Shown: positions 1-64,000 of the stretch, piece by piece
Layout of the letters: each line of letters begins with the position of its first letter
Position numbering within the stretch: position 1 is the first letter of the stretch
Assembly (NCBI RefSeq): GCF_009856605.1
Contig: NZ_CP047242.1
Span: 1,920,001-1,984,000 of the forward strand
Source of the DNA: Trichormus variabilis 0441
GTDB taxonomy: Bacteria > Cyanobacteriota > Cyanobacteriia > Cyanobacteriales > Nostocaceae
Reading direction: 5' to 3'
Length of the DNA stretch: 64,000 bases
Notes under the pieces: model-generated
Told to the model about the DNA's origin: nothing
The model's database searches: none
The model's input: the letters and a program-made list of their open reading frames with translations, nothing else
Position numbers and translations under genes: made by a program

Positions 1-115
1 TGCGTGTCAGTTGTCAGTTGTCAGTTGTTGAAAGGATCTGGTCTAATACCCCAACCCTTACATAGAGTAGTTTTTACATATCTTTACTACTGACTGCTGA
101 CCACTGACCACTGAC
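1..115. repeat. STRR heptamer repeats
   Basis: Direct heptamer-like repeats of the tgtcagt type at 1-30 and of the ctgacca type at 88-115. This is the short tandemly repeated repetitive sequence class common in gaps of Nostoc-type genomes. No gene is visible here. Confidence 0.7.
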
Positions 116-145
116 AAAACTCTATCCCCTTATGGGTAGAGTTTT
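116..145 (-). terminator. Probable terminator of the methyltransferase gene
   Basis: Read on the minus strand, a stem of about 12 pairs (AAAACTCTACCC against GGGATAGAGTTTT with one bulged base) begins right at the stop codon of the methyltransferase and ends in TTTT. The shape fits an intrinsic terminator. Confidence 0.6.
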
Positions 146-981
146 TATATTTTTTTAGCAACGTGAAAAGCTGAGAGATATGAGATTTCCACACTACTAC
201 CACAGTGTTTTTCTAGAGTTTCCCGCAAACTAGTAAATAAAGAATTTCTCTGTTGTGAATCCAAGGCTATATACGGTGACAAAGTACTTAACAGCGTCAA
301 ATAATCATCAATGCTATAAGTCACATCACAACGTAGCTGCTCAGATACTAAATCCTGGAAGCGACCTGAATCAATAACCGCTTTTCCAAATCTTCTTAAA
401 TGTTTTTCTTGAGCTTCTTGCTCTTCATATCGTTCTAAAGTCGGAGCTTGAGCTTGATAAACCTCATGCAGCCTTTGGTAAACCTCATACTCTGGCTGGG
501 GTGTCATGTTCCACAACAAAATCAAAGAGCAATGATCTTTTAAAGCGTCAGCAGCTTTGGAATAGCCAATTTCTGGGGAAACCCAATGAAATGAAGTTGC
601 TGCTAAAACAGCATCGAATTTCCCAGGCTCTAGCGGCCATTCTTCAAATGAGGTGTTGATAATCTCTACATTTGGATAGGGAGAACAGTTCTGTTGTGCT
701 AGCTGGCTACTGTTCTGACTTGGCTCTAAACAAACCATAGAAAAGCCTAATTGAGCAAAAGCAGTAGTAGCAGTCCCAGGGCCACACCCTACTTCCAAAA
801 TCGCCGCGTTTTGTGGTAATTGGGCTAACTCCACAACACGGCTAACTAGTTGTTGAGGATAGCGCGGCCTAGTCCTGTTGTAAGCATCTGCAACATCGTT
901 GTACCAATTTTTTCTTTGTTGCGAAGTGTAGTTAATTGCTACTTCGGCATACCAGCTTTTTCTTTGTTCTAAATTTTTCAT
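145..981 (-). CDS. SAM-dependent class I methyltransferase
   Basis: Predicted 278-residue soluble methyltransferase. Motif I, the SAM-binding glycine loop, is clear (ILEVGCGPGTATTAF), followed by an acidic residue at the end of strand 2 (CLEPS) and a post-motif region FDAVLAATSFHWV. That histidine-tryptophan signature is typical of the methyltransferase type 11/25 group, but the substrate cannot be read from the sequence. I chose the ATG at 981; the frame also reaches a TTG at 1035, which would add 18 residues without recognisable family sequence. The N-terminus carries a short tandem duplication (QRKSWYAEVA... then QRKNWYNDVA...); relatives normally have one copy just before the RPRYP segment. 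A hairpin at its 3' end looks like a terminator. It appears to be a single-gene unit. Confidence 0.75.
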   Translation of the reverse strand: MKNLEQRKSWYAEVAINYTSQQRKNWYNDVADAYNRTRPRYPQQLVSRVVELAQLPQNAAILEVGCGPGTATTAFAQLGFSMVCLEPSQNSSQLAQQNCSPYPNVEIINTSFEEWPLEPGKFDAVLAATSFHWVSPEIGYSKAADALKDHCSLILLWNMTPQPEYEVYQRLHEVYQAQAPTLERYEEQEAQEKHLRRFGKAVIDSGRFQDLVSEQLRCDVTYSIDDYLTLLSTLSPYIALDSQQRNSLFTSLRETLEKHCGSSVEISYLSAFHVAKKI

Positions 982-1313
982 AAGCTGACTAAAAGCAAGC
1001 TTCTCTACTTTGACACCACAAAAAGCTAGATTCAATACGTGGCAATATTTTAGTGCTGTATAGTTTTATCTTGCAGTATTGAGCTAAAGTTTGCACTCTA
1101 TCGCCGTTGAAGCGTTGTTTTTTGAACTCACCCAATCTGTGTAGATATAGCCTGAGTATCTGTAATGCGCGATTACTCCATTTTTAGACCATCAAACTGC
1201 AAAAACCCTGGTTTTACCTGTAAAATATCAATCATTCCTCATACAGTCGCCGTCACTCATGTACTTTGCCATAATTAATAACTAAATTGCTAATGAGGCA
1301 TAGCAGCTGAATA
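982..1313. other. Gap between divergent genes
   Basis: About 330 bases between the methyltransferase (minus) and a small plus-strand ORF. It must hold promoters for both. I see no RNA gene, conserved repeat or convincing operator. Confidence 0.5.
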
Positions 1314-1517
1314 ATGACAGATAACCAAGTCCAAATTCACCTACTTGTTGGTATCAGGGGGTTGACTTTATTGGTTTTCTACACAGAAACTGATTGCTGG
1401 CAGTTCCGGTTTCTCAGTTTGGGTGGTGCTGTATTTGGAGAACGCAAAATATATTTCACAGCCCAAGCAGCTGAACAAGCCGGACGTGAATGGATTAATA
1501 AAGATTTTGAAGATTGA
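1314..1517 (+). CDS. Small hypothetical protein, 67 residues
   Basis: An ATG-started ORF of 67 residues with mixed hydrophobic and charged composition and an aromatic segment (TDCWQFRF) in the middle. The second half (AQAAEQAGREWINKDFED) looks like an amphipathic helix. I do not recognise a family. Many short cyanobacterial proteins share this layout of a beta-rich front and a tail ending in GREWI, so it is plausibly real. No strong ribosome binding site precedes the ATG, and there is an overlapping minus-strand ORF of similar size. Function unknown. Confidence 0.5.
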   Translation: MTDNQVQIHLLVGIRGLTLLVFYTETDCWQFRFLSLGGAVFGERKIYFTAQAAEQAGREWINKDFED

Positions 1518-1590
1518 GAAACATCGTTTCCGTTTAATACAGTAAGCTGTTACGCATTTAAATTGTATATTTCGCACTCAGGTTGTCAAA

Positions 1591-1625
1591 AGTCCAGAGT
1601 CCAAGCTAGCCTTTGACTCTGGACT
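1591..1625. terminator. Hairpin between convergent genes
   Basis: Perfect 11-bp inverted repeat (AGTCCAGAGTC / GACTCTGGACT) with a 13-base loop, between a plus-strand small ORF and the minus-strand end of hmpE. It is built from STRR-type sequence and could act as a bidirectional terminator. There is no clear T tract. Confidence 0.4.
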
Positions 1626-1757
1626 CTTGACTATGGACAGCCCTGACGCAAGAATATTTGATTTAGGTGCGTATCACCTTAACAAGATTTGCGGGGTTCG
1701 TAATAGGTAATGGGTAATTGTCGTTTACTATTACCTATCACCGTTCTCTTAACAACC

Positions 1758-4298
1758 TTAAGCGTTTATTTGACTGACTAACTTCTCACCTTTCAACATC
1801 CGCACTGCGGCTTCTAGTAAAGCCTCTTCTAGGTAAGGCTTAGTAAAGTATCCACTAGCACCGAGTTGAATTGCCATCTGTCTGTGTTTATCTGCACCTC
1901 TTGAGGTGAGCATAGCAATGGGTAAATGGTTAAGGGTGGAGTCTTTCTGAATACGTGAGAGTAACTCTAGTCCGTCGCAACGGGGCATTTCAATATCGCA
2001 GAAGACGATATCACAAGGCAGACCGGAACGGAGTTTGTCCCAAGCCTCTTGACCATCACGAGCTTGTTCAACGCGATAACCCGCTTTATTAAAGGTGAGG
2101 GACAACAACTCTCGGACTGTGATCGAGTCATCTACAATCAGCACAGTTGGGTCAATCTTCACAGATGGGATTTCGATCGCAATTGGTGGTGTTTGTTGCC
2201 AAGGTGCGCCACCAGCGTGTTTGGACATCCGTCCTTGGAAGATGTCGATAATTTCTAGTACATCAGCAATGGGCATAATGCGACCATCGCCCAAGACCGT
2301 AGCCCCTGCTACACCTATTGGTTTAGGTGCTGGGCCTTCAAATTGTTTAATAACAATTTCTTGCTCACTCAATACTTGGTCAATCTGGAGAGCGATTAAA
2401 GTATTACCCGATCGCACAACGACGACGGAAATCATATCATCATCTCTAGTACCACCGTAGACATTACCGCGACCGAGTTGACGATTGAAGGTTAACAGTT
2501 CTTTCAATGGTCGGAAAGGTAAAACCGTATCCCGCCAAGAGATGAATGATTGTCCATCAGCGTTATGTTGGACGTTTTTGCTGGGTATATCTAGGGTATC
2601 TTCCACACCATCCATTGAAAAGGCAATCCGTGCTTTATCAGAAACACAGCACAGAGCCTTACAAATACTCAAGGTTAATGGTAGACGAATCGTGAAGGTG
2701 GTTCCCTTGCCAACAGTAGAATCTGTATTTACCGCCCCGCGAATTTCACTAATTTCGGAACGCACCACATCCATTCCCACACCACGACCAGCAATTTCAT
2801 CGGCTTCATCTTTGGTACTAAAACCAGACTGGAATAGTAGGTCATAAATTTCCAGGCGAGAAATAGTTCTAGCCTGTTCTGGTGTCATAATCCCCAGCTT
2901 CACTGCTTTGGCTTTGATGCGTTCGGGATCAATTCCTGCACCGTCATCTCCTACAGAAATTACAGTTTGATTCCCCTGGTGAAAGGCGCGGATAGTAATG
3001 GTTCCCACGGGTGGTTTGCCAGATGCTTCCCTAATTTCTGGGGTTTCAATACCGTGAGCGATCGCATTGTTGAGCATATGGGTTAGTGGGTCATTGAGAT
3101 GATCTAAAATCATCTTGTCAATGAGGGTATCGCCACCTTCAATCACTAATTCCACCTGTTTACCAAACTTGATGGCGTTGTCGCGCACTCCCCGCCGCAA
3201 GCGGTCAATTGTCTGGGAAAATGGCACCATGCGGGCGCGTGTCAGACCTTCTTGCAGTTGAGTGGTCACTTGACGGAATTGTCTGGCTACTCGTTCGGTT
3301 TCTTCAGTGACGAAATCAATGTCACTCGCTGACTCCCGCACCCTGACAATCAATTCAATCATTTCCTGAGACAGTGTGTGGAAGGGAGTAAAGCGATCCA
3401 TTTCTAATTCGCTAAAACCGCGATCGCTATTCGCATCCGGTACTTCGTAGACAGGCTCTCTAGTTTTGCGACTAGCTAATAAAGAAGCTTCTAAGAGCGA
3501 TCGCTCATATAATTCCTGCATCCTTGCACCCACGTCTGAGAGTTGTTGCACCTGAACTAGCAAGTTATCTAATGATTGTCGCAGTCGTTCATGATCCTGC
3601 TCTAAGGTGTTGCGGTTGACTACTAGTTCACCGACCAAATTGCTCATTTCATCCAACTGCTTGACCGGCACTTTCATCGTTTCTTCAAATCTCGCAGTCC
3701 GTCGATTAGAAGTACGTGGAGTTTTTCCTACCGTTGGTTTGACTGGTGATGAATGGGAGATGGTTTGGTCTGCTTCTGCTAAAAGTTTCTCCAGATCACT
3801 AAATTCATCTGCCAACGGCGCTGGTGTTACGGAAACAGTAGGAGTAGTTTTGATGATTTTAGCTAAAGCAGGTGGCTCATCCAGTGCTGTTTCCGGATTG
3901 TCTTCACCCAGAAGTGCTTCTAAAGCAGCAAAATCATCTCCTGCTATGGAGTCATTATCAGCACTGAATGTAGGTTCTTCTATTTCTAACAATGCTTCTA
4001 AATCAGCAAAATCATCTTGAATATAAGTATCTGACTTGACTGATTCTGGGATATCTATTGAAGTAGAAACCACATTCTCTACTTCAACCCCGGCTACATC
4101 TTCCGTGGCTGGATTTATATCTATTAAAAGCCCTGATGAATCTGCAATATCTTCTGGATTTTCATCATTTGTCAGAGATAACCCCAATTCGCTAAATTCT
4201 GAGGTAGATAAGGTATTGTCATCAACCGCAATACTTATAAAGTTGTGATTTTCCGTGATTAACTCATCTAAGGTTAAAGCCGATAAATCATCAGCCAA
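1758..4298 (-). CDS. hmpE: HmpE CheA-like histidine kinase, C-terminal part (downstream of frameshift)
   Basis: This is the catalytic half of a CheA-type hybrid kinase. In order it shows the tail of the acidic repeats, a dimerisation-like helical segment (KQLDEMSNLVGELVVNRNTLEQ region), a HATPase domain (N box LTHMLNNAIAHGIE, G boxes GDDGAGID and GRGVGMDVV), a CheW-like coupling domain, and a C-terminal receiver with phospho-acceptor Asp in FCDIEMP and Lys in FTKPY. The frame is open upstream to about 5250. The TTG at 4298 is merely the first start-like codon in it, lies inside the repeats and is probably not a real start. Restoring one base near 5250 joins this part to the HPt-bearing upstream part and gives 2289 residues. 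In Nostoc punctiforme the homologous kinase drives hormogonium motility and polysaccharide secretion. Confidence 0.8.
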   Translation of the reverse strand: MADDLSALTLDELITENHNFISIAVDDNTLSTSEFSELGLSLTNDENPEDIADSSGLLIDINPATEDVAGVEVENVVSTSIDIPESVKSDTYIQDDFADLEALLEIEEPTFSADNDSIAGDDFAALEALLGEDNPETALDEPPALAKIIKTTPTVSVTPAPLADEFSDLEKLLAEADQTISHSSPVKPTVGKTPRTSNRRTARFEETMKVPVKQLDEMSNLVGELVVNRNTLEQDHERLRQSLDNLLVQVQQLSDVGARMQELYERSLLEASLLASRKTREPVYEVPDANSDRGFSELEMDRFTPFHTLSQEMIELIVRVRESASDIDFVTEETERVARQFRQVTTQLQEGLTRARMVPFSQTIDRLRRGVRDNAIKFGKQVELVIEGGDTLIDKMILDHLNDPLTHMLNNAIAHGIETPEIREASGKPPVGTITIRAFHQGNQTVISVGDDGAGIDPERIKAKAVKLGIMTPEQARTISRLEIYDLLFQSGFSTKDEADEIAGRGVGMDVVRSEISEIRGAVNTDSTVGKGTTFTIRLPLTLSICKALCCVSDKARIAFSMDGVEDTLDIPSKNVQHNADGQSFISWRDTVLPFRPLKELLTFNRQLGRGNVYGGTRDDDMISVVVVRSGNTLIALQIDQVLSEQEIVIKQFEGPAPKPIGVAGATVLGDGRIMPIADVLEIIDIFQGRMSKHAGGAPWQQTPPIAIEIPSVKIDPTVLIVDDSITVRELLSLTFNKAGYRVEQARDGQEAWDKLRSGLPCDIVFCDIEMPRCDGLELLSRIQKDSTLNHLPIAMLTSRGADKHRQMAIQLGASGYFTKPYLEEALLEAAVRMLKGEKLVSQINA

Positions 4299-6350
4299 AT
4301 CTAGTTCGTTAGTTTCGACAACTGTTTCTAAACTGGAAGAATCATTCGTTTCTGCAAAAGTGATATCTGTTAAATCACTATTTAATGCTGATAAATCATC
4401 ATCTAAACTTAGTTGACTAGTTTCTGCAACTGTTTCTAAACTGGAAGAATCATTCGTTTCTGTAAAAGTGATATCCGCTAAATCACTAGTTAATGCTGAT
4501 AAATCATCATCTAAACTTAGTTCACTAGTTTCTGCAACTGTTTCTAAACTGGAAGAATCATGTGTTTCTGCAAAAGTGATATCTGTTAAATCACTCGTTA
4601 ATGCTGATAAATCATCGTCTAAACTTAGTTCACTAGTTTCTGAAACTGTTTCTAAACTGGAAGAATCATTCGTTTCTGTAAAAGTGATATCTGTTAAATC
4701 ACTCGTTAATGCTGATAAATCATCGTCTAAACTTAGTTCACTAGTTTCTGAAACTGTTTCTAAACTGGAAGAATCATTCGTTTCTGTAAAAGTGATATCT
4801 GTTAAATCACTAGTTAATGCTGATAAATCATCGTCTAAACTTAGTTCACTAGTTTCTGCAACTGTTTCTAAACTGGAAGAATCATTCGTTTCTGTAAAAG
4901 TGATATCCGCTAAATCACTAGTTAATGCTGATAAATCATCGTCTAAACTTAGTTCACTAGTTTCTGCAACTGTTTCTAAACTGGAAGAATCATTCGTTTC
5001 TGTAAAAGTGATATCCGCTAAATCACTAGTTAATGCTGATAAATCATCGTCTAAACTTAGTTCACTAGTTTCTGCAACTGTTTCTAAACTGGAAGAATCA
5101 TTCGTTTCTGTAAAAGTGATATCCGCTAAATCACTAGTTAATGCTGATAAATCATCGTCTAAACTTAGTTCACTAGTTTCTGCAACTGTTTCTAAACTGG
5201 AAGAATCATTCGTTTCTGTAAAAGTGATATCCGCTAAATCACTAGTTAATCTGATAAATCATCATCTAAATCTAGTTCGTTAGTTCCCGCAACTGTTTCT
5301 AAACTGGAAGAATCATGTGTTTCTGCAAAAGTGATATCCGCTAAATCACTATTTAATGCTGATAAGTCATCATCTAAATCTAGTTCGTTAGTTTCCGCAA
5401 CTGTTTCTAAACTGGAAGAATCATTCGTTTCTGTAAAAGTGATATCTGTTAAATCACTAGTTAATGCTGATAAATCATCGTCTAAACTTAGTTCACTAGT
5501 TTCTGCAACTGTTTCTAAACTGGAAGAATCATTCGTTTCTGTAAAAGTGATATCCGCTAAATCACTAGTTAATGCTGATAAATCATCGTCTAAACTTAGT
5601 TCACTAGTTTCTGCAACTGTTTCTAAACTGGAAGAATCATTCGTTTCTGTAAAAGTGATATCCGCTAAATCACTAGTTAATGCTGATAAATCATCGTCTA
5701 AACTTAGTTCACTAGTTTCTGCAACTGTTTCTAAACTGGAAGAATCATTCGTTTCTGTAAAAGTGATATCCGCTAAATCACTAGTTAATGCTGATAAATC
5801 ATCGTCTAAACTTAGTTCACTAGTTTCTGCAACTGTTTCTAAACTGGAAGAATCATTCGTTTCTGTAAAAGTGATATCCGCTAAATCACTAGTTAATGCT
5901 GATAAATCATCATCTAAATCTAGTTCGTTAGTTCCCGCAACTGTTTCTAAACTGGAAGAATCATGTGTTTCTGCAAAAGTGATATCCGCTAAATCACTAT
6001 TTAATGCTGATAAGTCATCATCTAAATCTAGTTCGTTAGTTTCCGCAACTGTTTCTAAACTGGAAGAATCATGTGTTTCTGCAAAAGTGATATCTGTTAA
6101 ATCACTATTTAATGCTGATAAGTCATCATCCAAATCTAGTTCGTTAGTTTCTGCAACTGTTTCTAAACTGGAAGAATCATTCGTTTCTGTAAAAGTGATA
6201 TCTGTTAAATCACTATTTAATGCTGATAAATCATCATCTAAACTTAGTTCACTAGTTTCTGCAACTGTTTCTAAACTGGAAGAATCATTCGTTTCTGTAA
6301 AAGTGATATCTGTTAAATCGCTCGTTAATGATGATAAATCATCAATAGCA
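4290..6350 (-). repeat. About 19 tandem 108-bp repeats inside hmpE
   Basis: Direct repeats with a 108-base period; for example, the same decamer recurs at 4611 and 4719. Each codes a 36-residue acidic unit around DDDLSAL.SDL.DITF.ET.DSSSLETVAET.EL. Units differ at only a few sites (A/T after SDL, N/T before SD, TETN/AETH, SELSL/NELDL). A higher-order pattern is visible: the unit starting at 5253 is nearly identical to the one at 5901, six units (648 bases) apart, which points to recent block duplication. The missing base at 5250/5251 lies at the edge of this block. The repeats also leave long open frames on the opposite strand, which are shadows. Confidence 0.93.
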
Positions 6351-8626
6351 GATAGTTCTTGAATTTGCGTAGTAAATTCAGGGGTAAAATCTAAAACTTC
6401 TGGTTGCTGTGAAAAATCATGAATCTCAGGTGGAGAAACTTGACTAATTTCTCTTAAGAATTGGATATCATCACTAATAACATCAATCCTATGAGTATCA
6501 TGCGTATTTATAGTTAATTCCCCAAATAAATCATCACTTGTATCTGATGCGAATAGCAAATCTAACTGCTGTTCATCCTGTAAGAAAGTGATATTTAGAT
6601 CATCTGGATCTAAACTTTCATTTAAATGTGATGTAAATTGTCGATTTTCAACGAAAATGTCTCCAGAAGCCGCAGCTTCAAACAAACTTTCCTCTAAAGC
6701 TTGGGCTATATCTTCTTCTATTACAGACTCTAATATTTGCTCCGGTTCTACTTCAGTTGCCGAGTTCCATAGATTCCCTAAATTATCTACTGGTGGTAAA
6801 TCCAATAAATCACTAATTTCTGATTTTTCAGTTAATAATTGCTTATTTTCCTCTGAATCATTAAATATGTTATTTAGCGATAAGTCTTCTGGTAGTGCTA
6901 TTAGCTGTAACTCGGAATTAGTGGGTAGATTAGTTTCTGTATCTGAAAATAAATCATCAAAATCGCTTGAGGTGTTTGTCTGCTCTAATTCATTGCTATT
7001 CTGGATTTCATCATCGATTTTTAATGCCAACAAATCATCTATGACATCATCAGAATCTGGCAACTGATTAGCATTATCTCTAGCTTCTTGTATTATTTCA
7101 CCCGCAGTAACAGGAGCTTTAAATAAATCAAGTGATTCTAAATTATTTTTCTCTAAGAAGTTTTCTCCAAAAAGTAAGCTTAAATCTTCTGTATTATTTA
7201 TAGTTTTCTCGGACTCTTCTTTATCTTCTTCCAGTGATAGAAAATCAGCAAGATCACTATCAATTGCTTCATCAGTACTTTCGCTGACATCCACACCTAA
7301 ATTACTAGCATTATTAATATCAATAATTTCTTCTTGTTGCCATGTTTCATCGAGTTCTGGTGTCTCACCTTCAAACAAGTCAGCAAGAGTATTTAACTCA
7401 GCTAATCCTACTTCTGGCCCGTGGGTATGAATTTTATTAGTAGTATAGGTTGTTTGGTCTTCATGATCAAATGCAATATCCGTGTTCGCAATGCTTTCTG
7501 CTATGGCACTTTGAGGAGAAAGTTGGTCAGATATTTCAGTGAAACTAGTTACACTGTCTGTTGGTGATTCAATTAAAGGCGCACTAATTTCGTTATTAGT
7601 AATTGTCGGTTCAGATGTGGGGGTTATTGGTGTTATGAATGATTGACTAACAGCAGTGGGAACATCACCCAGTAAATTTTGTGCTACTTCTAACAAGGGC
7701 ATTTCTGGAAAACCCCAGAGTGCTTCCAGTCGGTGACTAATTGTAATCTCAGATTCCCTACTTCGCAGAACTAATTCTTGAGCTTGTTTAATTTCTGTAA
7801 TGACAATTTTAGCTAAAGTCAGATAGGTATTTTCTTGATTAGCGATCGCATTAGCTGCAGCTTTGCATAGATTACACCAGTTAGGCAAATTCCATGTTTT
7901 TCCGAGTTTGACTAACTGATTGCAGCAGTCTTGTAAATTTTGCCGAGATGCTGGTGTTGCTGGTTGCTTAAATAGTTGCAACATCTCCCTGAGAGTTTGT
8001 AAAACCTGGGCTTGAAACTCGCTCCACTGATCGCTATCTGTAGCAACAATGGGAGAATAGGTTGGTAAAACTGGAGAAGTTTTGGGGGTTGCTTCTGCTG
8101 GAGTTGCAACATCTTGGCGAAAGAATATTTCTGTGAGTGTACCCACACTATCTGCTGTGTTTGGCTTACTTACTGCATGATCACCAATTTCAGCAGTGCC
8201 ACCTTTTTGTACCAGTTGTTCCAAATGCTCATGTAGCCATTGAAAAACTGGCTCAGTTTCCGACATCAAAGTATTAGCAACTTCTTCCGATAAACCGAAC
8301 GGCCCGCTTAACTGTTCTAATAGCGCCTTTAGGGTATCAGAAACCCCAAGAAATAAGGACTCTAGTTTTTGGTCAACCTGAACCGGATTGTCTTTAAGAA
8401 TTTTGAAACAATCTTCTAAACGATGGGAAGTGTGCTGAATGCTAGTTAAACCAAGCATTGCTGCTCCTCCTTTAATGGAGTGAGCCGCCCGGAAAACTTC
8501 GTTGATCATTTCCGGGTCGTTTAAGGTACTCTCAAGATTGAGCAACCCCTGTTCGATTGTATTCAGGTGGTCTCTCGCCTCTTCAATAAAGTAACCTAAA
8601 ATCCTCTGTTGTTGTTCCGGCAGCAT
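5246..8626 (-). CDS. hmpE: HmpE CheA-like kinase, N-terminal part with HPt domain (frameshifted)
   Basis: Starts at ATG 8626 (MLPEQQQ) and opens with an HPt domain, residues about 1-110, with phospho-accepting His49 in AAHSIKGGAAMLG. A helical segment and then a very long, acidic, low-complexity linker follow (residues about 330-760), before the 36-residue repeats. Translation stops at 5246 in ...DDDLSD because one base present in every other repeat unit (the C of TCAGCATTAAC on the minus strand) is missing between 5250 and 5251. The span 1758-8626 is 6869 bases, one short of a multiple of three, as expected for a one-base deletion in a single large gene. It lies downstream of hmpD in the same direction. 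HmpE is the CheA that phosphorylates HmpB and its own receiver. Confidence 0.85.
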   Translation of the reverse strand: MLPEQQQRILGYFIEEARDHLNTIEQGLLNLESTLNDPEMINEVFRAAHSIKGGAAMLGLTSIQHTSHRLEDCFKILKDNPVQVDQKLESLFLGVSDTLKALLEQLSGPFGLSEEVANTLMSETEPVFQWLHEHLEQLVQKGGTAEIGDHAVSKPNTADSVGTLTEIFFRQDVATPAEATPKTSPVLPTYSPIVATDSDQWSEFQAQVLQTLREMLQLFKQPATPASRQNLQDCCNQLVKLGKTWNLPNWCNLCKAAANAIANQENTYLTLAKIVITEIKQAQELVLRSRESEITISHRLEALWGFPEMPLLEVAQNLLGDVPTAVSQSFITPITPTSEPTITNNEISAPLIESPTDSVTSFTEISDQLSPQSAIAESIANTDIAFDHEDQTTYTTNKIHTHGPEVGLAELNTLADLFEGETPELDETWQQEEIIDINNASNLGVDVSESTDEAIDSDLADFLSLEEDKEESEKTINNTEDLSLLFGENFLEKNNLESLDLFKAPVTAGEIIQEARDNANQLPDSDDVIDDLLALKIDDEIQNSNELEQTNTSSDFDDLFSDTETNLPTNSELQLIALPEDLSLNNIFNDSEENKQLLTEKSEISDLLDLPPVDNLGNLWNSATEVEPEQILESVIEEDIAQALEESLFEAAASGDIFVENRQFTSHLNESLDPDDLNITFLQDEQQLDLLFASDTSDDLFGELTINTHDTHRIDVISDDIQFLREISQVSPPEIHDFSQQPEVLDFTPEFTTQIQELSAIDDLSSLTSDLTDITFTETNDSSSLETVAETSELSLDDDLSALNSDLTDITFTETNDSSSLETVAETNELDLDDDLSALNSDLTDITFAETHDSSSLETVAETNELDLDDDLSALNSDLADITFAETHDSSSLETVAGTNELDLDDDLSALTSDLADITFTETNDSSSLETVAETSELSLDDDLSALTSDLADITFTETNDSSSLETVAETSELSLDDDLSALTSDLADITFTETNDSSSLETVAETSELSLDDDLSALTSDLADITFTETNDSSSLETVAETSELSLDDDLSALTSDLTDITFTETNDSSSLETVAETNELDLDDDLSALNSDLADITFAETHDSSSLETVAGTNELDLDDDLSD

Positions 8627-8735
8627 AGTTTTTTAGCCAATAGTCAATAGTCAATAGTCAACAGTCAACAGTCATTAGTCATTAGTCGTTAGTCAATTAA
8701 GTAAACTTTGGACTTTGGACTTTGGACTAGTGACT
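8627..8735. repeat. STRR repeats between hmpE and hmpD
   Basis: Tandem heptamers of the caatagt, caacagt and cattagt types, then gactttg repeats, fill the gap between hmpD and hmpE. No Shine-Dalgarno sequence is obvious for hmpE. Confidence 0.75.
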
Positions 8736-8737
8736 AA

Positions 8738-11665
8738 TTACCTTGTTTCCATTGTTTCTACACGGAAACGTTCCACGGAAGAAATCAAATCACGGGACAC
8801 ACCAACCAGATTTTGCAGTGCGCCGGAAACTCTTTGTGCTTCTTGAGAAGTTTCTTGAGCCGTCAGTTCCACCGATTGCATTACCTGAGCCACAGCACGG
8901 GATGTTTCCGTCTGTTCTACGGTATCGCTGGTAATTGAGCGCACCAAAATATCGATGCGATTCGCTACTTGAATAATATTTTCGAGCGATCGCTTGGCTT
9001 CTTCCGCTAGTTTTGTGCCTTTAATTACCTGTTGTGTGCCTTCTTCCATTGCGGTCATTACTGAGCCTGTTTCGCTCTGGATTTGCATCACAATTTGTTC
9101 GATTTCCTTTAAGGATTTGGCTGATTTATCCGCTAATTGGCGGACTTCATCTGCCACAATTGCAAACCCCCGTCCGGCTTCTCCCGCCCTCGCTGCTTCA
9201 ATACTGGCGTTGAGTGCGAGTAAGTTGGTACGGGAAGCAATTTGCGAAATCAAGGCGACAATCTTAGAAATTTCTTGGGAAGATTCTGCCAAGCGTTTTA
9301 CCTTCCGGGTAGTTTCCGCGACAGTTTCCCGAATTTCCAAAATCCCCGCCACTGTGTTTTCCACTGCTTCCCCACCTTTGAGAGCGATCGTACTAGCATC
9401 ACGCGCCACTTTCTCGGCTTCTCGCGCTGCTTCCGCCACCCGTTGAATAGAGTCAGTCATCACCTGTACAGAATTTAAGGTAACTCCCAACTCTTCTGCT
9501 TGGCGCAAAGCATCACTCGATAAGGCTCTAGCAAAGGTTTCCGAATTGGTTGCACCTTTGGTTACTTCCTTCGCTGCAACTTTTACCTGTTGTACGATGT
9601 CCCGCAGGTTTTGAATTGTCAGGTTAAAGGCATCGGCAACGGCTCCCAACACGTCGGCTGTCACTTCCGCTTGTACTGTCAAATCCCCTCTGGCTGCGCC
9701 TTCCACATCATCTAGGAGGCGAATTACTTGGCGTTGTAGATTTTCTTTGGCTTCTTCTTGTTCATCAGCTTTGCGTTGGGCTTCATTGGTGGTGGTGAAA
9801 ATTACCCGCGCCATTTCGTTAAAGCCAGCCGATAACTGTCCTAGTTCATCGTTGGAATAGACTGTAGCTTGCACATTTAAGCTACCTTGACGGACAGCAT
9901 CAAATTGCGCTTGCAAATCCTTGGTGGTGCGGCGGACTTGTTTGATAGTCACACTCCCCATGAATGCGGCTGTGGCAAAACCCGTCATCCCTGCTGCCAA
10001 AGACATCGCCCAACTTGTGTACCGCAATGATTCCCGTTGTTGGGGAGGAGCAATGTTAGTAGCGGTAAAGCTAACTGTTGCCACAACCAAAGCGGAGAAG
10101 ACACCTACAACCCCACCAACCAACCAAGGTTTTGTGTCTAGGGAAGCGTTTTCTAATGGTGCTAACCAACCTTGCTCGACATTGATATTAGCTTCTACCT
10201 TGGGGACATCTGTTTGACTAAAGATTGGTACTGCTTCTTGGGAACCAGTAATGCTAAATAGCTCCTCATCGCGTTCTGTAGCATTGTTTGCAGTTTCTGC
10301 CGCTTTACCTCTAGGGATACTATTAATGTCTGTAGAACTGGAAAGCATCACATCACTAAAGCTGGAATCTGCTTCTGCCAGATCAAACCCAGGAATATTA
10401 CCTAAATCATCAAATTCATCAAAGTCGTCTAAAAATTCGATATTACTTTTAGAGTTTTCTTTATTGAAGATAATGCTGGTATCTTCATCATTGGTTATAC
10501 TTTCTGTTCCGAAAGCTGATTCAAATGCTTCAAAATCAAAACTCTCATCAACGTCAAAGTTATTCATCTCCTCTTTGAGGATATCTGGAGATGGTGATTT
10601 CATAGTAAAACCACTATTAACAGACGCGGGTGACTCTAATATTTCCTCTTGAGAAGCTATTTCCTGTAACCAGTTATTTGATTCTGGATGAGCAATATCA
10701 TCTAGACTATCATCAGGCAAATTCTCTAGGGGTATGAAGCCATTCACAAGTTCTTCTTTATTTGGTGAAGAATTTTCTGGTTCTGGCTTGCTTTTATTTA
10801 TGTCTAATTCATCTGTAGTATCTTCTTGACCATTTTCTATTAAGAATTCAGCTACAGAAGCTTGCCCAATAAAACTGTTTGTTGTGTCGAATTCGGCAAA
10901 AGGTGAATCGATATTACTTTGGTGATGGCCGACGACAGAATCTGGGTTATCGGTTGGCTCTTCTGTGCCAATCTCCAATAAATTATCAGTCTGCGGCTCT
11001 TCCAGGCTATCTTCCTGCCAGAACATCGGTAACTCTAGTTCCACTTGTTCTTGATGCGAGTTTGTCTTTTGCTCTTCTTCTTGCTCAAGGTTCAACGCAA
11101 AAGGATCATCACTAAAAGCTGGTATAGATTCTATAGATTCTGGGTTTTTATTAAAAGAAATACTATCTGTAGGTGTTTCAAAAGGATTATCTAAAGATAA
11201 ATCCTCTGTGGTTACCAATGATTGTTGTGTTTCTAAAGCATTTAAATCGAAGTTATTGCTGTCAAAATCTTCAATAGACCCCAAATCTTCTAATTCTAAT
11301 TCTGCTGATTCTTTAAAGGTAAATACACCCAAATCTATGGATTCGTTGTTGTGAAGATTCGCTGACTGCTCAGCGATTGATTTTGATTGTTGATATTGGC
11401 TAATATTTTCCAGACCACTTTGAGCAAATCCAATAAGTTCAAAGTCATCGGTTAACTGTATGACCTGTTCGTATTCTGCTGTTGCCACATCGTACTGCTG
11501 CAAAACATAGTAGATGTGACCCCGCAACAAATGAGAATTAGGGTCGTCTGGTACATTCTGCACAACCTGATCAACTAAACTGGCGGCAACTTCATATTTT
11601 TGTTCCGCGTAGGCTGTACAAGCCTGCTGATACTTTTCGAGGTATTCTTCTATACTTGCTGCCAT
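8738..11665 (-). CDS. hmpD: HmpD methyl-accepting chemotaxis protein
   Basis: Chemoreceptor of 975 residues. The N-terminus (about 1-90) has TPR-like helices, followed by an acidic disordered linker to about residue 500. Two hydrophobic helices at about 510-535 and 550-572 are separated by only a short loop. Then come a HAMP domain, a second HAMP-like linker, and the MCP signalling hairpin with its conserved tip ([20 protein letters not shown], near residue 815). There is no periplasmic sensor domain, so the input is probably cytoplasmic, as in PilJ-like and Hmp receptors. I chose ATG 11665 because a strong GGGAGGGGAG lies just upstream; an earlier ATG at 11695 would overlap hmpC. It is transcribed with hmpC and hmpB. 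Such receptors sit at cell poles near the type IV pili in hormogonia. Confidence 0.88.
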
Positions 11666-11682
11666 TTGCTCCCCTCCCAATT

Positions 11683-12213
11683 TCATCCTGCCCACCTCGC
11701 ACTCCGCAAAATTGCCATTTGGTCGAGTAGTCTTAGAGATTGGTTGTTTTTAGGCTCTAATAACCACTCTCCCCGCAAAAATGGAGCCATAGTATCCGGT
11801 ATGCTTGTAGGTGGCATGAGATTTTGTACATCTAGCCAGTCCATACCGCCGATCGCATCCACAGCTAAACCCACAGTTGTGTCTTGCTCCTGAACTGCAA
11901 TCACCGGAATTTCTGCTCTGTCTGTGTTTAAGGGAGTTGCTTCCCCTAGAAATTGACCCAAGTCTGCCACCCAAATTACTCGACCTCGTAAATTTAGAGT
12001 ACCCAAAAGTAAAGGAGAAGCATTAGGAATCGGGGTGATTCTATCGGGACTTAGTTCCATCACCTCTCTAATACCAGTTGCGGGTAGTGCAAACTCCTGA
12101 TGCGAGGGAATATAAAACCGTAGATGTAACTCACCTTCAGGACTTTCTACTTGTAATTCTGGGCGGAAATGGTCTTGACCACCGCCGTTTAAAAAGTCCG
12201 GTTTGCTGACCAT
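11683..12213 (-). CDS. hmpC: HmpC CheW-like coupling protein
   Basis: A 176-residue single CheW domain with the conserved core ([14 protein letters not shown]... [22 protein letters not shown]) and a late [11 protein letters not shown] segment. CheW proteins dock the CheA kinase onto chemoreceptors. The short N-terminal extension (residues 1-30) is polar. It begins 13 bases after the hmpB stop codon, with AAGGATG ahead of the ATG, and is followed 17 bases later by hmpD, so hmpB, hmpC and hmpD look like one transcript. Confidence 0.88.
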
Positions 12214-12226
12214 ATTGTTTTCATCC

Positions 12227-12592
12227 TTATCCTCGCAGTAGTTGTTTGACTGTTCCCACCAATTCGGTTGGTTGAAACGGTTTTGCTATGTAAGCATCCG
12301 CACCCTGTTTCATACCCCAGTAGCGGTCAAATTCTTCTCCTTTAGAAGAACACATCACTACCGGGACATTTTGGGTTTTGGGATCTGACTTTAATCGACG
12401 GCAAACTTCGTAGCCATTCATTTTGGGCATGACAATATCTAGGACTACGAGATCGGGAGGTTCTTCTTTGATTGCCTCTAATGCTTCTAATCCGTCAGTT
12501 GCATGGGTAACTGTTAAGCCACTGGCTTTCAGGAGGTCTGTAATCATCTCCCTCTGTGCAAGACTGTCTTCCACAATCAGAACTGTACTCAT
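12227..12592 (-). CDS. hmpB: HmpB CheY-like response regulator
   Basis: A stand-alone receiver of 121 residues with all catalytic positions: the acidic pair in VLIVEDS, phospho-acceptor Asp52 in VVLDIVMP, Ser/Thr in VVMCSSKG and Lys in YIAKPF. A textbook AGGAGG lies 10 bases before the ATG. It is first of the hmpB-hmpC-hmpD series. By homology to the Nostoc punctiforme locus it is a target of HmpE phosphorylation; PilG/PilH of twitching systems are the nearest functional analogues. Confidence 0.88.
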   Translation of the reverse strand: MSTVLIVEDSLAQREMITDLLKASGLTVTHATDGLEALEAIKEEPPDLVVLDIVMPKMNGYEVCRRLKSDPKTQNVPVVMCSSKGEEFDRYWGMKQGADAYIAKPFQPTELVGTVKQLLRG

Positions 12593-12864
12593 AAATGGCT
12601 ATCTACCTCCTGATGTAGACGTTCCTGTTTGGAACATTCCCTGATCTCCCCACAAAAATTACTGTATAAATTAATTCTATTGTTTGGTTAATTGTCTTGA
12701 TAATACTTTGTCTCGGAGTAGGTTGATTCTGTGATAACATCTTTTACCCCATATTTTACGGAATCAACAAGTCTAAATAGGGTATAGAGATGAGAGGAAA
12801 GGTGTCCCGCCACTTTGGTAATAGATAATTACGAATGGGTAATAGGCCTATTACCTATTACCCA
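12593..12864. promoter_or_regulatory. Gap upstream of hmpB with STRR block
   Basis: The gap between hmpA and hmpB is 272 bases, so hmpB may have its own promoter. Close to the hmpA stop (12826-12880) lies an inverted set of gggtaat/attaccc heptamers centred on taataggcctatta, which could fold into a hairpin and terminate hmpA transcription. Confidence 0.45.
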
Positions 12865-14103
12865 TTACCCATTACCAAATTCCCATCCCTTGGTGGGCGA
12901 GGATTTTAAGTATTTTTCTACAAGCATGAGTAATTCATCATCATTAAAAGGTTTTATGAGGTAATCTGTTGCCCCGGCCATCCTAGCTCTGATTTGATCT
13001 ATAAATTTATCTTTACTACTCAACATAATCATCGGTATATACCGAAATACTTGAGATTGACGCAGCATGGCACAAATCTCATAACCATTTAGTTCGGGGG
13101 AAGAAATGTCACAGAAAACTAAATTTGGTCGGAGTTGAAAAATTAGACCTAAAGCTTCTAGGGGATTGGTTAACACGATTACTTCCGGTATAGTGTAACC
13201 CGTCGCTTCATATCCTCGTGTTTGCAGAATAGACTCTACAGTTTCACAAATACTTTTTGTATCGTCAATACAGAGGATTTTCGCTTTCTTTTGGTTTCCT
13301 GGCGTGTGGATGTTGATCGGACAATTATTTGCTTCTGGATGGGTTAGTTTTAACCAACCTTGTTGTACATATGGATAGATAACCTTGGCGACTGTCAAAA
13401 TGTCTCGATTGAGATAACGTGCTAGTTGACGTAAGGTAGTTTTTCCATCAGCCCATTGCTGAAGTTTATTCATTGTGGCTTCTGGGAGTGATGAGTTTAA
13501 ATGAACTCTGTCAGCTAATATTGGCAATTGTTCTGGTGACTGAATATAGGGATATAGCTCGTGCCATTGTTGTAATTGTTGGGTGGCTTGAGTGACTAAT
13601 GGCGAAATCTCCCAGGTGCTTAATCGGGGAGCGATCGCTGTATCCTGACAAAACATAAACCTACCTTGGTGTAAACTCAATAAGTCAAATAATGTCTCAC
13701 CAACCAAACGGTAGATAATATTTTCAGCTATTTGAGAATTAATAATATTCCGCTCTAATAACAGCCAAAGATATTCATATTCTGAGGAATTTAGTTTACC
13801 TAAGCTAGTCAGATATTGTTCGTCTAGACCCATTTCTACGCGATAATAACGCAAATAGCCGTCAATCCGCGAAAAATTAATATCTCCTTCTTGACAATAA
13901 ATTATTTGCCCATTCAAAAAATATATCAGCCAATATTGTTGTTGGTAATTCCTAAAATAATCTGGCTCTTCTGCATCTTCTTTAGCATTTTGATGAGGCT
14001 TGTACAAGCTAGGTGCTTCAATCAAAAGTTGCCCAGTTCGCTGTCCCAATTCAATCAATTGCAGGATACTGCGAATATCGATTTCATGTAAACTTCCCTG
14101 CAT
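12865..14103 (-). CDS. hmpA: HmpA PatA-like response regulator
   Basis: A 412-residue protein with an N-terminal PATAN-type region (begins MQGSLHEIDIRSILQLIELGQRTGQLLIE) and a C-terminal receiver (about 275-400) with Asp in LVFCDISSPELNG, the acidic pair in LCIDD and Lys in YLIKPF. The architecture matches PatA (heterocyst patterning), PixG (phototaxis) and HmpA. Its position first in an hmp-type cluster, divergent from hmpF, supports HmpA. Its 3' end and downstream gap contain gggtaat STRR copies. No strong ribosome binding site is visible before ATG 14103, although MQGSL is the usual start of this family. Confidence 0.82.
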   Translation of the reverse strand: MQGSLHEIDIRSILQLIELGQRTGQLLIEAPSLYKPHQNAKEDAEEPDYFRNYQQQYWLIYFLNGQIIYCQEGDINFSRIDGYLRYYRVEMGLDEQYLTSLGKLNSSEYEYLWLLLERNIINSQIAENIIYRLVGETLFDLLSLHQGRFMFCQDTAIAPRLSTWEISPLVTQATQQLQQWHELYPYIQSPEQLPILADRVHLNSSLPEATMNKLQQWADGKTTLRQLARYLNRDILTVAKVIYPYVQQGWLKLTHPEANNCPINIHTPGNQKKAKILCIDDTKSICETVESILQTRGYEATGYTIPEVIVLTNPLEALGLIFQLRPNLVFCDISSPELNGYEICAMLRQSQVFRYIPMIMLSSKDKFIDQIRARMAGATDYLIKPFNDDELLMLVEKYLKSSPTKGWEFGNG

Positions 14104-14509
14104 TTAGTTTAGTCCAGAGTCAATAGTCAGTTGTCAGTTGTCAGTTGTCATGCACTATTAGTATTCTTCTTTTCCCCCTGCTCCCTTCCTGCTACTCTCC
14201 ATTCCCTATATGTTTCTTTCACAACCAGTCTTAATCAGGTAATACATTTACTTATAAACTGTAAATTTTCTTAATAGAATTGAGATAAAGTTAGTGATAA
14301 CACGGAAGTCATCATAACTGCCATCAGTACAAAATATTAGAGACAACAATCAATTCGCTGTTCTCAATATCGAAACGCTATATTTCGCTCCTATAAATAG
14401 TTTTGTTCGTCTGATTCTCCTCAATTTAGGTGAAATTAAGACAATTTAGCAGAATTATATAAGGTATATCTCAAAACATTGGCATCAAGTACACAAGAGG
14501 AAGAACGGT
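14104..14509. promoter_or_regulatory. Divergent promoter region hmpA / hmpF
   Basis: A 406-base AT-rich gap between the divergent hmpA and hmpF genes, so promoters for both must lie here. Tgtcagt STRR copies sit at 14120-14150 next to hmpA. I cannot assign sigma-factor boxes with confidence. Confidence 0.5.
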
Positions 14510-16261
14510 GTGCTGTATTTAGCAGAAGTACAAAAGCAGAAAGGTGGCTTACTGAGTGGTAGTTCCAAAACCGAATTAAAACTGCTAGCTTGTCAGCGAA
14601 CCGACCAGAATTGGAGTACTGTGTCGGAAGAGGTAATTGCAGCAGAGGAAGCCAGCAAGTTAAACGATGGCGCACTGGTTTTGGTGGAACTCACACCAAA
14701 TCGCCAAGTGCAAAGGATTCAGGAGGCTGGTAGGCCGCTCGTCAATATTTTGCAGAACTTTTCCCGACAGTTGGAAAAATATAAGCTTAAGGAAGACGAA
14801 ATAGACCAGTGGAAAGAGTCGCTGACATTTCAGGCACAGGAGTTGAATCGCCGAGAAATGGATATGGAAGTGCGACTGGAACAATTACATGAAATGGAAG
14901 ATGAGTTCCAACGCCTGGAAGCACAAAAACAGGAGGTGGACACATCCCGTGAACAAATTGAGCAATTACAAGCTGAAGTTGAACGCAATCGCCAAGAATT
15001 GGAAGGTGCTTGGGAGCATTTGCGGGGTGAGCAGCGCCGTTTAGAGGAACGCCTGCAAGAGGGGAATGTATTGGATGCAACTCAAAGTCAGGCGATGAGT
15101 GAGTTACTCGATCGCTTGTCTAGTCGCATTGCGCCCACAGAAACCGTCAGGGAACACCTACGTGTGGCTGTGGAATTAATCGAAAAACAGCAAGCTACTC
15201 TGAATCCTCACTGGCAAAATTTGGAACAACAAAAAACTTTAGTTCATCAAAAGCAAGAAGAAGCTGATAAATTGGCGCAAACATATAGCGATCGCCAAAA
15301 CTCATGCAAACAAGCACAGGATTCTTTACAACAGCAAACTGCTCAATTAAAAGTTAATACAAACTCACTTATAGCCAAAGAAGAACATATTCGCTTTGTA
15401 AAAGAGCAGTTACAATCTCAAGATACTTTATATCAACAGGTTAATTTTTTGGCTGCTTCTTCTGGTAATGCGGTTCCCAGCCAGAAATTAGATGTGCAAG
15501 CTCTGGAGAATATGCCCTTAGATGAACTACAAAAGATAGTTCAAGATTTAATAGATAAATTGGGAATAGATTCTAGCTTTGTTCATGACCAAGAACAAGA
15601 ACTGACATATAAACAACAAACCATAGAAGAACTGCAACAAAAAATTAACCAAGCATCTGGTCAGGATTTAGTTAATTTGCAACTTGAGTTGTCAGATGAA
15701 CGAGACTTGTATCAGATGCTCAATCAAACTTTGGTTGGACAAAGACGTAATTTGTTAGCCAGGCAAAAGTTGATTCAGCAACACCAAAACGTACTACTAC
15801 GGCGACAAGGACAACCTGTTCCCACCACAGAAGACGATAACAGCGTTGATTTTTCCCCAATTCTGCAACAAATCGAAACTCAAAGGCAAAAACAATCCCA
15901 GGAATTACAACAACTGGAACGAGAAATTGAACAAATGCGTTCTGCTATTGAGCTAGACCAAGGGATGATTGACAATCAAGCTCATGACCTCCAAGAAAAG
16001 CAGCAGGAACTGAAAACGATAGAATCTGATTTATTATCATTAAAAACAGCAACTGCTGAATGCTGGGGTCGGATAAATCTCTATCAAGAAGCTCTACAAC
16101 CCATCCAGGATTGTGTAGATGAGTTAAGGCACAAACTACAAGGAATTGGAGAATCTTTGGCGCAAATCCAAGAAACAGGTGATTATCAACTCCAAACTAT
16201 TACCGAGATTCGTCAGACTATCAGTAGTTTTATCTCTCAGCCTGAGTTGTTGGCATCATAA
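14510..16261 (+). CDS. hmpF: HmpF coiled-coil motility protein
   Basis: A 583-residue protein that is almost entirely Gln/Glu/Leu-rich coiled coil from about residue 80 to the end. A compact globular N-terminus (MLYLAEVQKQKGGLLSGSSKTELKLLACQ) is conserved in this family. The GTG start at 14510 is preceded by AGAGGAAG. HmpF in Nostoc punctiforme is needed for polar type IV pilus activity, and filament-forming and unicellular cyanobacteria carry orthologues. It is divergent from hmpA and converges with tilS only 16 bases later. The call rests on locus context plus the N-terminal motif; the coiled coil alone would not be diagnostic. Confidence 0.8.
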   Translation: MLYLAEVQKQKGGLLSGSSKTELKLLACQRTDQNWSTVSEEVIAAEEASKLNDGALVLVELTPNRQVQRIQEAGRPLVNILQNFSRQLEKYKLKEDEIDQWKESLTFQAQELNRREMDMEVRLEQLHEMEDEFQRLEAQKQEVDTSREQIEQLQAEVERNRQELEGAWEHLRGEQRRLEERLQEGNVLDATQSQAMSELLDRLSSRIAPTETVREHLRVAVELIEKQQATLNPHWQNLEQQKTLVHQKQEEADKLAQTYSDRQNSCKQAQDSLQQQTAQLKVNTNSLIAKEEHIRFVKEQLQSQDTLYQQVNFLAASSGNAVPSQKLDVQALENMPLDELQKIVQDLIDKLGIDSSFVHDQEQELTYKQQTIEELQQKINQASGQDLVNLQLELSDERDLYQMLNQTLVGQRRNLLARQKLIQQHQNVLLRRQGQPVPTTEDDNSVDFSPILQQIETQRQKQSQELQQLEREIEQMRSAIELDQGMIDNQAHDLQEKQQELKTIESDLLSLKTATAECWGRINLYQEALQPIQDCVDELRHKLQGIGESLAQIQETGDYQLQTITEIRQTISSFISQPELLAS

Positions 16262-16277
16262 AAGGCAGGAGGCAGAA

Positions 16278-17306
16278 TTAATTGTTGCGCCTTTCCCCAT
16301 TTCTGAATAATATCCAATTGTCTTGGACTTGAGCGATCGCACCACCAGGGAAAGGATCTGTTTGCGAACGGTTGGGTGCTGTGATTAAGGCTGTTAATTT
16401 CTCGATATGCTCAAAATTAGGCGCATCAGCAAGTATTTCTTGTAATACCTGCCGCATCACCCGGCGTTGCAGTGCTAAGGGTGCTTTTTGCAATACCTGA
16501 CGGTTAAGCCGTAATAGAAAGGGTGAAGGAGATGAGGGAGATAAAAATTCTTCCCCTACTTCCCATTCCATCGCCTTTTCCTTCAACTGCTGGGCGGTGC
16601 GTTCTAGATACTCAACGTCTGCTTGTAGCAGTTCGGCGGTTTGGGCTATGGCTAATTCGGCTTGGGGGTTAAAATTGGCTTGTAAGTAGGGAATTAATTC
16701 TTGACGGATGCGATTACGAGCATATTTTAAGTCTTGATTGGTGGAATCTTCCCAGATTGGTAGCTGAAACTCTTGACAAAATTGCTCTGTTTGTTTGCGA
16801 GTAATTTCTAATAATGGACGTACTAATAAAATATTTTCAGTTAGTGGGCGCTGCCAAGTCAAAGCTTGTAAGCCATCCGCACCAGTACCGCGCATTAAAT
16901 TGTAAAGTAAGGTTTCAGCGCGATCGCTAGCTGTGTGACCTGTGACTATATATTCGTAATTGTATGCTTGAGCGATCGCACTTAAAGTCTCATAGCGCCA
17001 CTCACGAGCTGTAGCTTCACTATTTATAGGTTTACTGGCTGTTTCTAAATAAAAAGACACACCCCAAGTTTCAGATAAATTTTTGACATGATCAGCATTA
17101 GCTTGAGAGTCAACACGCCAACGATGATCACAATGGGCAATACCTAACTCCCATCCCCATTTCAGTTGTAAATCTAACAATAATTTGATTAAACACAGAG
17201 AATCTTGTCCACCGGAAACTGCGACTAATAGCCTTTGATTGCGCTCAAATAAGTGACGCGATCGGATAGTACGATGTATCTTTGCATGAAGCTTAGTCCA
17301 TACCAT
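16278..17306 (-). CDS. tilS: tRNA(Ile)-lysidine synthetase TilS
   Basis: A 342-residue enzyme that converts C34 of the CAU tRNA-Ile to lysidine, so that the tRNA is charged with Ile and reads AUA. It carries the PP-loop ATP-binding motif SGGQDS at residues 31-36, the following GIAHCDHRWR, and VTGHTASDRAETLLYNLMRG, all standard for TilS. The length is in the range of cyanobacterial TilS, which are shorter than the E. coli form. A KGK-domain gene lies 35 bases upstream in the same direction and may be co-transcribed. It ends tail to tail with hmpF. Confidence 0.93.
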   Translation of the reverse strand: MVWTKLHAKIHRTIRSRHLFERNQRLLVAVSGGQDSLCLIKLLLDLQLKWGWELGIAHCDHRWRVDSQANADHVKNLSETWGVSFYLETASKPINSEATAREWRYETLSAIAQAYNYEYIVTGHTASDRAETLLYNLMRGTGADGLQALTWQRPLTENILLVRPLLEITRKQTEQFCQEFQLPIWEDSTNQDLKYARNRIRQELIPYLQANFNPQAELAIAQTAELLQADVEYLERTAQQLKEKAMEWEVGEEFLSPSSPSPFLLRLNRQVLQKAPLALQRRVMRQVLQEILADAPNFEHIEKLTALITAPNRSQTDPFPGGAIAQVQDNWILFRNGERRNN

Positions 17307-17341
17307 GTTGGTGTTGTCATGGAAGTGCCAATATTACAACA

Positions 17342-17653
17342 TCATAGAATGTCGAACTGTGTTAATTTTTCGCTAATTTCTTCTAGTGGTGATTCGGGTT
17401 CATCAGGAGAAAATTCTAAAGCCAGTCTCACTTTGCCTTTCTTCCATCCTTGAGCCGTAAATTTTAATACTTCACAATTTATACCTAGAGTATATAAATT
17501 AGCTTCAGGTGTGCCATCTGCTCCAATATATTCTTTAATCGCCGTAATCAAATCACGAACTTTAAAAGTTTTAGCAATATCTAATTTATTAAATGTATCC
17601 GGTTCTATAGATACTACTTCATCATGGTTTAGTCTTTCAAATCCATCTCCCAT
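17342..17653 (-). CDS. KGK domain protein
   Basis: A 103-residue protein whose C-terminal part contains the W(K)KGKVRL signature of the cyanobacterial KGK domain, preceded by an N-terminal half (FERLNHDEVVSIEP) typical of the family. Molecular function is unknown. A good Shine-Dalgarno (CAGGAG) precedes ATG 17653. It lies just upstream of tilS on the same strand. The acidic C-terminus (SPDEPESPLEEISEK) suggests a soluble protein. Confidence 0.75.
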   Translation of the reverse strand: MGDGFERLNHDEVVSIEPDTFNKLDIAKTFKVRDLITAIKEYIGADGTPEANLYTLGINCEVLKFTAQGWKKGKVRLALEFSPDEPESPLEEISEKLTQFDIL

Positions 17654-17826
17654 AAGAAACTCCTGTGGCTAAATCTATAGTTCCTTTCCACAGATATAAT
17701 GCTTTATCCGCAATAAATCATGATTTTGTAGATTTAGTGACAACTAATATAAATATTTATACTCAGTTATTTAATCAGATAGATTCTCCTCTCCAAGAAC
17801 GAAGAGGAGAACAACGGATAAGTTGT

Positions 17827-18882
17827 TTAAAAAAACCACCCGTAGGAATGTAAACCTTTGCCCAAAAGATTGACACCAAGGTAACAAATCCAGACAACAA
17901 CAAAGCCACTAGCAGCTAAAATTGCTGGACGACGACCTTGCCAACCACGGGTAATTCTGGCGTGGAGATAGGCAGCGAATACTAACCAAGTAATCAACGC
18001 CCAAGTTTCTTTAGGGTCCCAACTCCAGTAAGAACCCCAGGCTTCGTTTGCCCAAACTGCACCAGCAATAATCCCAATTGTCAACAGGGGAAATCCTAAA
18101 CCAATGATGCGATAGCTGATGTTGTCTAGGGTTTCGGCTAGGCTGAGGCGTTGGGGCGAGAGGGTTTCGGTAGGTGTTAAGGTTGTTGCTTGAGGGGTAG
18201 TAGCTAAATTCAATACGGCTGTGTTACCGTTGCCGTTATTTTGGCTTTCCAAACGAGCAAAACCATTATTTTCTACTGGTGGTGTTGCTGGTTGAGAAAC
18301 TAGTTCACCAGCTTTCATCAAGCGATAGCCGTTGGTACGATAGCCACCGTTACCGACAGAACTACCTTGTAACTGTATATTGTTACCACGAGTAATCACC
18401 AAGAAAGCGATCGCCAATAATGAACCTACCATCAAGGCCGAGTAACTCAACATCATAACGCTGACGTGCATCATCAGCCAGTTTGACTTCAGTGCAGGTA
18501 CTAAGGGTTCTGATACCTGCATATCTGATGGCAATGTTAAGGTAGCAAAAGCCACAATTCCCATAGCCACAGGGGTAGTAAACACACCTACTAAACGACT
18601 GCGGCTAGAATTTTCAGCAATCAGATGAACAGTTGTAATTCCCCAAGAAAGGAAGAACAGCGACTCATACAAATTACTTAAAGGGAAATAACCAGCTTCG
18701 ATCCAGCGTGCGCCCAGCAGGGTTGCTATGGACAAATTAGCGATCGCCATCCCAGCTGTTCCTAAAGCATTAATCGCTGGTAAACCCGGAAACGCTGCAC
18801 CTATCCAATAAAGCAGCATTGTAAGGAATAAGACGGCAAAGGACGCGTTATCTAACCAGTTCTGGAGTGAAACCAGATTCAT
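17827..18882 (-). CDS. ccsA: Cytochrome c biogenesis protein CcsA (system II)
   Basis: A 351-residue polytopic membrane protein with the haem-handling WWD-type motif ([19 protein letters not shown]) near the C-terminus. With Ccs1/ResB it forms the system II synthase that attaches haem to c-type cytochromes on the lumenal/periplasmic side. This serves cytochrome c6, cytochrome f and related proteins. A variable hydrophilic loop lies at about residues 165-250. The ATG at 18882 is preceded by GGAGAA. Some databases name this family CcsB. Confidence 0.92.
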
Positions 18883-18952
18883 AAAATGTTCTCCGCAGTG
18901 GATTTTTGAAAATCATTTATCCTGACTTTTCTGATCCTATCTGCTCTAGGGA

Positions 18953-18986
18953 GTTCAAAATTCAAAATTCAAAATTCAAAATTAGA
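18953..18986. repeat. AATTCAAAATTC short tandem repeat
   Basis: Four copies of a 10-base ttcaaaattc-type unit upstream of ccsA. It is a common STRR class in Nostoc genomes, with no function that I can infer. Confidence 0.7.
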
Positions 18987-19051
18987 AATTTTTAGGCCTT
19001 AGGTATCTAGCATGGATTATGAAACCTAGTATTTTGCACTCTATACCTTGA

Positions 19052-20764
19052 CTACGGATTGGTTACAGCAGCAGAATTATCAGCTTTTTTGAGTGTGAGA
19101 AAAATATCGTAGCGGGTGCTGCGATTATCGCTAACAGCAGTCGTCACACCGATGGAACGCGTTGCAGCTAACAAGGTTTGTTGCTTAGGTATCAGTCTTG
19201 GTAGGGGGAAGTTTTTTGCTGTCTGTTCCACATCCAAGTAAAACTGACCGTTGGTGGGATTCGGTTCTACTGGTACTGTTTGTTGAAATGCCAAACTATT
19301 AGCAAGGGTGTTATTGGGTTTGGGAACAATTTTATCGGTAATGGGAGCGCCTATTGATAGGAAGAAAACGTTTCCATCCAACCAACCGTGGGTAGCCGTG
19401 AGAGTTCCATAGGGGCTAATCCAATTAGTGATGGGTTTACCTGCTACGGTTGCGGGTTGAATTTGGAATTGGTATTGATTTTTCATCACCTCATCTAGCT
19501 GTTTAATGGCTGTTTCAGCTAGTTTGCGTCGGCTTTGACCATCGGAGGTATCATTTGCTTGGATCATTAACACCAAAGCCGCGCGAAAATCTTCCTGTGA
19601 ACTTGGCTTGGGAGTACCTTGAATTAAAGATACAGCAAACTCTCCTCTCATCCACTTGAGTAAATCTCTTTCTAAGTCGAGATTCGTTAGTGATTTAACT
19701 CCACTCCGCAGTTGTTCTGGTGTCACTGGCGCAAGAGGATTACCTTGAGATGTTAAAACGTAGTCACTCCATAAGCGTTGTAAATCTCCCCCAGACAGCA
19801 TCATAATGGTTTCTGCTGGTACACGATTTTGCATATTGCCAGCTTTATTTGTTACTGCCAATACACGCTGACTACGAGGATTGAGCCATGAAACTCCTTT
19901 GATGCGTATCCCTTCTGGCTCTAAAGTTACAGTCCCGGCTAAACCTTGGTTATTTTGCAGTTGTGCTAAAACTTGTGCTGGTAAGCGACGATTAGGAGCA
20001 ATGGCGGCTATTTTTGCAGCGTTGGGGACATTTACATAAAACTGAGCCAAAGGCTGATAACTAGCTACTTTTGGGAAGTTTTCTGCAAAACCGCCTGTTG
20101 TTGCTAAGGTTGTCTTATTTCTATAAGCATCAATTGTTTTTTCTGTGACTTTAATATTGTCGGTAATGACAAGAAAACGCTCGTCTATTAAAGCTGCGGA
20201 GAAGTTTTCCCCCCTTGATCCTTCACTTTGTTTGATAGTAATCCCTTGATAGGTGCTATCTTTCCACTGGGCTTGATTGGGGTTTTTTGGTTGAGCGAAA
20301 ATACTTTTGGCTTTTTGTGGGTTTCTTACTGGTAAAACCATAACCATCGACTGTTGGCTACTTGTTACCTCTGTATTGGTCGATACTGGTTTAATTGCTG
20401 ATTTAACTACCTCAGGAGCTAAAATTGCTAAGGTCACTTCATCCCCTACCCAAGGTTGAATATCTTGCTCGAAGTTGTAACCTTGATTAGTCAGAAAGCG
20501 ATCGCGTAATTGTAACAAATTTTGATTAACTATAGCTTGGCTTTCCTTTGTGCCAAATTTCTGCAATTTCTGCCATTGTTTAGGGTCTGTACTCAGAGAA
20601 ACCGCAAATAAGGCATCTTGCGGAATAATATTTGCCCCTACTAACAAATTTCTCGAAAATGCTTCTCTCTGGCTAAATAACCAGTATCCTGCTGCACCAC
20701 CACCAACTAATAACCCGGCTGCGGAAAGTGTCAGCACTAAAGATGGTTTGTTTCTTTTATTCAT
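19052..20764 (-). CDS. DUF3352 membrane-anchored protein
   Basis: A 570-residue protein with one N-terminal hydrophobic segment (VLTLSAAGLLVGGGAAGYWLF) and a long extracytoplasmic part that fits the cyanobacterial DUF3352 family, judging from FAVSLSTDPKQW, a GDEVTLAIL segment and the later LPLPRLIPKQQTLLAATRSIGV end. Function is unknown. I chose ATG 20764; the frame is open to a TTG at 20890, which would add 42 polar residues before the anchor. It stands alone, downstream of a 660-base gap. Confidence 0.7.
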   Translation of the reverse strand: MNKRNKPSLVLTLSAAGLLVGGGAAGYWLFSQREAFSRNLLVGANIIPQDALFAVSLSTDPKQWQKLQKFGTKESQAIVNQNLLQLRDRFLTNQGYNFEQDIQPWVGDEVTLAILAPEVVKSAIKPVSTNTEVTSSQQSMVMVLPVRNPQKAKSIFAQPKNPNQAQWKDSTYQGITIKQSEGSRGENFSAALIDERFLVITDNIKVTEKTIDAYRNKTTLATTGGFAENFPKVASYQPLAQFYVNVPNAAKIAAIAPNRRLPAQVLAQLQNNQGLAGTVTLEPEGIRIKGVSWLNPRSQRVLAVTNKAGNMQNRVPAETIMMLSGGDLQRLWSDYVLTSQGNPLAPVTPEQLRSGVKSLTNLDLERDLLKWMRGEFAVSLIQGTPKPSSQEDFRAALVLMIQANDTSDGQSRRKLAETAIKQLDEVMKNQYQFQIQPATVAGKPITNWISPYGTLTATHGWLDGNVFFLSIGAPITDKIVPKPNNTLANSLAFQQTVPVEPNPTNGQFYLDVEQTAKNFPLPRLIPKQQTLLAATRSIGVTTAVSDNRSTRYDIFLTLKKADNSAAVTNP

Positions 20765-21424
20765 GGGAACAGACAAAATAGGCGGTGTCACGTCGCTTTG
20801 CTCCGAGTTCAAACTTCGTCCTGGAAAGTTCTGATCGCCTATGGCGGGGCGTACACTATTGATGGAAACATCCGCCCAAACTTTCCGCAAAATGCAAAAT
20901 TAATAAATCATCCTGTAAATGAAATTAAAGGCTTATAAGTAATTCCAAATGAAAGGTATTTATCACACCAAGCATCCTGGCTTTTAGGTTTATCAGCTTT
21001 AGAAGCGTTTTAGTTTATCTTTTTTGCATCGTTAATTAAACCCTACACCTCTTACTTGCAAATGAGTTACTAGCCCAGTTATAACTTCACCGCTACAGCA
21101 CGGTATCAACAAAATACTCAGTTCTAATCAACAGAAGTAAAATCAACATTTTCTATATTTTAAGCACAGTCAATTAGAGTAACATCTTTGTATAAAATTT
21201 TCCAAAAATTATCCTCAAATGTTCTTCTATGTTAGTGAAGCTCCTAGTGAAAAATTGGTTTTTTTAGGCACTCTTTAGAATATAACTAACAGCCAAAAGC
21301 CGCAAGCAATCAGTATCTTGTTTGACATTTAATGTCTATAACCAGATGCAAATTATATATTGTATTGAATTTTAATTAATTTTTAAATTTAATAACTACA
21401 AATTCCCCAGTAATGTCAAAGCTT
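20765..21424. other. AT-rich gap
   Basis: About 660 bases between two minus-strand genes. I see no coding frame, RNA gene or notable repeat. The promoter of the DUF3352 gene should be at the left end of this gap. Confidence 0.5.
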
Positions 21425-22054
21425 TTATACCTTGACATTTATAGAACTTAGTTGCATCGGCCCCAAGTATTTTGTTAAATACGGAGAAAAAACTTCATAA
21501 ATTAAGGTTAAAGGTTGACCGTGATGCCAAAACAGGTAATGGCGACCCCAAAAAGGGCCATCCACTCCAAAACCTGATTGCAGGGCCTGTGAATTTCCGT
21601 AATAAATTCCCCGCACATCTCGATACAACTCCGTGCGAAGACGAGCTAGACTTGCCCAAATAGGTAATGAACGGTTTTGCAAATACTCGTCTACATGACT
21701 GGCTTCCCACCATGACGTTGCATAGGCCAGTCGTTGGCCAGAGGCTGTACGTAGCCATACCTGTCGCCTCAGTCTTGGCGCTGGAACCGATTGGATTAAA
21801 TCCGGCGCACTATCTAAATCCAGACCAATCAATGACATATCAATGACATCGACTTCTGTTGGCTCACCAGTGAGTAATTCTAAATGCCTTGTGGGTGAGC
21901 CATCACCTAAAAGTAGTAGTTGCCACGCTGGAGCCAGCTGAGTGTGAGGCAAACTATGTTTAATTACTTCTTCCCCACCTTGCCAAATTGGAGTGAGGCG
22001 ATGCCATCCGGCTGGCAATGTTGAGTTGTTGCTTGGAGTAAAAGTAGCAGTCAA
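21425..22054 (-). CDS. Chorismate lyase, cyanobacterial type
   Basis: A 209-residue protein of the chorismate pyruvate-lyase family found in cyanobacteria. The enzyme makes 4-hydroxybenzoate, the head-group precursor of plastoquinone. Supporting segments are RRQVWLRTASGQRLAYATSWW, LPIWASLARLRTELYRDVRGI and FGVDGPFWGRHYLFWHHGQPLTLIYEVFSP. The start is a TTG at 22054: an in-frame stop lies 9 bases upstream and the next Met is about 70 residues in. No TTG-specific Shine-Dalgarno is obvious. Confidence 0.82.
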   Translation of the reverse strand: MTATFTPSNNSTLPAGWHRLTPIWQGGEEVIKHSLPHTQLAPAWQLLLLGDGSPTRHLELLTGEPTEVDVIDMSLIGLDLDSAPDLIQSVPAPRLRRQVWLRTASGQRLAYATSWWEASHVDEYLQNRSLPIWASLARLRTELYRDVRGIYYGNSQALQSGFGVDGPFWGRHYLFWHHGQPLTLIYEVFSPYLTKYLGPMQLSSINVKV

Positions 22055-22147
22055 TGTTCTTTACAAAAGTTCACCTATTTATATAAAAGCACAAAAAATT
22101 AATTAGTTGTTAGTTATCCGTTGTTAGTTGTCCGTTGTCCGTTGTTA

Positions 22148-22209
22148 GTAGGGGCGGGTTTACAAATATCTTCGCTCTTGGGCGATGATCTTCATAAACC
22201 CGCCCCTAC
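22148..22209. repeat. Inverted-repeat element (MITE-like)
   Basis: Terminal 15-base perfect inverted repeats (GTAGGGGCGGGTTTA / TAAACCCGCCCCTAC) enclose about 32 bases. This dispersed hairpin element is typical of Nostoc-type genomes. Confidence 0.75.
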
Positions 22210-22317
22210 AGTTGCCCCTCTTCCTCTCCTCCAGCCAATAATTAGAAAGGTCAGTAGTCAAAAATTTATCACTTTTGACCACTGACCTTTCTAAGATTGA
22301 CTATAGTCACTAAAAAA

Positions 22318-22398
22318 TGCGGATGGCGAGACTCGAACTCGCAAGGCAAAGCCACACGCACCTCAAGCGTGCGCGTATACCAATTCCGCCACATCCGC
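22318..22398 (-). tRNA. tRNA-Leu (GAG)
   Basis: An 81-base type II tRNA. The acceptor stem GCGGATG pairs with CATCCGC, the D arm contains GGCGGAATTGGTA, the anticodon stem CACGC/GCGTG holds loop TTGAGGT with anticodon GAG, a long variable arm follows, and the T arm holds GTTCGAGTC. The discriminator is A and CCA is not encoded. A T run follows directly and may terminate transcription. Confidence 0.95.
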
Positions 22399-22797
22399 AC
22401 GGGTTGTACAAGAAGATATACTAGCACAAAAAAATTGCATAAAACAAGGTAAAACTATATTTGCCAAACTTTATGGAAAATTTATTCTGCTAAATATACA
22501 AATTTCCCGAAGGAGGATACGAGACTAACAGAAATGTAGTATCGCCACAAGTGATATTAAAGGGGGTATGGGGGTTTTCTTCCCTTACACCCTTAAACCC
22601 TCACACCCCACCTCTATGAAAAATCTTGTTGGTAAGTTCGTTTCCTGCAATTTATTTAAAGATGAGCCTGGGGTATCTCCTGTCATAATTTGAGATGAAG
22701 CGATGCCTAAGGCGGGCTACGCCTAAGCGCTAAAAGCAACTTGGATGGGAGACAATTTCTATCTACTGGTACTGATACTGATATCGAAAACTAGAAA
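22399..22797. other. Gap upstream of accC
   Basis: About 400 bases between tRNA-Leu (minus) and accC (plus). It contains a short inverted sequence (gcctaaggcgggctacgcctaagcgc, near 22703) of repetitive type. The accC promoter is expected near the right end. No gene is seen. Confidence 0.5.
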
Positions 22798-24141
22798 ATG
22801 AAGTTTGACAAAATATTAATTGCCAATCGGGGAGAAATAGCGCTTCGCATTCTCCGCGCCTGTGAGGAAATGGGGATTGCGACGATCGCAGTTCACTCGA
22901 CTGTTGACCGGAATGCTCTTCATGTCCAACTTGCTGACGAAGCGGTTTGTATTGGCGAACCTGCTAGCGCTAAAAGTTATTTGAATATTCCCAATATTAT
23001 TGCTGCGGCTTTAACGCGCAATGCCAGTGCTATTCATCCTGGGTATGGCTTTTTATCTGAAAATGCCAAATTTGCGGAAATCTGTGCCGACCACCACATT
23101 GCGTTTATCGGCCCTACCCCAGAAGCTATCCGCTTGATGGGGGACAAATCCACAGCCAAGGAAACCATGCAAAAGGCTGGTGTACCTACAGTACCGGGTA
23201 GTGAGGGTTTGGTAGAGACGGAGCAAGAAGGATTAGAACTGGCGAAAGATATCGGCTACCCAGTAATGATCAAAGCCACAGCTGGTGGTGGCGGCCGGGG
23301 TATGCGACTGGTGCGATCGCCAGATGAATTTGTCAAACTTTTCTTAGCCGCCCAAGGTGAAGCAGGTGCAGCCTTTGGTAATGCTGGCGTTTATATTGAA
23401 AAATTTATTGAACGTCCGCGCCACATTGAATTTCAAATTTTGGCTGATAGTTACGGCAATGTCATTCACTTGGGTGAGCGGGATTGCTCAATTCAGCGCC
23501 GTAACCAAAAGTTACTAGAAGAAGCCCCCAGTCCAGCCCTGGACTCAGACCTACGGGAGAAAATGGGACAAGCTGCGGTGAAAGCGGCTCAGTTTATTAA
23601 TTACACCGGGGCAGGTACTATCGAGTTTCTTCTAGATAGATCCGGTCAGTTTTACTTTATGGAGATGAACACCCGGATTCAGGTAGAACATCCCGTAACT
23701 GAGATGGTTACTGGAGTGGATTTATTAGTTGAGCAAATCAGAATTGCCCAAGGGGAAAGACTTAGACTAACTCAAGACCAAGTAGTTTTACGCGGTCATG
23801 CGATCGAATGTCGCATCAATGCCGAAGACCCAGACCACGATTTCCGCCCAGCTCCCGGACGCATTAGCGGTTATCTTCCCCCTGGTGGTCCTGGTGTGCG
23901 GATTGACTCCCACGTTTACACCGATTACCAAATTCCGCCCTACTACGATTCCCTAATTGGTAAGTTGATCGTTTGGGGACCTGATCGCGCTACTGCCATT
24001 AACCGCATGAAACGCGCCCTCAGAGAATGCGCCATCACCGGATTACCTACAACAATTGGGTTTCATCAAAGAATTATGGAAAATACCCAATTTTTACAAG
24101 GTAACGTGTCTACTAGCTTTGTGCAGGAGATGAATAAATAG
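22798..24141 (+). CDS. accC: Acetyl-CoA carboxylase, biotin carboxylase subunit
   Basis: A 447-residue ATP-grasp enzyme that carboxylates the biotin of the carrier AccB in the first step of fatty acid synthesis. The N-terminal biotin carboxylase fold ([19 protein letters not shown]), the glycine-rich ATP loop ([14 protein letters not shown]), the metal/ATP site ([18 protein letters not shown]) and the C-terminal domain ([12 protein letters not shown]) are all intact. The length is standard. It appears monocistronic and is followed by palindromic repeats before the convergent YggT gene. Confidence 0.97.
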
Positions 24142-24163
24142 GGTAATGGGTAATAGGGTTTTA

Positions 24164-24345
24164 ATCACCCTCCGGGTGAAGCTCCTCACGTCGCTACCCT
24201 TCGGGTTCGGCAGTTCGCAACCGACGGAAACCGCCAGGACTGCGACTGCCTCACCGCTACGCTAACACCAGTTCTCTACGGTACTCCTCCGGAGAAGCTA
24301 GTTACGGGTCAGCGTCTCGTCAGTGAGGGAAACCATCCTACAGGA
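24164..24345. repeat. Palindrome-rich intergenic repeat
   Basis: About 180 GC-rich bases between convergent genes, made of small palindromes (CACCCTCCGGGTG, ACCCTTCGGGT, CTCCTCCGGAGAAG). The composition contrasts with the AT-rich gaps elsewhere. It looks like a cluster of dispersed Nostoc repeats and could also work as a bidirectional terminator. Confidence 0.6.
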
Positions 24346-24369
24346 CTGGAATCACCAATTATCAATACC

Positions 24370-24663
24370 CTAACTCATCCGCGCCAACATCGTCAGTAAT
24401 CCTTGCTGGCCTAGAAGAACTTCTCGCAGCAGGCTAAAAATACCAACACATACAATGGGGGTGATATCAACACCGCCGATAGGTGGGATGATTTTTCGCA
24501 AGGGTATGAGAAATGGTTCAGTGGGCCAAGCAATTAAGTTGAAGGGCAAACGGTTCAGATCGACTTGCGGATACCAGGTCAGAATGATACGGAAAATAAA
24601 CAGAAATGTCATCACTCCCAACACAGGGCCAAGAATCCAAACGCTCAGGTTAACACCAGTCAT
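24370..24663 (-). CDS. YggT (Ycf19-like) family membrane protein
   Basis: A 97-residue protein with two hydrophobic helices around the conserved segment FRIILTWYPQVDLNRLPF, followed by PTEPFLIPLRKIIPPIGGVDITPIV, the hallmark of the YggT family. In plants and cyanobacteria relatives take part in thylakoid or nucleoid distribution and cytochrome b6f assembly; the exact role here is unknown. It is convergent with accC and divergent from psbX. Confidence 0.88.
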   Translation of the reverse strand: MTGVNLSVWILGPVLGVMTFLFIFRIILTWYPQVDLNRLPFNLIAWPTEPFLIPLRKIIPPIGGVDITPIVCVGIFSLLREVLLGQQGLLTMLARMS

Positions 24664-24929
24664 CGGTCTAAGCTACTATTTTGTGAATTTACAAAAAACT
24701 GCAACCAAAAGCTGAAAATTTTAAGCTTTGTAAAGCATTTTCTCTCCAATTCTAACTAAATGCGGCCACTTAATGACTGTGCATCAAAAGCAATTAGGCA
24801 AGAGGCAGGAGGCAGGAGAAGTAACTAATGACAACTGACAACTGACAACCGACTATTAACTATAGGCTTCTCAAGGAAGTAATACACCATTAGAATTATG
24901 ATGAAGAGTGTAAAAAAAGGTTTAGATCC

Positions 24930-25049
24930 ATGACGCCTTCTTTATCAAATTTTCTTTGGAGTTTGGCTTGGGGTACTTTAATTGTCGTTATCCCTGCTAC
25001 TGTTGGTTTGATTTTCATCAGCCAAAAAGATAAAATCCAGCGTTCATAG
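24930..25049 (+). CDS. psbX: Photosystem II protein PsbX
   Basis: A 39-residue single-helix protein ([20 protein letters not shown]... ending [11 protein letters not shown]) that matches PsbX closely. PsbX is a small subunit at the periphery of photosystem II near cytochrome b559 and the secondary quinone site. The ATG at 24930 gives the expected length. It lies upstream of ycf66 on the same strand, an adjacency often seen in cyanobacteria, though 400 bases separate them here. Confidence 0.95.
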
Positions 25050-25451
25050 TATTTGGGGAGTTGTTTAGACTCTCACAACTGTTTGTCTGTCAGCAGTCCC
25101 CATTCCACCGCAGGCGAAAACCCCTGCTATTGGAAGCAAGGTATACTAAGCTGGCAGACCCAAGCTTTTTTAGCTTTGGTTAAAAATCTCCACTCACAAA
25201 GAGATAAAGATTTTGTCAGTGATCTGTAATCAGTGGTCAAAAATGTTTTAAGAGCGCCAACAAGGAAGGTTTTAAAGCAGAATCAAAAGTAACTAGCAAC
25301 TGACAAGTAACAACTGACACGCGTAGCGCAGTAAATAGCTTCAGAGCTTCTGGGTCAGATGCTTTGAAGCTTAAATATTATATTGTGATTGTTTAGAGTA
25401 GTGATTTTAAGTGTGACTCGCTAACATAGATTTGATATTGGGAAAAGAACA
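25050..25451. other. Gap psbX - ycf66
   Basis: About 400 bases. A possible hairpin CCAAGCT...AGCTTTGG at 25162-25181 and STRR-like caactgaca copies near 25295-25320 are visible. No additional gene is supported. Confidence 0.45.
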
Positions 25452-26357
25452 ATGCTAAATTTTGGGCTGAACTCAGCCAGTGTTCTGGCTCAGGTGAATT
25501 TTGGAACGAACTCAGCCAGTATTCTAGGAATTTTCCTGGCTGTGGCTGGGGCAGCGCTGTATTTTCTCCGCACTGTGCGTCCGGAACTGTCAAGAGATCA
25601 GGATATATTTTTTGCAGCAGTGGGCTTATTGTGTGGTTTCATTCTTATTTTCCAAGGATGGCGGTTAGACCCGATTTTGCAATTTGGTCAGCTGCTTTTA
25701 GTCGGTACAACTGTATTTTTTGCGGTTGAAAGTATTCGTCTGCGGAGTATAGCGACTCAACAAGCGAAACGTAACACCCCGATTGTGGATGATGAACGAC
25801 CAGTCAGCAAAAATTATTCTTACAACCGACGGAAATATGAGGCTGAGGTAGAAGACGATTATGCTCCTTTACCTTATGAAGATGAGGAAGAGGAAGAACG
25901 TCCAGTACGTGCCAGAATTCGTCCCAGTAGAGAAGACCGTTCCTCTCGTGATAACTATTATGAGGAACAACCGCCCCGCAAGGAACGCCGTAACACCACT
26001 GATAGACAGGAACCAACGGATAAACCACGCCGCCGTCCTACCAATCGCCCAACAACTAGAACGTCAGAAAGCTATGAACAAGAAGATTGGGGTTCTGCTT
26101 CCAGGCAAGTTGATGATTGGGAAAGTTCTAGTAGTGAAGTGAGAAGACCTTCTCGCCGGGGCAATAATAATCCCCGCCCAGAAGTAGATGAGGATGTGCA
26201 ACCCAGACCGAGAAAGCGTCGTCCACCGGCGGATACAAGTTCTTCCCGTAGAGAACCTCAAGATGATGAAGCTATCCCAACTGATTACGTACCGTACAAA
26301 CCCATAGATCAGTCAGATGAAGATTCAGAGAACTCGACAAATTTTGATGATATCTAA
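25452..26357 (+). CDS. ycf66: Ycf66 family protein
   Basis: A 301-residue protein whose first 100 residues match Ycf66: an N-terminal ASILGIFLAVAGAALYFLRTVRPELSRDQD segment, then two further hydrophobic helices (FFAAVGLLCGFILIFQGWRLDP and LLLVGTTVFFAVESIRLR). The rest (about 110-301) is a highly charged, Arg/Glu/Pro-rich, disordered tail. Ycf66 is conserved in cyanobacteria and some plastids, and its molecular role is unknown. An AAAAGAAC stretch precedes the ATG. The position near psbX is consistent with a thylakoid-related function. Confidence 0.88.
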   Translation: MLNFGLNSASVLAQVNFGTNSASILGIFLAVAGAALYFLRTVRPELSRDQDIFFAAVGLLCGFILIFQGWRLDPILQFGQLLLVGTTVFFAVESIRLRSIATQQAKRNTPIVDDERPVSKNYSYNRRKYEAEVEDDYAPLPYEDEEEEERPVRARIRPSREDRSSRDNYYEEQPPRKERRNTTDRQEPTDKPRRRPTNRPTTRTSESYEQEDWGSASRQVDDWESSSSEVRRPSRRGNNNPRPEVDEDVQPRPRKRRPPADTSSSRREPQDDEAIPTDYVPYKPIDQSDEDSENSTNFDDI

Positions 26358-26411
26358 AGCACTCTGGATGGATGTAAGCTTATAGGCGACGGAAACCAGT
26401 AAAGATTTGAG

Positions 26412-26972
26412 GTGAAAAAATTTACTTCTCAGTTCTGGCTCCAAAGACCAATTCATTGGAGCCTAGTTTTTGGCTTGGCGAGTTTGCTTGGCTCTTGTGG
26501 TTCTGGTGATATCCCCCTTGGGCCTACTTCCCTCAATAGTCGCTACACAGAAGAGCAACCAGCCTTAAGTGGCAATGGTCGTTTTTTAGCATTTATTTCT
26601 AATAGGAATGGTGTTCATCAGTTACTTGTGTATGATTTACAACAACAAAGTTTTATTCGGACACCAGGATTAAACCGACCGGAGACAATTACCGAAAGTC
26701 CCAGTTTGAGCTACACCGGGCGGTACATTGTTTACATGACTAGTGACCAAGGTAGACCTGTTGTAGCTCTTTACGATCGCGCCATTCAACAATCACAAAT
26801 CATTACCCCCACCTATCGCGGTTGGGTAAGGAATCCGGGTATTAGTCCAGATGGACGTTATGTTGTCTTTGAAACTGCCGCCCGTGGACAATGGGATATC
26901 GAAGTCTTAGACAGGGGGCCGAATATTGAGTTAGATATTCCGAATGGAGCAACAGTGAATCAGCCATCATAA
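26412..26972 (+). CDS. TolB-like lipoprotein with three PD40-type repeats
   Basis: A 186-residue protein with an N-terminal signal region ending in a lipobox-like ASLLGSC. Three repeats of about 45 residues follow, each containing a (D/N)GR(Y/F)(I/L/V)(A/V)F-type strand (SGNGRFLAFIS, TGRYIVYMT, PDGRYVVFET). These are beta-propeller repeats of the TolB/PD40 type, but three blades are too few for a closed propeller. The GTG start at 26412 gives a proper signal peptide. A paralogue lies at 30387, on the other side of the GAF kinase. Likely envelope-anchored; function unknown. Confidence 0.75.
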   Translation: MKKFTSQFWLQRPIHWSLVFGLASLLGSCGSGDIPLGPTSLNSRYTEEQPALSGNGRFLAFISNRNGVHQLLVYDLQQQSFIRTPGLNRPETITESPSLSYTGRYIVYMTSDQGRPVVALYDRAIQQSQIITPTYRGWVRNPGISPDGRYVVFETAARGQWDIEVLDRGPNIELDIPNGATVNQPS

Positions 26973-27090
26973 GAGGGGGAGCAAAGGCGAAAGAAACTGA
27001 TAATCCTGATCCTGGCTCAAAATTGAATCATTGAAGTTTTATTATTCCCTGAATTTTCAAGCTGTGATCTGAAAATTAAATTTGGGAAAG

Positions 27091-30000
27091 ATGAAACTAG
27101 GTGTTTCATTTTTCTCAATATCTATGATAAGAAACTCTTATGAGCCGCCCAACCCTTCAGATTTGCCAGATTGTCACAACCAGCTACGCCTGACAGCACA
27201 GTATCAGAAAATATTGGTGAGAATTCTGGCTAAAATTCGCTCATCGGTAAACATAGAATCTTTGTGCCGGACTTCTTGTCAAGATATTTGTGGGCAATTG
27301 CAGATTGAGCGATTAGCTATTTACCGCTTCAACAGTGATTGGAGCGGTAGTTTTATCAATCGTTTTGGCTTTGCAGAACCACCTTGGGATAAACTCACTG
27401 CTTTTGGACAGGACTTGGTGTGGCAAGATTCCCATTTGCAAGAAACTCAAGGGGGGCGATATCGCAAAAATGAGCCGTTTGCTACGGCTGATATTTACGA
27501 TGCAGGACACTCTCGTTGTCATATTGAGGTGTTAGAACAATTTCAGATTCGAGCATATGCGATCGCTCCGATTGTCGTTGGTGCAAAACTGTGGGGTCTA
27601 CTAGCGGCCTATCAGCACTCTGCGCCTCGACAATGGCATCAAAACGAGGTGGAATTTATAGCCCAAGCCGCTAGCTATTTGGGTGTAGCAATGCAGCAGG
27701 AAGAAATCATCAAGGAAGCCAAACAACGTACAGTAGAATTGCAAGATGCTATTGCCAGGCAACGAGCTTTGATGGAAGTTGTAGGCAATATTCGCTCATC
27801 TATCAATACGGAAATTATTTTAAACACAGCTTGCCAAGAATTGTGCAAACTTCTGAAGCTAGAACGGGCAGCAGTTTATCGCTTTAATGAAGATTGGAGC
27901 GGTGAATTTGTCAGTCAATTTGGGATGGTAGAAACACAGTGGCACAGAATCAGCCCCTTTGGCAAAAATCTGGTTTGGGATGATACCTACCTCCAAGAAA
28001 CCAAAGGTGGGCGTTACCGCCATAACGAAACTTTTGCGGTTAATGATATCTATGAGGCTGGACATACACGCTGTCATATTGACATTCTTGAGCAATTCAA
28101 GATTTATGCCTATGCTTTAGCACCAATTTTCATCGGTAAAAAACTGTGGGGACTCATAGCAGCTTATCAACACACTGGCCCACGAGAATGGGCAAATTAT
28201 GAAGTGGAGTTTCTCGGACAGGTGGGCGCGCAATTAGGGGTGGCAATTCAGCAAGCGGAGAATTTAGCCCAATCGAAACAACAGGCTGATGCTCTGCAAA
28301 ATGCGATCGCTCGGCAACGCGCCCTCACAGAAGTAGTGGGAAAAATCCGCTCTTCCCTAGATATTAATTTAATCTTGAAAACCACCTGCCAAGAAGTATG
28401 TAAAATGCTACGAATTGAGCGGGTAGGAGTTTATCGCTTTAATCCTGACTGGAGTGGTGAATTCGTCAGTAATTTCGGTATGGTGGAGGCGCAATGGGAC
28501 AGCATTAACCCCTTTGGCCAAAATCTGGTTTGGGAGGACACCCACCTCCAAGAAACCAAAGGGGGACGCTATCGCAACAACGAAAATTTTGCAGTCAACG
28601 ACATTTACCAAGTCGGACACTCACGCTGTCACTTAGATATTCTGGAGCAGTTTAAGATTCGAGCTTATGCCTTAACCCCAATTTTTGTCGGACGGAATCT
28701 GTGGGGACTGCTGGCCGCCTATCAACATTCTGCACCGCGCCAGTGGGATATTGTAGAAGTAGAATTTTTGGGACAAGTAGCTAGTCAACTGGGAGTGGCG
28801 TTGCAAAGTTCTCAAATGATGAGCCAAATTCAAACCCGTGCTGATGAACTGCAAAAATCGGCTGAACAGCGCCGAATTTTATTTGATTTGGTTGTCAAAA
28901 TCCGAGAATCTTTGGATTTAGAGGCAATTTTGAAAAATACTGTGCAGGAAGTGAGGCGATCGCTGCAAGCAGACCGAGTCGGCATCTTTCGCTTTGATTC
29001 TGATCAGGGTTTTTGTAGTGGTGAATTTATTGCTGAAGATGTGTTACCCAAGTTTGATTCTGCTCTAGCTGTGAAGGTGCAAGACTATTGCTTCGGTGAC
29101 CATTATGCACCTCAATATCGCCAAGGGCAAGTACAAGTAATTTCCGATGTCAACAGTGTTGGCTCTAAGGTACCCCATCTGGATGTGATTGAGCAATTCC
29201 AAGTCAAAGCTCAGATTATTGTGCCATTGATGGAAGGTGATAATCTGTGGGGATTATTATGTATTCACCAATGCACTCATCCACGTCATTGGGAAGAAGA
29301 CGAATTGGAATTTGTCACTCAAATAGCAGCTCAACTCAGTGTGGCACTACATCAAGCTAACTTGTTCCAACAATCGAGCTTGCTTGGTGAGACTCGTGCA
29401 GAAGCAAATCAACTTGCCCAAACACTGAAGGAACTCCGCACTGCCCAAATGCAAATTATCCACGCTGAAAAAATGGCCAGTTTGGGGCAGTTGGTAGCAG
29501 GAGTTGCCCACGAGATTAATAATCCAATTAATTTTATTCACGGCAATTTAGAACACGCCCATCAATATACCCAAGAGTTGCTGCGTTATGTGAAACTTTA
29601 TCAGCACTATCACCCCAATGCAGCTCCGGAAATACAAGAGTTTTTCCAGCAAGCCGAAATCGAGTTTTTATTTGAGGACTTACCTAACTTATTCCAGTCA
29701 ATGCAGGTAGGTACTCAGCGCATTCAGGAAATTGTCACCTCTTTACGTAGCTTCTCACGCCTAGACGAAGCTGACTTCAAAACAGCAAATATTCATGAAT
29801 GTATCGACAGCACTTTGATGATTTTACAACATCGCTTAAAGCCCTCCGCTGATAGCCACGCCATTCATGTGACCAAGGACTATGATGATTTACCTCTCAT
29901 AGAGTGCTATCCCGGTCAATTAAACCAGGTATTTATGAATTTGCTGTCTAATGCCATTGATGCCTTAGAAGAACGGGAAGCCAAGCTATCTCCTGAAGTA

Positions 30001-30309
30001 ATTGCCGCACATCCCAGCGAAATCCGCATTTATACATCTCTACTCAATCAAGACTGGATGAGTATTCGGATTACCGATAATGGACTCGGCATTGATGAGC
30101 AGATAATCCCCAGATTGTTCGATCCATTTTTTACTACTAAGATGGTCGGTAAAGGTACTGGACTGGGACTTTCGATCAGCTATCAGATTGTCACAGATAA
30201 ACACAAAGGCAAGATTTACTGCCAATCAGAACTTGGTAAAGGTACAGAGTTTGTCGTCGAATTACCAATTCTTCAGGCAAAAATTAATCCATCAATAACG
30301 AAAGTCTGA
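27091..30309 (+). CDS. Sensor histidine kinase with four GAF domains (possible cyanobacteriochrome)
   Basis: About 1072 residues, with four tandem GAF domains followed by a HisKA-like helix pair (His807 in GVAHEINNPINFI) and a HATPase (LLSNAIDAL, DNGLGID, GKGTGLGLSIS). GAF1-3 have a 185-residue period and each contains the Cys-His pair used by phytochromes and cyanobacteriochromes to hold a bilin: Cys143, Cys328 and Cys513, each in RCH. They also share YRFN.DWSG.F, W.D..LQET.GGRYR.NE and LWGL.AAYQH..PR.W. GAF4 has Pro695 in place of the Cys. There are no PAS, membrane or receiver domains. The start is uncertain: ATG 27091 or ATG 27124 (a TTG at 27082 also fits). The partner response regulator is not in the immediate neighbourhood. 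Confidence 0.85.
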   Translation: MKLGVSFFSISMIRNSYEPPNPSDLPDCHNQLRLTAQYQKILVRILAKIRSSVNIESLCRTSCQDICGQLQIERLAIYRFNSDWSGSFINRFGFAEPPWDKLTAFGQDLVWQDSHLQETQGGRYRKNEPFATADIYDAGHSRCHIEVLEQFQIRAYAIAPIVVGAKLWGLLAAYQHSAPRQWHQNEVEFIAQAASYLGVAMQQEEIIKEAKQRTVELQDAIARQRALMEVVGNIRSSINTEIILNTACQELCKLLKLERAAVYRFNEDWSGEFVSQFGMVETQWHRISPFGKNLVWDDTYLQETKGGRYRHNETFAVNDIYEAGHTRCHIDILEQFKIYAYALAPIFIGKKLWGLIAAYQHTGPREWANYEVEFLGQVGAQLGVAIQQAENLAQSKQQADALQNAIARQRALTEVVGKIRSSLDINLILKTTCQEVCKMLRIERVGVYRFNPDWSGEFVSNFGMVEAQWDSINPFGQNLVWEDTHLQETKGGRYRNNENFAVNDIYQVGHSRCHLDILEQFKIRAYALTPIFVGRNLWGLLAAYQHSAPRQWDIVEVEFLGQVASQLGVALQSSQMMSQIQTRADELQKSAEQRRILFDLVVKIRESLDLEAILKNTVQEVRRSLQADRVGIFRFDSDQGFCSGEFIAEDVLPKFDSALAVKVQDYCFGDHYAPQYRQGQVQVISDVNSVGSKVPHLDVIEQFQVKAQIIVPLMEGDNLWGLLCIHQCTHPRHWEEDELEFVTQIAAQLSVALHQANLFQQSSLLGETRAEANQLAQTLKELRTAQMQIIHAEKMASLGQLVAGVAHEINNPINFIHGNLEHAHQYTQELLRYVKLYQHYHPNAAPEIQEFFQQAEIEFLFEDLPNLFQSMQVGTQRIQEIVTSLRSFSRLDEADFKTANIHECIDSTLMILQHRLKPSADSHAIHVTKDYDDLPLIECYPGQLNQVFMNLLSNAIDALEEREAKLSPEVIAAHPSEIRIYTSLLNQDWMSIRITDNGLGIDEQIIPRLFDPFFTTKMVGKGTGLGLSISYQIVTDKHKGKIYCQSELGKGTEFVVELPILQAKINPSITKV

Positions 30310-30386
30310 GAATGTCTTGAATTTTGAATTGTTAACACTGGAGTTTAGACTAAAGACAAGCGATAGGAAAATAATACGCGTGACGA

Positions 30387-30905
30387 ATGATTAAACGTAT
30401 TTTTATATTTGCTTGTACAACCTTATTGGGTGGATGCTTTGGCTATCCTCGGTTGGTAAGTTACCCTTTCGATCCTGGGGGAAGGAGTATTAATAGTCTT
30501 GCTTCAGAACTTAATCCTCAAATTTCGGGGCGATATATTGTGTTTACAAGCGATCGCCGGGGTAGCCAAGATGTATATATGTTTGATACGCTGACTCAAA
30601 ATTTGGTAGATTTGCCTGGGTTAAATGCTTTAGATACGATCGCCTCTCATCCCAGTGCTTCGGCAGATGGTCGTTATGTAGTATTTGCTGCTAGTCGCCA
30701 AGGACGATCAGCTATTTTTATTTATGACAGAGAAACACGGCAATTACGGAATTTGACAAATAATTTACAAGCAGAAGTCCGCAACCCCACCATTAGCGCT
30801 GATGGGAATGCGATCGCTTTTGAGTCTAGCAATAATGGCCAGTGGGATGTTTTAGTTTATAACCGTTCTGGGCAACCCGTGAATGTGCCTCAAGATCCCC
30901 GATGA
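30387..30905 (+). CDS. TolB-like lipoprotein, paralogue of the 26412 gene
   Basis: A 172-residue protein starting MIKRIFIFACTTLLGGC, a good lipoprotein signal with lipobox LGGC at about residue 17. Three PD40-type repeats follow (SGRYIVFTSD, ADGRYVVFAAS, ADGNAIAFESS), ending GQWDVLVYNRSG, which closely parallels the end of the 26412 protein (GQWDIEVLDRG). The two genes bracket the GAF-kinase gene on the same strand. Envelope-anchored by inference; function unknown. Confidence 0.75.
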   Translation: MIKRIFIFACTTLLGGCFGYPRLVSYPFDPGGRSINSLASELNPQISGRYIVFTSDRRGSQDVYMFDTLTQNLVDLPGLNALDTIASHPSASADGRYVVFAASRQGRSAIFIYDRETRQLRNLTNNLQAEVRNPTISADGNAIAFESSNNGQWDVLVYNRSGQPVNVPQDPR

Positions 30906-31044
30906 AATGAGGGAGTTGTGAGTGGTGAAAAAAAATCCCTACTCCCTATGTTTTTTGAGGGTGTAGGGGTGTAGGGGTGTAGGGGAGAAATTTTTGAATT
31001 TTGAATTTTGTAGCTTTAGCTTCCCGTAGGGTATTTTGAATTGA

Positions 31045-32037
31045 TTACTCCTTTTGTATCGATTCGATGAGCGATCGCACTTGGGCTGTCCCTTCAGATG
31101 CTTCAAAGGATAGAGGAAATTTACCTTTGGCAATCATTCGTAAACCCAGGGGAGCGAGGCTGAGTAATCCTCTGAGGTCTTTTAAATAGTTACCGACTAC
31201 TTGTAAGCCAAATTGCCGTTCGTCAATCCATCCGCCTTCTTTGACTAGCTCTACTAATACCTTGCGGTGGCGAATTGAGCGGCTATCGCTGGCTTGTTTT
31301 TGGCTGAGTATTTCTTGCTTGATTTTGGTAATTTGCTCTAATGGGGCTACTTCCATTGGGCAAACTGAATCGCAGTAAAGACAACGGGTACAACCCCAAA
31401 CACCTTTAGTGCCTTCGTTGTAACTTTCTAAGCGTTCGGCTGTGCTAGTATCGCGGGAGTCTGCAACCATGCGGTAGGCTTTAGCTAAGGCGTGGGGGCC
31501 GACGAAGTCGGGGTTGACTTCACGGGCATTGCATTCTGAGTAGCACGCACCGCACATAATACAATTACCAGTTTGATCGAGGCGCGATCGCTCATCTGGT
31601 GTTTGTAAAAATTCCCGTTCTGGTACTTGTCTGGCTGCTGTACTTACATAGGGAGCAACAGCTTCTAGATTATTCCAGAAACTATTCATATCTACGACCA
31701 AATCCTTAATTACTGGCATATTGCCTAAAGGAGCGATCGTAATTTCTGGAATGTTAGTTGCTTGATTAGCTGAAGATGATATTTTTTCTAATCTAGCTAG
31801 TTCACTACCTACATTTTCTTTACAAGCTAGAGCCGAACGGCCATTAATTCGCATGGCACAGCTACCACAAATAGTATTGCGGCAATTTTTACGAAATGCT
31901 AGTGTTCCGTCTTGCTCCCACTTAATACGATTAAGACAATCTAAGATAGTATTACCAGGGTCTGTCTCCATAAGGTAATTCTGCACAATAGGAGCAGAAT
32001 TTTGTTGTTGACGAATGATTTTAAATAGAACTTCCAT
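31045..32037 (-). CDS. sdhB: Succinate dehydrogenase/fumarate reductase iron-sulfur subunit
   Basis: A 330-residue protein with an N-terminal [2Fe-2S] ferredoxin domain (CRNTICGSCAMRINGRSALAC) and two C-terminal clusters (CIMCGACYSEC and CTRCLYCDSVCP) for [4Fe-4S]/[3Fe-4S]. It passes electrons from the flavoprotein subunit towards the quinone pool at the thylakoid or cytoplasmic membrane. The frame reaches a TTG at 32046, but ATG 32037 (MEVLFKIIRQ) is the more likely start. It stands apart from other sdh subunits, as is usual in cyanobacteria. Confidence 0.93.
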   Translation of the reverse strand: MEVLFKIIRQQQNSAPIVQNYLMETDPGNTILDCLNRIKWEQDGTLAFRKNCRNTICGSCAMRINGRSALACKENVGSELARLEKISSSANQATNIPEITIAPLGNMPVIKDLVVDMNSFWNNLEAVAPYVSTAARQVPEREFLQTPDERSRLDQTGNCIMCGACYSECNAREVNPDFVGPHALAKAYRMVADSRDTSTAERLESYNEGTKGVWGCTRCLYCDSVCPMEVAPLEQITKIKQEILSQKQASDSRSIRHRKVLVELVKEGGWIDERQFGLQVVGNYLKDLRGLLSLAPLGLRMIAKGKFPLSFEASEGTAQVRSLIESIQKE

Positions 32038-33910
32038 TGCTACCAACCAAAGTCTTAAAATTATCTCACCAACCTCGAAAATTTTGAGTCGGGGCTGGTG
32101 TTTGCAAAAATAGCCTAGTGTTAAGAGCTAGTCAGTCAACGAGCGACTGATTCTAGTTCCAGCATAACCATTAAAATTTTAATTGCAGCAACGCCATAGA
32201 TGAGATTTGTGAGGTGGTCGCGGTTTGAATGCAAAAAAGTTAATTATATGCCCCTAATTGAATTTGCTGACTTTTTCAAATCCTCAGGCCGTTTCACAGC
32301 AAATGAGCTTCAGCTTCATCTAGCTTGAAAGAGGGTGTAGGGGTGTCAGGGTATATGGGTGTAGGGGAAAGATATCTTTCATCTATGACTGTGAAATTTT
32401 TTCATTGGGACTGCTTTATCCATAAAATATCCAAAGTTAAGGCTTTAATGATTCTTGATAATTCTTGATGTCAAGATATGCAAGAGCGATAAATGAAAAA
32501 ATCTTAACTTAAAATAGCCATAATGAAGTACGTACACGAGAATAGTTAAAGTTTCCTTACCCGATTGAGGGACTTTTACTAAGCACTAGTAGGCATCATC
32601 CAGTATTTTTAACTTAGTCATACATGAATTTAGTAGATAGCTAAGGAGCAAAATCCCTCTTCCCTAGACCCTAACCTCTAACTTCTTTTCCACCAATAGG
32701 AAGCTGATTTGATTGGTGAAAAGATTTAAGCATCGTAGGGTGGACGATGTCTACCAAAACCATGCTACTGTGGGCAATGCCCACACCGCATAAATTTCAA
32801 AAATCAAGTGTAAATCCTATAGATCCCTATTTTGATTAGCTTGTACAACAAAGCAGAAAAATTTTTGCTTACTCCCTACTGGTTACTACCGACTTTCATA
32901 ATCCTCACTAAAAGTTCATTTTTTGTTTGTATATACGCGTTAGAGCTGAGAATACACATCTAGTAGTGGCAAGAAAATGCTAGATAGATGTGGAGAGATT
33001 TATTCTTCCCATAGACAGACGTACAGAAAACACAATAATTTTTGTCTGGTGAGAATAAACTAGGACTTTCATTGTCTTGGCTTTTAGTCTCATCTCAATC
33101 AAGTGAATCTCAGGATATAACTCACTCGTCAAAACTACTCATCTAAATTTAGATTAATTTTTATAAGAGCCATAGTGCAATCATCACTCTAGCTTATAAA
33201 GCAGAAAGAAAATCGTCCCTGCTTTCTATTTTCATTAGCTTGGGCTTTTAGCTAAAAATTTATCTGCAAGTTAGATTTAAAAATAAACAACTATTTTGCT
33301 ATTATTAGTCCATGCTAGTATTTAATATAAAATTACGAAGTCACAAAACCAGAATCAACAGCTGTATAACTGCTGCTACTACTGCTTGGTTTCTTCGTAA
33401 TGTAGAGACATGAAATTTCTCGTCTCTACAAACAGGACACAGCAAAAAAGGGTGTATGTCCAGACCATATTCAAATACCATGCTGTCTGAAGCTGAAGAG
33501 GAAACATAGGGAAAACCTTACAACTCAAAAGCAACAAAGGCAAGCACTAAAAGTGGAGAACCTGCAATTTCTTTGGTCTACGACTAGTTTGTAGTAGAAC
33601 CTGCACAATTTGTTAAAGTGGCGCAAATTTACACCACTACAGTAGTGCCAAAAGAGAAAAAAACTGCATTTCCAATGGCGAATCATGGTTAAAATTGCCG
33701 TAAAATCACTGAAATTAGTGCCTGTGAAACTCATAACCTCCTAATCTGTTGTGCTTAAACACAATAGAGGTATTTGAGGCTAATATCAGCAGGAATTCAC
33801 CCTTGATTTTTAAAGTCTCCAGTAACTTTATGCAGATGCTAAAAAGTCAAATACTGGCATGAGACAACATAATTCATCAGTTTGGAGAGAGTAAGGAAAT
33901 TTTGAGCGTA
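32038..33910. other. 1.9-kb gene-poor region upstream of calA
   Basis: The longest gap in the window, AT-rich, with no convincing coding frame. Visible elements are a hairpin CTAGTCAGTC...GACTGATTCTAG near 32128-32155, gtgtagg repeats near 32335-32365, a GTGGGCAATGCCCAC palindrome near 32775, and a 9-bp inverted repeat at 33401-33430. A 26-codon ORF at 32248-32328 has no ribosome binding site. The calA promoter and any long leader must be here. Confidence 0.5.
33401..33430. repeat. Hairpin repeat TGTAGAGAC...GTCTCTACA
   Basis: A perfect 9-bp inverted repeat around a GAAATTTC palindrome. It belongs to the same dispersed hairpin class (GTAGAGACGCGA...) as the elements near 47576 and 54986. Confidence 0.7.
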
Positions 33911-34345
33911 ATGACTGAAACTGCAACCGCGCCTTTAACTGGAAAAGCACTGCTAGCTAAGGTAAAAGAACTTTCTACACTACCACGACGAGAAAGAGCT
34001 AAACAGTGCGGTTACTATACCGTTACTAAGAATAACCAAGTCCGGGTTAATCTCACAGATTTCTATGATGCTTTGCTATCGGCTAGAGGTATTCCTCTTA
34101 GCCCAGAAGCACCAAAAGATGGTCGTGGTCGTGAACCGACATACCGAGTTAGCGTTCATCAAAATGGTCAAATTGTCATTGGTGCTACTTACACCAAAGC
34201 AATGGGGTTAAAACCAGGTGATGAATTTGAAATTAGATTGGGATACAAGCACATTCACTTGATTCAACTCGGTGAAAGCGATAAAAAGCTCTCCCCAGAT
34301 TTAGATATCGACGAATCTGATGAAGATTTGGATGATGAAGAGTAA
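33911..34345 (+). CDS. calA: Cyanobacterial AbrB-like transcription regulator CalA
   Basis: A 144-residue protein of the cyAbrB family. The N-terminal LTGKALLAKVKELSTLPRRERAKQCGYY segment is specific to cyanobacterial members. The C-terminal AbrB-type DNA-binding part (YRVSVHQNGQIVIGATYTKAMGLKPGDEFEIRLG) is followed by an acidic tail (DIDESDEDLDDEE). In Anabaena CalA is an abundant, essential regulator that binds promoters for redox, division and heterocyst functions. The ATG at 33911 is preferred over the upstream in-frame TTG at 33902. Autoregulation is plausible but not shown by the sequence. Confidence 0.9.
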   Translation: MTETATAPLTGKALLAKVKELSTLPRRERAKQCGYYTVTKNNQVRVNLTDFYDALLSARGIPLSPEAPKDGRGREPTYRVSVHQNGQIVIGATYTKAMGLKPGDEFEIRLGYKHIHLIQLGESDKKLSPDLDIDESDEDLDDEE

Positions 34346-34460
34346 ATTCTCTGAGGGGGGATAAGTTAAAGTGATGACTTTTAACGTGTCCCCAATACCA
34401 TAACAACCTGCTAAGCTGTCAGGCATTTAACTTGCACATACTTTCGTGTCGGCTGTTGAA

Positions 34461-34489
34461 AGTTGACGGTTAACTGTCAGCCGTCAACT
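34461..34489 (+). terminator. Hairpin downstream of calA
   Basis: Inverted repeat AGTTGACGG / CCGTCAACT around an 11-base loop, 115 bases after the calA stop in STRR-like sequence. There is no T tract, so terminator function is only possible. The rest of the 309-base gap to the next gene shows nothing else. Confidence 0.35.
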
Positions 34490-34654
34490 GTCAACAAACT
34501 ATACAAGTGACTATGTGATTTAAAGGTGTAATAGCTTATCACTGATTAAATAATTTTATCTAACGCAAAAATACGATTTATTCCTTGCAGAAGTGACTAC
34601 TCTTAGTAGAGGCTTGATTCATAATACAAGAATTTATTCTGCAAATAGTCTACC

Positions 34655-35539
34655 GTGATTTTTGTGTTGAATTTGACAATTATCTTTACGCCATTCATTA
34701 ACAATCTGCTGGCATTTATGAAAGATGCCCCGGCAATAACTGTTGTGATGGCGTTTTTTATCGCTTGGCTGGTGTGCTGGTTACCAATTGCAGCAGTGTC
34801 ATTGAAATTACTTAATTGGCAACCGATAAAACCGTTGCAACCAGAGCAGAAATTACCATTAATGATATCGCTCTACTTATTAGCGCCTCTGGTGCTTTGG
34901 GGCGTGATTTGGTTAACTAATAGCTCTTTTGCAAATTATGGGATTGTCGGTAATTTTGCCCTATTGAGTTCCTTAGCACTAGGCTTTGGCTTAGGAGTTT
35001 TAAGTATAGTTATTTTGTTTACCTGTCAATTGTGGTTGGGTTGGTGCTATTTTAAAGAATCAAATATCAAGCAAATAGCATCTATTTCACTACCTATTTT
35101 ATTGATAGCGTTATTGGTGGGAGGTATAGAAGAATTAGTTTTTCGTGGTTTCCTCTTAACAGAATTAGAAAGAGACTATTCTGTATGGGTAGCAGGAATA
35201 CTTTCTAGCCTAATTTTTGCTGTTTTACACCTAGTTTGGGAGCAACGGGAAACTTTACCCCAGCTACCGGGGCTGTGGTTACTGGGAATGATGTTGGTGT
35301 TGGCAAGGATAAGCGATCGCGGTAACTTGGGTATAGCTTGGGGACTACATTCGGCTTTGGTATGGGCGATCGCTACTATAGATACAGCCCAATTAGTTAC
35401 TTACACAGGTAAAGTCTCCGAATGGTGGACTGGGAAAAATAAAAAACCCCTAGCTGGGGTAACAGGAATTATATGCGTTTTGGGAACAACGTTAATTTTG
35501 TGGTTAGTGTGTGACAGTATATCTTTAATCTTGTTTTGA
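34655..35539 (+). CDS. CPBP (CAAX/Abi) family intramembrane metalloprotease
   Basis: A protein of up to 294 residues with about seven hydrophobic segments and the family motifs GGIEELVFRGFLL (EExxxR) and SSLIFAVLHLVWE (FxxxH), followed by GLHSALVWA with the third motif histidine. Such glutamic-type membrane proteases process prenylated or signal peptides; the cyanobacterial substrate is unknown. The GTG at 34655 is the longest start, and ATG 34718 (MKDAPAITVV) is an alternative. It is transcribed towards ctaB. Confidence 0.85.
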   Translation: MIFVLNLTIIFTPFINNLLAFMKDAPAITVVMAFFIAWLVCWLPIAAVSLKLLNWQPIKPLQPEQKLPLMISLYLLAPLVLWGVIWLTNSSFANYGIVGNFALLSSLALGFGLGVLSIVILFTCQLWLGWCYFKESNIKQIASISLPILLIALLVGGIEELVFRGFLLTELERDYSVWVAGILSSLIFAVLHLVWEQRETLPQLPGLWLLGMMLVLARISDRGNLGIAWGLHSALVWAIATIDTAQLVTYTGKVSEWWTGKNKKPLAGVTGIICVLGTTLILWLVCDSISLILF

Positions 35540-35598
35540 ACCACACAGACACCTTTGTGGGTCGGAAAAATTATGAGATTTTTGAGTTTTTGAAAATA

Positions 35599-35631
35599 CG
35601 ATCGCGCCACAATATAGTACCAGCGCGATCG
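35599..35631. terminator. Hairpin between convergent genes
   Basis: Inverted repeat CGATCGCGC / GCGCGATCG, made of two HIP1-like sequences, between the CPBP protease (plus) and ctaB (minus). Possible bidirectional terminator. Confidence 0.45.
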
Positions 35632-35647
35632 CTTCATGATCCATGTT

Positions 35648-36604
35648 TTAGCTAATGAGATGCAACTGATTGATAACAGCGTTGATTAGATGATGAGTGA
35701 GGGGAAGACTATCAATTACCATTCCCAGACACAACAGCATCATATAGGAAATAGAGTAGAGGAACAATTCTCTAGCTGTAGGGCGATCCTCTGGATTATG
35801 CAGCAAACGCCAGGATTTGCGGATAAATACTGCTCCTAGAGATATAGCGATCGCTGCATAAACAATACCACTAGAGTGGAGAGGATAAACCAGCAATAGG
35901 GTAGCGACGACTGTAATTAGTGTGTAATACCAAATTTGCTTAACTGTTGCGGCATTGCCTTCAACTACGGGGAGCATGGGGATACCGACTTTGGCATAGT
36001 CGTCACGAATCATCAAAGCCAGCGCCCAGAAGTGGGGGGGTGTCCACAAAAAGACGATAGCGAAGATTAACCATGCACTCCAGCTTAATGTGCCTGTGAC
36101 AGCTGCCCAACCAACCAAGGCGGGAATTGCCCCAGCCGCGCCACCGATAACAATATTTTGGGTGCTATGACGTTTTAACCAGTGAGTATAGATTAAAACG
36201 TAAAAAATAATACCAGATAATGCTAATGAAGCGGCGAGGAGGTTGGCGAATACTGTTAGTAGGGTAAAAGAAAGTACGGCTAGAGCGATCGCAAAAATTA
36301 GCGCATCACGCACCTGTACTTTACCCGATGGCATAGGACGATGACGCGTCCGTTCCATGTCATAGTCAATATCCCGGTCATAAATGCAGTTAATTGTCTG
36401 GGCGCTAGCAGCTGCCAAAGTACCACCAGCCATAGTGACTAACAATAACACAGGGTCTACCTGTCCCTGTGCCGCAATCCACATACTCCCGGCTGTAGTA
36501 ATCAACAACAAAGGAATAATACGGGGTTTAGTTAGTTGGTAATAGCTTTGAATTACCTGGAGAAAACTTTCGTGGTGGCGACGAGAGACATTAGTCTCAA
36601 TCAT
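35648..36604 (-). CDS. ctaB: Protoheme IX farnesyltransferase (haem O synthase)
   Basis: A 318-residue UbiA-family membrane prenyltransferase that adds a farnesyl group to haem B, giving haem O for the oxidase. The diphosphate/Mg site is seen in [26 protein letters not shown], and the second motif region in [18 protein letters not shown]. About eight membrane helices are predicted. It lies downstream of ctaA in the same direction, 160 bases apart, and next to the divergent coxBAC operon that uses the product. Confidence 0.95.
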
Positions 36605-36734
36605 TTTGAGTTTAATTCCTTATTTTCAACAACTTAATTGCAGCCCCAGTTGATATGGTGTTGCGTGAGGAGATTGGGCTAGGGCTAATTCATCAATGAA
36701 GGCATGGGAAGGATGAGTAAGAATTTCTTACTTC

Positions 36735-36768
36735 CCAATCCCCAGTCCCCAATCCCCAATCCCTCATC
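36735..36768. repeat. CCCAATC/CCCAGTC heptamer STRR
   Basis: Four to five heptamers of the ccccaat/ccccagt type between ctaA and ctaB. The same class recurs at 41160-41206 and 63234-63266. Confidence 0.75.
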
Positions 36769-37711
36769 TCATTTGGGTATTTGTGGCAGTTGCTGTTAAA
36801 CCAACCGTAGCCCAGTCGCGTAGTGCTAGGACGGTAAAAGCTACTAAAGTACCGAGCAGAGTAGCTCCTATCGCTTGGTGAGAGACTGTTAGAGGTTCGA
36901 CTTGGAGATGTAGGCGGAAGGTGGCAAATCCCAAGAGGATTTGTAAAATTAACAATCCTCCTGCCATATTAGCTAATCGTCGCAAAGCAGGATGTAACGC
37001 TGGTGTCCGCCAGGAAATCAAAACCACTGCTAGGGTTGCTACTGTTGGCGGTACTAAACCAAAAATATGGCTGTACATCACATTGCAAAGTTGGGAACCA
37101 CCAAAGCATTGGTGTAAAGCCCAACGAGAGCCGACTAAAGCGCCTAAGAGACTTTGTACGTAAACTAAAATGGCGGCTACTAAGCCCACCCAAGGCAGCT
37201 TACCAACGTTGCCTGTACCCTGATAGGGAGTGAGGGCTATGCCAATGATTAGTAGACTAGTGAAAAATAACAGCGCGGTTCCCATGTGGGCGGTGACGAT
37301 ATCAAACCGCAATAACTCGGTGACTGTTAGTCCTCCCAGAATGCCTTGAAAGACAATTAAGAAGAGGGCAAAAGTTGATGCCCAAGGTAGCCAGGAGGGT
37401 AAAGCACGGCGATGCCACCAGGATAAACCAAACAGAGCGATCGCGCTCAGGCCGATCAAACTCGCATCTAGTCGGTGGAACCACTCCAAGAACACTTGGA
37501 GATTCATTTGCTTGGCTGGGACTAATTCGCCATAACAGAGAGGCCAATCTGGGCAAGCTAGGCCAGCATTCATCACACGGGTGGCAGAGCCTATTGCCAT
37601 CAAAATCAAGGTGGCTATAGACATTTTCCACACCAAGCGACGAATCATATCCTTGGGCTTTTGTTGCTCTGCTGCCGTTTCATTTTGTTGTTCTAGGACA
37701 AATTCGTTCAT
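36764..37711 (-). CDS. ctaA: Haem A synthase (COX15/CtaA family)
   Basis: A membrane enzyme of about 315 residues that oxidises the methyl group of haem O to give haem A. Family segments include GSATRVMNAGLACPDWPLCYGE at the end of helix 1, FLEWFHRLDASLIG with a haem-ligand His, QCFGGSQLCNVMYSHI, and VSHQAIGATLLG near the end. About eight helices are predicted. I prefer ATG 37711 (MNEFVLEQ), with AGAAGG upstream; an earlier ATG at 37765 is also possible and adds 18 residues. The gene is followed by ctaB and is divergent from coxB. Confidence 0.93.
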   Translation of the reverse strand: MNEFVLEQQNETAAEQQKPKDMIRRLVWKMSIATLILMAIGSATRVMNAGLACPDWPLCYGELVPAKQMNLQVFLEWFHRLDASLIGLSAIALFGLSWWHRRALPSWLPWASTFALFLIVFQGILGGLTVTELLRFDIVTAHMGTALLFFTSLLIIGIALTPYQGTGNVGKLPWVGLVAAILVYVQSLLGALVGSRWALHQCFGGSQLCNVMYSHIFGLVPPTVATLAVVLISWRTPALHPALRRLANMAGGLLILQILLGFATFRLHLQVEPLTVSHQAIGATLLGTLVAFTVLALRDWATVGLTATATNTQMR

Positions 37712-38113
37712 GAACGATACCTTCTGCCCGCCCTTGGTGAGCTGTTTAAAATTTTCTATTTTCATTACCTACCCATCTCCACCCTAGCGTATATAACCGG
37801 GTTTATTGATGAGCTTTTACTTATTACTTTGAACTACTCCAGGGCTTACTAGCCTGAAGCTTTAGGTATTTTTTAAGTTCTCGGAAATTGATTAATGTTC
37901 ATGAATTTTCAATTGCTAAATTTTCCTTAAATTTTTCTAATTTTTGGCATCTACTCTTAGTCGTATCTAATAAATCTCTTTTACTCAAGATTATTAATGT
38001 AGTCGAAAAAATTAATAAAGATTTCAGACCATTAGGCTCAATATTTAATAGCCTAGATTACCTTAGTAAGTGAGATGCTTCGAGATAACGTAATCAATTC
38101 AATTAAGTGAGCC
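37712..38113. promoter_or_regulatory. Divergent promoter region ctaA / coxB
   Basis: About 400 AT-rich bases (350 if ctaA starts at 37765) between the divergent haem A genes and the oxidase operon; the arrangement would allow coordinated control. A 61-codon ORF at 37888-38073 has no support. I cannot assign specific operator sites. Confidence 0.5.
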
Positions 38114-39181
38114 GTGAAAATTCCAAGTTCAATCTGGACATTACTAATAGGCATCGGGCTAACCCTGGCAAGCCTTTGGTACGGTCAAAATCATGGACTA
38201 ATGCCAGTTGCCGCCTCCGATGAAGCGGATTTAGTGGATGGTCTTTTTAATACAATGATGACCGTTTCCGCAGGTATATTTTTAATTGTTGAAGGTGTAT
38301 TAGTTTACTGTGTTGTAAAATATCGTCGGCGCGCTGGTGATCATGAAGACGGCCCGCCAGTTGAAGGTAATGTACCATTAGAAATACTTTGGACAGCGAT
38401 CCCCGCAATTATAGTTATCGGTATTTCTGTCTATAGCTTTGAAGTTTATAATGACATCGGTGGTTTTGATCCCCACGCGGGTCATCAAGCGCCAATAACT
38501 CAGAGTTCTATGACAATGCCTGGGTCGGCGATCGCCGCCACGCTCAATGATACTCCTAACCTCAACCAAGAGAAATCTGATGAGGCGATGCAAGACCCAG
38601 CCACAGCAGCAGTCCGCAACGCCGACCAAATCCCCCAAAAACAGGATGCTCCTGGTTTAGGTATTGTGGCTCCAGGCATTGGCTCCAGTCCAGAGAAAGC
38701 TGGAAAACCACCAGAATTAGTAGTCAACGTCACCGGGTTACAATACGCTTGGATTTTCACCTATCCTGAATCAGGTATTACCACTGGTGAGTTACACGTT
38801 CCCATTGGGCGCGAAGTGCAAATCAATATGACAGCTAACGATGTCATTCATGCCTTTTGGGTTCCCGAATTTCGCTTGAAACAAGATGCGATCCCCGGTA
38901 GACAAACCGAGATGCGTTTCACACCGAAAACAGCAGGTGACTATACTCTTATCTGTGCGGAACTGTGCGGCCCCTACCACGGCGCAATGCGGACACAGGT
39001 AGTAGTTGAACCGGAAGAAGCATTTAAAAAATGGACACAAGAACAGCTAGCGGCTAACAGTGACACGCTCAATCAAGCTGTTGCGGTCAACCCTACAGAC
39101 TTAACCCCAGAAGAATTTCTCGCTCCTTATACTAAGGAAATGGGAATTCAACCAGAGATGTTACATCACATTCACAAGTAG
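38114..39181 (+). CDS. coxB: Cytochrome c oxidase subunit II
   Basis: A 355-residue subunit that receives electrons from cytochrome c6 or plastocyanin through the binuclear CuA centre. Two N-terminal membrane helices (an uncleaved or lipoprotein-free signal, then TMMTVSAGIFLIVEGVLVYCVVKY) are followed by a periplasmic cupredoxin domain. It has a first Cu-ligand His in NDVIHAFWVPEF and the CuA loop CAELCGPYHGAM. A low-complexity insertion lies at about residues 125-190. The GTG start at 38114 gives the correct first helix. First gene of coxBAC; in Anabaena the set next to ctaA/ctaB is the one used in vegetative cells. Confidence 0.95.
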   Translation: MKIPSSIWTLLIGIGLTLASLWYGQNHGLMPVAASDEADLVDGLFNTMMTVSAGIFLIVEGVLVYCVVKYRRRAGDHEDGPPVEGNVPLEILWTAIPAIIVIGISVYSFEVYNDIGGFDPHAGHQAPITQSSMTMPGSAIAATLNDTPNLNQEKSDEAMQDPATAAVRNADQIPQKQDAPGLGIVAPGIGSSPEKAGKPPELVVNVTGLQYAWIFTYPESGITTGELHVPIGREVQINMTANDVIHAFWVPEFRLKQDAIPGRQTEMRFTPKTAGDYTLICAELCGPYHGAMRTQVVVEPEEAFKKWTQEQLAANSDTLNQAVAVNPTDLTPEEFLAPYTKEMGIQPEMLHHIHK

Positions 39182-39366
39182 TCAAAAGTCCATAGTCCAC
39201 AGTCAACAGTCCACAGCTATAGCTACTGACCAATGACTAAGCGCAAAGTCGAGCCACTGCGTTCCTGTCGCTCTGCGTCGGAAAGCAAGTGGCGTTGAGC
39301 GGAGGTTTCCTCCGAACAGAACTTTGTAAGAGATGACCAATGACTAATGACCAATGACAAATAACT
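39182..39366. repeat. STRR and palindromic repeats between coxB and coxA
   Basis: Agtccac/agtcaac heptamers at 39184-39215, a GC-rich dispersed element at 39238-39322, then gaccaat heptamers up to the coxA start. Insertion inside an operon suggests that these elements are tolerated, or act as mRNA processing or attenuation structures. Confidence 0.65.
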
Positions 39367-41094
39367 ATGACACAAGCTCAGTTGCAAGAAACTGCCAATA
39401 TCCCGGCTCGTATTGAAGAACCAGGGGAAAGACATTGGCGAGATTACTTTGGTTTTAATACCGACCATAAGGTGATTGGGTTACAATACCTAGTCACTTC
39501 CTTCATTTTTTACTGCATTGGCGGCGTAATGGCTGACTTGGTGCGGACAGAACTACGCACCCCTGAAGTAGATTTTGTCAGCCCAGAAGTCTACAACAGT
39601 CTATTTACACTGCACGCCACAATCATGATTTTCTTGTGGATTGTGCCGGCAGGTGCAGGGTTTGCTAACTATCTGATTCCCCTGATGATTGGGGCCAGAG
39701 ATATGGCATTCCCCAGATTGAATGCTGTGGCATTTTGGATGATTCCTCCGGCAGGATTGTTGCTGATTGCCAGTTTGGTTGTGGGTGATGCACCCGATGC
39801 CGGTTGGACTTCCTACCCTCCCTTGAGCTTGGTAACAGGACAAGTAGGCGAAGGTATTTGGATTATTAGTGTCCTGCTGTTGGGTACATCTTCAATTTTG
39901 GGGGCGATTAATTTTCTCGTCACCCTTCTGAAGATGCGTATCCCTAGTATGGGCTTCCATCAAATGCCTTTGTTCTGTTGGGCGATGTTCGCCACTTCAG
40001 CATTAGTTTTACTGTCAACGCCAGTACTCGCAGCCGGTTTGATTCTGCTGGCTTTTGATCTCATCGCCGGCACCACATTTTTCAACCCTACAGGTGGTGG
40101 TGATCCGGTGGTATACCAGCATATGTTCTGGTTTTACTCCCACCCGGCGGTATACATCATGATTTTGCCCTTTTTTGGCGCAATTTCTGAGATTATCCCC
40201 ATACATTCGCGTAAACCAATTTTCGGTTATAAAGCGATCGCCTATTCATCCTTAGCCATCAGTTTCTTAGGGCTAATTGTCTGGGCGCACCATATGTTTA
40301 CCAGTGGTATTCCCGGCTGGTTGCGGATGTTCTTCATGATCACTACGATGATCATTGCCGTACCTACAGGGATCAAAATTTTCAGCTGGTTGGCTACAAT
40401 GTGGGGCGGCAAAATCCAGTTCAACAGTGCCATGCTATTTGCCGCCGGCTTTGTCGGAACCTTCGTGATTGGTGGTGTCAGTGGTGTCATGTTGGCAGCC
40501 GTGCCTTTTGATATTCACGTCCACGATACTTATTTTGTGGTGGCTCACCTCCACTACGTTTTGTTTGGTGGTAGTGTGTTGGGTATTTTCGCCGCCATTT
40601 ATCATTGGTTCCCGAAAATGACGGGACGTATGATCAACGAATTTTGGGGTAAGGTTCACTTTGCCTTAACTATTGTGGGTTTAAATATGACCTTCCTACC
40701 CATGCACAAGCTGGGTTTGATGGGTATGAACCGCCGTATTGCCCAATATGACCCCAAATTTACCTTATTAAACGAAATCTGCACTTATGGTTCTTACATC
40801 CTTGCAGTTTCCACGTTCCCCTTCATTTTCAATGCAATTTGGAGTTGGTTATACGGCGAGAAAGCGGGTAACAATCCTTGGCGCGCTCTTACCTTGGAGT
40901 GGATGACTACCTCGCCACCAGCCATTGAGAATTTTGACAAACTCCCAGTACTAGCTACAGGGCCTTACGACTACGGTTTGGAAAAGGCTAGCGAAGGTGT
41001 ACCCTTATCCGACCCTAATCCAGTTCTATCGGCTGGCCCCAACTCTGTTCTCAGAGCTGAGCCTGATGAGCCATATCCAACAATTGAGTCGTAG
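39367..41094 (+). CDS. coxA: Cytochrome c oxidase subunit I
   Basis: A 575-residue catalytic subunit with 12 membrane helices. It has haem a/a3 and CuB ligands in LHATIMIFLW, in YSHPAVYIMILPFFG (His-Tyr cross-link site), in WAHHMFTSG (CuB His-His), and in VHDTYFVVAHLHYVLFGG. It reduces oxygen to water and pumps protons. The C-terminal 35 residues are Pro-rich and variable. Second gene of coxBAC. Confidence 0.97.
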   Translation: MTQAQLQETANIPARIEEPGERHWRDYFGFNTDHKVIGLQYLVTSFIFYCIGGVMADLVRTELRTPEVDFVSPEVYNSLFTLHATIMIFLWIVPAGAGFANYLIPLMIGARDMAFPRLNAVAFWMIPPAGLLLIASLVVGDAPDAGWTSYPPLSLVTGQVGEGIWIISVLLLGTSSILGAINFLVTLLKMRIPSMGFHQMPLFCWAMFATSALVLLSTPVLAAGLILLAFDLIAGTTFFNPTGGGDPVVYQHMFWFYSHPAVYIMILPFFGAISEIIPIHSRKPIFGYKAIAYSSLAISFLGLIVWAHHMFTSGIPGWLRMFFMITTMIIAVPTGIKIFSWLATMWGGKIQFNSAMLFAAGFVGTFVIGGVSGVMLAAVPFDIHVHDTYFVVAHLHYVLFGGSVLGIFAAIYHWFPKMTGRMINEFWGKVHFALTIVGLNMTFLPMHKLGLMGMNRRIAQYDPKFTLLNEICTYGSYILAVSTFPFIFNAIWSWLYGEKAGNNPWRALTLEWMTTSPPAIENFDKLPVLATGPYDYGLEKASEGVPLSDPNPVLSAGPNSVLRAEPDEPYPTIES

Positions 41095-41159
41095 AGGGTA
41101 GGGGTGTAAGGGTGTAGAGGTTGATGAAACTATAGTTGAGTCATTCGTTTTACATTGCT

Positions 41160-41206
41160 CCCAATCCCCAATCCCCAGTCCCCAGTCCCCAGTCCCCAGT
41201 CCCTAA
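41160..41206. repeat. CCCAGTC heptamer STRR between coxA and coxC
   Basis: Six to seven tandem ccccaat/ccccagt heptamers in the 124-base gap, ending 13 bases before the coxC ATG. They displace the usual Shine-Dalgarno position. Confidence 0.75.
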
Positions 41207-41218
41207 TTTTTAAGATTC

Positions 41219-41842
41219 ATGCAAAGTCAAACTATTGACCCAGCGAAAACGGAACTAAATCATCACCACACAGCCGAGGCGGTTGGTCATCACGAAGAAC
41301 ATCCTGATCATCGGCTATTTGGGTTATTTGTCTTCCTGGTTGCTGAAGGAATGATATTTTTAGGTTTGTTCGGAGCCTATTTGGCTTTCCGTTCAACTTT
41401 GCCTGTATGGCCGCCAGCAGGTACACCAGAGTTAGAACTTTTACTTCCTGGTGTCAATACTGTCAATCTAATTGCTAGCAGCTTTGTTATGCACAATGCT
41501 GACACTGCTATTAAGAAGAATGATACTAAGGGTATGCGTACTTGGTTGGCAATAACTGCAGCAATGGGTGCGATTTTCTTGGTCGGGCAAGTTTACGAAT
41601 ACACCCATTTAGAATTTGGGTTAACCACTAATTTGTTTGCTAGTGCGTTTTACGTGTTGACTGGTTTTCACGGACTGCACGTAACTATCGGCGTTTTGGC
41701 AATTGTAGCTGTGTTGTGGCGATCGCGCACTCAAGGTCACTACAGTAGTGAAAAACACTTTGGTATTGAAGCTGCGGAAATATACTGGCACTTTGTAGAT
41801 GTAATCTGGATTATTCTGTTCGGATTACTGTACTTACTGTAA
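41219..41842 (+). CDS. coxC: Cytochrome c oxidase subunit III
   Basis: A 207-residue five-helix subunit III. Family segments are FLVAEGMIFLGLFGAYLAFR, a central GQVYEYTHLEFGLTTNLFASAFYVLTGFHGLHVTIG, and AEIYWHFVDVIWIILFGLLYLL at the C-terminus. It stabilises the proton pathway of subunit I. Last gene of coxBAC, followed by a strong terminator. Confidence 0.96.
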   Translation: MQSQTIDPAKTELNHHHTAEAVGHHEEHPDHRLFGLFVFLVAEGMIFLGLFGAYLAFRSTLPVWPPAGTPELELLLPGVNTVNLIASSFVMHNADTAIKKNDTKGMRTWLAITAAMGAIFLVGQVYEYTHLEFGLTTNLFASAFYVLTGFHGLHVTIGVLAIVAVLWRSRTQGHYSSEKHFGIEAAEIYWHFVDVIWIILFGLLYLL

Positions 41843-41888
41843 GTATTAATTATTTAGTTGTTCACTCCACGCGGACAACATAGAATTT

Positions 41889-41914
41889 AGCCCCCCCTCT
41901 GGGGGTTTTTTTAT
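41889..41914 (+). terminator. Intrinsic terminator of coxBAC
   Basis: A GC-rich stem (CCCCCC / GGGGG, loop TCT) followed directly by TTTTTTT, 47 bases after the coxC stop. Confidence 0.85.
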
Positions 41915-42068
41915 TGGTGCAGTACTTTTTTGAAGACTTGGTCAAATTTTAGCTTGTTTAACGCAGAGTGACGCTGCGGTTAGCGCTGAGGCACGCAGAG
42001 ATTTTATTGCTAACGTTGGAGTCTACAAGTAATATTTTCTTAGGGTTTGCTGTTGATTTTTTAGATAA

Positions 42069-42488
42069 ATGGAATCTCAAATACAAATAGAACAGGTCAT
42101 TAAAACTCTGCAACAGGATTTACCGACACTGTTTGAGCAAGATATATCTTACGATATTTATACGCCAGATATTTACTTTCAAGACCCAGTAAACAAATTT
42201 AAAGGCAAATTTAACTACAGGATTATTTTTTGGACTTTACGGTTTCATGCCTGGTTATTTTTTACCGAAATATATTTTGATTTACACGAAGTAGGACAGT
42301 TGGATAAAGATACAATTTTAGCCAAGTGGACGGTGCGGGGGAGGTTGCGGGTTCCCTGGCGATCGCAGATTTTTTTTAATGGTTACTCAACTTACAAATT
42401 GAGGCAAAATAATTTAATTTATGAACATATAGATACTTGGGATCGCAAGCCAGGAGAGATTTTGCGGCAGTTTTGGATAAAGGGGTAA
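42069..42488 (+). CDS. DUF2358 domain protein
   Basis: A 139-residue protein of the DUF2358 family, an NTF2-like fold found in cyanobacteria and plants. It is recognised by IYTPDIYFQDPVNKFKGKFNYR, by WTVRGRLRVPWRSQIFFNG and by HIDTWDRKPGEILRQFW. Function unknown. It is convergent with the potassium-channel gene, 32 bases away. Confidence 0.8.
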   Translation: MESQIQIEQVIKTLQQDLPTLFEQDISYDIYTPDIYFQDPVNKFKGKFNYRIIFWTLRFHAWLFFTEIYFDLHEVGQLDKDTILAKWTVRGRLRVPWRSQIFFNGYSTYKLRQNNLIYEHIDTWDRKPGEILRQFWIKG

Positions 42489-42520
42489 GGTAGGTAATTG
42501 GGTTTTAAATCTTGAATTTA

Positions 42521-43432
42521 TTAGCCTGTCTCATCTAAAGGTAGAACATCGTGAAAATATTTATAGTCGATGTAGCGATGTCCATCAGATGTATGGTGAA
42601 AAATATCAACGAAGCGACTGTTCCATAAAATATTACTAGCCGTATAAGTATGACGGGCATGAACTACTTGGGCTACTGTTTCATCAATACCACTGACTGA
42701 AATCACTAGATTTGTGTTTGTTTGCATTAGCGACTCTGCTGACATTCCATATAAAGGGCTGAACTCATCTATGGGATGCAGTGCTAGCCAGCTTAATGTA
42801 AAACTAGGTGTCTGATTTCTTAATAGTTTTAAATCGTGGAAACGCCGAATAAATCCTCCTTCTGCTGTGATTTCATCACGCATTAAGTAAACTCGCATCT
42901 GGGCTTCTAAAATTAAATTGCGTCGCTGGTTAGCAGTGCGAAACATCAGCGTTGGTACACCATTGTACGGTGTGATGACTGCAACACGGCTAAATATGAC
43001 ACGGGCGGAAGGACGAGAAAAACGAGCAAATGCAAGTCCTGTCATAACAGCAATTCCCACCAAACCAATCATGGCTTCAATGGTGACAATAGTATTGGCA
43101 TATAGTGTTTTAGGATACATTGCACCATAGCCAATGGATGCGAGTGTCTGCACGCTGAAGAAAAATAAATCCAAAAAAGAACCAGGTTTAGCATTGGCTA
43201 TACAATCTCCTCCCAGCCAATAAGCTAGGGCGAATATGAGATTAATTGCTAGATAAGAAATACAAATTAGTAATAAAAAGCCAGTCCAAGGAATAGTTAG
43301 CAGTAAATGATAAGGATCTCGCCAGTAAGAATGCCATACACCCATGCCAATAATCTCAAATTGTCCGTTCTGAACTTTAATTTGGACTCTATCTGGTTGT
43401 TTCTTTGCAAGTCTCTTCAGTCGAAATTTCAT
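42521..43432 (-). CDS. Inward-rectifier-type potassium channel (Kir family)
   Basis: A 303-residue channel of the prokaryotic Kir (KirBac) family. A slide helix (WRDPYHLLLTIPW) leads into the first membrane helix. The selectivity filter lies in TLASIGYGAMYP, followed by a second helix (IEAMIGLVGIAVMTGLAFARFSRP) and a C-terminal immunoglobulin-like cytoplasmic domain (FRTANQRRNLILEAQMRVYLMRDE). The frame is open to a TTG at 43456, but ATG 43432 (MKFRLKR) is the better start. It probably sits in the plasma or thylakoid membrane and controls K+ flux and membrane potential. Confidence 0.9.
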   Translation of the reverse strand: MKFRLKRLAKKQPDRVQIKVQNGQFEIIGMGVWHSYWRDPYHLLLTIPWTGFLLLICISYLAINLIFALAYWLGGDCIANAKPGSFLDLFFFSVQTLASIGYGAMYPKTLYANTIVTIEAMIGLVGIAVMTGLAFARFSRPSARVIFSRVAVITPYNGVPTLMFRTANQRRNLILEAQMRVYLMRDEITAEGGFIRRFHDLKLLRNQTPSFTLSWLALHPIDEFSPLYGMSAESLMQTNTNLVISVSGIDETVAQVVHARHTYTASNILWNSRFVDIFHHTSDGHRYIDYKYFHDVLPLDETG

Positions 43433-43740
43433 CGGAAGTAGCCACAAGAACGGCAAATATTAGTATTATTACTAAATTACCGTTAATAGTCATGGTAAAT
43501 TTTTTCTAGTCTGGTCAAGTAGTAAATGGGTAATTGGGAATGGGTAATGGGTAATTGATTTTAGCAATTACACCAATTTGAAAAAAGAATCGAACAGATA
43601 CATAAGGACATACCCTTATTTTGCTTGGCTTTCCTAACGTGCGAATTTTGTTGGCGCAGCCTTGTTGTAGGCTAGGAGTAAATTTTGAATTGGTATTACC
43701 TATCAGCCATTACTCATTACCAATTCCCATTGCTACAACT
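43433..43740. other. Gap with gggtaat STRR
   Basis: About 300 bases with gggtaat heptamers at 43528-43558 and attacca/attaccc copies near 43690-43730. No gene is seen. Confidence 0.5.
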
Positions 43741-44481
43741 TTAATCAGCAAATACACGTCCTAAAAATTCTACTATTTCCGCCCAAGCAGAGGTAGTCGC
43801 AGCAGAATCGTAGCGATAACCGTCATCGCGCATGAAGGTATGTTCTGCTTCATATAAAACTACTTTGTGAGGTACTTTAGCATCTTCAATGGCTTTAATT
43901 AAAATTTGGCGATCGCTTTCTGGTATGTGAGGATCAAGTGTACCCAGTACTAGCAATATTTCCCCTGTGATTTCCTTGACTCTGTGGATAGTATCCGCTA
44001 CTCCTTTACCCAACTTACCACTGGGAATCCCTGTAGGGTAGCAGCAGGCGGAGGCTTTAACTTCGGTTTCAAAAGCTGCACGAAAGGCTAAGTGTCCACC
44101 TATACAAAAACCAAGGGTACCAATTTTATCGGCATTAACAGTGCTTTCCGCTTTGAGAAAATCAATTACAGCACGAGAATCTGCATCATATTCAGCGATC
44201 GCAGTTCGTCGCGCATTATCATTACCCCGCATTCTCCCAAGATCATCCGGTTCAATTACTAGTCCAATTGGCTCAAGACGATGAAAAATCTCTGGTGCTG
44301 CTACTACGTAACCAAATCCAGCTAAGTAGTTAGCTAGACGAATTATTGGGCTACCTAACTGATAAATATCACTATAAAATACAATACCTGGATAAACTCC
44401 TGCTGGTTTTGGAGATGCGACATAAACACGCATTAAACTGTCATCTACTCTCAACTCCACATTGCGCTTAGTGATTTGCAC
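43741..44481 (-). CDS. Dienelactone hydrolase family protein
   Basis: A 246-residue alpha/beta hydrolase with the DLH nucleophile elbow IGTLGFCIGGHLAF (Cys nucleophile), acid residue in VLGTLDPHIP and catalytic His in LYEAEHTFMRDDG. The family hydrolyses dienelactones or other small esters; the natural substrate in cyanobacteria is unknown. A single gene, minus strand. Confidence 0.87.
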   Translation of the reverse strand: MQITKRNVELRVDDSLMRVYVASPKPAGVYPGIVFYSDIYQLGSPIIRLANYLAGFGYVVAAPEIFHRLEPIGLVIEPDDLGRMRGNDNARRTAIAEYDADSRAVIDFLKAESTVNADKIGTLGFCIGGHLAFRAAFETEVKASACCYPTGIPSGKLGKGVADTIHRVKEITGEILLVLGTLDPHIPESDRQILIKAIEDAKVPHKVVLYEAEHTFMRDDGYRYDSAATTSAWAEIVEFLGRVFAD

Positions 44482-44703
44482 TGTTTTAGCTCCGTGTTAT
44501 GTTTGCTTTCATTAGCTTTTACACCAGGGAATAATAAAATCTGGATTTCTGCATAACTTCCCATAACGTACTTGATGTATATATAAACAATTTGTCAATT
44601 ATTTTTAATTATCAATTTAAAAGAAAATTCTGTTTGCTACTATTAATAACTAGACTTAAGGTAAAGTTAAGCACTTTGTATAAGCAATATAATATCTAAA
44701 GTC

Positions 44704-44979
44704 ATGAAAAATATTAATTCTGTACAAAAACCACTCGGTGAAACAACAGATGTAGAAGTTTGGCTGAGTAGAGCCGGCTTAAAATTTGCAGACTTGGGTC
44801 ATGATGATGCTAGTAAAGCGATTCGTAAGCAGTGGCGAGAGTATCAAGCAGCCGTACAGAAATGCTGCGTTACGCTGCATCAGCCACCAGAATGCGTTCA
44901 ACTAAGTGGTGATTATGCCAAACTGAGAATACCCGGTAATAAATTAATCGCCAATGATGAAAGTGTCCTCAATTCATAG
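44704..44979 (+). CDS. Hypothetical protein, 91 residues
   Basis: A 91-residue soluble protein starting at ATG 44704 with a helical, charged middle (GHDDASKAIRKQWREYQAAVQKCCVTL) and two adjacent cysteines. I do not recognise the family. Start and length look natural and it does not overlap other genes. It converges with the Rieske oxygenase gene 38 bases later. Confidence 0.55.
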   Translation: MKNINSVQKPLGETTDVEVWLSRAGLKFADLGHDDASKAIRKQWREYQAAVQKCCVTLHQPPECVQLSGDYAKLRIPGNKLIANDESVLNS

Positions 44980-45017
44980 ATAAGCTGTGGCACATTTAAC
45001 TAGCACATCTTTTTGTG

Positions 45018-46400
45018 TTAACTGTTAGGTAAGTTGCGTGGTGGGATAATTCGCCCTTCGTAAAACTGCTTTTCGAGTTTGCTTAATCCCCGCCATATAA
45101 CTGCAAAAGTAATTGGTGTGACTGTCTCAATGAGGATAGCCGGAATTGATGACGCGTCAAAAAATAGTGTGATTAAGGGAGTGCTTACCAATGAGATAAC
45201 TGTAATTACTCCACTCCATAATCGTAGTTTCTGGATTTTAGCTAAAGCATTTCTACAACTGGCACATTTTATTGTGTGTGAATAGTATCTTTCTAAGAGT
45301 TGTTCTTTGGGTATGGCCTGCGAAAAAGCTTGTCCTGGAAATGGTTCAGCGTTGTAATTGTTCACCCACTGGCGCAGTTCAAACACAAAACTGTCAGCTT
45401 TGGTTGGTAGGTAAAACGCTTTTGTAAAGTTAGGACTACCCCCTTTGGCTTGGAGATATCTTTCTTGATAGTGGAGAAAAATTTGGTCGTCTTCTAAAAC
45501 ACCATTTTGTCCCAGATGATAGTACCAACGTGGTCTTAATTTAATAAAAATCCCTGGTAGTTTGGAAGGAAACTTAAAAGGAAACCGAGCAAATAAACGA
45601 CACTCACCTTTACGAATAGGTGTAGCATAGACAACAGTTAAGATGCGTCCTCGTTCGCTGTTGATATCATGCCACATTAAAGCTGGTGCAACGAAAGTTG
45701 TAGATAATTCTGATTGTCCGGCTTTGATGCTTTGATGCCAAACACCTTTGAAACCATGTTTTCCAGATACAACTACCTCTAGTTCTAAGGGAGCAGCATT
45801 TTTCCGATTTCCTACAGTTTTGTGATGGGTGTAGGCTAAATGACTGGGGTCGAGTATGTTTTCTAAAAGTGTGAGGGCATCATAAGGCACATCTCTAAAC
45901 GTATTTATGATGACCCAACCATCAGGAGATTCTTCTAATGGTTCAACTACAGGAATTTTAGTTTTGGCTGCGTTTTCTGGGTTGCCTATGTAAACAAATA
46001 ACATTCCTTGGCGTTCTGTGGTCAGCCAAGATGTTACACAGGCGCGCTGGGAAGTCTCAGCTTGTCCGCCTTCTGGTTGTTGAGGTATGCGCTGACAACT
46101 GCCATCTCCAGCGAAACTCCAACCGTGATAGGGACACTCTAACAGTCCTTCCTCATTAATTCTGCCTTCAGAAAGTGGTGCTAAACGGTGAGGACATTGA
46201 TCTTCAAACGCTTGCCAAGTCTGAGATTGCTGATCCCACCAAATGACAATATCTTTACCTAATAAGGTAAAAGCTGTGGGTTTCGATTTATCTAAATCTT
46301 CTAAGTAGTGGACTGGATACCAAGCTTCATGCCAATCAAAACTATGAGGGTCACTACCGCCTGGCAATATCTGTTCTAAAGTTGGGTTAGTGTTAACCAT
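45018..46400 (-). CDS. Rieske non-haem iron oxygenase, PaO/Lls1-like
   Basis: A 460-residue oxygenase. The N-terminal Rieske [2Fe-2S] centre is in CPHRLAPLSEGRINEEGLLECPYHGWSF. The mononuclear iron site is in ENILDPSHLAYTHHKTVG, with two His and an upstream Asp. A C-terminal CASCRNAL motif (CxxC) is followed by two hydrophobic helices. This layout is that of the chloroplast PaO/Lls1/Tic55 family: pheophorbide a oxygenase, Ptc52 and related proteins. The substrate is probably a chlorophyll-derived pigment, but that is inference. I prefer ATG 46400; an ATG at 46424 adds eight residues. It is divergent from the Fur-family gene. Confidence 0.85.
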   Translation of the reverse strand: MVNTNPTLEQILPGGSDPHSFDWHEAWYPVHYLEDLDKSKPTAFTLLGKDIVIWWDQQSQTWQAFEDQCPHRLAPLSEGRINEEGLLECPYHGWSFAGDGSCQRIPQQPEGGQAETSQRACVTSWLTTERQGMLFVYIGNPENAAKTKIPVVEPLEESPDGWVIINTFRDVPYDALTLLENILDPSHLAYTHHKTVGNRKNAAPLELEVVVSGKHGFKGVWHQSIKAGQSELSTTFVAPALMWHDINSERGRILTVVYATPIRKGECRLFARFPFKFPSKLPGIFIKLRPRWYYHLGQNGVLEDDQIFLHYQERYLQAKGGSPNFTKAFYLPTKADSFVFELRQWVNNYNAEPFPGQAFSQAIPKEQLLERYYSHTIKCASCRNALAKIQKLRLWSGVITVISLVSTPLITLFFDASSIPAILIETVTPITFAVIWRGLSKLEKQFYEGRIIPPRNLPNS

Positions 46401-47102
46401 GAGTGTTAATTTATAAATATTCAATATTATTTACAAAATAGTACATTAAACTACAAATTTACGTGAATATTGTCTTGAGTGACACGATGTACTGTGTAGG
46501 ATATGTACGCCGATATTGGCTCAATTATAAAGAAAAAATTAATATTTGTTCGTGCGTGTGAGCGATCGCCTTCGATGGCGTGAATCATTTCTACTTACTA
46601 CTGGCTTCTTCCTGGGGTGAGATATTGGGATAGCTAAGTTAAACTTTCATAACCGTAGCGATCGCTTTTTTGGGAAAATTTACTGCACAATGATGACAGT
46701 GATCCGTTTTCAGTTGTCATTGGCCATTAGAGGCGACTTTTGTCCATAATTATTAGTTCTGCCTCCCTATCTGCACCCAAACCCTACAACCTGTTCCCAT
46801 CTTCTAGCATTGGCAACTTCTCTCTTGAGTCCCATCTCTGCTTGACGATACTTTCATATATTACGAGATGGACATTTATAGCAATTTTAAGCTAAAGTTG
46901 TAATGAGTTTGTTTTAGAGTAAGGTGTGACGGAACAACCTATCAAGAAGCAGAAAAATTATTACCTCAAACTGTGATTACCGCACTACACAAAAGCCACA
47001 ACACAGTTAGAGGTAAGGCATTGTTATTTAATATTTTCACATATATACAACAGCAATAACCATCAAACTGGGAAAGATCCCCAATAGTAAATAGACATAA
47101 AT
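46401..47102. promoter_or_regulatory. Divergent gap Rieske oxygenase / furC
   Basis: About 700 bases with promoters for two divergent genes. Between about 46900 and 47061 a start-less open stretch of some 50 codons ends just before furC (TTYQEAEKLLPQTVITAL...); it may be a gene remnant. No clear Fur box is visible to me. Confidence 0.45.
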
Positions 47103-47552
47103 ATGCAGCAACAGGCAATATCGACAAAACCAATTCGTTCTCTAGAAGATGCTCTTGAGCGTTGTCAGCTGTTGGGTATGCGCGTCAGTCGTCAGCGCCG
47201 TTTTATTCTGGAACTGCTGTGGCAAGCAAATGAGCATCTTTCTGCTAGAGAAATTTATGATCGCCTCAACCAACAAGGCAAAGACATTGGCCATACATCT
47301 GTATATCAAAACCTAGAAGCATTATCAACTCAAGGCATTATTGAGAGTATCGAACGTTGTGACGGGCGCTTATACGGTAATATTAGTGACTCTCACAGTC
47401 ATGTTAATTGCCTAGATACTAACCAAATTTTGGATGTGCATATTCAACTTCCAGAGGCATTTATCCAAGAAGTTGAACAAAGAACGGGAGTGAAGATTAC
47501 AGATTATAGTATCAACTTCTATGGATATCGGCATCCTCAAGAGGAAGAGTAG
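47103..47552 (+). CDS. furC: Fur family regulator, FurC/PerR-like
   Basis: A 149-residue Fur-family repressor. A winged-helix DNA-binding domain (LGMRVSRQRRFILELLWQANEHLSAREIYDRL, then GKDIGHTSVYQNLEALSTQGII) is followed by a dimerisation domain with SHSHVNCLDTNQILDV. The usual CxxC pairs that hold structural zinc are absent; only three Cys are present in the whole protein. In Anabaena the regulator in this position, next to coxBAC and calA, is FurC, which has PerR-like roles in the peroxide response. The assignment to FurC is from gene context and family, not from a search. It converges with the NACHT gene. Confidence 0.78.
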   Translation: MQQQAISTKPIRSLEDALERCQLLGMRVSRQRRFILELLWQANEHLSAREIYDRLNQQGKDIGHTSVYQNLEALSTQGIIESIERCDGRLYGNISDSHSHVNCLDTNQILDVHIQLPEAFIQEVEQRTGVKITDYSINFYGYRHPQEEE

Positions 47553-47575
47553 GGAGGCTGGGAGAAAATTGTACA

Positions 47576-47593
47576 GACGCGATTAATCGCGTC
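47576..47593. terminator. Palindrome GACGCGATTAATCGCGTC between convergent genes
   Basis: An 18-base perfect palindrome, flanked by gtaca and tcttata, between the furC stop (47552) and the NACHT gene stop (47596). It is a dispersed Nostoc hairpin element that here probably serves as a bidirectional terminator. Confidence 0.65.
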
Positions 47594-47595
47594 TC

Positions 47596-50475
47596 TTATA
47601 ACTCACTTTTACCAAAAACCGTCTCATCATAGGTCTCGTGATCTAAAATTGTAGGCATAATTACTTCACCTTCCAAGCTTTCAATTAAGCCGGTATCGAG
47701 ACTATTTTGATTCCAAAACTTAGTTTTCTCTTTGGTACTAGAAATACTAAGGTAATATTGCTTGGATAATAAACTTTTCACTACTTGAAATTGTTCTAGA
47801 GAAAATAATGCGCCGTGGAATTGGGCAATTTCTCTTTCAGCCTCCGTGAGGGGAACATCACATAAACAAGCATTGGTAAGATTGACGGTTTCCAAGCTGA
47901 CATCGGTGAGATTTGCGCCGGCTAAGTTAGCACCAGCTAAATTTGCGTTATTTAAGTTAGCACCAGCTAAATTTGCATTCACCAATACAGCATCGCATAA
48001 ATTTGCTTGTTCAAGATTTGCGCCAGTCAGGACGACTGACGATAAAAAAGCCCCTGAAAGGTTGATTTTAGCTAAAGATTGGGAACAGATGCGCTTTATG
48101 AGAGTGTTACTTCCAGAAAAAGAGGCTTTAGCTAACAACATCATCATTGTTTGGGGGTAAAACTCACTGACATTTGCTGGATTACCACAAGGACTAAAAG
48201 CAACTTGAATGTCTCGACAAATTGCAGCTAGCAATAAAAATACATTTATTCCCACATTTGTATTCACCTGCTCAACATTCACAAGATTTTGTAAGCTGTG
48301 AAAATAGGGTAGTGCTGTGTGGGCAATGCTTTCATCTAACCAACGTCCTTGACACCAACCACGCCAAAAAGATTCTAGTCGTCGTAATAAAATAGGTTTT
48401 TGCTGGGTTTGTAATGCGGCGATGACTAATCCCTCAATTTCTGGTGTAATAATGCCGTAGCCTAGTAAATTGTAGAGATGCTGGGCAACACTGCTAGGAG
48501 TATTGAAAATAAACGTTTCTGTTCCGTAAACATCTTCTTGGCACTGGGTTAGCCTTTGCAGTTGGGTTGCTACAGCTTCAGCACAGAGATATTCACCGAT
48601 TTGTGAGTGGGAAAACTCTACTTTAACTGTTAGTTGTGCTTTGTCATTAGCTTGTGGCAACTGACTGCTAACACAATAACGGAAATATAAAGCCGGGAGA
48701 GTGTTTGTATTGAATTCTCCAGTTAAGGTAACTTGATGACGATCGCCATGTAAAATTTTGAGAGCGATCGCCTGCATTTGTGCAATCAGGTCTTGGGGAT
48801 GGTATTCTCCTAGTAAATTGGTGATTGCTTCTGGTGTACGGTGAATATGAGCAGTTCCCGGACGTAATAGCATTGTCCTCATTCCCGCAGTCAACGGATA
48901 CCCCAGCAACCATCGTTTTAGGCGAGAGTAAATTTCCCAATGGAGAGAAAACTTGGCATTTTTTTGCAATATTTCATCATCTAATAGTCCGTCGCGGTGG
49001 AAAACACCCAATAAATGCAACATTAATGGTTGACGTACTAAATGAGATAGTTCAGATAAGTGAGACTTATTAGCAAATAATCCTGCTTGTTTTAAGAATG
49101 TAAAAAAGTTTTGGGAAATGGGTAACGACTGGAATAATGCCCATTGTTGAAACCATTGTTTTAACTGGTTTACTTCTAAAGGTTGAATTTTAATAGTCCG
49201 CCATTGGAGGGGGATTTCTGAAGTAATTTCCTCTACTGTGTGAGAGCAACTAGTCAAGACAATTTTATGTTGTTCTTGGGATTGAAATTGGAGTAACTGT
49301 TGAATAAAAATTTGTTTATCTCTATTTCCCTGATGAGAAGAGGGAAGTTCATCTAATCCATCTAGTAATAAAACACACCGATTATTTGTTTGCTCTAACC
49401 AAGCGGATAAGTTGATATGAACATTGAATGTAAAACCAGAATTGAGGGTTTCCAGTAAACTTTTACCATATTTAATATCCCGCAACCGAATCAGTATGGG
49501 CAGCCAATGAGGATAAAGCTTTAATGCTACTTCTGCCGCCCAAATCTGACAAAAACTAGTTTTACCATAACCAGGTTCTGATTCAATTACAGCAATAGTT
49601 TCTAAATCAATAAGTTGTTTTTCTACCCATATTTTTAAATCAATAGACTGTCCATCATTAGGTTCTTGAGGTACACCAGATAAAGGGACATAAATATTCT
49701 TCAGGGCAAAATATTCCATCAATAATGGTGTACTGAGAGTTTGCAGCAAACTAGCGCGATACTTCTCTTTATATAAGTCAATATTTAAAACATCTTCTAA
49801 AGTTCCTATCCGGAAAAATTTTTGTAGCTGAGCTAAAGGTGCAGGGTTTTGAGCAATGATTTTTATCAGGTATCCGGGGAGAGAATTATCTAAACGCTGA
49901 GTTAATAATTTAGCTTCTAACTCCTCCGCACCATTGGCCATTAACCAGGCTACAGTAGCATGATTCATTTGTTGTACTAGTAATGAATCTGCCACGGAAA
50001 TCAGCGCTTGTTCGGCTTGAGTATCAGTTAATTTACCAGGGGAGAGAGTTTTTAATAATCCTTGGAGTTGAGGATCTGAGATAATTATTGTGGCTAGTGC
50101 AGGTATTTTGGCACGATTTAGCCAAGGTCTTTTTAATTGTTCTTCTTGGAGTAAAACTTGTTCTAACGCCAATAGGTAAGCAATTTGGAATGCTAACCAA
50201 GTACCTTCATTACGTTTGAGGGCTTTTTTTTGGCTGAGGTGACGGAGAAGATGTTCGCTTAAAGAAGCAAGCACAGAAATTTCTTCCTCGACTGTGCCTA
50301 ATGGTAATTGCAGCACTTCTGCTAACGTACAAATATCCAACGGCATCAGGCTTTTAAGTTCCATATCCTGAACGATACGATAGGCAATACCTGCCAGTTG
50401 CCCAGAAGCAAATGTTTTTATATCGCTGATTTCTATCTGGCGTTCTGCCAACCATTGCCGGAGACTGAGGTTCAT
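47596..50475 (-). CDS. NACHT NTPase with C-terminal pentapeptide repeats
   Basis: A 959-residue STAND-type NTPase. Residues 1-260 are helical, without a recognised domain. The NACHT domain has Walker A in ESEPGYGKTSF (about 298-308) and Walker B in CVLLLDGLDELP (about 367-378). A helical region follows, with HSQIGEYLCAEAVATQL as in NLR proteins. About 80 residues of A(N/D)LxxA-type pentapeptide repeats lie near 815-890, followed by a short unique tail. Bacterial NACHT proteins can be phage-defence sensors, while others are regulatory; the N-terminal region here would be the effector or signalling part, unknown. Monocistronic, minus strand. Confidence 0.82.
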   Translation of the reverse strand: MNLSLRQWLAERQIEISDIKTFASGQLAGIAYRIVQDMELKSLMPLDICTLAEVLQLPLGTVEEEISVLASLSEHLLRHLSQKKALKRNEGTWLAFQIAYLLALEQVLLQEEQLKRPWLNRAKIPALATIIISDPQLQGLLKTLSPGKLTDTQAEQALISVADSLLVQQMNHATVAWLMANGAEELEAKLLTQRLDNSLPGYLIKIIAQNPAPLAQLQKFFRIGTLEDVLNIDLYKEKYRASLLQTLSTPLLMEYFALKNIYVPLSGVPQEPNDGQSIDLKIWVEKQLIDLETIAVIESEPGYGKTSFCQIWAAEVALKLYPHWLPILIRLRDIKYGKSLLETLNSGFTFNVHINLSAWLEQTNNRCVLLLDGLDELPSSHQGNRDKQIFIQQLLQFQSQEQHKIVLTSCSHTVEEITSEIPLQWRTIKIQPLEVNQLKQWFQQWALFQSLPISQNFFTFLKQAGLFANKSHLSELSHLVRQPLMLHLLGVFHRDGLLDDEILQKNAKFSLHWEIYSRLKRWLLGYPLTAGMRTMLLRPGTAHIHRTPEAITNLLGEYHPQDLIAQMQAIALKILHGDRHQVTLTGEFNTNTLPALYFRYCVSSQLPQANDKAQLTVKVEFSHSQIGEYLCAEAVATQLQRLTQCQEDVYGTETFIFNTPSSVAQHLYNLLGYGIITPEIEGLVIAALQTQQKPILLRRLESFWRGWCQGRWLDESIAHTALPYFHSLQNLVNVEQVNTNVGINVFLLLAAICRDIQVAFSPCGNPANVSEFYPQTMMMLLAKASFSGSNTLIKRICSQSLAKINLSGAFLSSVVLTGANLEQANLCDAVLVNANLAGANLNNANLAGANLAGANLTDVSLETVNLTNACLCDVPLTEAEREIAQFHGALFSLEQFQVVKSLLSKQYYLSISSTKEKTKFWNQNSLDTGLIESLEGEVIMPTILDHETYDETVFGKSEL

Positions 50476-50608
50476 TTAATTACATGGGTAATTGATGCTT
50501 ATGGTAATTATCTTTCATTTATCAGTGGACGAAAACAGGTGACAATGAGGAGGGATTGCACTTTTTACGAGTTGTAACCAAGACAGTGCTGGTGTATTTG
50601 AGCAGACT

Positions 50609-52375
50609 ATGAGCGATCGCCCTTTAAAGTTATTATTAGTTGATCAAGACCCCATTTTCCGCCTGGGACTACGGGTAGCATTGGAAGCCATGCCTAACAT
50701 AGAGGTGGTATCGGAAGCACCAACAGATACAGCAGCCTTACAAATACTTGCGGAACTGGCCCAAATTAACCCCAATCAAGTGGACTTGGTAATTTTAGAA
50801 TTAGGGAATAGTCGCTCAGTTGATAGTCAACAGCAAGGGTTACAACTTTGCCAGCAACTCAAAGCTACATACCCCACACTACCAACTTTGCTCCTGAGTG
50901 CGATTCCAGATGCAGGACTAATCATGGCAGCGAGGGCTGCTGGTGTACGCGGTTACTGCCCTAAAGGTACTCCCATTTCGCAATTAGTCACCGTTATAGA
51001 AGCAGTTGCGGCTGGTAATTCCTACTGGTTGACTGAAACAGTAAACCCAGAAATTACTCCCTCTATTGCTGCGGTTGCGCCTCGTTTACCCTTGGCTAAG
51101 TGGCGGCAAAATTTACATATATCAAGTGTGAATTATATTGATCATGCGCTGCAAGAAGTCACAGCACAATTACAAATTCCTGGTTTACCAATATTAGATC
51201 GGGCAGTTCTAGCCGGGAAGCGAAGAGAACTTTTAGCAAGTCGCTGGTTGCTCAATCAGGTACTAATTTTACCTCAGGAAAAACAACAGCTACCGTTAAC
51301 TTCCTCAGTTGCCAAATCTCTGCCCATAGTACCCCCAGCAATACCTACAATTAGCGCCTCAAACTCACAACAAACATCACCATCACCCCCGCTTCTGAGT
51401 CCCAGAGCCTTACAAACCAATTTATTTGCATCCTGTATTAATAAACTGCAATTTCCTTTAAACAATGTTTCAGATTCAGTTTTAGAAATTGATATCTTTC
51501 GGGAAGATAAAAAACGAGAACTTTTATATCTAATTCTGCAAAAACTCGCTCAACAATTAGATGCTTTGCGTAATGCCCAAATTACAGTTAATCAGTTGGG
51601 GGAATTACAGCCTATAATCTTGCATGATTTATGGCAAGCAGTAATTACAGAATTTTTTGGCAAGTTTTCTAGAGTGCAAGTAGGCAAGCGTAATTTAGAA
51701 ATTGTCACGGTATTATTACAGAATCCCGAAGTTGTACAAACAGCAATTCTGAATAAAATTCCTTTAGGATTAGAATTATTTTCTTATCTATTATTGCAAA
51801 CAGATTTAAGAATAGATCATCATACTTATCCAGCAGGTAGCTCTGAAGCCAACTCCCATGCAGAAATATTACTAGAAAATTTGATAATTCAGGTAGCTAA
51901 TGCTGTAGTCCAACCACTATTAAATTATTTGGCAGACATAGAAGAAATTAAGCAAAATTTCTATGTTAAGTCTTTAATGTCTACACGAGAACTGGAACGT
52001 TTTAGAAATGATTTATCCTGGAAATATCGATTAAATAACTATGTAACTGAAGCCAAAGCAATTTTTGAAAGCCGCTACGAACTACTTGTGTTTGCACCCC
52101 GTGGTATTGCTCAGATTTCCATTTATGCTCCCCGTAACGACGAACTAGCACAATTGTCTGGAGTACCTTTAGTAGTCACGTTAGGTTTGGAATTTCGAGA
52201 TGCGATCGCTCCTCGTTTACAATCATTATTATCTGTCTTAGGCAGTGGCATTGTCTTTGTGCTAACCCAAATCATTGGTCGAGGTTTAGGCTTAATTGGG
52301 CGGGGAATTTTGCAAGGTATTGGTAGCGTATCTTTTGACAAAAATTTTAAACGTGATAGTGAACGACCGAAGTAG
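50609..52375 (+). CDS. Degenerate receiver fused to DUF3685 (Ycf55-like)
   Basis: A 588-residue protein. The N-terminal 130 residues are a NarL-like receiver (LKLLLVDQDPIFRLGLRVALE... RAAGVRGYCPKGTPISQLV), but the phospho-acceptor Asp is replaced by Glu64 (DLVILELG). The long C-terminal part (about 150-588) fits the cyanobacterial DUF3685/Ycf55 family rather than an HTH output. The segment ending QIISIYAPRND-like through GLGLIGRGILQGIGSVSFDKNFKRDSER supports that. A Pro/Ser-rich linker lies at about 235-275. Function unknown. The gene ends 55 bases before the insertion sequence and appears intact. Confidence 0.78.
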   Translation: MSDRPLKLLLVDQDPIFRLGLRVALEAMPNIEVVSEAPTDTAALQILAELAQINPNQVDLVILELGNSRSVDSQQQGLQLCQQLKATYPTLPTLLLSAIPDAGLIMAARAAGVRGYCPKGTPISQLVTVIEAVAAGNSYWLTETVNPEITPSIAAVAPRLPLAKWRQNLHISSVNYIDHALQEVTAQLQIPGLPILDRAVLAGKRRELLASRWLLNQVLILPQEKQQLPLTSSVAKSLPIVPPAIPTISASNSQQTSPSPPLLSPRALQTNLFASCINKLQFPLNNVSDSVLEIDIFREDKKRELLYLILQKLAQQLDALRNAQITVNQLGELQPIILHDLWQAVITEFFGKFSRVQVGKRNLEIVTVLLQNPEVVQTAILNKIPLGLELFSYLLLQTDLRIDHHTYPAGSSEANSHAEILLENLIIQVANAVVQPLLNYLADIEEIKQNFYVKSLMSTRELERFRNDLSWKYRLNNYVTEAKAIFESRYELLVFAPRGIAQISIYAPRNDELAQLSGVPLVVTLGLEFRDAIAPRLQSLLSVLGSGIVFVLTQIIGRGLGLIGRGILQGIGSVSFDKNFKRDSERPK

Positions 52376-52425
52376 TTAACGCAATGTGCGACTTATTCTT
52401 AAAACCCCTCTCCAAACCTCTCCCC

Positions 52426-52430
52426 TGCAA
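52426..52430. repeat. Left copy of TGCAA target duplication
   Basis: TGCAA flanks the insertion sequence here and at 54249-54253. Removing the element restores a dispersed cctctcccctgcaaggagag repeat. Confidence 0.75.
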
Positions 52431-52493
52431 GGATACTGTTGGCGAATTGATAGAGGGCAAAACCAATCATCACAAAATAGAAAATCAGGAATA

Positions 52494-54149
52494 CTATGAG
52501 GCAGTGGGAGCAATTCGAGCAAAGTGAGAAACGCGAGTCTGACTGCGTGGGACATGTTGCCACCAATCCCACATCCGACTGAAGTTGATAGCAGCAGCAG
52601 TAATGACATGCTGCAAGAGAGTTTTGGCAAGACCAATGTAGCGACAACGGCGTAATTGGTAGCGACCAGTAGCTTGGGAAATCAAGCCTTCAACGCCAGC
52701 ACGTTGGTGATAAATTTGTTGAAAAGATTCAGTTTTTTGGCGAATGCGAGCATCATGTAATGCAAGATGTAGTTCCTGTGGTTTGAGGGTCAGAAGACGC
52801 GGTAGTTTTTTGGAGCGAGTGCATTTTGAGCGACTTGAACAAAGCGAACAATCGGATTTGTCAAATTGTATTTTGACTACTGGATTGTCATGGCTATCGA
52901 CAGTTGTACGCCAGGACTTACTTTGTTTACCCATTGGGCAATCAACACGCATCAAATCCCAATGAATAGTGAAGCAATTTTGCTCAAAGCCGGATTGTGC
53001 TGTTGCTTGCCAACTAGTTCCGGGGGGAACTTTTCCTACTAAATCAACATGAAAATGGGATTGACTATCGACTAAGTTTTGAGCATTGACATAGCCAGTA
53101 TCGACAACATGTTCTTGTGGCAAAAGATTGTTCTGGTTTAAACGAGAATGAATTACTGGTGTCATCTCAACATCCGCACTTGTGGCCACGGACGTTTCCA
53201 CATTGATAATTAAGTTTGGCAGTATGGGGTGACAAATTTCTGTCAGATGCAGATTATAACCAGTCCAGTTGATTTCTCGCTTGCTGGAATTGCGTGCATC
53301 AACATCGTAAGGAGATTCAATCTGTAGTCTATTTGGTGGTAAGTTATCTTGTTCTCGCCAATAGACTTGTTGCAATTGAATATAGTATTGTTGCACCCAA
53401 ACTATACGTAATGTTTCCACTGATGGAATCTGCCACAGCCAATTACAAGTTGAGTCTGCATACAAAGCGGATAGCAAATGATGACCATCCTCACCAATTT
53501 TTCGCCTCAATTTCTCACGTTCGGCTTTTGATTTGGGCAAGCGGTATTGCTCAAATCTCAGGGAGTAACGTTCAAACCAATCAACGTCAACTCTCGATTT
53601 GAGCCAATCAGGGGCAAAATAAGCCAAGTCATTTAAGGTATGACGTAAAGTTTCTCCCACTAATTCCAAACGATTTAACTGTCGTACTGCGGCTAATACG
53701 TGAGTTGAATCAGTTCTGACACGGCCGCGATTTTTGAGCCAACCTAGTTCTTGGAAACGAGCTAGCATTTGGTTGAGTAACTCTCGCTCTCGTCCTGCTT
53801 TGATTAATCGCTGACGAAATTCTGAAAGTACTGAATAATCAAACCCTGGGTCATTTAATTCCAACGATAGTGCGTATTTCCAATCAATATGACCCCTCAC
53901 TGCATCCGCCGCTTGTCTATCCGTTAAACCTTCGATAAATTGCATTACTGTCACTAATGCCAGTTGTCCTGCTGATATTCCACTTTGACCACAATCTGCG
54001 CGGTAAAGTTTGACAAAATCCTCATCCTTATATAACACTCCTATTTCATCCCGCATCTTCATATATATGTTCCCTTTGGGAAATGAATTCCGGGCTACTT
54101 GCGCTGTTGTTTCAGGAATCTGCGACATATCACGCGGGTGCAGGGTCAT
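52494..54149 (-). CDS. IS1182 family transposase
   Basis: A 551-residue DDE transposase. The N-terminal domain begins with the family pattern PETTAQVARNSFPKGNIYMKMRDEIG, followed by GQLALVTVMQFIEGLTDRQAADAVRGHIDWKY. Catalytic candidates include Asp in RVRTDSTHVLAA, Asp in HVVDTGYVNAQNL, and Glu in QRAGVEGLISQ. I chose ATG 54149 (MTLHPRDMSQ) because the family starts just before this conserved segment; the frame continues through the right inverted repeat to 54353, but that extension leaves the element and cannot be native. The reading frame is intact, so it may be active. Confidence 0.9.
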   Translation of the reverse strand: MTLHPRDMSQIPETTAQVARNSFPKGNIYMKMRDEIGVLYKDEDFVKLYRADCGQSGISAGQLALVTVMQFIEGLTDRQAADAVRGHIDWKYALSLELNDPGFDYSVLSEFRQRLIKAGRERELLNQMLARFQELGWLKNRGRVRTDSTHVLAAVRQLNRLELVGETLRHTLNDLAYFAPDWLKSRVDVDWFERYSLRFEQYRLPKSKAEREKLRRKIGEDGHHLLSALYADSTCNWLWQIPSVETLRIVWVQQYYIQLQQVYWREQDNLPPNRLQIESPYDVDARNSSKREINWTGYNLHLTEICHPILPNLIINVETSVATSADVEMTPVIHSRLNQNNLLPQEHVVDTGYVNAQNLVDSQSHFHVDLVGKVPPGTSWQATAQSGFEQNCFTIHWDLMRVDCPMGKQSKSWRTTVDSHDNPVVKIQFDKSDCSLCSSRSKCTRSKKLPRLLTLKPQELHLALHDARIRQKTESFQQIYHQRAGVEGLISQATGRYQLRRCRYIGLAKTLLQHVITAAAINFSRMWDWWQHVPRSQTRVSHFARIAPTAS

Positions 54150-54207
54150 AATCTTTGTAGATGCTACGCTCAATATACTTATTCTCTTTTTTCCACTGTT
54201 CCAAACT

Positions 54208-54229
54208 CTTGAGGGGCTTAACCCCTCAA
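54208..54229. repeat. Palindrome inside the IS right end
   Basis: TTGAGGGG-CTTAA-CCCCTCAA, perfect 8-bp stem, next to the right inverted repeat and about 60 bases before the transposase start. Likely a transcription or translation barrier for impinging transcripts. Confidence 0.6.
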
Positions 54230-54300
54230 TAATTCGCCAACAGTATCCTGCAAGGAGAGAGGCTTTAAAACCTTCATTTTTCTTTGAGCTTCCAAGATAT

Positions 54301-54924
54301 TTAAGCCCCTCTCCGTGTCGGAGAGGGGTTTGGGGAGAGGTCATCGAACTCACCTTGAATTACAGCTAAATCTTCCGGTGTGTTGCAGTTGAATAATATC
54401 TCTGGGGTTGGTAGGGCTAAAACTTGTACAGAATGATGTTGTAACCACTGTTGAAAAGAGCGCCCACCTTGATGGATAAACTCTAATAACGGCGGTGAAC
54501 AGCGACGGCGATAGAAACCACATAAAGGTTCCCAGCCTTTGGCGTGATGGGGCAATGTGGCGATCGCTTCCTCTGGTACACTATCAAGATTAGCAGCCCA
54601 TTCTTGCAAAACCTCAACCCGTAATTTAGGTAAATCGCAAGCTAAAAGTAATACCCACTCAGATTTTACCTGAGCTAACCCTTGAGCAAAGCCAATCAAA
54701 GGCCCCTGAGTCCCCGCTTCTGGAATGAATTGACAACGCGGTAAAACTAAATGCTCATAGCGTTCCGGCCAAGGAGTGACAATATAAACAATTTCAGCAC
54801 AACTGGCCGCAATGTTACAGACAAATTGCAACAACGGCACACCTTGAACAGTTATCAAAGCTTTATCCTGTCCCATACGGGAACTTTGACCACCTGCAAG
54901 AACAATAGCAGTTAAGTTATTCAT
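54301..54924 (-). CDS. mobA: Molybdenum cofactor guanylyltransferase MobA
   Basis: A 207-residue nucleotidyltransferase that joins GMP to molybdopterin, giving the MGD cofactor used for example by nitrate reductase. N-terminal LAGGQSSRMGQDKAL, then LLLACDLPKL (metal Asp) and EPLCGFYRRRC are diagnostic. The last residues (about LSPNPSPTRRGA) are read from a dispersed hairpin repeat (CCCCTCTCCGTGTCGGAGAGGGG, 54306-54328), so the native C-terminus has been replaced or extended by repeat sequence. The IS lies immediately downstream. Confidence 0.9.
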   Translation of the reverse strand: MNNLTAIVLAGGQSSRMGQDKALITVQGVPLLQFVCNIAASCAEIVYIVTPWPERYEHLVLPRCQFIPEAGTQGPLIGFAQGLAQVKSEWVLLLACDLPKLRVEVLQEWAANLDSVPEEAIATLPHHAKGWEPLCGFYRRRCSPPLLEFIHQGGRSFQQWLQHHSVQVLALPTPEILFNCNTPEDLAVIQGEFDDLSPNPSPTRRGA

Positions 54925-55480
54925 GAATTGAGTCGTTTGTTATATCAATTCTCTATAAAATTGCGTCAAATAAACCATCCGTAGAGACGCGATTTATCGC
55001 GTCTTCTTCACCCAATTTTTGACCTCTCCCCCAACCCCTCTCCGACGCGGAGAGGGGAGCAAAGACAATAAAAGATTAGTATTAATTATCAAAAAAATAA
55101 AATTAGTGACGAAATTTATTTTTTTAATTATCAAAAACTCAGTTTCGTGACCAAATCAATTGCATTTGCCACCACACGAATTAGTTTCGTGACCAAATCA
55201 ATTGTATTCGCCACCACACGAATTAGTTTCGTGACCAAATCAATTGTATTCGCCACCACACGAATTAGTTTCGTGACCAAATCAATTGTATTTGCCACCA
55301 CACGAATTAGTTTCGTGACCAAATCAATTGCATTTGCCACCACAGGAATTGAAATCACCACCAAACAACTCTGATCGTCAAGAAATCAACACGAGCAAAA
55401 GCTGACAGAATTGACACTCAGCAAGAATCCTCATCTTTCCGTCATAATGGGATTGTGTTATGTGATACTTGCACCTGCTC
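54925..55480. other. Repeat-rich gap between mobA and the CHAT gene
   Basis: Contains the palindrome GACGCGATTTATCGCGTC (54986-55003), a GC-rich hairpin CCCCTCTCCGACGCGGAGAGGGG (55035-55057), and the 42-bp minisatellite at 55141-55350. Both flanking genes are transcribed away from it, so it also holds their promoters. Confidence 0.6.
55141..55350. repeat. Five tandem 42-bp repeats
   Basis: Unit agtttcgtgaccaaatcaattg followed by (t/c)att(t/c)gccaccacacgaatt, starting at 55141, 55183, 55225, 55267 and 55309. Copies differ only at two or three pyrimidine positions. Because 42 is a multiple of three, both strands stay open (14-residue repeats such as VVANTIDLVTKLIR on the minus strand). There are no unique spacers, so this is not a CRISPR array. 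I cannot tell whether it is translated. Confidence 0.85.
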
Positions 55481-58327
55481 ATGAACGAACAGCGTTTACA
55501 GGCTTATTATCAGCTAATTCAAACCCTGCTAGATTGCCCTAGTGGGGAAGAACCAGAGATATTAGCAGCGAATACAGAATTGCTAGATGCTGACTTTGTG
55601 CAGGTGGTAGGATTAGCAGCAGAGCATTTTGCCCAGCAGGGAGAAGAAAATAGAGCCAATTGGTTGAGAAACTTAGCAACATATCTCACCACCCCAGAAA
55701 CGCCCCCCATCACCGAAGCAGATATAGAGACTTACTCGCCATTTATCTTAGAAGTATTGCGAGCAACAGCAGAAAGTAACGGCAATCCTGAAGTAATTTA
55801 CCTGTTGCTGGCAGCTAATACCGATAAACTAAATCGTATCTTTGCAGAATTACTGCGCCGTTGGGCAACAAATACCTTAGCAGAAGCAGAACCAGATACA
55901 GCAACATCCATCGCTAATGTGATTGGTAACTTTAGTAATCTGATTCAGCAATTTCCCTTGGGTAGCAAAGCCAACAACATGGAAATTGCCATTACTGGCT
56001 ACGAAATCATCCAAACTATTTACACTCGCCCAGCCTATCCTGAAAAATGGGCAACGACGCAAAATAATCTGGCGACTGCTTACTCTGACAGAATATTAGG
56101 AAACAGAGGGGAGAATCTGGAGGAGGCGATCGCTGCTTATTCTGCGGCTCTGGAAGTTTATACCCGCACTGATTTTCCTGTAGATTGGGCTGGAACGCAA
56201 AATAATCTGGCGATTGCTTACCGTAACAGAATATTAGGAAACAGAGGGGAGAATCTGGAGAAGGCGATCGCTGCTTATTCTGCGGCTCTGGAAGTTTATA
56301 CCCGCACTGATTTTCCTGAAAAATGGGCAACTATACAAAATAATCTGGCGACTGCTTACTTATACAGAATATTAGGAAACAGAGGGGAGAATCTGGAGAA
56401 GGCCATCGCTGTTTATTCTGCGGCTCTGGAAGTTTATACCCGCACTGATTTTCCTGAAAAATGGGCAATGACGCAAAATAATCTGGCGATTGCTTACTCT
56501 GACAGAATATTAGGAAACAGAGGGGAGAATCTGGAGCAGGCGATCGCTGCTTATTCTGCGGCTCTGGAAGTTTATACCCGCACTGATTTTCCTCAAAAAT
56601 GGGCAATGACGCAAAATAATCTGGGGAATGCTTACCGTAACAGAATATTAGGAAACAGAGGGGAGAATCTGGAGCAGGCGATCGCTGCTTATTCTGCGGC
56701 TCTGGAAGTTTATACCCGCACTGATTTTCCTCAAAATCATGCAGAAACTTTGTTTAATCTCGGCATACTATACCAAGAAGAGAAACAATTTAACTTAGCT
56801 TACGATACCTTTGCCCAAGCAATAGCAACCGTCGAAGCTTTACGGGGTGAAATTAATGCAGGTGATAATTTAGGTGAAGAAGGCAAGCGCAAACAAGCAG
56901 AAGAATGGAATAAACTTTATAGACGCATGATAGAAGTTTGCCTAGCATTGGGCAAAGACACTGAAGCGATAGAATATATTGAACGCAGCAAAACCCGCTA
57001 TTTAGTAGAACTATTAAGCAAAGCAGACTCAATCAATCAAAAAAATCTCCCTGATATAGACAGCAAAATCCGTTTTGCAGAAATTCAAAATCTTTTAGAC
57101 GATGAAACAGTTATTATCCAATGGTATATATTTACTGATTGTTTTCGTGCCTTCATCATCACTAAAAACCATCAACCAATCATTTGGCAATCAGCCTCAG
57201 AAAATTTAGATAATTTAGAAGAATGGACTGATAATTATCTGCAAATCTACGGTGAAGATAAACAAAAATGGCGATATCAGCTAAACGAGCAACTAACCAA
57301 ACTCACTCAAATCCTTCACCTCAATGAGATAATTTCTCTCATCTCCTCCCAATACAAAAAACTGATTGTCATTCCCCATCGTTATTTACATTTATTCCCA
57401 CTCCATGCTGTACCCCTAGCTAATAAACACTCATCACAACCAGAATATTTATTTGATAGATTTCCTCATGGCGTAAGTTATGCACCAAGTAATCAACTTT
57501 TACGATTTACTCAACGGCGATTGCAAAAATTAGCCAACTTAGAATTAAATCCCTTCAGTAATTTATTTGCCATTCAAAACCCCACTAACGATTTAGCCTT
57601 CACCGATATTGAAGTGGAAACCATAGCCGCAGATTTTCAACCCCAACAAATCCTCAAACATCACCAAGCCACCAAAGCCGCATTAACAGCAACACCAACT
57701 AATGAAACCCTCAGCAATTCCCAATGGCTGCATTTCTCTTGTCACGGTTACTTTAACTTCCGTTCCCCCTTAAAATCTGGTTTACAGTTAGCCGATGCAG
57801 TAACCTCTAACATTCCCAGCACCATCAACTCATCACGCTACCTGAGAATTGACAACGAAACAGCAATAGATTTAGATAAATGCCTCACCCTAGAAGATAT
57901 CTTTCAATTAAACTTAAATAACTGTCGCCTCGTCTGTCTGTCCGCTTGCGAAACTGGTTTTATTGACTATACAAATAGCAGCGATGAATATATAGGCTTG
58001 GCAAGTGGTTTTATTCGTGCTGGTGCAACTAACATGATTAGTAGTTTATGGGCAGTTAGCGACTTTCACACAGCTTTATTAATGATTAAATTTTATGAAA
58101 ACTTACCACTTTATCAATATAATGTGTCCTTAGCCTTGAACCATACCCAAACATGGTTACGCCGAGCAACGCAATCACAAATTATAGACTGGGTGCAAAG
58201 TAAAACCAATATGCAAAACACACAACAGCAAAAAATCATTGGCTTTTTACAACAATATAAACCTGAACAACAACCATTTAAAAGACCAGAATTTTGGGCT
58301 GCTTTTTCTGCTATTTCTCCAGTTTAG
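55481..58327 (+). CDS. CHAT-domain protease with TPR-like repeats
   Basis: A 948-residue protein in three parts. Residues 1-185 are helical. Residues about 186-418 are five nearly identical 46-residue TPR-like repeats (each with W..TQNNL..AY..RILGNRGENLE.AI..YSAALEVYTR), plus a divergent last one. The C-terminus (about 590-948) is a CHAT caspase-like domain with His755 in HFSCHGYF and Cys823 in LSACETG, both catalytic residues intact. I use ATG 55481; an in-frame TTG lies 12 bases upstream. Two small-system genes follow on the same strand. CHAT-TPR proteins often act as proteases in predicted conflict or cell-death systems of multicellular bacteria; no substrate is known here. Confidence 0.88.
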   Translation: MNEQRLQAYYQLIQTLLDCPSGEEPEILAANTELLDADFVQVVGLAAEHFAQQGEENRANWLRNLATYLTTPETPPITEADIETYSPFILEVLRATAESNGNPEVIYLLLAANTDKLNRIFAELLRRWATNTLAEAEPDTATSIANVIGNFSNLIQQFPLGSKANNMEIAITGYEIIQTIYTRPAYPEKWATTQNNLATAYSDRILGNRGENLEEAIAAYSAALEVYTRTDFPVDWAGTQNNLAIAYRNRILGNRGENLEKAIAAYSAALEVYTRTDFPEKWATIQNNLATAYLYRILGNRGENLEKAIAVYSAALEVYTRTDFPEKWAMTQNNLAIAYSDRILGNRGENLEQAIAAYSAALEVYTRTDFPQKWAMTQNNLGNAYRNRILGNRGENLEQAIAAYSAALEVYTRTDFPQNHAETLFNLGILYQEEKQFNLAYDTFAQAIATVEALRGEINAGDNLGEEGKRKQAEEWNKLYRRMIEVCLALGKDTEAIEYIERSKTRYLVELLSKADSINQKNLPDIDSKIRFAEIQNLLDDETVIIQWYIFTDCFRAFIITKNHQPIIWQSASENLDNLEEWTDNYLQIYGEDKQKWRYQLNEQLTKLTQILHLNEIISLISSQYKKLIVIPHRYLHLFPLHAVPLANKHSSQPEYLFDRFPHGVSYAPSNQLLRFTQRRLQKLANLELNPFSNLFAIQNPTNDLAFTDIEVETIAADFQPQQILKHHQATKAALTATPTNETLSNSQWLHFSCHGYFNFRSPLKSGLQLADAVTSNIPSTINSSRYLRIDNETAIDLDKCLTLEDIFQLNLNNCRLVCLSACETGFIDYTNSSDEYIGLASGFIRAGATNMISSLWAVSDFHTALLMIKFYENLPLYQYNVSLALNHTQTWLRRATQSQIIDWVQSKTNMQNTQQQKIIGFLQQYKPEQQPFKRPEFWAAFSAISPV
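56035..56735 (+). repeat. 138-bp tandem repeats within the CHAT gene
   Basis: Five copies of a 138-base unit (46 codons) with near-identical DNA, for example the invariant stretches gaatattaggaaacagaggg and gcggctctggaagtttatac. The low divergence indicates recent expansion or gene conversion. The array produces long minus-strand shadow frames. Confidence 0.9.
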
Positions 58328-58714
58328 TTTTTATCTTCTCAATAGAATAAAGATTAAATTAGTAGCAAATTAAACGCAGACAAACGTAGATTTTTACCCC
58401 TTCCTAACCTTCCCCTTGTAAAGGGTACGGTGTACACACAAGTCTTATAAAGTTGCCCAAAAACGTTTTGATCCCCCCTAACCCCCCTTAAAAAAGGGGG
58501 AACAAGAATCAAAGTCCCCCTTTTGAAGGGGGATTTAGGGGGATCAAACCACATTTTGCACCCAGCACAAAGAAGTGGGTAATAGATAGCTTTACAAGGG
58601 GGGGACTAATGTAATTAAAATCACAGTTAATCACTTTTGAAACATCCTCTTATATAAAATTTGGTATAACTTGTAAAATATCCTCAACAATTAACCAACT
58701 CAAAAACAAAAGCT
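58328..58714. other. Gap between the CHAT gene and the downstream pair
   Basis: A 387-base gap holding a dispersed inverted-repeat element at 58470-58547. AT-rich sequence near 58640-58690 may hold a promoter for the next gene, so co-transcription with CHAT is not assured. Confidence 0.5.
58470..58547. repeat. GATCCCCC...GGGGGATC inverted repeat element
   Basis: Outer arms gatccccccta / ttagggggatc with inner C and G runs form a long stem. It is a known type of dispersed repeat in Nostoc-like genomes. Confidence 0.75.
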
Positions 58715-59059
58715 ATGGAACCAGATAAACTCATTCAAGCATTTACCCAAGTGGTGAGAAAGCAAGATTATGTTTTCTCGCCAGAAGCTATTGTAGCCAT
58801 CCCCGAATTACTAAACAAACTTGCTCAATTAGAAACCCAACCACCAGATTTATTTGCAGAAGCTATTCGCCAATGGTATCTCGACTATGAAGATGTGAGA
58901 GACGCTGTATTAATTGAAGAAAGAGAAATTGAGAAAATCAGCAAAAGTAAGCCAGAAATCCAAGAAAATACTCAAGAAAATCGCTATCGAGTAGTACAAG
59001 ATGAACTCAAGAAACTAGAAGAGAGAAAAACAAGCAATAGCCAAACCAAGCAACCATGA
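58715..59059 (+). CDS. Small acidic helical protein, possible CATRA-associated small protein
   Basis: A 114-residue protein starting MEPDKLIQAFTQVVRKQDYVFSPEAI. It is helical, followed by a charged coiled-coil tail (about 70-114, Glu/Lys/Gln rich). Its stop codon overlaps the start of the next gene in ATGA (59056-59059), so the two are translationally coupled. Size, position and the partner genes (CHAT-TPR upstream, membrane-tailed protein downstream) fit the small protein of CATRA conflict systems, as I remember them from comparative-genomics literature. That name is tentative; no motif proves it. Confidence 0.55.
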   Translation: MEPDKLIQAFTQVVRKQDYVFSPEAIVAIPELLNKLAQLETQPPDLFAEAIRQWYLDYEDVRDAVLIEEREIEKISKSKPEIQENTQENRYRVVQDELKKLEERKTSNSQTKQP

Positions 59060-60501
59060 AAATTTATGCACCGAATATTCATTTATTCGCTTTTCAATTG
59101 TACAAAAGTGCCAGTAGTGACATAAACAATTCATCACCAGATAAAGACTTTCTTTGGCATCAGGCTAACGCTATAGCCAGCGCAACTTTACACCAATATC
59201 TACAACTCCATCAACGTCTTGATGTCAATAAAAACCCAGATAACCCCCGTGTCGATTTACTAAAAGACTCAGAAGTAATCGATGATAACTACGCTGTGGA
59301 TTTGCAGGGTAACATTTCTCTCAACCAAACCCAAGACTTATTAATTAAAGGCTTTGCTCATCCCTTAAGAATATATGATAGTTACAGTTTATGGCTAAAT
59401 CTCCGCCGTCCCGAAAAGGAAAATAACAATCAGACAGATGATGTAGACATTACTTTTTTACGTCAATTAAATCAAAATAATTGCTTCATAGTTCCCGCAA
59501 ATCCTTTATTTCTTGGTCAAACTCTGCTAATTACTGGCTGGTTAACAGGCGCAAAAGACAGACAAATTATCCAGCAAATAGCCAATGAGTGTTTAAAATC
59601 TTTCTTACCTGATAACTATCCTCTACCACCATTCAACCGCCAAGGCGAGTTATTTGGTAGTCCAATTTTTGAATACGGTTTATTTAGCCAATTAACTAAT
59701 TATCAACACGTTCTAATATGGTTATTTACTGACGAACAAGCAGGCGATAAATTCAATCAATGTTATCAAGAATTACTAGATTTATTTTTCTTCCGCACCA
59801 AAGCAGTTAAAGCTTATAAAGATAGTCGTCAAATATATCAAGAACTAGATTCAGCCTATAGAAAAGTCGAAGATACAATTGATAAAGTTCCCAAATTAGA
59901 TGATACTCAATATGATAATAAAATCAACTTAAGTAACTTGAAAAACCAGTTAAAAGCTTTACCCCAAATATCATTAACATACACACGCTTACTACGAAAC
60001 TTAGAAGAATATCAAAATACCATCGCTATCAATACTTATAATTATAACGAGAGACTACAACAAATTAAAAGCATCTTCGCCAATGAAGATATCAGCTTTC
60101 TAGAAACATTTAGCCAAAAAAACTGCGCTTATTTCCAACAACAAATTAATGGCGACTTGGGTTATTTTCGCCACGGCTCAGAATTGTTAGGTAAAGCCAT
60201 AGACACAATTCGCGGTATTGTGGAAATAGAACAAGCAGAGCGCGATGTAGAACAAGCAAAACGCGATCGCACTCTAGAAACCACAATCCAAATAATAGGT
60301 ATCGGCTTTGGTGGCGGCGCAATAGCTTCCGGTGTCATTGTTTCCCACATCGACAAAATCAAGCAACCCTTAGCCGCATTATCTCCTGATAACCAACCCC
60401 ATCCCTTTTTCGCCTCGTCAATTCTCAGTATTCTCGCAGTCTTACTCTTTAGCGGCGTAGGCTGGTTCATAAGCTGGTTAATAACGAAATGGCGAAACTA
60501 G
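59056..60501 (+). CDS. Protein with two C-terminal membrane helices, probable CATRA conflict-system component
   Basis: A 481-residue protein. Residues 1-250 are a globular domain of no family I can name with certainty (YAPNIHLFAFQLYKS..., FLGQTLLITGWLTG...). Residues 250-400 are helical/coiled coil (YRKVEDTIDKVPKL..., VEIEQAERDVEQAKRDR). Two hydrophobic helices lie at about 415-435 (IIGIGFGGGAIASGVIV) and 452-476 (ILSILAVLLFSGVGWFISWLI), with a short loop between. The tail resembles CorA-type topology, but the CorA GMN motif is absent. It overlaps the upstream gene by four bases. Together with CHAT-TPR it probably forms a conflict system in which this is a membrane-acting or sensing part; that is inference. 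Confidence 0.55.
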   Translation: MKIYAPNIHLFAFQLYKSASSDINNSSPDKDFLWHQANAIASATLHQYLQLHQRLDVNKNPDNPRVDLLKDSEVIDDNYAVDLQGNISLNQTQDLLIKGFAHPLRIYDSYSLWLNLRRPEKENNNQTDDVDITFLRQLNQNNCFIVPANPLFLGQTLLITGWLTGAKDRQIIQQIANECLKSFLPDNYPLPPFNRQGELFGSPIFEYGLFSQLTNYQHVLIWLFTDEQAGDKFNQCYQELLDLFFFRTKAVKAYKDSRQIYQELDSAYRKVEDTIDKVPKLDDTQYDNKINLSNLKNQLKALPQISLTYTRLLRNLEEYQNTIAINTYNYNERLQQIKSIFANEDISFLETFSQKNCAYFQQQINGDLGYFRHGSELLGKAIDTIRGIVEIEQAERDVEQAKRDRTLETTIQIIGIGFGGGAIASGVIVSHIDKIKQPLAALSPDNQPHPFFASSILSILAVLLFSGVGWFISWLITKWRN

Positions 60502-60521
60502 TCATTTACACCCTTTCTCCC

Positions 60522-62579
60522 CTATCCCCTATTTTGACTTTGCTGCACTTGCTGTAATAACTGTTCCACACTATTAGCCGATGGTAAACACTTCAAGCCT
60601 TGGCAAACTAAGCCCACACTATTGTCAGGTAAACTAGATACTACAGAGAATGCAACTGTGGGTAAGTATTGGGGAGTTAGAGAATTAATCTGCTCAATTG
60701 TGCTACGAATCAAAGTAGAGTTACGATACCAATCTAAAGCCGTGAACAAACTAGGACAAGCTTGCGGTGCGCTAGACATGACAGTTTTAAAAGCTTTTAA
60801 CCCAGCCTCAGCTAAATCGAGATAGTGTAAATCATCGGTGAGTAATGACAGACGCACGAGATTAGCGATCGCCACACCGTTAGCTGAGGGTGTAGCATTA
60901 TCCATATAGCTACGTTCTCGTATAATCAAATCTTGACTAGCATCACTCGCTGTATTAAAGTAACCACCAAGCTCTATACTCCAGAGAAACTCATCGAATT
61001 GTTGTTGTAGTGCGATCGCTTTTTCTAACCAAAATCTATTTTCAGGTGTGGCTGCGTGTAAATCTAGCAGCGCTTTAATAAATAAAGCATAATCTTCCGA
61101 CTGAGCCAACACAGCCGCTTCCCCTCGATAGTTGAGTCTGTAGAACCGCCCATCAACAAATTGATTTTCTAAAATAAAGTTCGCCGCCTTAGCTGCTAGT
61201 TCCCCAGCCAAAGGTTGCTGAAATACCGCAGCAGCCCTAGCCAAACCAGAAATCATCAAACTATTCCAAGCCACAATCATCTTAGTATCCGTCACCGAAG
61301 GGATACGTCCTGGCCAGTGAGTAGTTTTTGCTTCCTGGTTGTCCTGTGCTGGTGGAAAAGTCTCTAGGGTATCCGCAGCACTACCATAACGAGCCACAAA
61401 CAATTTTCCTAATGCAGTTTCTATAGTTGCGCTCAATTCCCATTGGTGTCGGCGTTGCAGTACGTTCTTACCTTCAAAGTTACCCTGAGGACTGACTGTA
61501 AATTGCTGTTGTAATTCCGTTAATTCTGTTGGTGTTAACAGTTGTTCTAACTCAGCATAACTCCAGACGTAAAAAGCACCTTCCTCTGGTTCTGTGTCCG
61601 TGGGAGTTGTGAAACTATCAGCATCTTGAGCCGCGTAAAAATAACCTGCCGGTGCAGTCATTTCCCTTTGCAGCCATGCCACAGTTCCAGTCACAGCCCT
61701 TGCAAAAGATGGCTCTTGGACTCCCGCACTCCATAAATTTGCTAGATACTCGACAATTTGCCCATTGTCATAAAGCATCTTTTCAAAGTGGGGAACAGTC
61801 CAAGTAGGGTCAACAGTGTAACGGTGGAATCCCCCAGCCACATGGTCATAAATCCCACCTAAAGCCAAATCTAGACCCCGTTGAGTCGAAATTTGCTCTC
61901 CCTCATATCGAGACGCAAAATTAAATCGAGTTCCCCGCAATGCTAATTCAGCATAAGGAATCATCGGAAAACTATTACCGTATTCGTTGCGAGTAATTAC
62001 CCCTGTGTTAGTTTCCCAACCACTCCTTAATAATTCGCTTTCTTCAGCTTCTTGGGTAGCTTCCCCTTTTAATACCGCAGAGGTGAGGAGCGATTCCACA
62101 ATCAAGGCTTTCCGTTGGCGCAAATCCTCTTTTTCCGTATCGTAATAGCGGCGTAGTGCTTCTAGTACTTGTAAAAAACCTGGACGATTGTACTTTGGTT
62201 CCAAAGGAAAATAAGTACCAGCGTAAAACGGGACTAAATCTTCTGGTGAAAGAAAGACATTTAAAGGCCAGCCTCCCTGACCACTCATCATCTGCAAAGC
62301 CTGCATATAAATGCTGTCGATATCTGGTCTTTCTTCCCTATCTACTTTGATAGGCAAAAAATTAGCATTCATATATTCGGCTATAGCTTGGTCAGAAAAA
62401 GCCTCACCTTCCATCACAGTACACCAGTGACAACTGGAGTAACCAATCGACAAAAAAATTGGTTTATCTTGTGATTTAGCAGTAGCAAGAGCTTCGTCAC
62501 ACCAAGGCCACCAATCAATCGGGTTTTCGGCGTGTTTGCGGAGGTAGAGACTCTTGGTTTGGGCAAGGCGATTAGTCAT
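60522..62579 (-). CDS. DUF255 thioredoxin-fold protein (YyaL/Spata20-like)
   Basis: A 685-residue protein with an N-terminal thioredoxin-like DUF255 domain ([26 protein letters not shown]..., active-site SSCHWCTVM with CxxC). A long (alpha/alpha)6-barrel-like region resembling glycosidases follows ([32 protein letters not shown]). Such proteins are conserved from bacteria to humans (Spata20, YyaL); the reaction is not known. I chose ATG 62579; the frame starts at 62657, but the extra 26 residues are outside the family pattern. It converges with the CATRA-like gene 20 bases away. Confidence 0.88.
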
Positions 62580-63304
62580 GATGCAGATGGTGGTAGTTGC
62601 CTTATTTGCCCAGTCTAGCTTGAATGAGTGATGAGTACTGAATTTATTCGCCCTCATCCCCTCAATGTAGGGAACGGAAAAAACTCACCAGAGATGCAGG
62701 GACTTCTGGCGTGGGTGTAACTGTTCTTGTTTGGATTTTACTATTTGGGTTAATTCCTGCTATCAGGTGGAGCAAGAAAGTGATGATGGCGGCTTGCACA
62801 AGTTTTTCTAGCATGGCAGGTCTCCCTCGGTTGATAGCATTACTCGTGAAATTAGTTAGTCTAACTACACCCCGTTATCTTGGTTTAACGGATTTCCATT
62901 AAATATCCAGTATCCTGGCTGATGAAAAAGCTAAAGAAATATTGAATATTGAGGATGCAGAACTGATTTAGGTCAAGATGGTGTTTTGTCCACCGTAGGC
63001 GATCGCCAAGCTACATAATGTGAGTAGCAAGCCTGAAAATCAGGTGGGCAATTGCCAACAAAGGTTGATTTTTCTTCCTCTAACGAGAAGAGCCACCTCT
63101 CTAGACGCATCTCACTATCAAAAGTGCCAAGAGGATGATGTGCATCTGCACTAGGAGTTAGGTACAGGGAACTGGGGACTAGGAGGAGCAGGGGAAGTAG
63201 GGGAAGCAGGGGAAGCAGGGAGTAAATGTCATCCCCAATCCCCAATCCCCAATCCCCAGTACCCAATTGATAAGATGGATGTAAATTAGCTACAAGCACG
63301 CTGC
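62580..63304. other. Gap upstream of clpP
   Basis: About 720 bases. The middle (about 62700-62970) contains a short ORF (62711-62902) and a start-less tail (SILADEKAKEILNIEDAELI) that may be a decayed gene. Near the right end (63160-63266) are ggggaag(c/t)a and cccaatc STRR arrays. clpP promoters are expected here. Confidence 0.45.
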
Positions 63305-63919
63305 ATGACTATTCCTATCGTTATTGAACAATCGGGTCGAGGCGAACGCGCTTTTGATATTTACTCACGGCTATTACGTGAGCGGATTATCTTTTTGGGT
63401 CAACAAGTTGACAGCAACTTGGCTAACTTAATCGTTGCTCAGTTACTGTTTCTGGACGCAGAAGACCCAGAAAAAGATATTTACTTGTATATAAATTCTC
63501 CTGGTGGTTCTGTAACTGCTGGTATGGGAATTTTTGACACTATGAAGCACATCCGCCCTGATGTCTGTACCATCTGTACAGGATTAGCGGCAAGTATGGG
63601 TGCTTTTCTCCTGAGTGCTGGGACTAAAGGTAAGCGGATGAGTCTACCCCACTCGCGGATTATGATTCACCAACCTCTAGGGGGCGCTCAAGGTCAAGCA
63701 ACTGATATTGAAATTCAGGCGCGGGAAATTCTCTACCACAAGCGGCGGTTAAATGATTACTTAGCCGAACACACTGGTCAACCCATTGAGCGCATTGCTG
63801 AAGATACCGAACGTGACTTTTTCATGTCGCCCGATGAAGCCAGAGATTACGGCTTAATTGACCAAGTAATTGACCGTCACGCTGCTGGTAGTCGTCCAGT
63901 GGCGATGGTTAATCAGTAA
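63305..63919 (+). CDS. clpP: ATP-dependent Clp protease proteolytic subunit
   Basis: A 204-residue serine peptidase that forms the ClpP chamber with Clp ATPases. The catalytic Ser lies in [12 protein letters not shown], the His in [11 protein letters not shown] and the Asp in the following helix region. The sequence is complete, with the oxyanion loop [11 protein letters not shown]. Cyanobacteria have several clpP paralogues (clpP1-3, clpR); which one this is cannot be told from the window. ATG 63305 gives the normal length with a very short N-terminus. Confidence 0.95.
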
Positions 63920-64000
63920 TCATTGGTCAATAGTCAATAGTCAATAGTCAATTTACTTGCTAACTATGGACTATTGACTTTGGACTATTGACTAATTTAG
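63920..64000. repeat. STRR heptamers after clpP
   Basis: Tandem caatagt heptamers (63927-63951) and an inverted set tggactattgact further on, which together could form a hairpin after clpP. Confidence 0.7.

Follow-up and report, generated by a model that had tools for sequence, protein, structure and literature searches.

The analysed DNA, a stretch of 64,000 nucleotides from Trichormus variabilis 0441 (contig NZ_CP047242.1, positions 1,920,001 to 1,984,000; hereafter the window), carries three genes on the forward strand that code for a TPR-CHAT protease, a small helical protein and a putative membrane effector. In window coordinates, the features of this operon are:

55481..58327, + strand: TPR-CHAT protease gene, 948 aa (Pfam CHAT, E=1.1e-45; TPR_12, E=6.2e-22)
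56038..56736, + strand: tandem array of near-identical 46-aa TPR-like repeats, 138 bp × 5.1 (TRF, 91% matches)
57293..58312, + strand: CHAT protease domain, residues 605–944 (Pfam PF12770, E=1.1e-45)
57743..57745, + strand: codon of the catalytic His755
57947..57949, + strand: codon of the catalytic Cys823
58470..58555, no strand assigned: high-copy palindromic element, 86 nt (genome self-match)
58715..59059, + strand: gene of the small helical protein P0002, 114 aa (family HMM)
59056..60501, + strand: gene of the putative membrane effector P0003, 481 aa (AF2 model)
59056..59760, + strand: N-terminal alpha/beta domain of the effector, residues 1–235, an unannotated module (AF2 model; fused variants)
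59764..60282, + strand: long helical bundle or stalk, residues 237–409
60283..60351, + strand: first membrane helix, approximately residues 410–432 (hydropathy, AF2 model)
60403..60489, + strand: second membrane helix, approximately residues 450–478 (hydropathy, AF2 model)

An earlier note on this DNA, made from the sequence alone, had described the genes as translationally coupled. Only the small and the 481-aa gene overlap, by 4 nt; coupling to the CHAT gene is not confirmed, since its stop codon lies 387 nt upstream of the small gene with the palindromic element in between (38 match rows in its own genome, several of which are the two strands of one place). PADLOC assigned no family to the 114-aa or the 481-aa protein; its sole match was PDC-S19 on the TPR part (24.5 bits).

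With N-terminal TPRs and a CHAT domain containing both His and Cys, the first protein belongs to the TPR-CHAT caspase-like proteases. The note's claim of a catalytically intact protease is borne out, as His755 and Cys823 are found at these positions and both are kept in every operon CHAT whose domain is complete (94 of 94). The count leaves out 12 of the 106 operon CHAT ORFs because they hold the domain only in part; four of these (L035, L165, L168 and L175) begin near a contig end and the other eight appear broken or split. The 7.1-Mb genome itself yields 17 CHAT matches, and 20 of the 59 genomes searched yield at least 30 each. To our knowledge, most CHAT proteases of filamentous cyanobacteria have no assigned substrate.

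The TPR expansion, likewise part of the earlier description, corresponds to the 138-bp array, whose five units are 86–96% identical to one another at the nucleotide level and differ in amino acids mostly at TPR positions 2, 9, 12, 13, 25, 44 and 45. Adjacent units are at least 80% identical in 57 of the 106 operon CHAT ORFs. Across the operon CHAT repeats, codon differences at seven positions are almost all non-silent (899 versus 30 silent), compared with 808 versus 647 elsewhere. With positions 2, 5, 9, 12 and 13 forming the TPR groove, these are near-identical, diversifying repeats with replacements focused on the binding surface. According to the available text of PMC4986451, fungal NLRs also carry near-identical repeats under diversifying selection, and in both cases the repeats are nearly the same yet replaced at groove positions. 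CHATs outside the operon have near-identical repeats as well (4 of 14 controls and, among the loci retrieved, 12 of 21 further CHATs), and the sensor signature is therefore not unique to the operon.

To assess recurrence, we counted 119 non-redundant effector loci, each with at least 3 kb of upstream sequence. CHAT, small gene and membrane gene follow each other in this order in 93 of them, one locus has CHAT only, two have the small gene only and 23 have neither; the small gene tracks CHAT across effector loci, and it lies between CHAT and effector in every locus with both (93/93). From the CHAT density of this genome, we estimate that about 0.4% of positions (about 1% in CHAT-rich genomes) would by chance have a CHAT gene on their own strand no more than 3 kb upstream, and the three genes therefore co-occur more often than by chance, which is the outcome on which the earlier note had let its reading depend. 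The three proteins have correlated identity matrices (r of 0.75–0.89 over 89 loci, permutation maximum 0.14), with the shared phylogeny still contained in these values. Between 15 paralogue pairs from the same genome, one of which shares its CHAT, effector and CHAT divergence are weakly correlated (r=0.21). The parts also occur as fusions, namely of effector and small protein in one genome (L057/L144) and of module, CHAT and small protein, thus all three parts, in a single MAG protein (P0208). Recurrence and fusions together support the proposed module of sensor/protease and membrane effector in multicellular bacteria.

The 114-aa protein is modelled by AF2 as five helices (pLDDT 78.6) with a low-confidence, probably flexible stretch at residues 78–85. 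It has no Pfam family, its 60 relatives show scattered weak matches among the best 25 of 70 Pfam rows, and a comparison of its family with the bDLD1 region by hhalign gave no match (0.8%). We predict it to be an adaptor or regulator linking protease and effector. Alternatively, it might be an antitoxin-like inhibitor that is degraded by CHAT, thereby freeing an uncut effector. The flexible stretch would suit such a role, as would the position of the gene directly 5′ of the effector: of 95 cases, 30 have overlapping reading frames and 38 a distance within 50 nt. A precedent is type III-E Craspase, in which, according to the available text of PMC11127173, the TPR-CHAT protease Csx29 cleaves the operon protein Csx30; it resembles the operon in pairing a TPR-CHAT protease with an operon partner, which in Craspase is cleavable. 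However, 23 of the 119 effectors are found without small gene and CHAT, and a partnerless effector is therefore tolerated unless those copies are inactive. In addition, the small domain is fused to the effector in L057 and to CHAT in P0208, and an adaptor role therefore suits better than an antitoxin. We consider the inhibitor unlikely, although it is the alternative to be taken most seriously. As for Csx29 itself, its NCBIfam model matches the protease with E=1e-20 but only 74.2 of 300 bits, far under the cut-off.

The 481-aa protein (AF2 model with pLDDT 88.1 and pTM 0.80) ends in two membrane helices, as the note had read from the sequence. Simple hydropathy finds two membrane stretches in 71 of 93 linked effectors, one in 19, three in two and none in one. 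When the model was compared to the PDB with Foldseek, rows 1–13 were all CorA, MRS2 or ZntB, with low TM-scores (0.13–0.38), and the better VIA matches covered mainly the helices. Profile comparison gave no kinship (hhalign against cyanobacterial CorA, 7.5% probability), nor did P0003 match CorA in Pfam. Whereas the YGMN motif is present in every complete CorA ORF from relatives (29 of 29, with a truncated locus set aside), it is absent after residue 404 from all 75 aligned effector members, one of which has FGLN and 67 of which lack any G-x-N. The protein is thus predicted to have a CorA-like architecture without the GMN filter, any kinship to CorA being structural only.

In effector homologues, the membrane pair is replaced by bDLD1 plus Trypsin_2, Metallophos (with or without SAVED) or PNP_UDP. 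Elsewhere, the cytoplasmic module thus bears death-like domains and soluble effectors in place of membrane helices. A regulated metal transporter, a CorA-type channel with a housekeeping role that CHAT tunes in its abundance or gating, would explain the best structural matches, but it is very improbable given the missing YGMN, the exchange of the membrane part for protease and nucleotide-acting domains, the patchy presence of the operon within one genus and the ordinary CorA (L226) that the genome already encodes. We give equally little credence to a ClyA/Nhe-type, alpha-pore-forming effector, which would lead to the same outcome through another pore, as the first ClyA row appears at rank 20 (E=0.093) behind the CorA family and a very long helix that leads into two C-terminal membrane helices joined by a short loop fits the CorA topology.

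The slot of the operon is empty in eight sister genomes and occupied by a NACHT-caspase gene in another. The operon further occurs in Oscillatoria, Planktothrix, Microcoleus and Moorena, none of which forms heterocysts. Both observations speak against a developmental or cell-division module akin to HetF, a CHAT-domain protein that Anabaena requires to initiate heterocysts and to divide its cells (PMC8406250, available text), and we regard this reading as highly doubtful. Our main reading, to which we assign a probability of roughly 0.6, is a strain-variable conflict or cell-death operon of multicellular cyanobacteria with a CHAT-triggered membrane effector.

CATRA, the ternary conflict systems of Burroughs and Aravind (2020), reportedly include a small protein as one of three components. 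In the available text of the sources, CATRA is a caspase-dependent ternary system (PMC8195603), spelled out as “Caspase and TPR repeat-associated” (PMC12657218), and its caspase-linked, TPR-associated, ternary organisation resembles that of the operon. The label “CATRA-type” of the earlier note is nevertheless not supported: neither CATRA-N nor CATRA-C matched at the window operon with E≤10 (weak rows elsewhere stayed below the cut-off), and CATASP matched neither the small gene nor any other part of the operon at E≤10. CATRA-N was also absent from all 59 related genomes, which is weak evidence by itself because the controls were silent too.

A parallel is provided by Podospora, where a TPR-bearing CHAT protease activates gasdermin according to the available text of PMC12881547. 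In both systems a TPR-CHAT gene adjoins a membrane effector, a killing one in the fungus, but here this is a predicted CorA-like two-helix protein accompanied by a third, small helical gene. Gasdermin appeared neither in Pfam or the Foldseek top 50 for P0003 nor among the best 25 of 64 Pfam rows for the 75 effector members. The CorA effectors of type III-B CRISPR systems, which are gated by SAM-AMP and proposed to open a pore (PMC10600005, available text), similarly combine a membrane segment of CorA type and a predicted pore with a soluble domain at the N-terminus. In contrast, the proposed trigger here is CHAT with a small adaptor instead of a nucleotide, and profile homology was not found.

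The recurring three-gene unit of filamentous cyanobacteria can be read as a switch for cell suicide, similar to immune cell death in fungi and animals. The diversified TPR array would serve as a fast-changing surface that recognises a ligand signalling non-self or danger, whose binding would activate the CHAT cysteine protease with its conserved dyad. The small protein, which co-occurs and fuses with the other parts, might bridge protease and effector or be cleaved itself. CHAT would then act on the 481-aa or the small protein; we infer that the membrane protein may be cleaved or gated, causing it to open or assemble into a leaky pore. Such a pore could kill or arrest the cell before an invader or an incompatible partner spreads along the filament. 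More specifically, the operon might represent, in bacteria, an allorecognition system equivalent to the NLR/gasdermin systems of fungi, with a peptide-binding groove reshuffled by repeat duplication, a CorA-fold channel opened proteolytically via a dedicated helical adaptor and a docking module with interchangeable executioners such as death-domain proteases, phosphoesterases or phosphorylases, an analogy that we advance tentatively and would place below even odds.

If true, these proposals would connect the caspase-like proteases of bacteria with a membrane effector of CorA type and reveal that filamentous cyanobacteria possess a “receptor plus interchangeable executioner” platform of general use. 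The genetic linkage of the protease with a candidate partner and a candidate executioner, together with a sensor that reveals which of its residues change, allows substrate, trigger and outcome to be tested directly in a laboratory strain. The alpha/beta module, given the exchange of the effectors attached to it, may be a general docking part. The bDLD1, trypsin, PNP and SAVED domains on this module in homologues recall the death-like domain/EAD conflict network of multicellular bacteria (PMC8195603, PMC7159879), although the available text of these two papers contains no CHAT-linked module common to membrane and soluble effectors. Within the operon, Pfam matched neither bDLD nor EAD in P0001–P0003, bDLD1 being confined to effector homologues. 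The N-terminal module of the effector is also found on CHAT itself.

The window operon belongs to a real three-gene system that is modular and widespread among multicellular cyanobacteria, in which the gene for a TPR-CHAT protease is followed by genes for a small helical protein and a membrane protein (the "effector"):

55481-58327 (+), TPR-CHAT protein, 948 aa, Pfam CHAT
58715-59059 (+), small protein, 114 aa
59056-60501 (+), effector, 481 aa

The window CHAT protein scores 156.7 bits against a Pfam CHAT cut-off of 24; its frame opens with TTG at 55469, and the ATG at 55481 is taken as start here. The catalytic dyad, His755 and Cys823, is found at the positions given by the earlier note. Translational coupling, also proposed there, would suit the small and effector genes, which overlap by 4 nt, but not the CHAT gene, because 387 nt including a palindromic element intervene. 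This high-copy element (58470-58555) has 38 matches in its own genome, some of which represent both strands of one place. Across homologous loci, the median distance between CHAT and small gene is 109 nt (lower quartile 7). In the window, a 42-bp tandem repeat (55141-55350; five copies, 97% matches) lies upstream of CHAT.

Among 198 related genomes, 118 contain effector homologues; so do 47 of 386 genomes sampled across the phylum, all 47 with an identical gene order (four candidates being scored in each genome). All 80 named contigs from a species-wide collection, covering 80 of 181 confirmed places, bear cyanobacterial names. The locus set comprised the window, the 80 named loci and 80 fetched regions around effector homologues (79 hand-picked among places in related genomes plus the own-genome paralogue); its 160 effector ORFs were reduced to 138 by dropping those at least 97% identical, and to 119 with at least 3 kb upstream. 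A CHAT gene and a small gene accompany the effector on the same strand at 93 of these 119 loci, with the small gene in between in every case, so that the recurrent co-occurrence in other genomes on which the earlier proposal hinged is indeed observed (two of the 93 effectors, at L057, have one CHAT in common). One locus has CHAT only, two have the small gene only and 23 have neither; the small gene thus tracks CHAT rather than the effector itself. The CHAT-only locus (L092) is the own-genome paralogous operon, whose 140-aa ORF between CHAT and effector does not match the small family. The chance of a CHAT gene at that position was estimated at 0.4% to about 1%, based on the CHAT matches listed (at most near 33 per genome). 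Beyond these three, any other gene is found in at most 12 of 107 operons. In one region (L193) the order is reversed to effector-small-CHAT, and two effector homologues (L069 and L070) have upstream TPR proteins, matching Pfam TPR-S in L069, with no CHAT found. The label "CATRA-type", after a caspase-linked ternary conflict system, is not supported, as the operon gave no match in the CATRA profile tests.

His and Cys are both conserved in each of the 94 separately encoded operon CHATs whose domain is complete. The domain is partial in 12 of 106 operon CHAT ORFs: four (L035, L165, L168 and L175) begin no more than about 250 nt from the sequence end, and eight (L042, L071, L075, L100, L106, L160, L189 and L191) look broken or split with the contig continuing, which may reflect decay or assembly error. 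The components also occur as fusions. In one genome, represented by the same place in two collections (L057 and L144), the effector continues past its membrane helices into a fused small domain. Saf_2TM is a SAVED-fused 2TM effector domain; the membrane part of this fusion (L057:8793-10658, minus strand) matches it weakly, below the cut-off (E=0.0039). The cytoplasmic part of the effector ahead of its two C-terminal membrane helices (the "effector module", reaching to about positions 380-414 of the profile) is joined to CHAT in P0205 and P0206, and to CHAT and the small domain in a single chain in P0208, one protein from a metagenome-assembled genome. These three fused CHATs are probably inactive scaffolds (possible pseudoproteases), because Ser replaces the catalytic Cys.

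Apart from such fusions to CHAT, the effector module is found in homologues without the membrane helices, where it runs into bDLD1 and Trypsin_2 (L192 and L193), bDLD1 alone (L193), bDLD1 and Metallophos with or without SAVED, or PNP_UDP with or without bDLD1. Given these exchangeable domains, the effector module probably serves for docking, with the membrane pair as one executioner among several. P0190 and P0196 combine the effector module with a metallophosphoesterase and SAVED (P0190 also with bDLD1), which suggests a link to cyclic-nucleotide signalling. According to two studies, bDLD1, trypsin, PNP and SAVED-type parts belong to the conflict-system network of multicellular bacteria (PMC8195603, PMC7159879).

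The TPR repeats of the predicted sensor have diversified. In the window, the CHAT protein contains five 46-aa repeats whose DNA identity is 86-96%, with differences confined to few codons. Numbered by the Pfam TPR profile (TPR_2 position 1 being residue 421), the amino-acid changes fall at positions 2, 3, 8, 9, 12, 13, 25, 29, 44 and 45, the left edge of the first unit being omitted from this list. Adjacent units are at least 80% identical in 57 of 106 operon CHAT ORFs (238 pairs), in which codon differences at positions 2, 9, 12, 13, 37, 44 and 45 are 899 non-silent versus 30 silent, whereas the remaining positions show 808 versus 647. This contrast persists at a 90% threshold (327/9 at the seven positions versus 157/162 elsewhere). 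In TPR proteins, positions 2, 5, 9, 12 and 13 line the groove that binds the ligand. A motif-free count found neighbouring units at least 80% identical in 62 of 79 operon CHATs of at least 700 aa, in four of 14 control CHATs and in 12 of 21 other CHATs from the same regions. Fungal NLRs are described as having such repeats of the TPR, ANK and WD types, with changes in repeat number and diversifying selection (PMC4986451).

The operon joins a known kind, the caspase-like protease with membrane executioner, as a further variant; no description of the three-gene unit was found in the literature searched, whose coverage was incomplete. We infer that a ligand would lead to CHAT activation, cleavage of a partner, pore opening and death. 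These steps are plausible because of precedents in three studies: a Podospora gasdermin is activated by a TPR-bearing CHAT protease (PMC12881547), Csx30 is cleaved by the TPR-CHAT protein Csx29 (PMC11127173), and CorA effectors of type III CRISPR are thought to open a pore (PMC10600005).

The genomic slot of the operon varies between strains. All 13 genomes searched within the genus carry the adjoining thioredoxin-domain (DUF255) gene, and its flank was inspected in the 12 others (ten regions plus L032 and L033). The operon adjoins it in G003 and G005; mobA was not seen beyond the operon: the G003 contig ends, and G005 has none over 5.4 kb. Another eight genomes have mobA after the DUF255 gene, at a distance of about 80-580 nt (taken between aligned pieces), and no operon there. 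In G011 no mobA turned up over 9.3 kb. In G006, the slot (L268 3381-8678) holds a NACHT-HEAT-caspase C14 protein, a HepT-like gene and a DUF433/DUF5615 pair. Such alternation between an empty slot, a CHAT operon and a NACHT-caspase gene is characteristic of genes for defence or conflict. At 5 kb from the operon, the window encodes a NACHT protein with an N-terminal NNH3 domain and pentapeptide repeats (47596-50475, minus strand), a further immune-type gene; a relative with 74% identity is present in G002 (L269).
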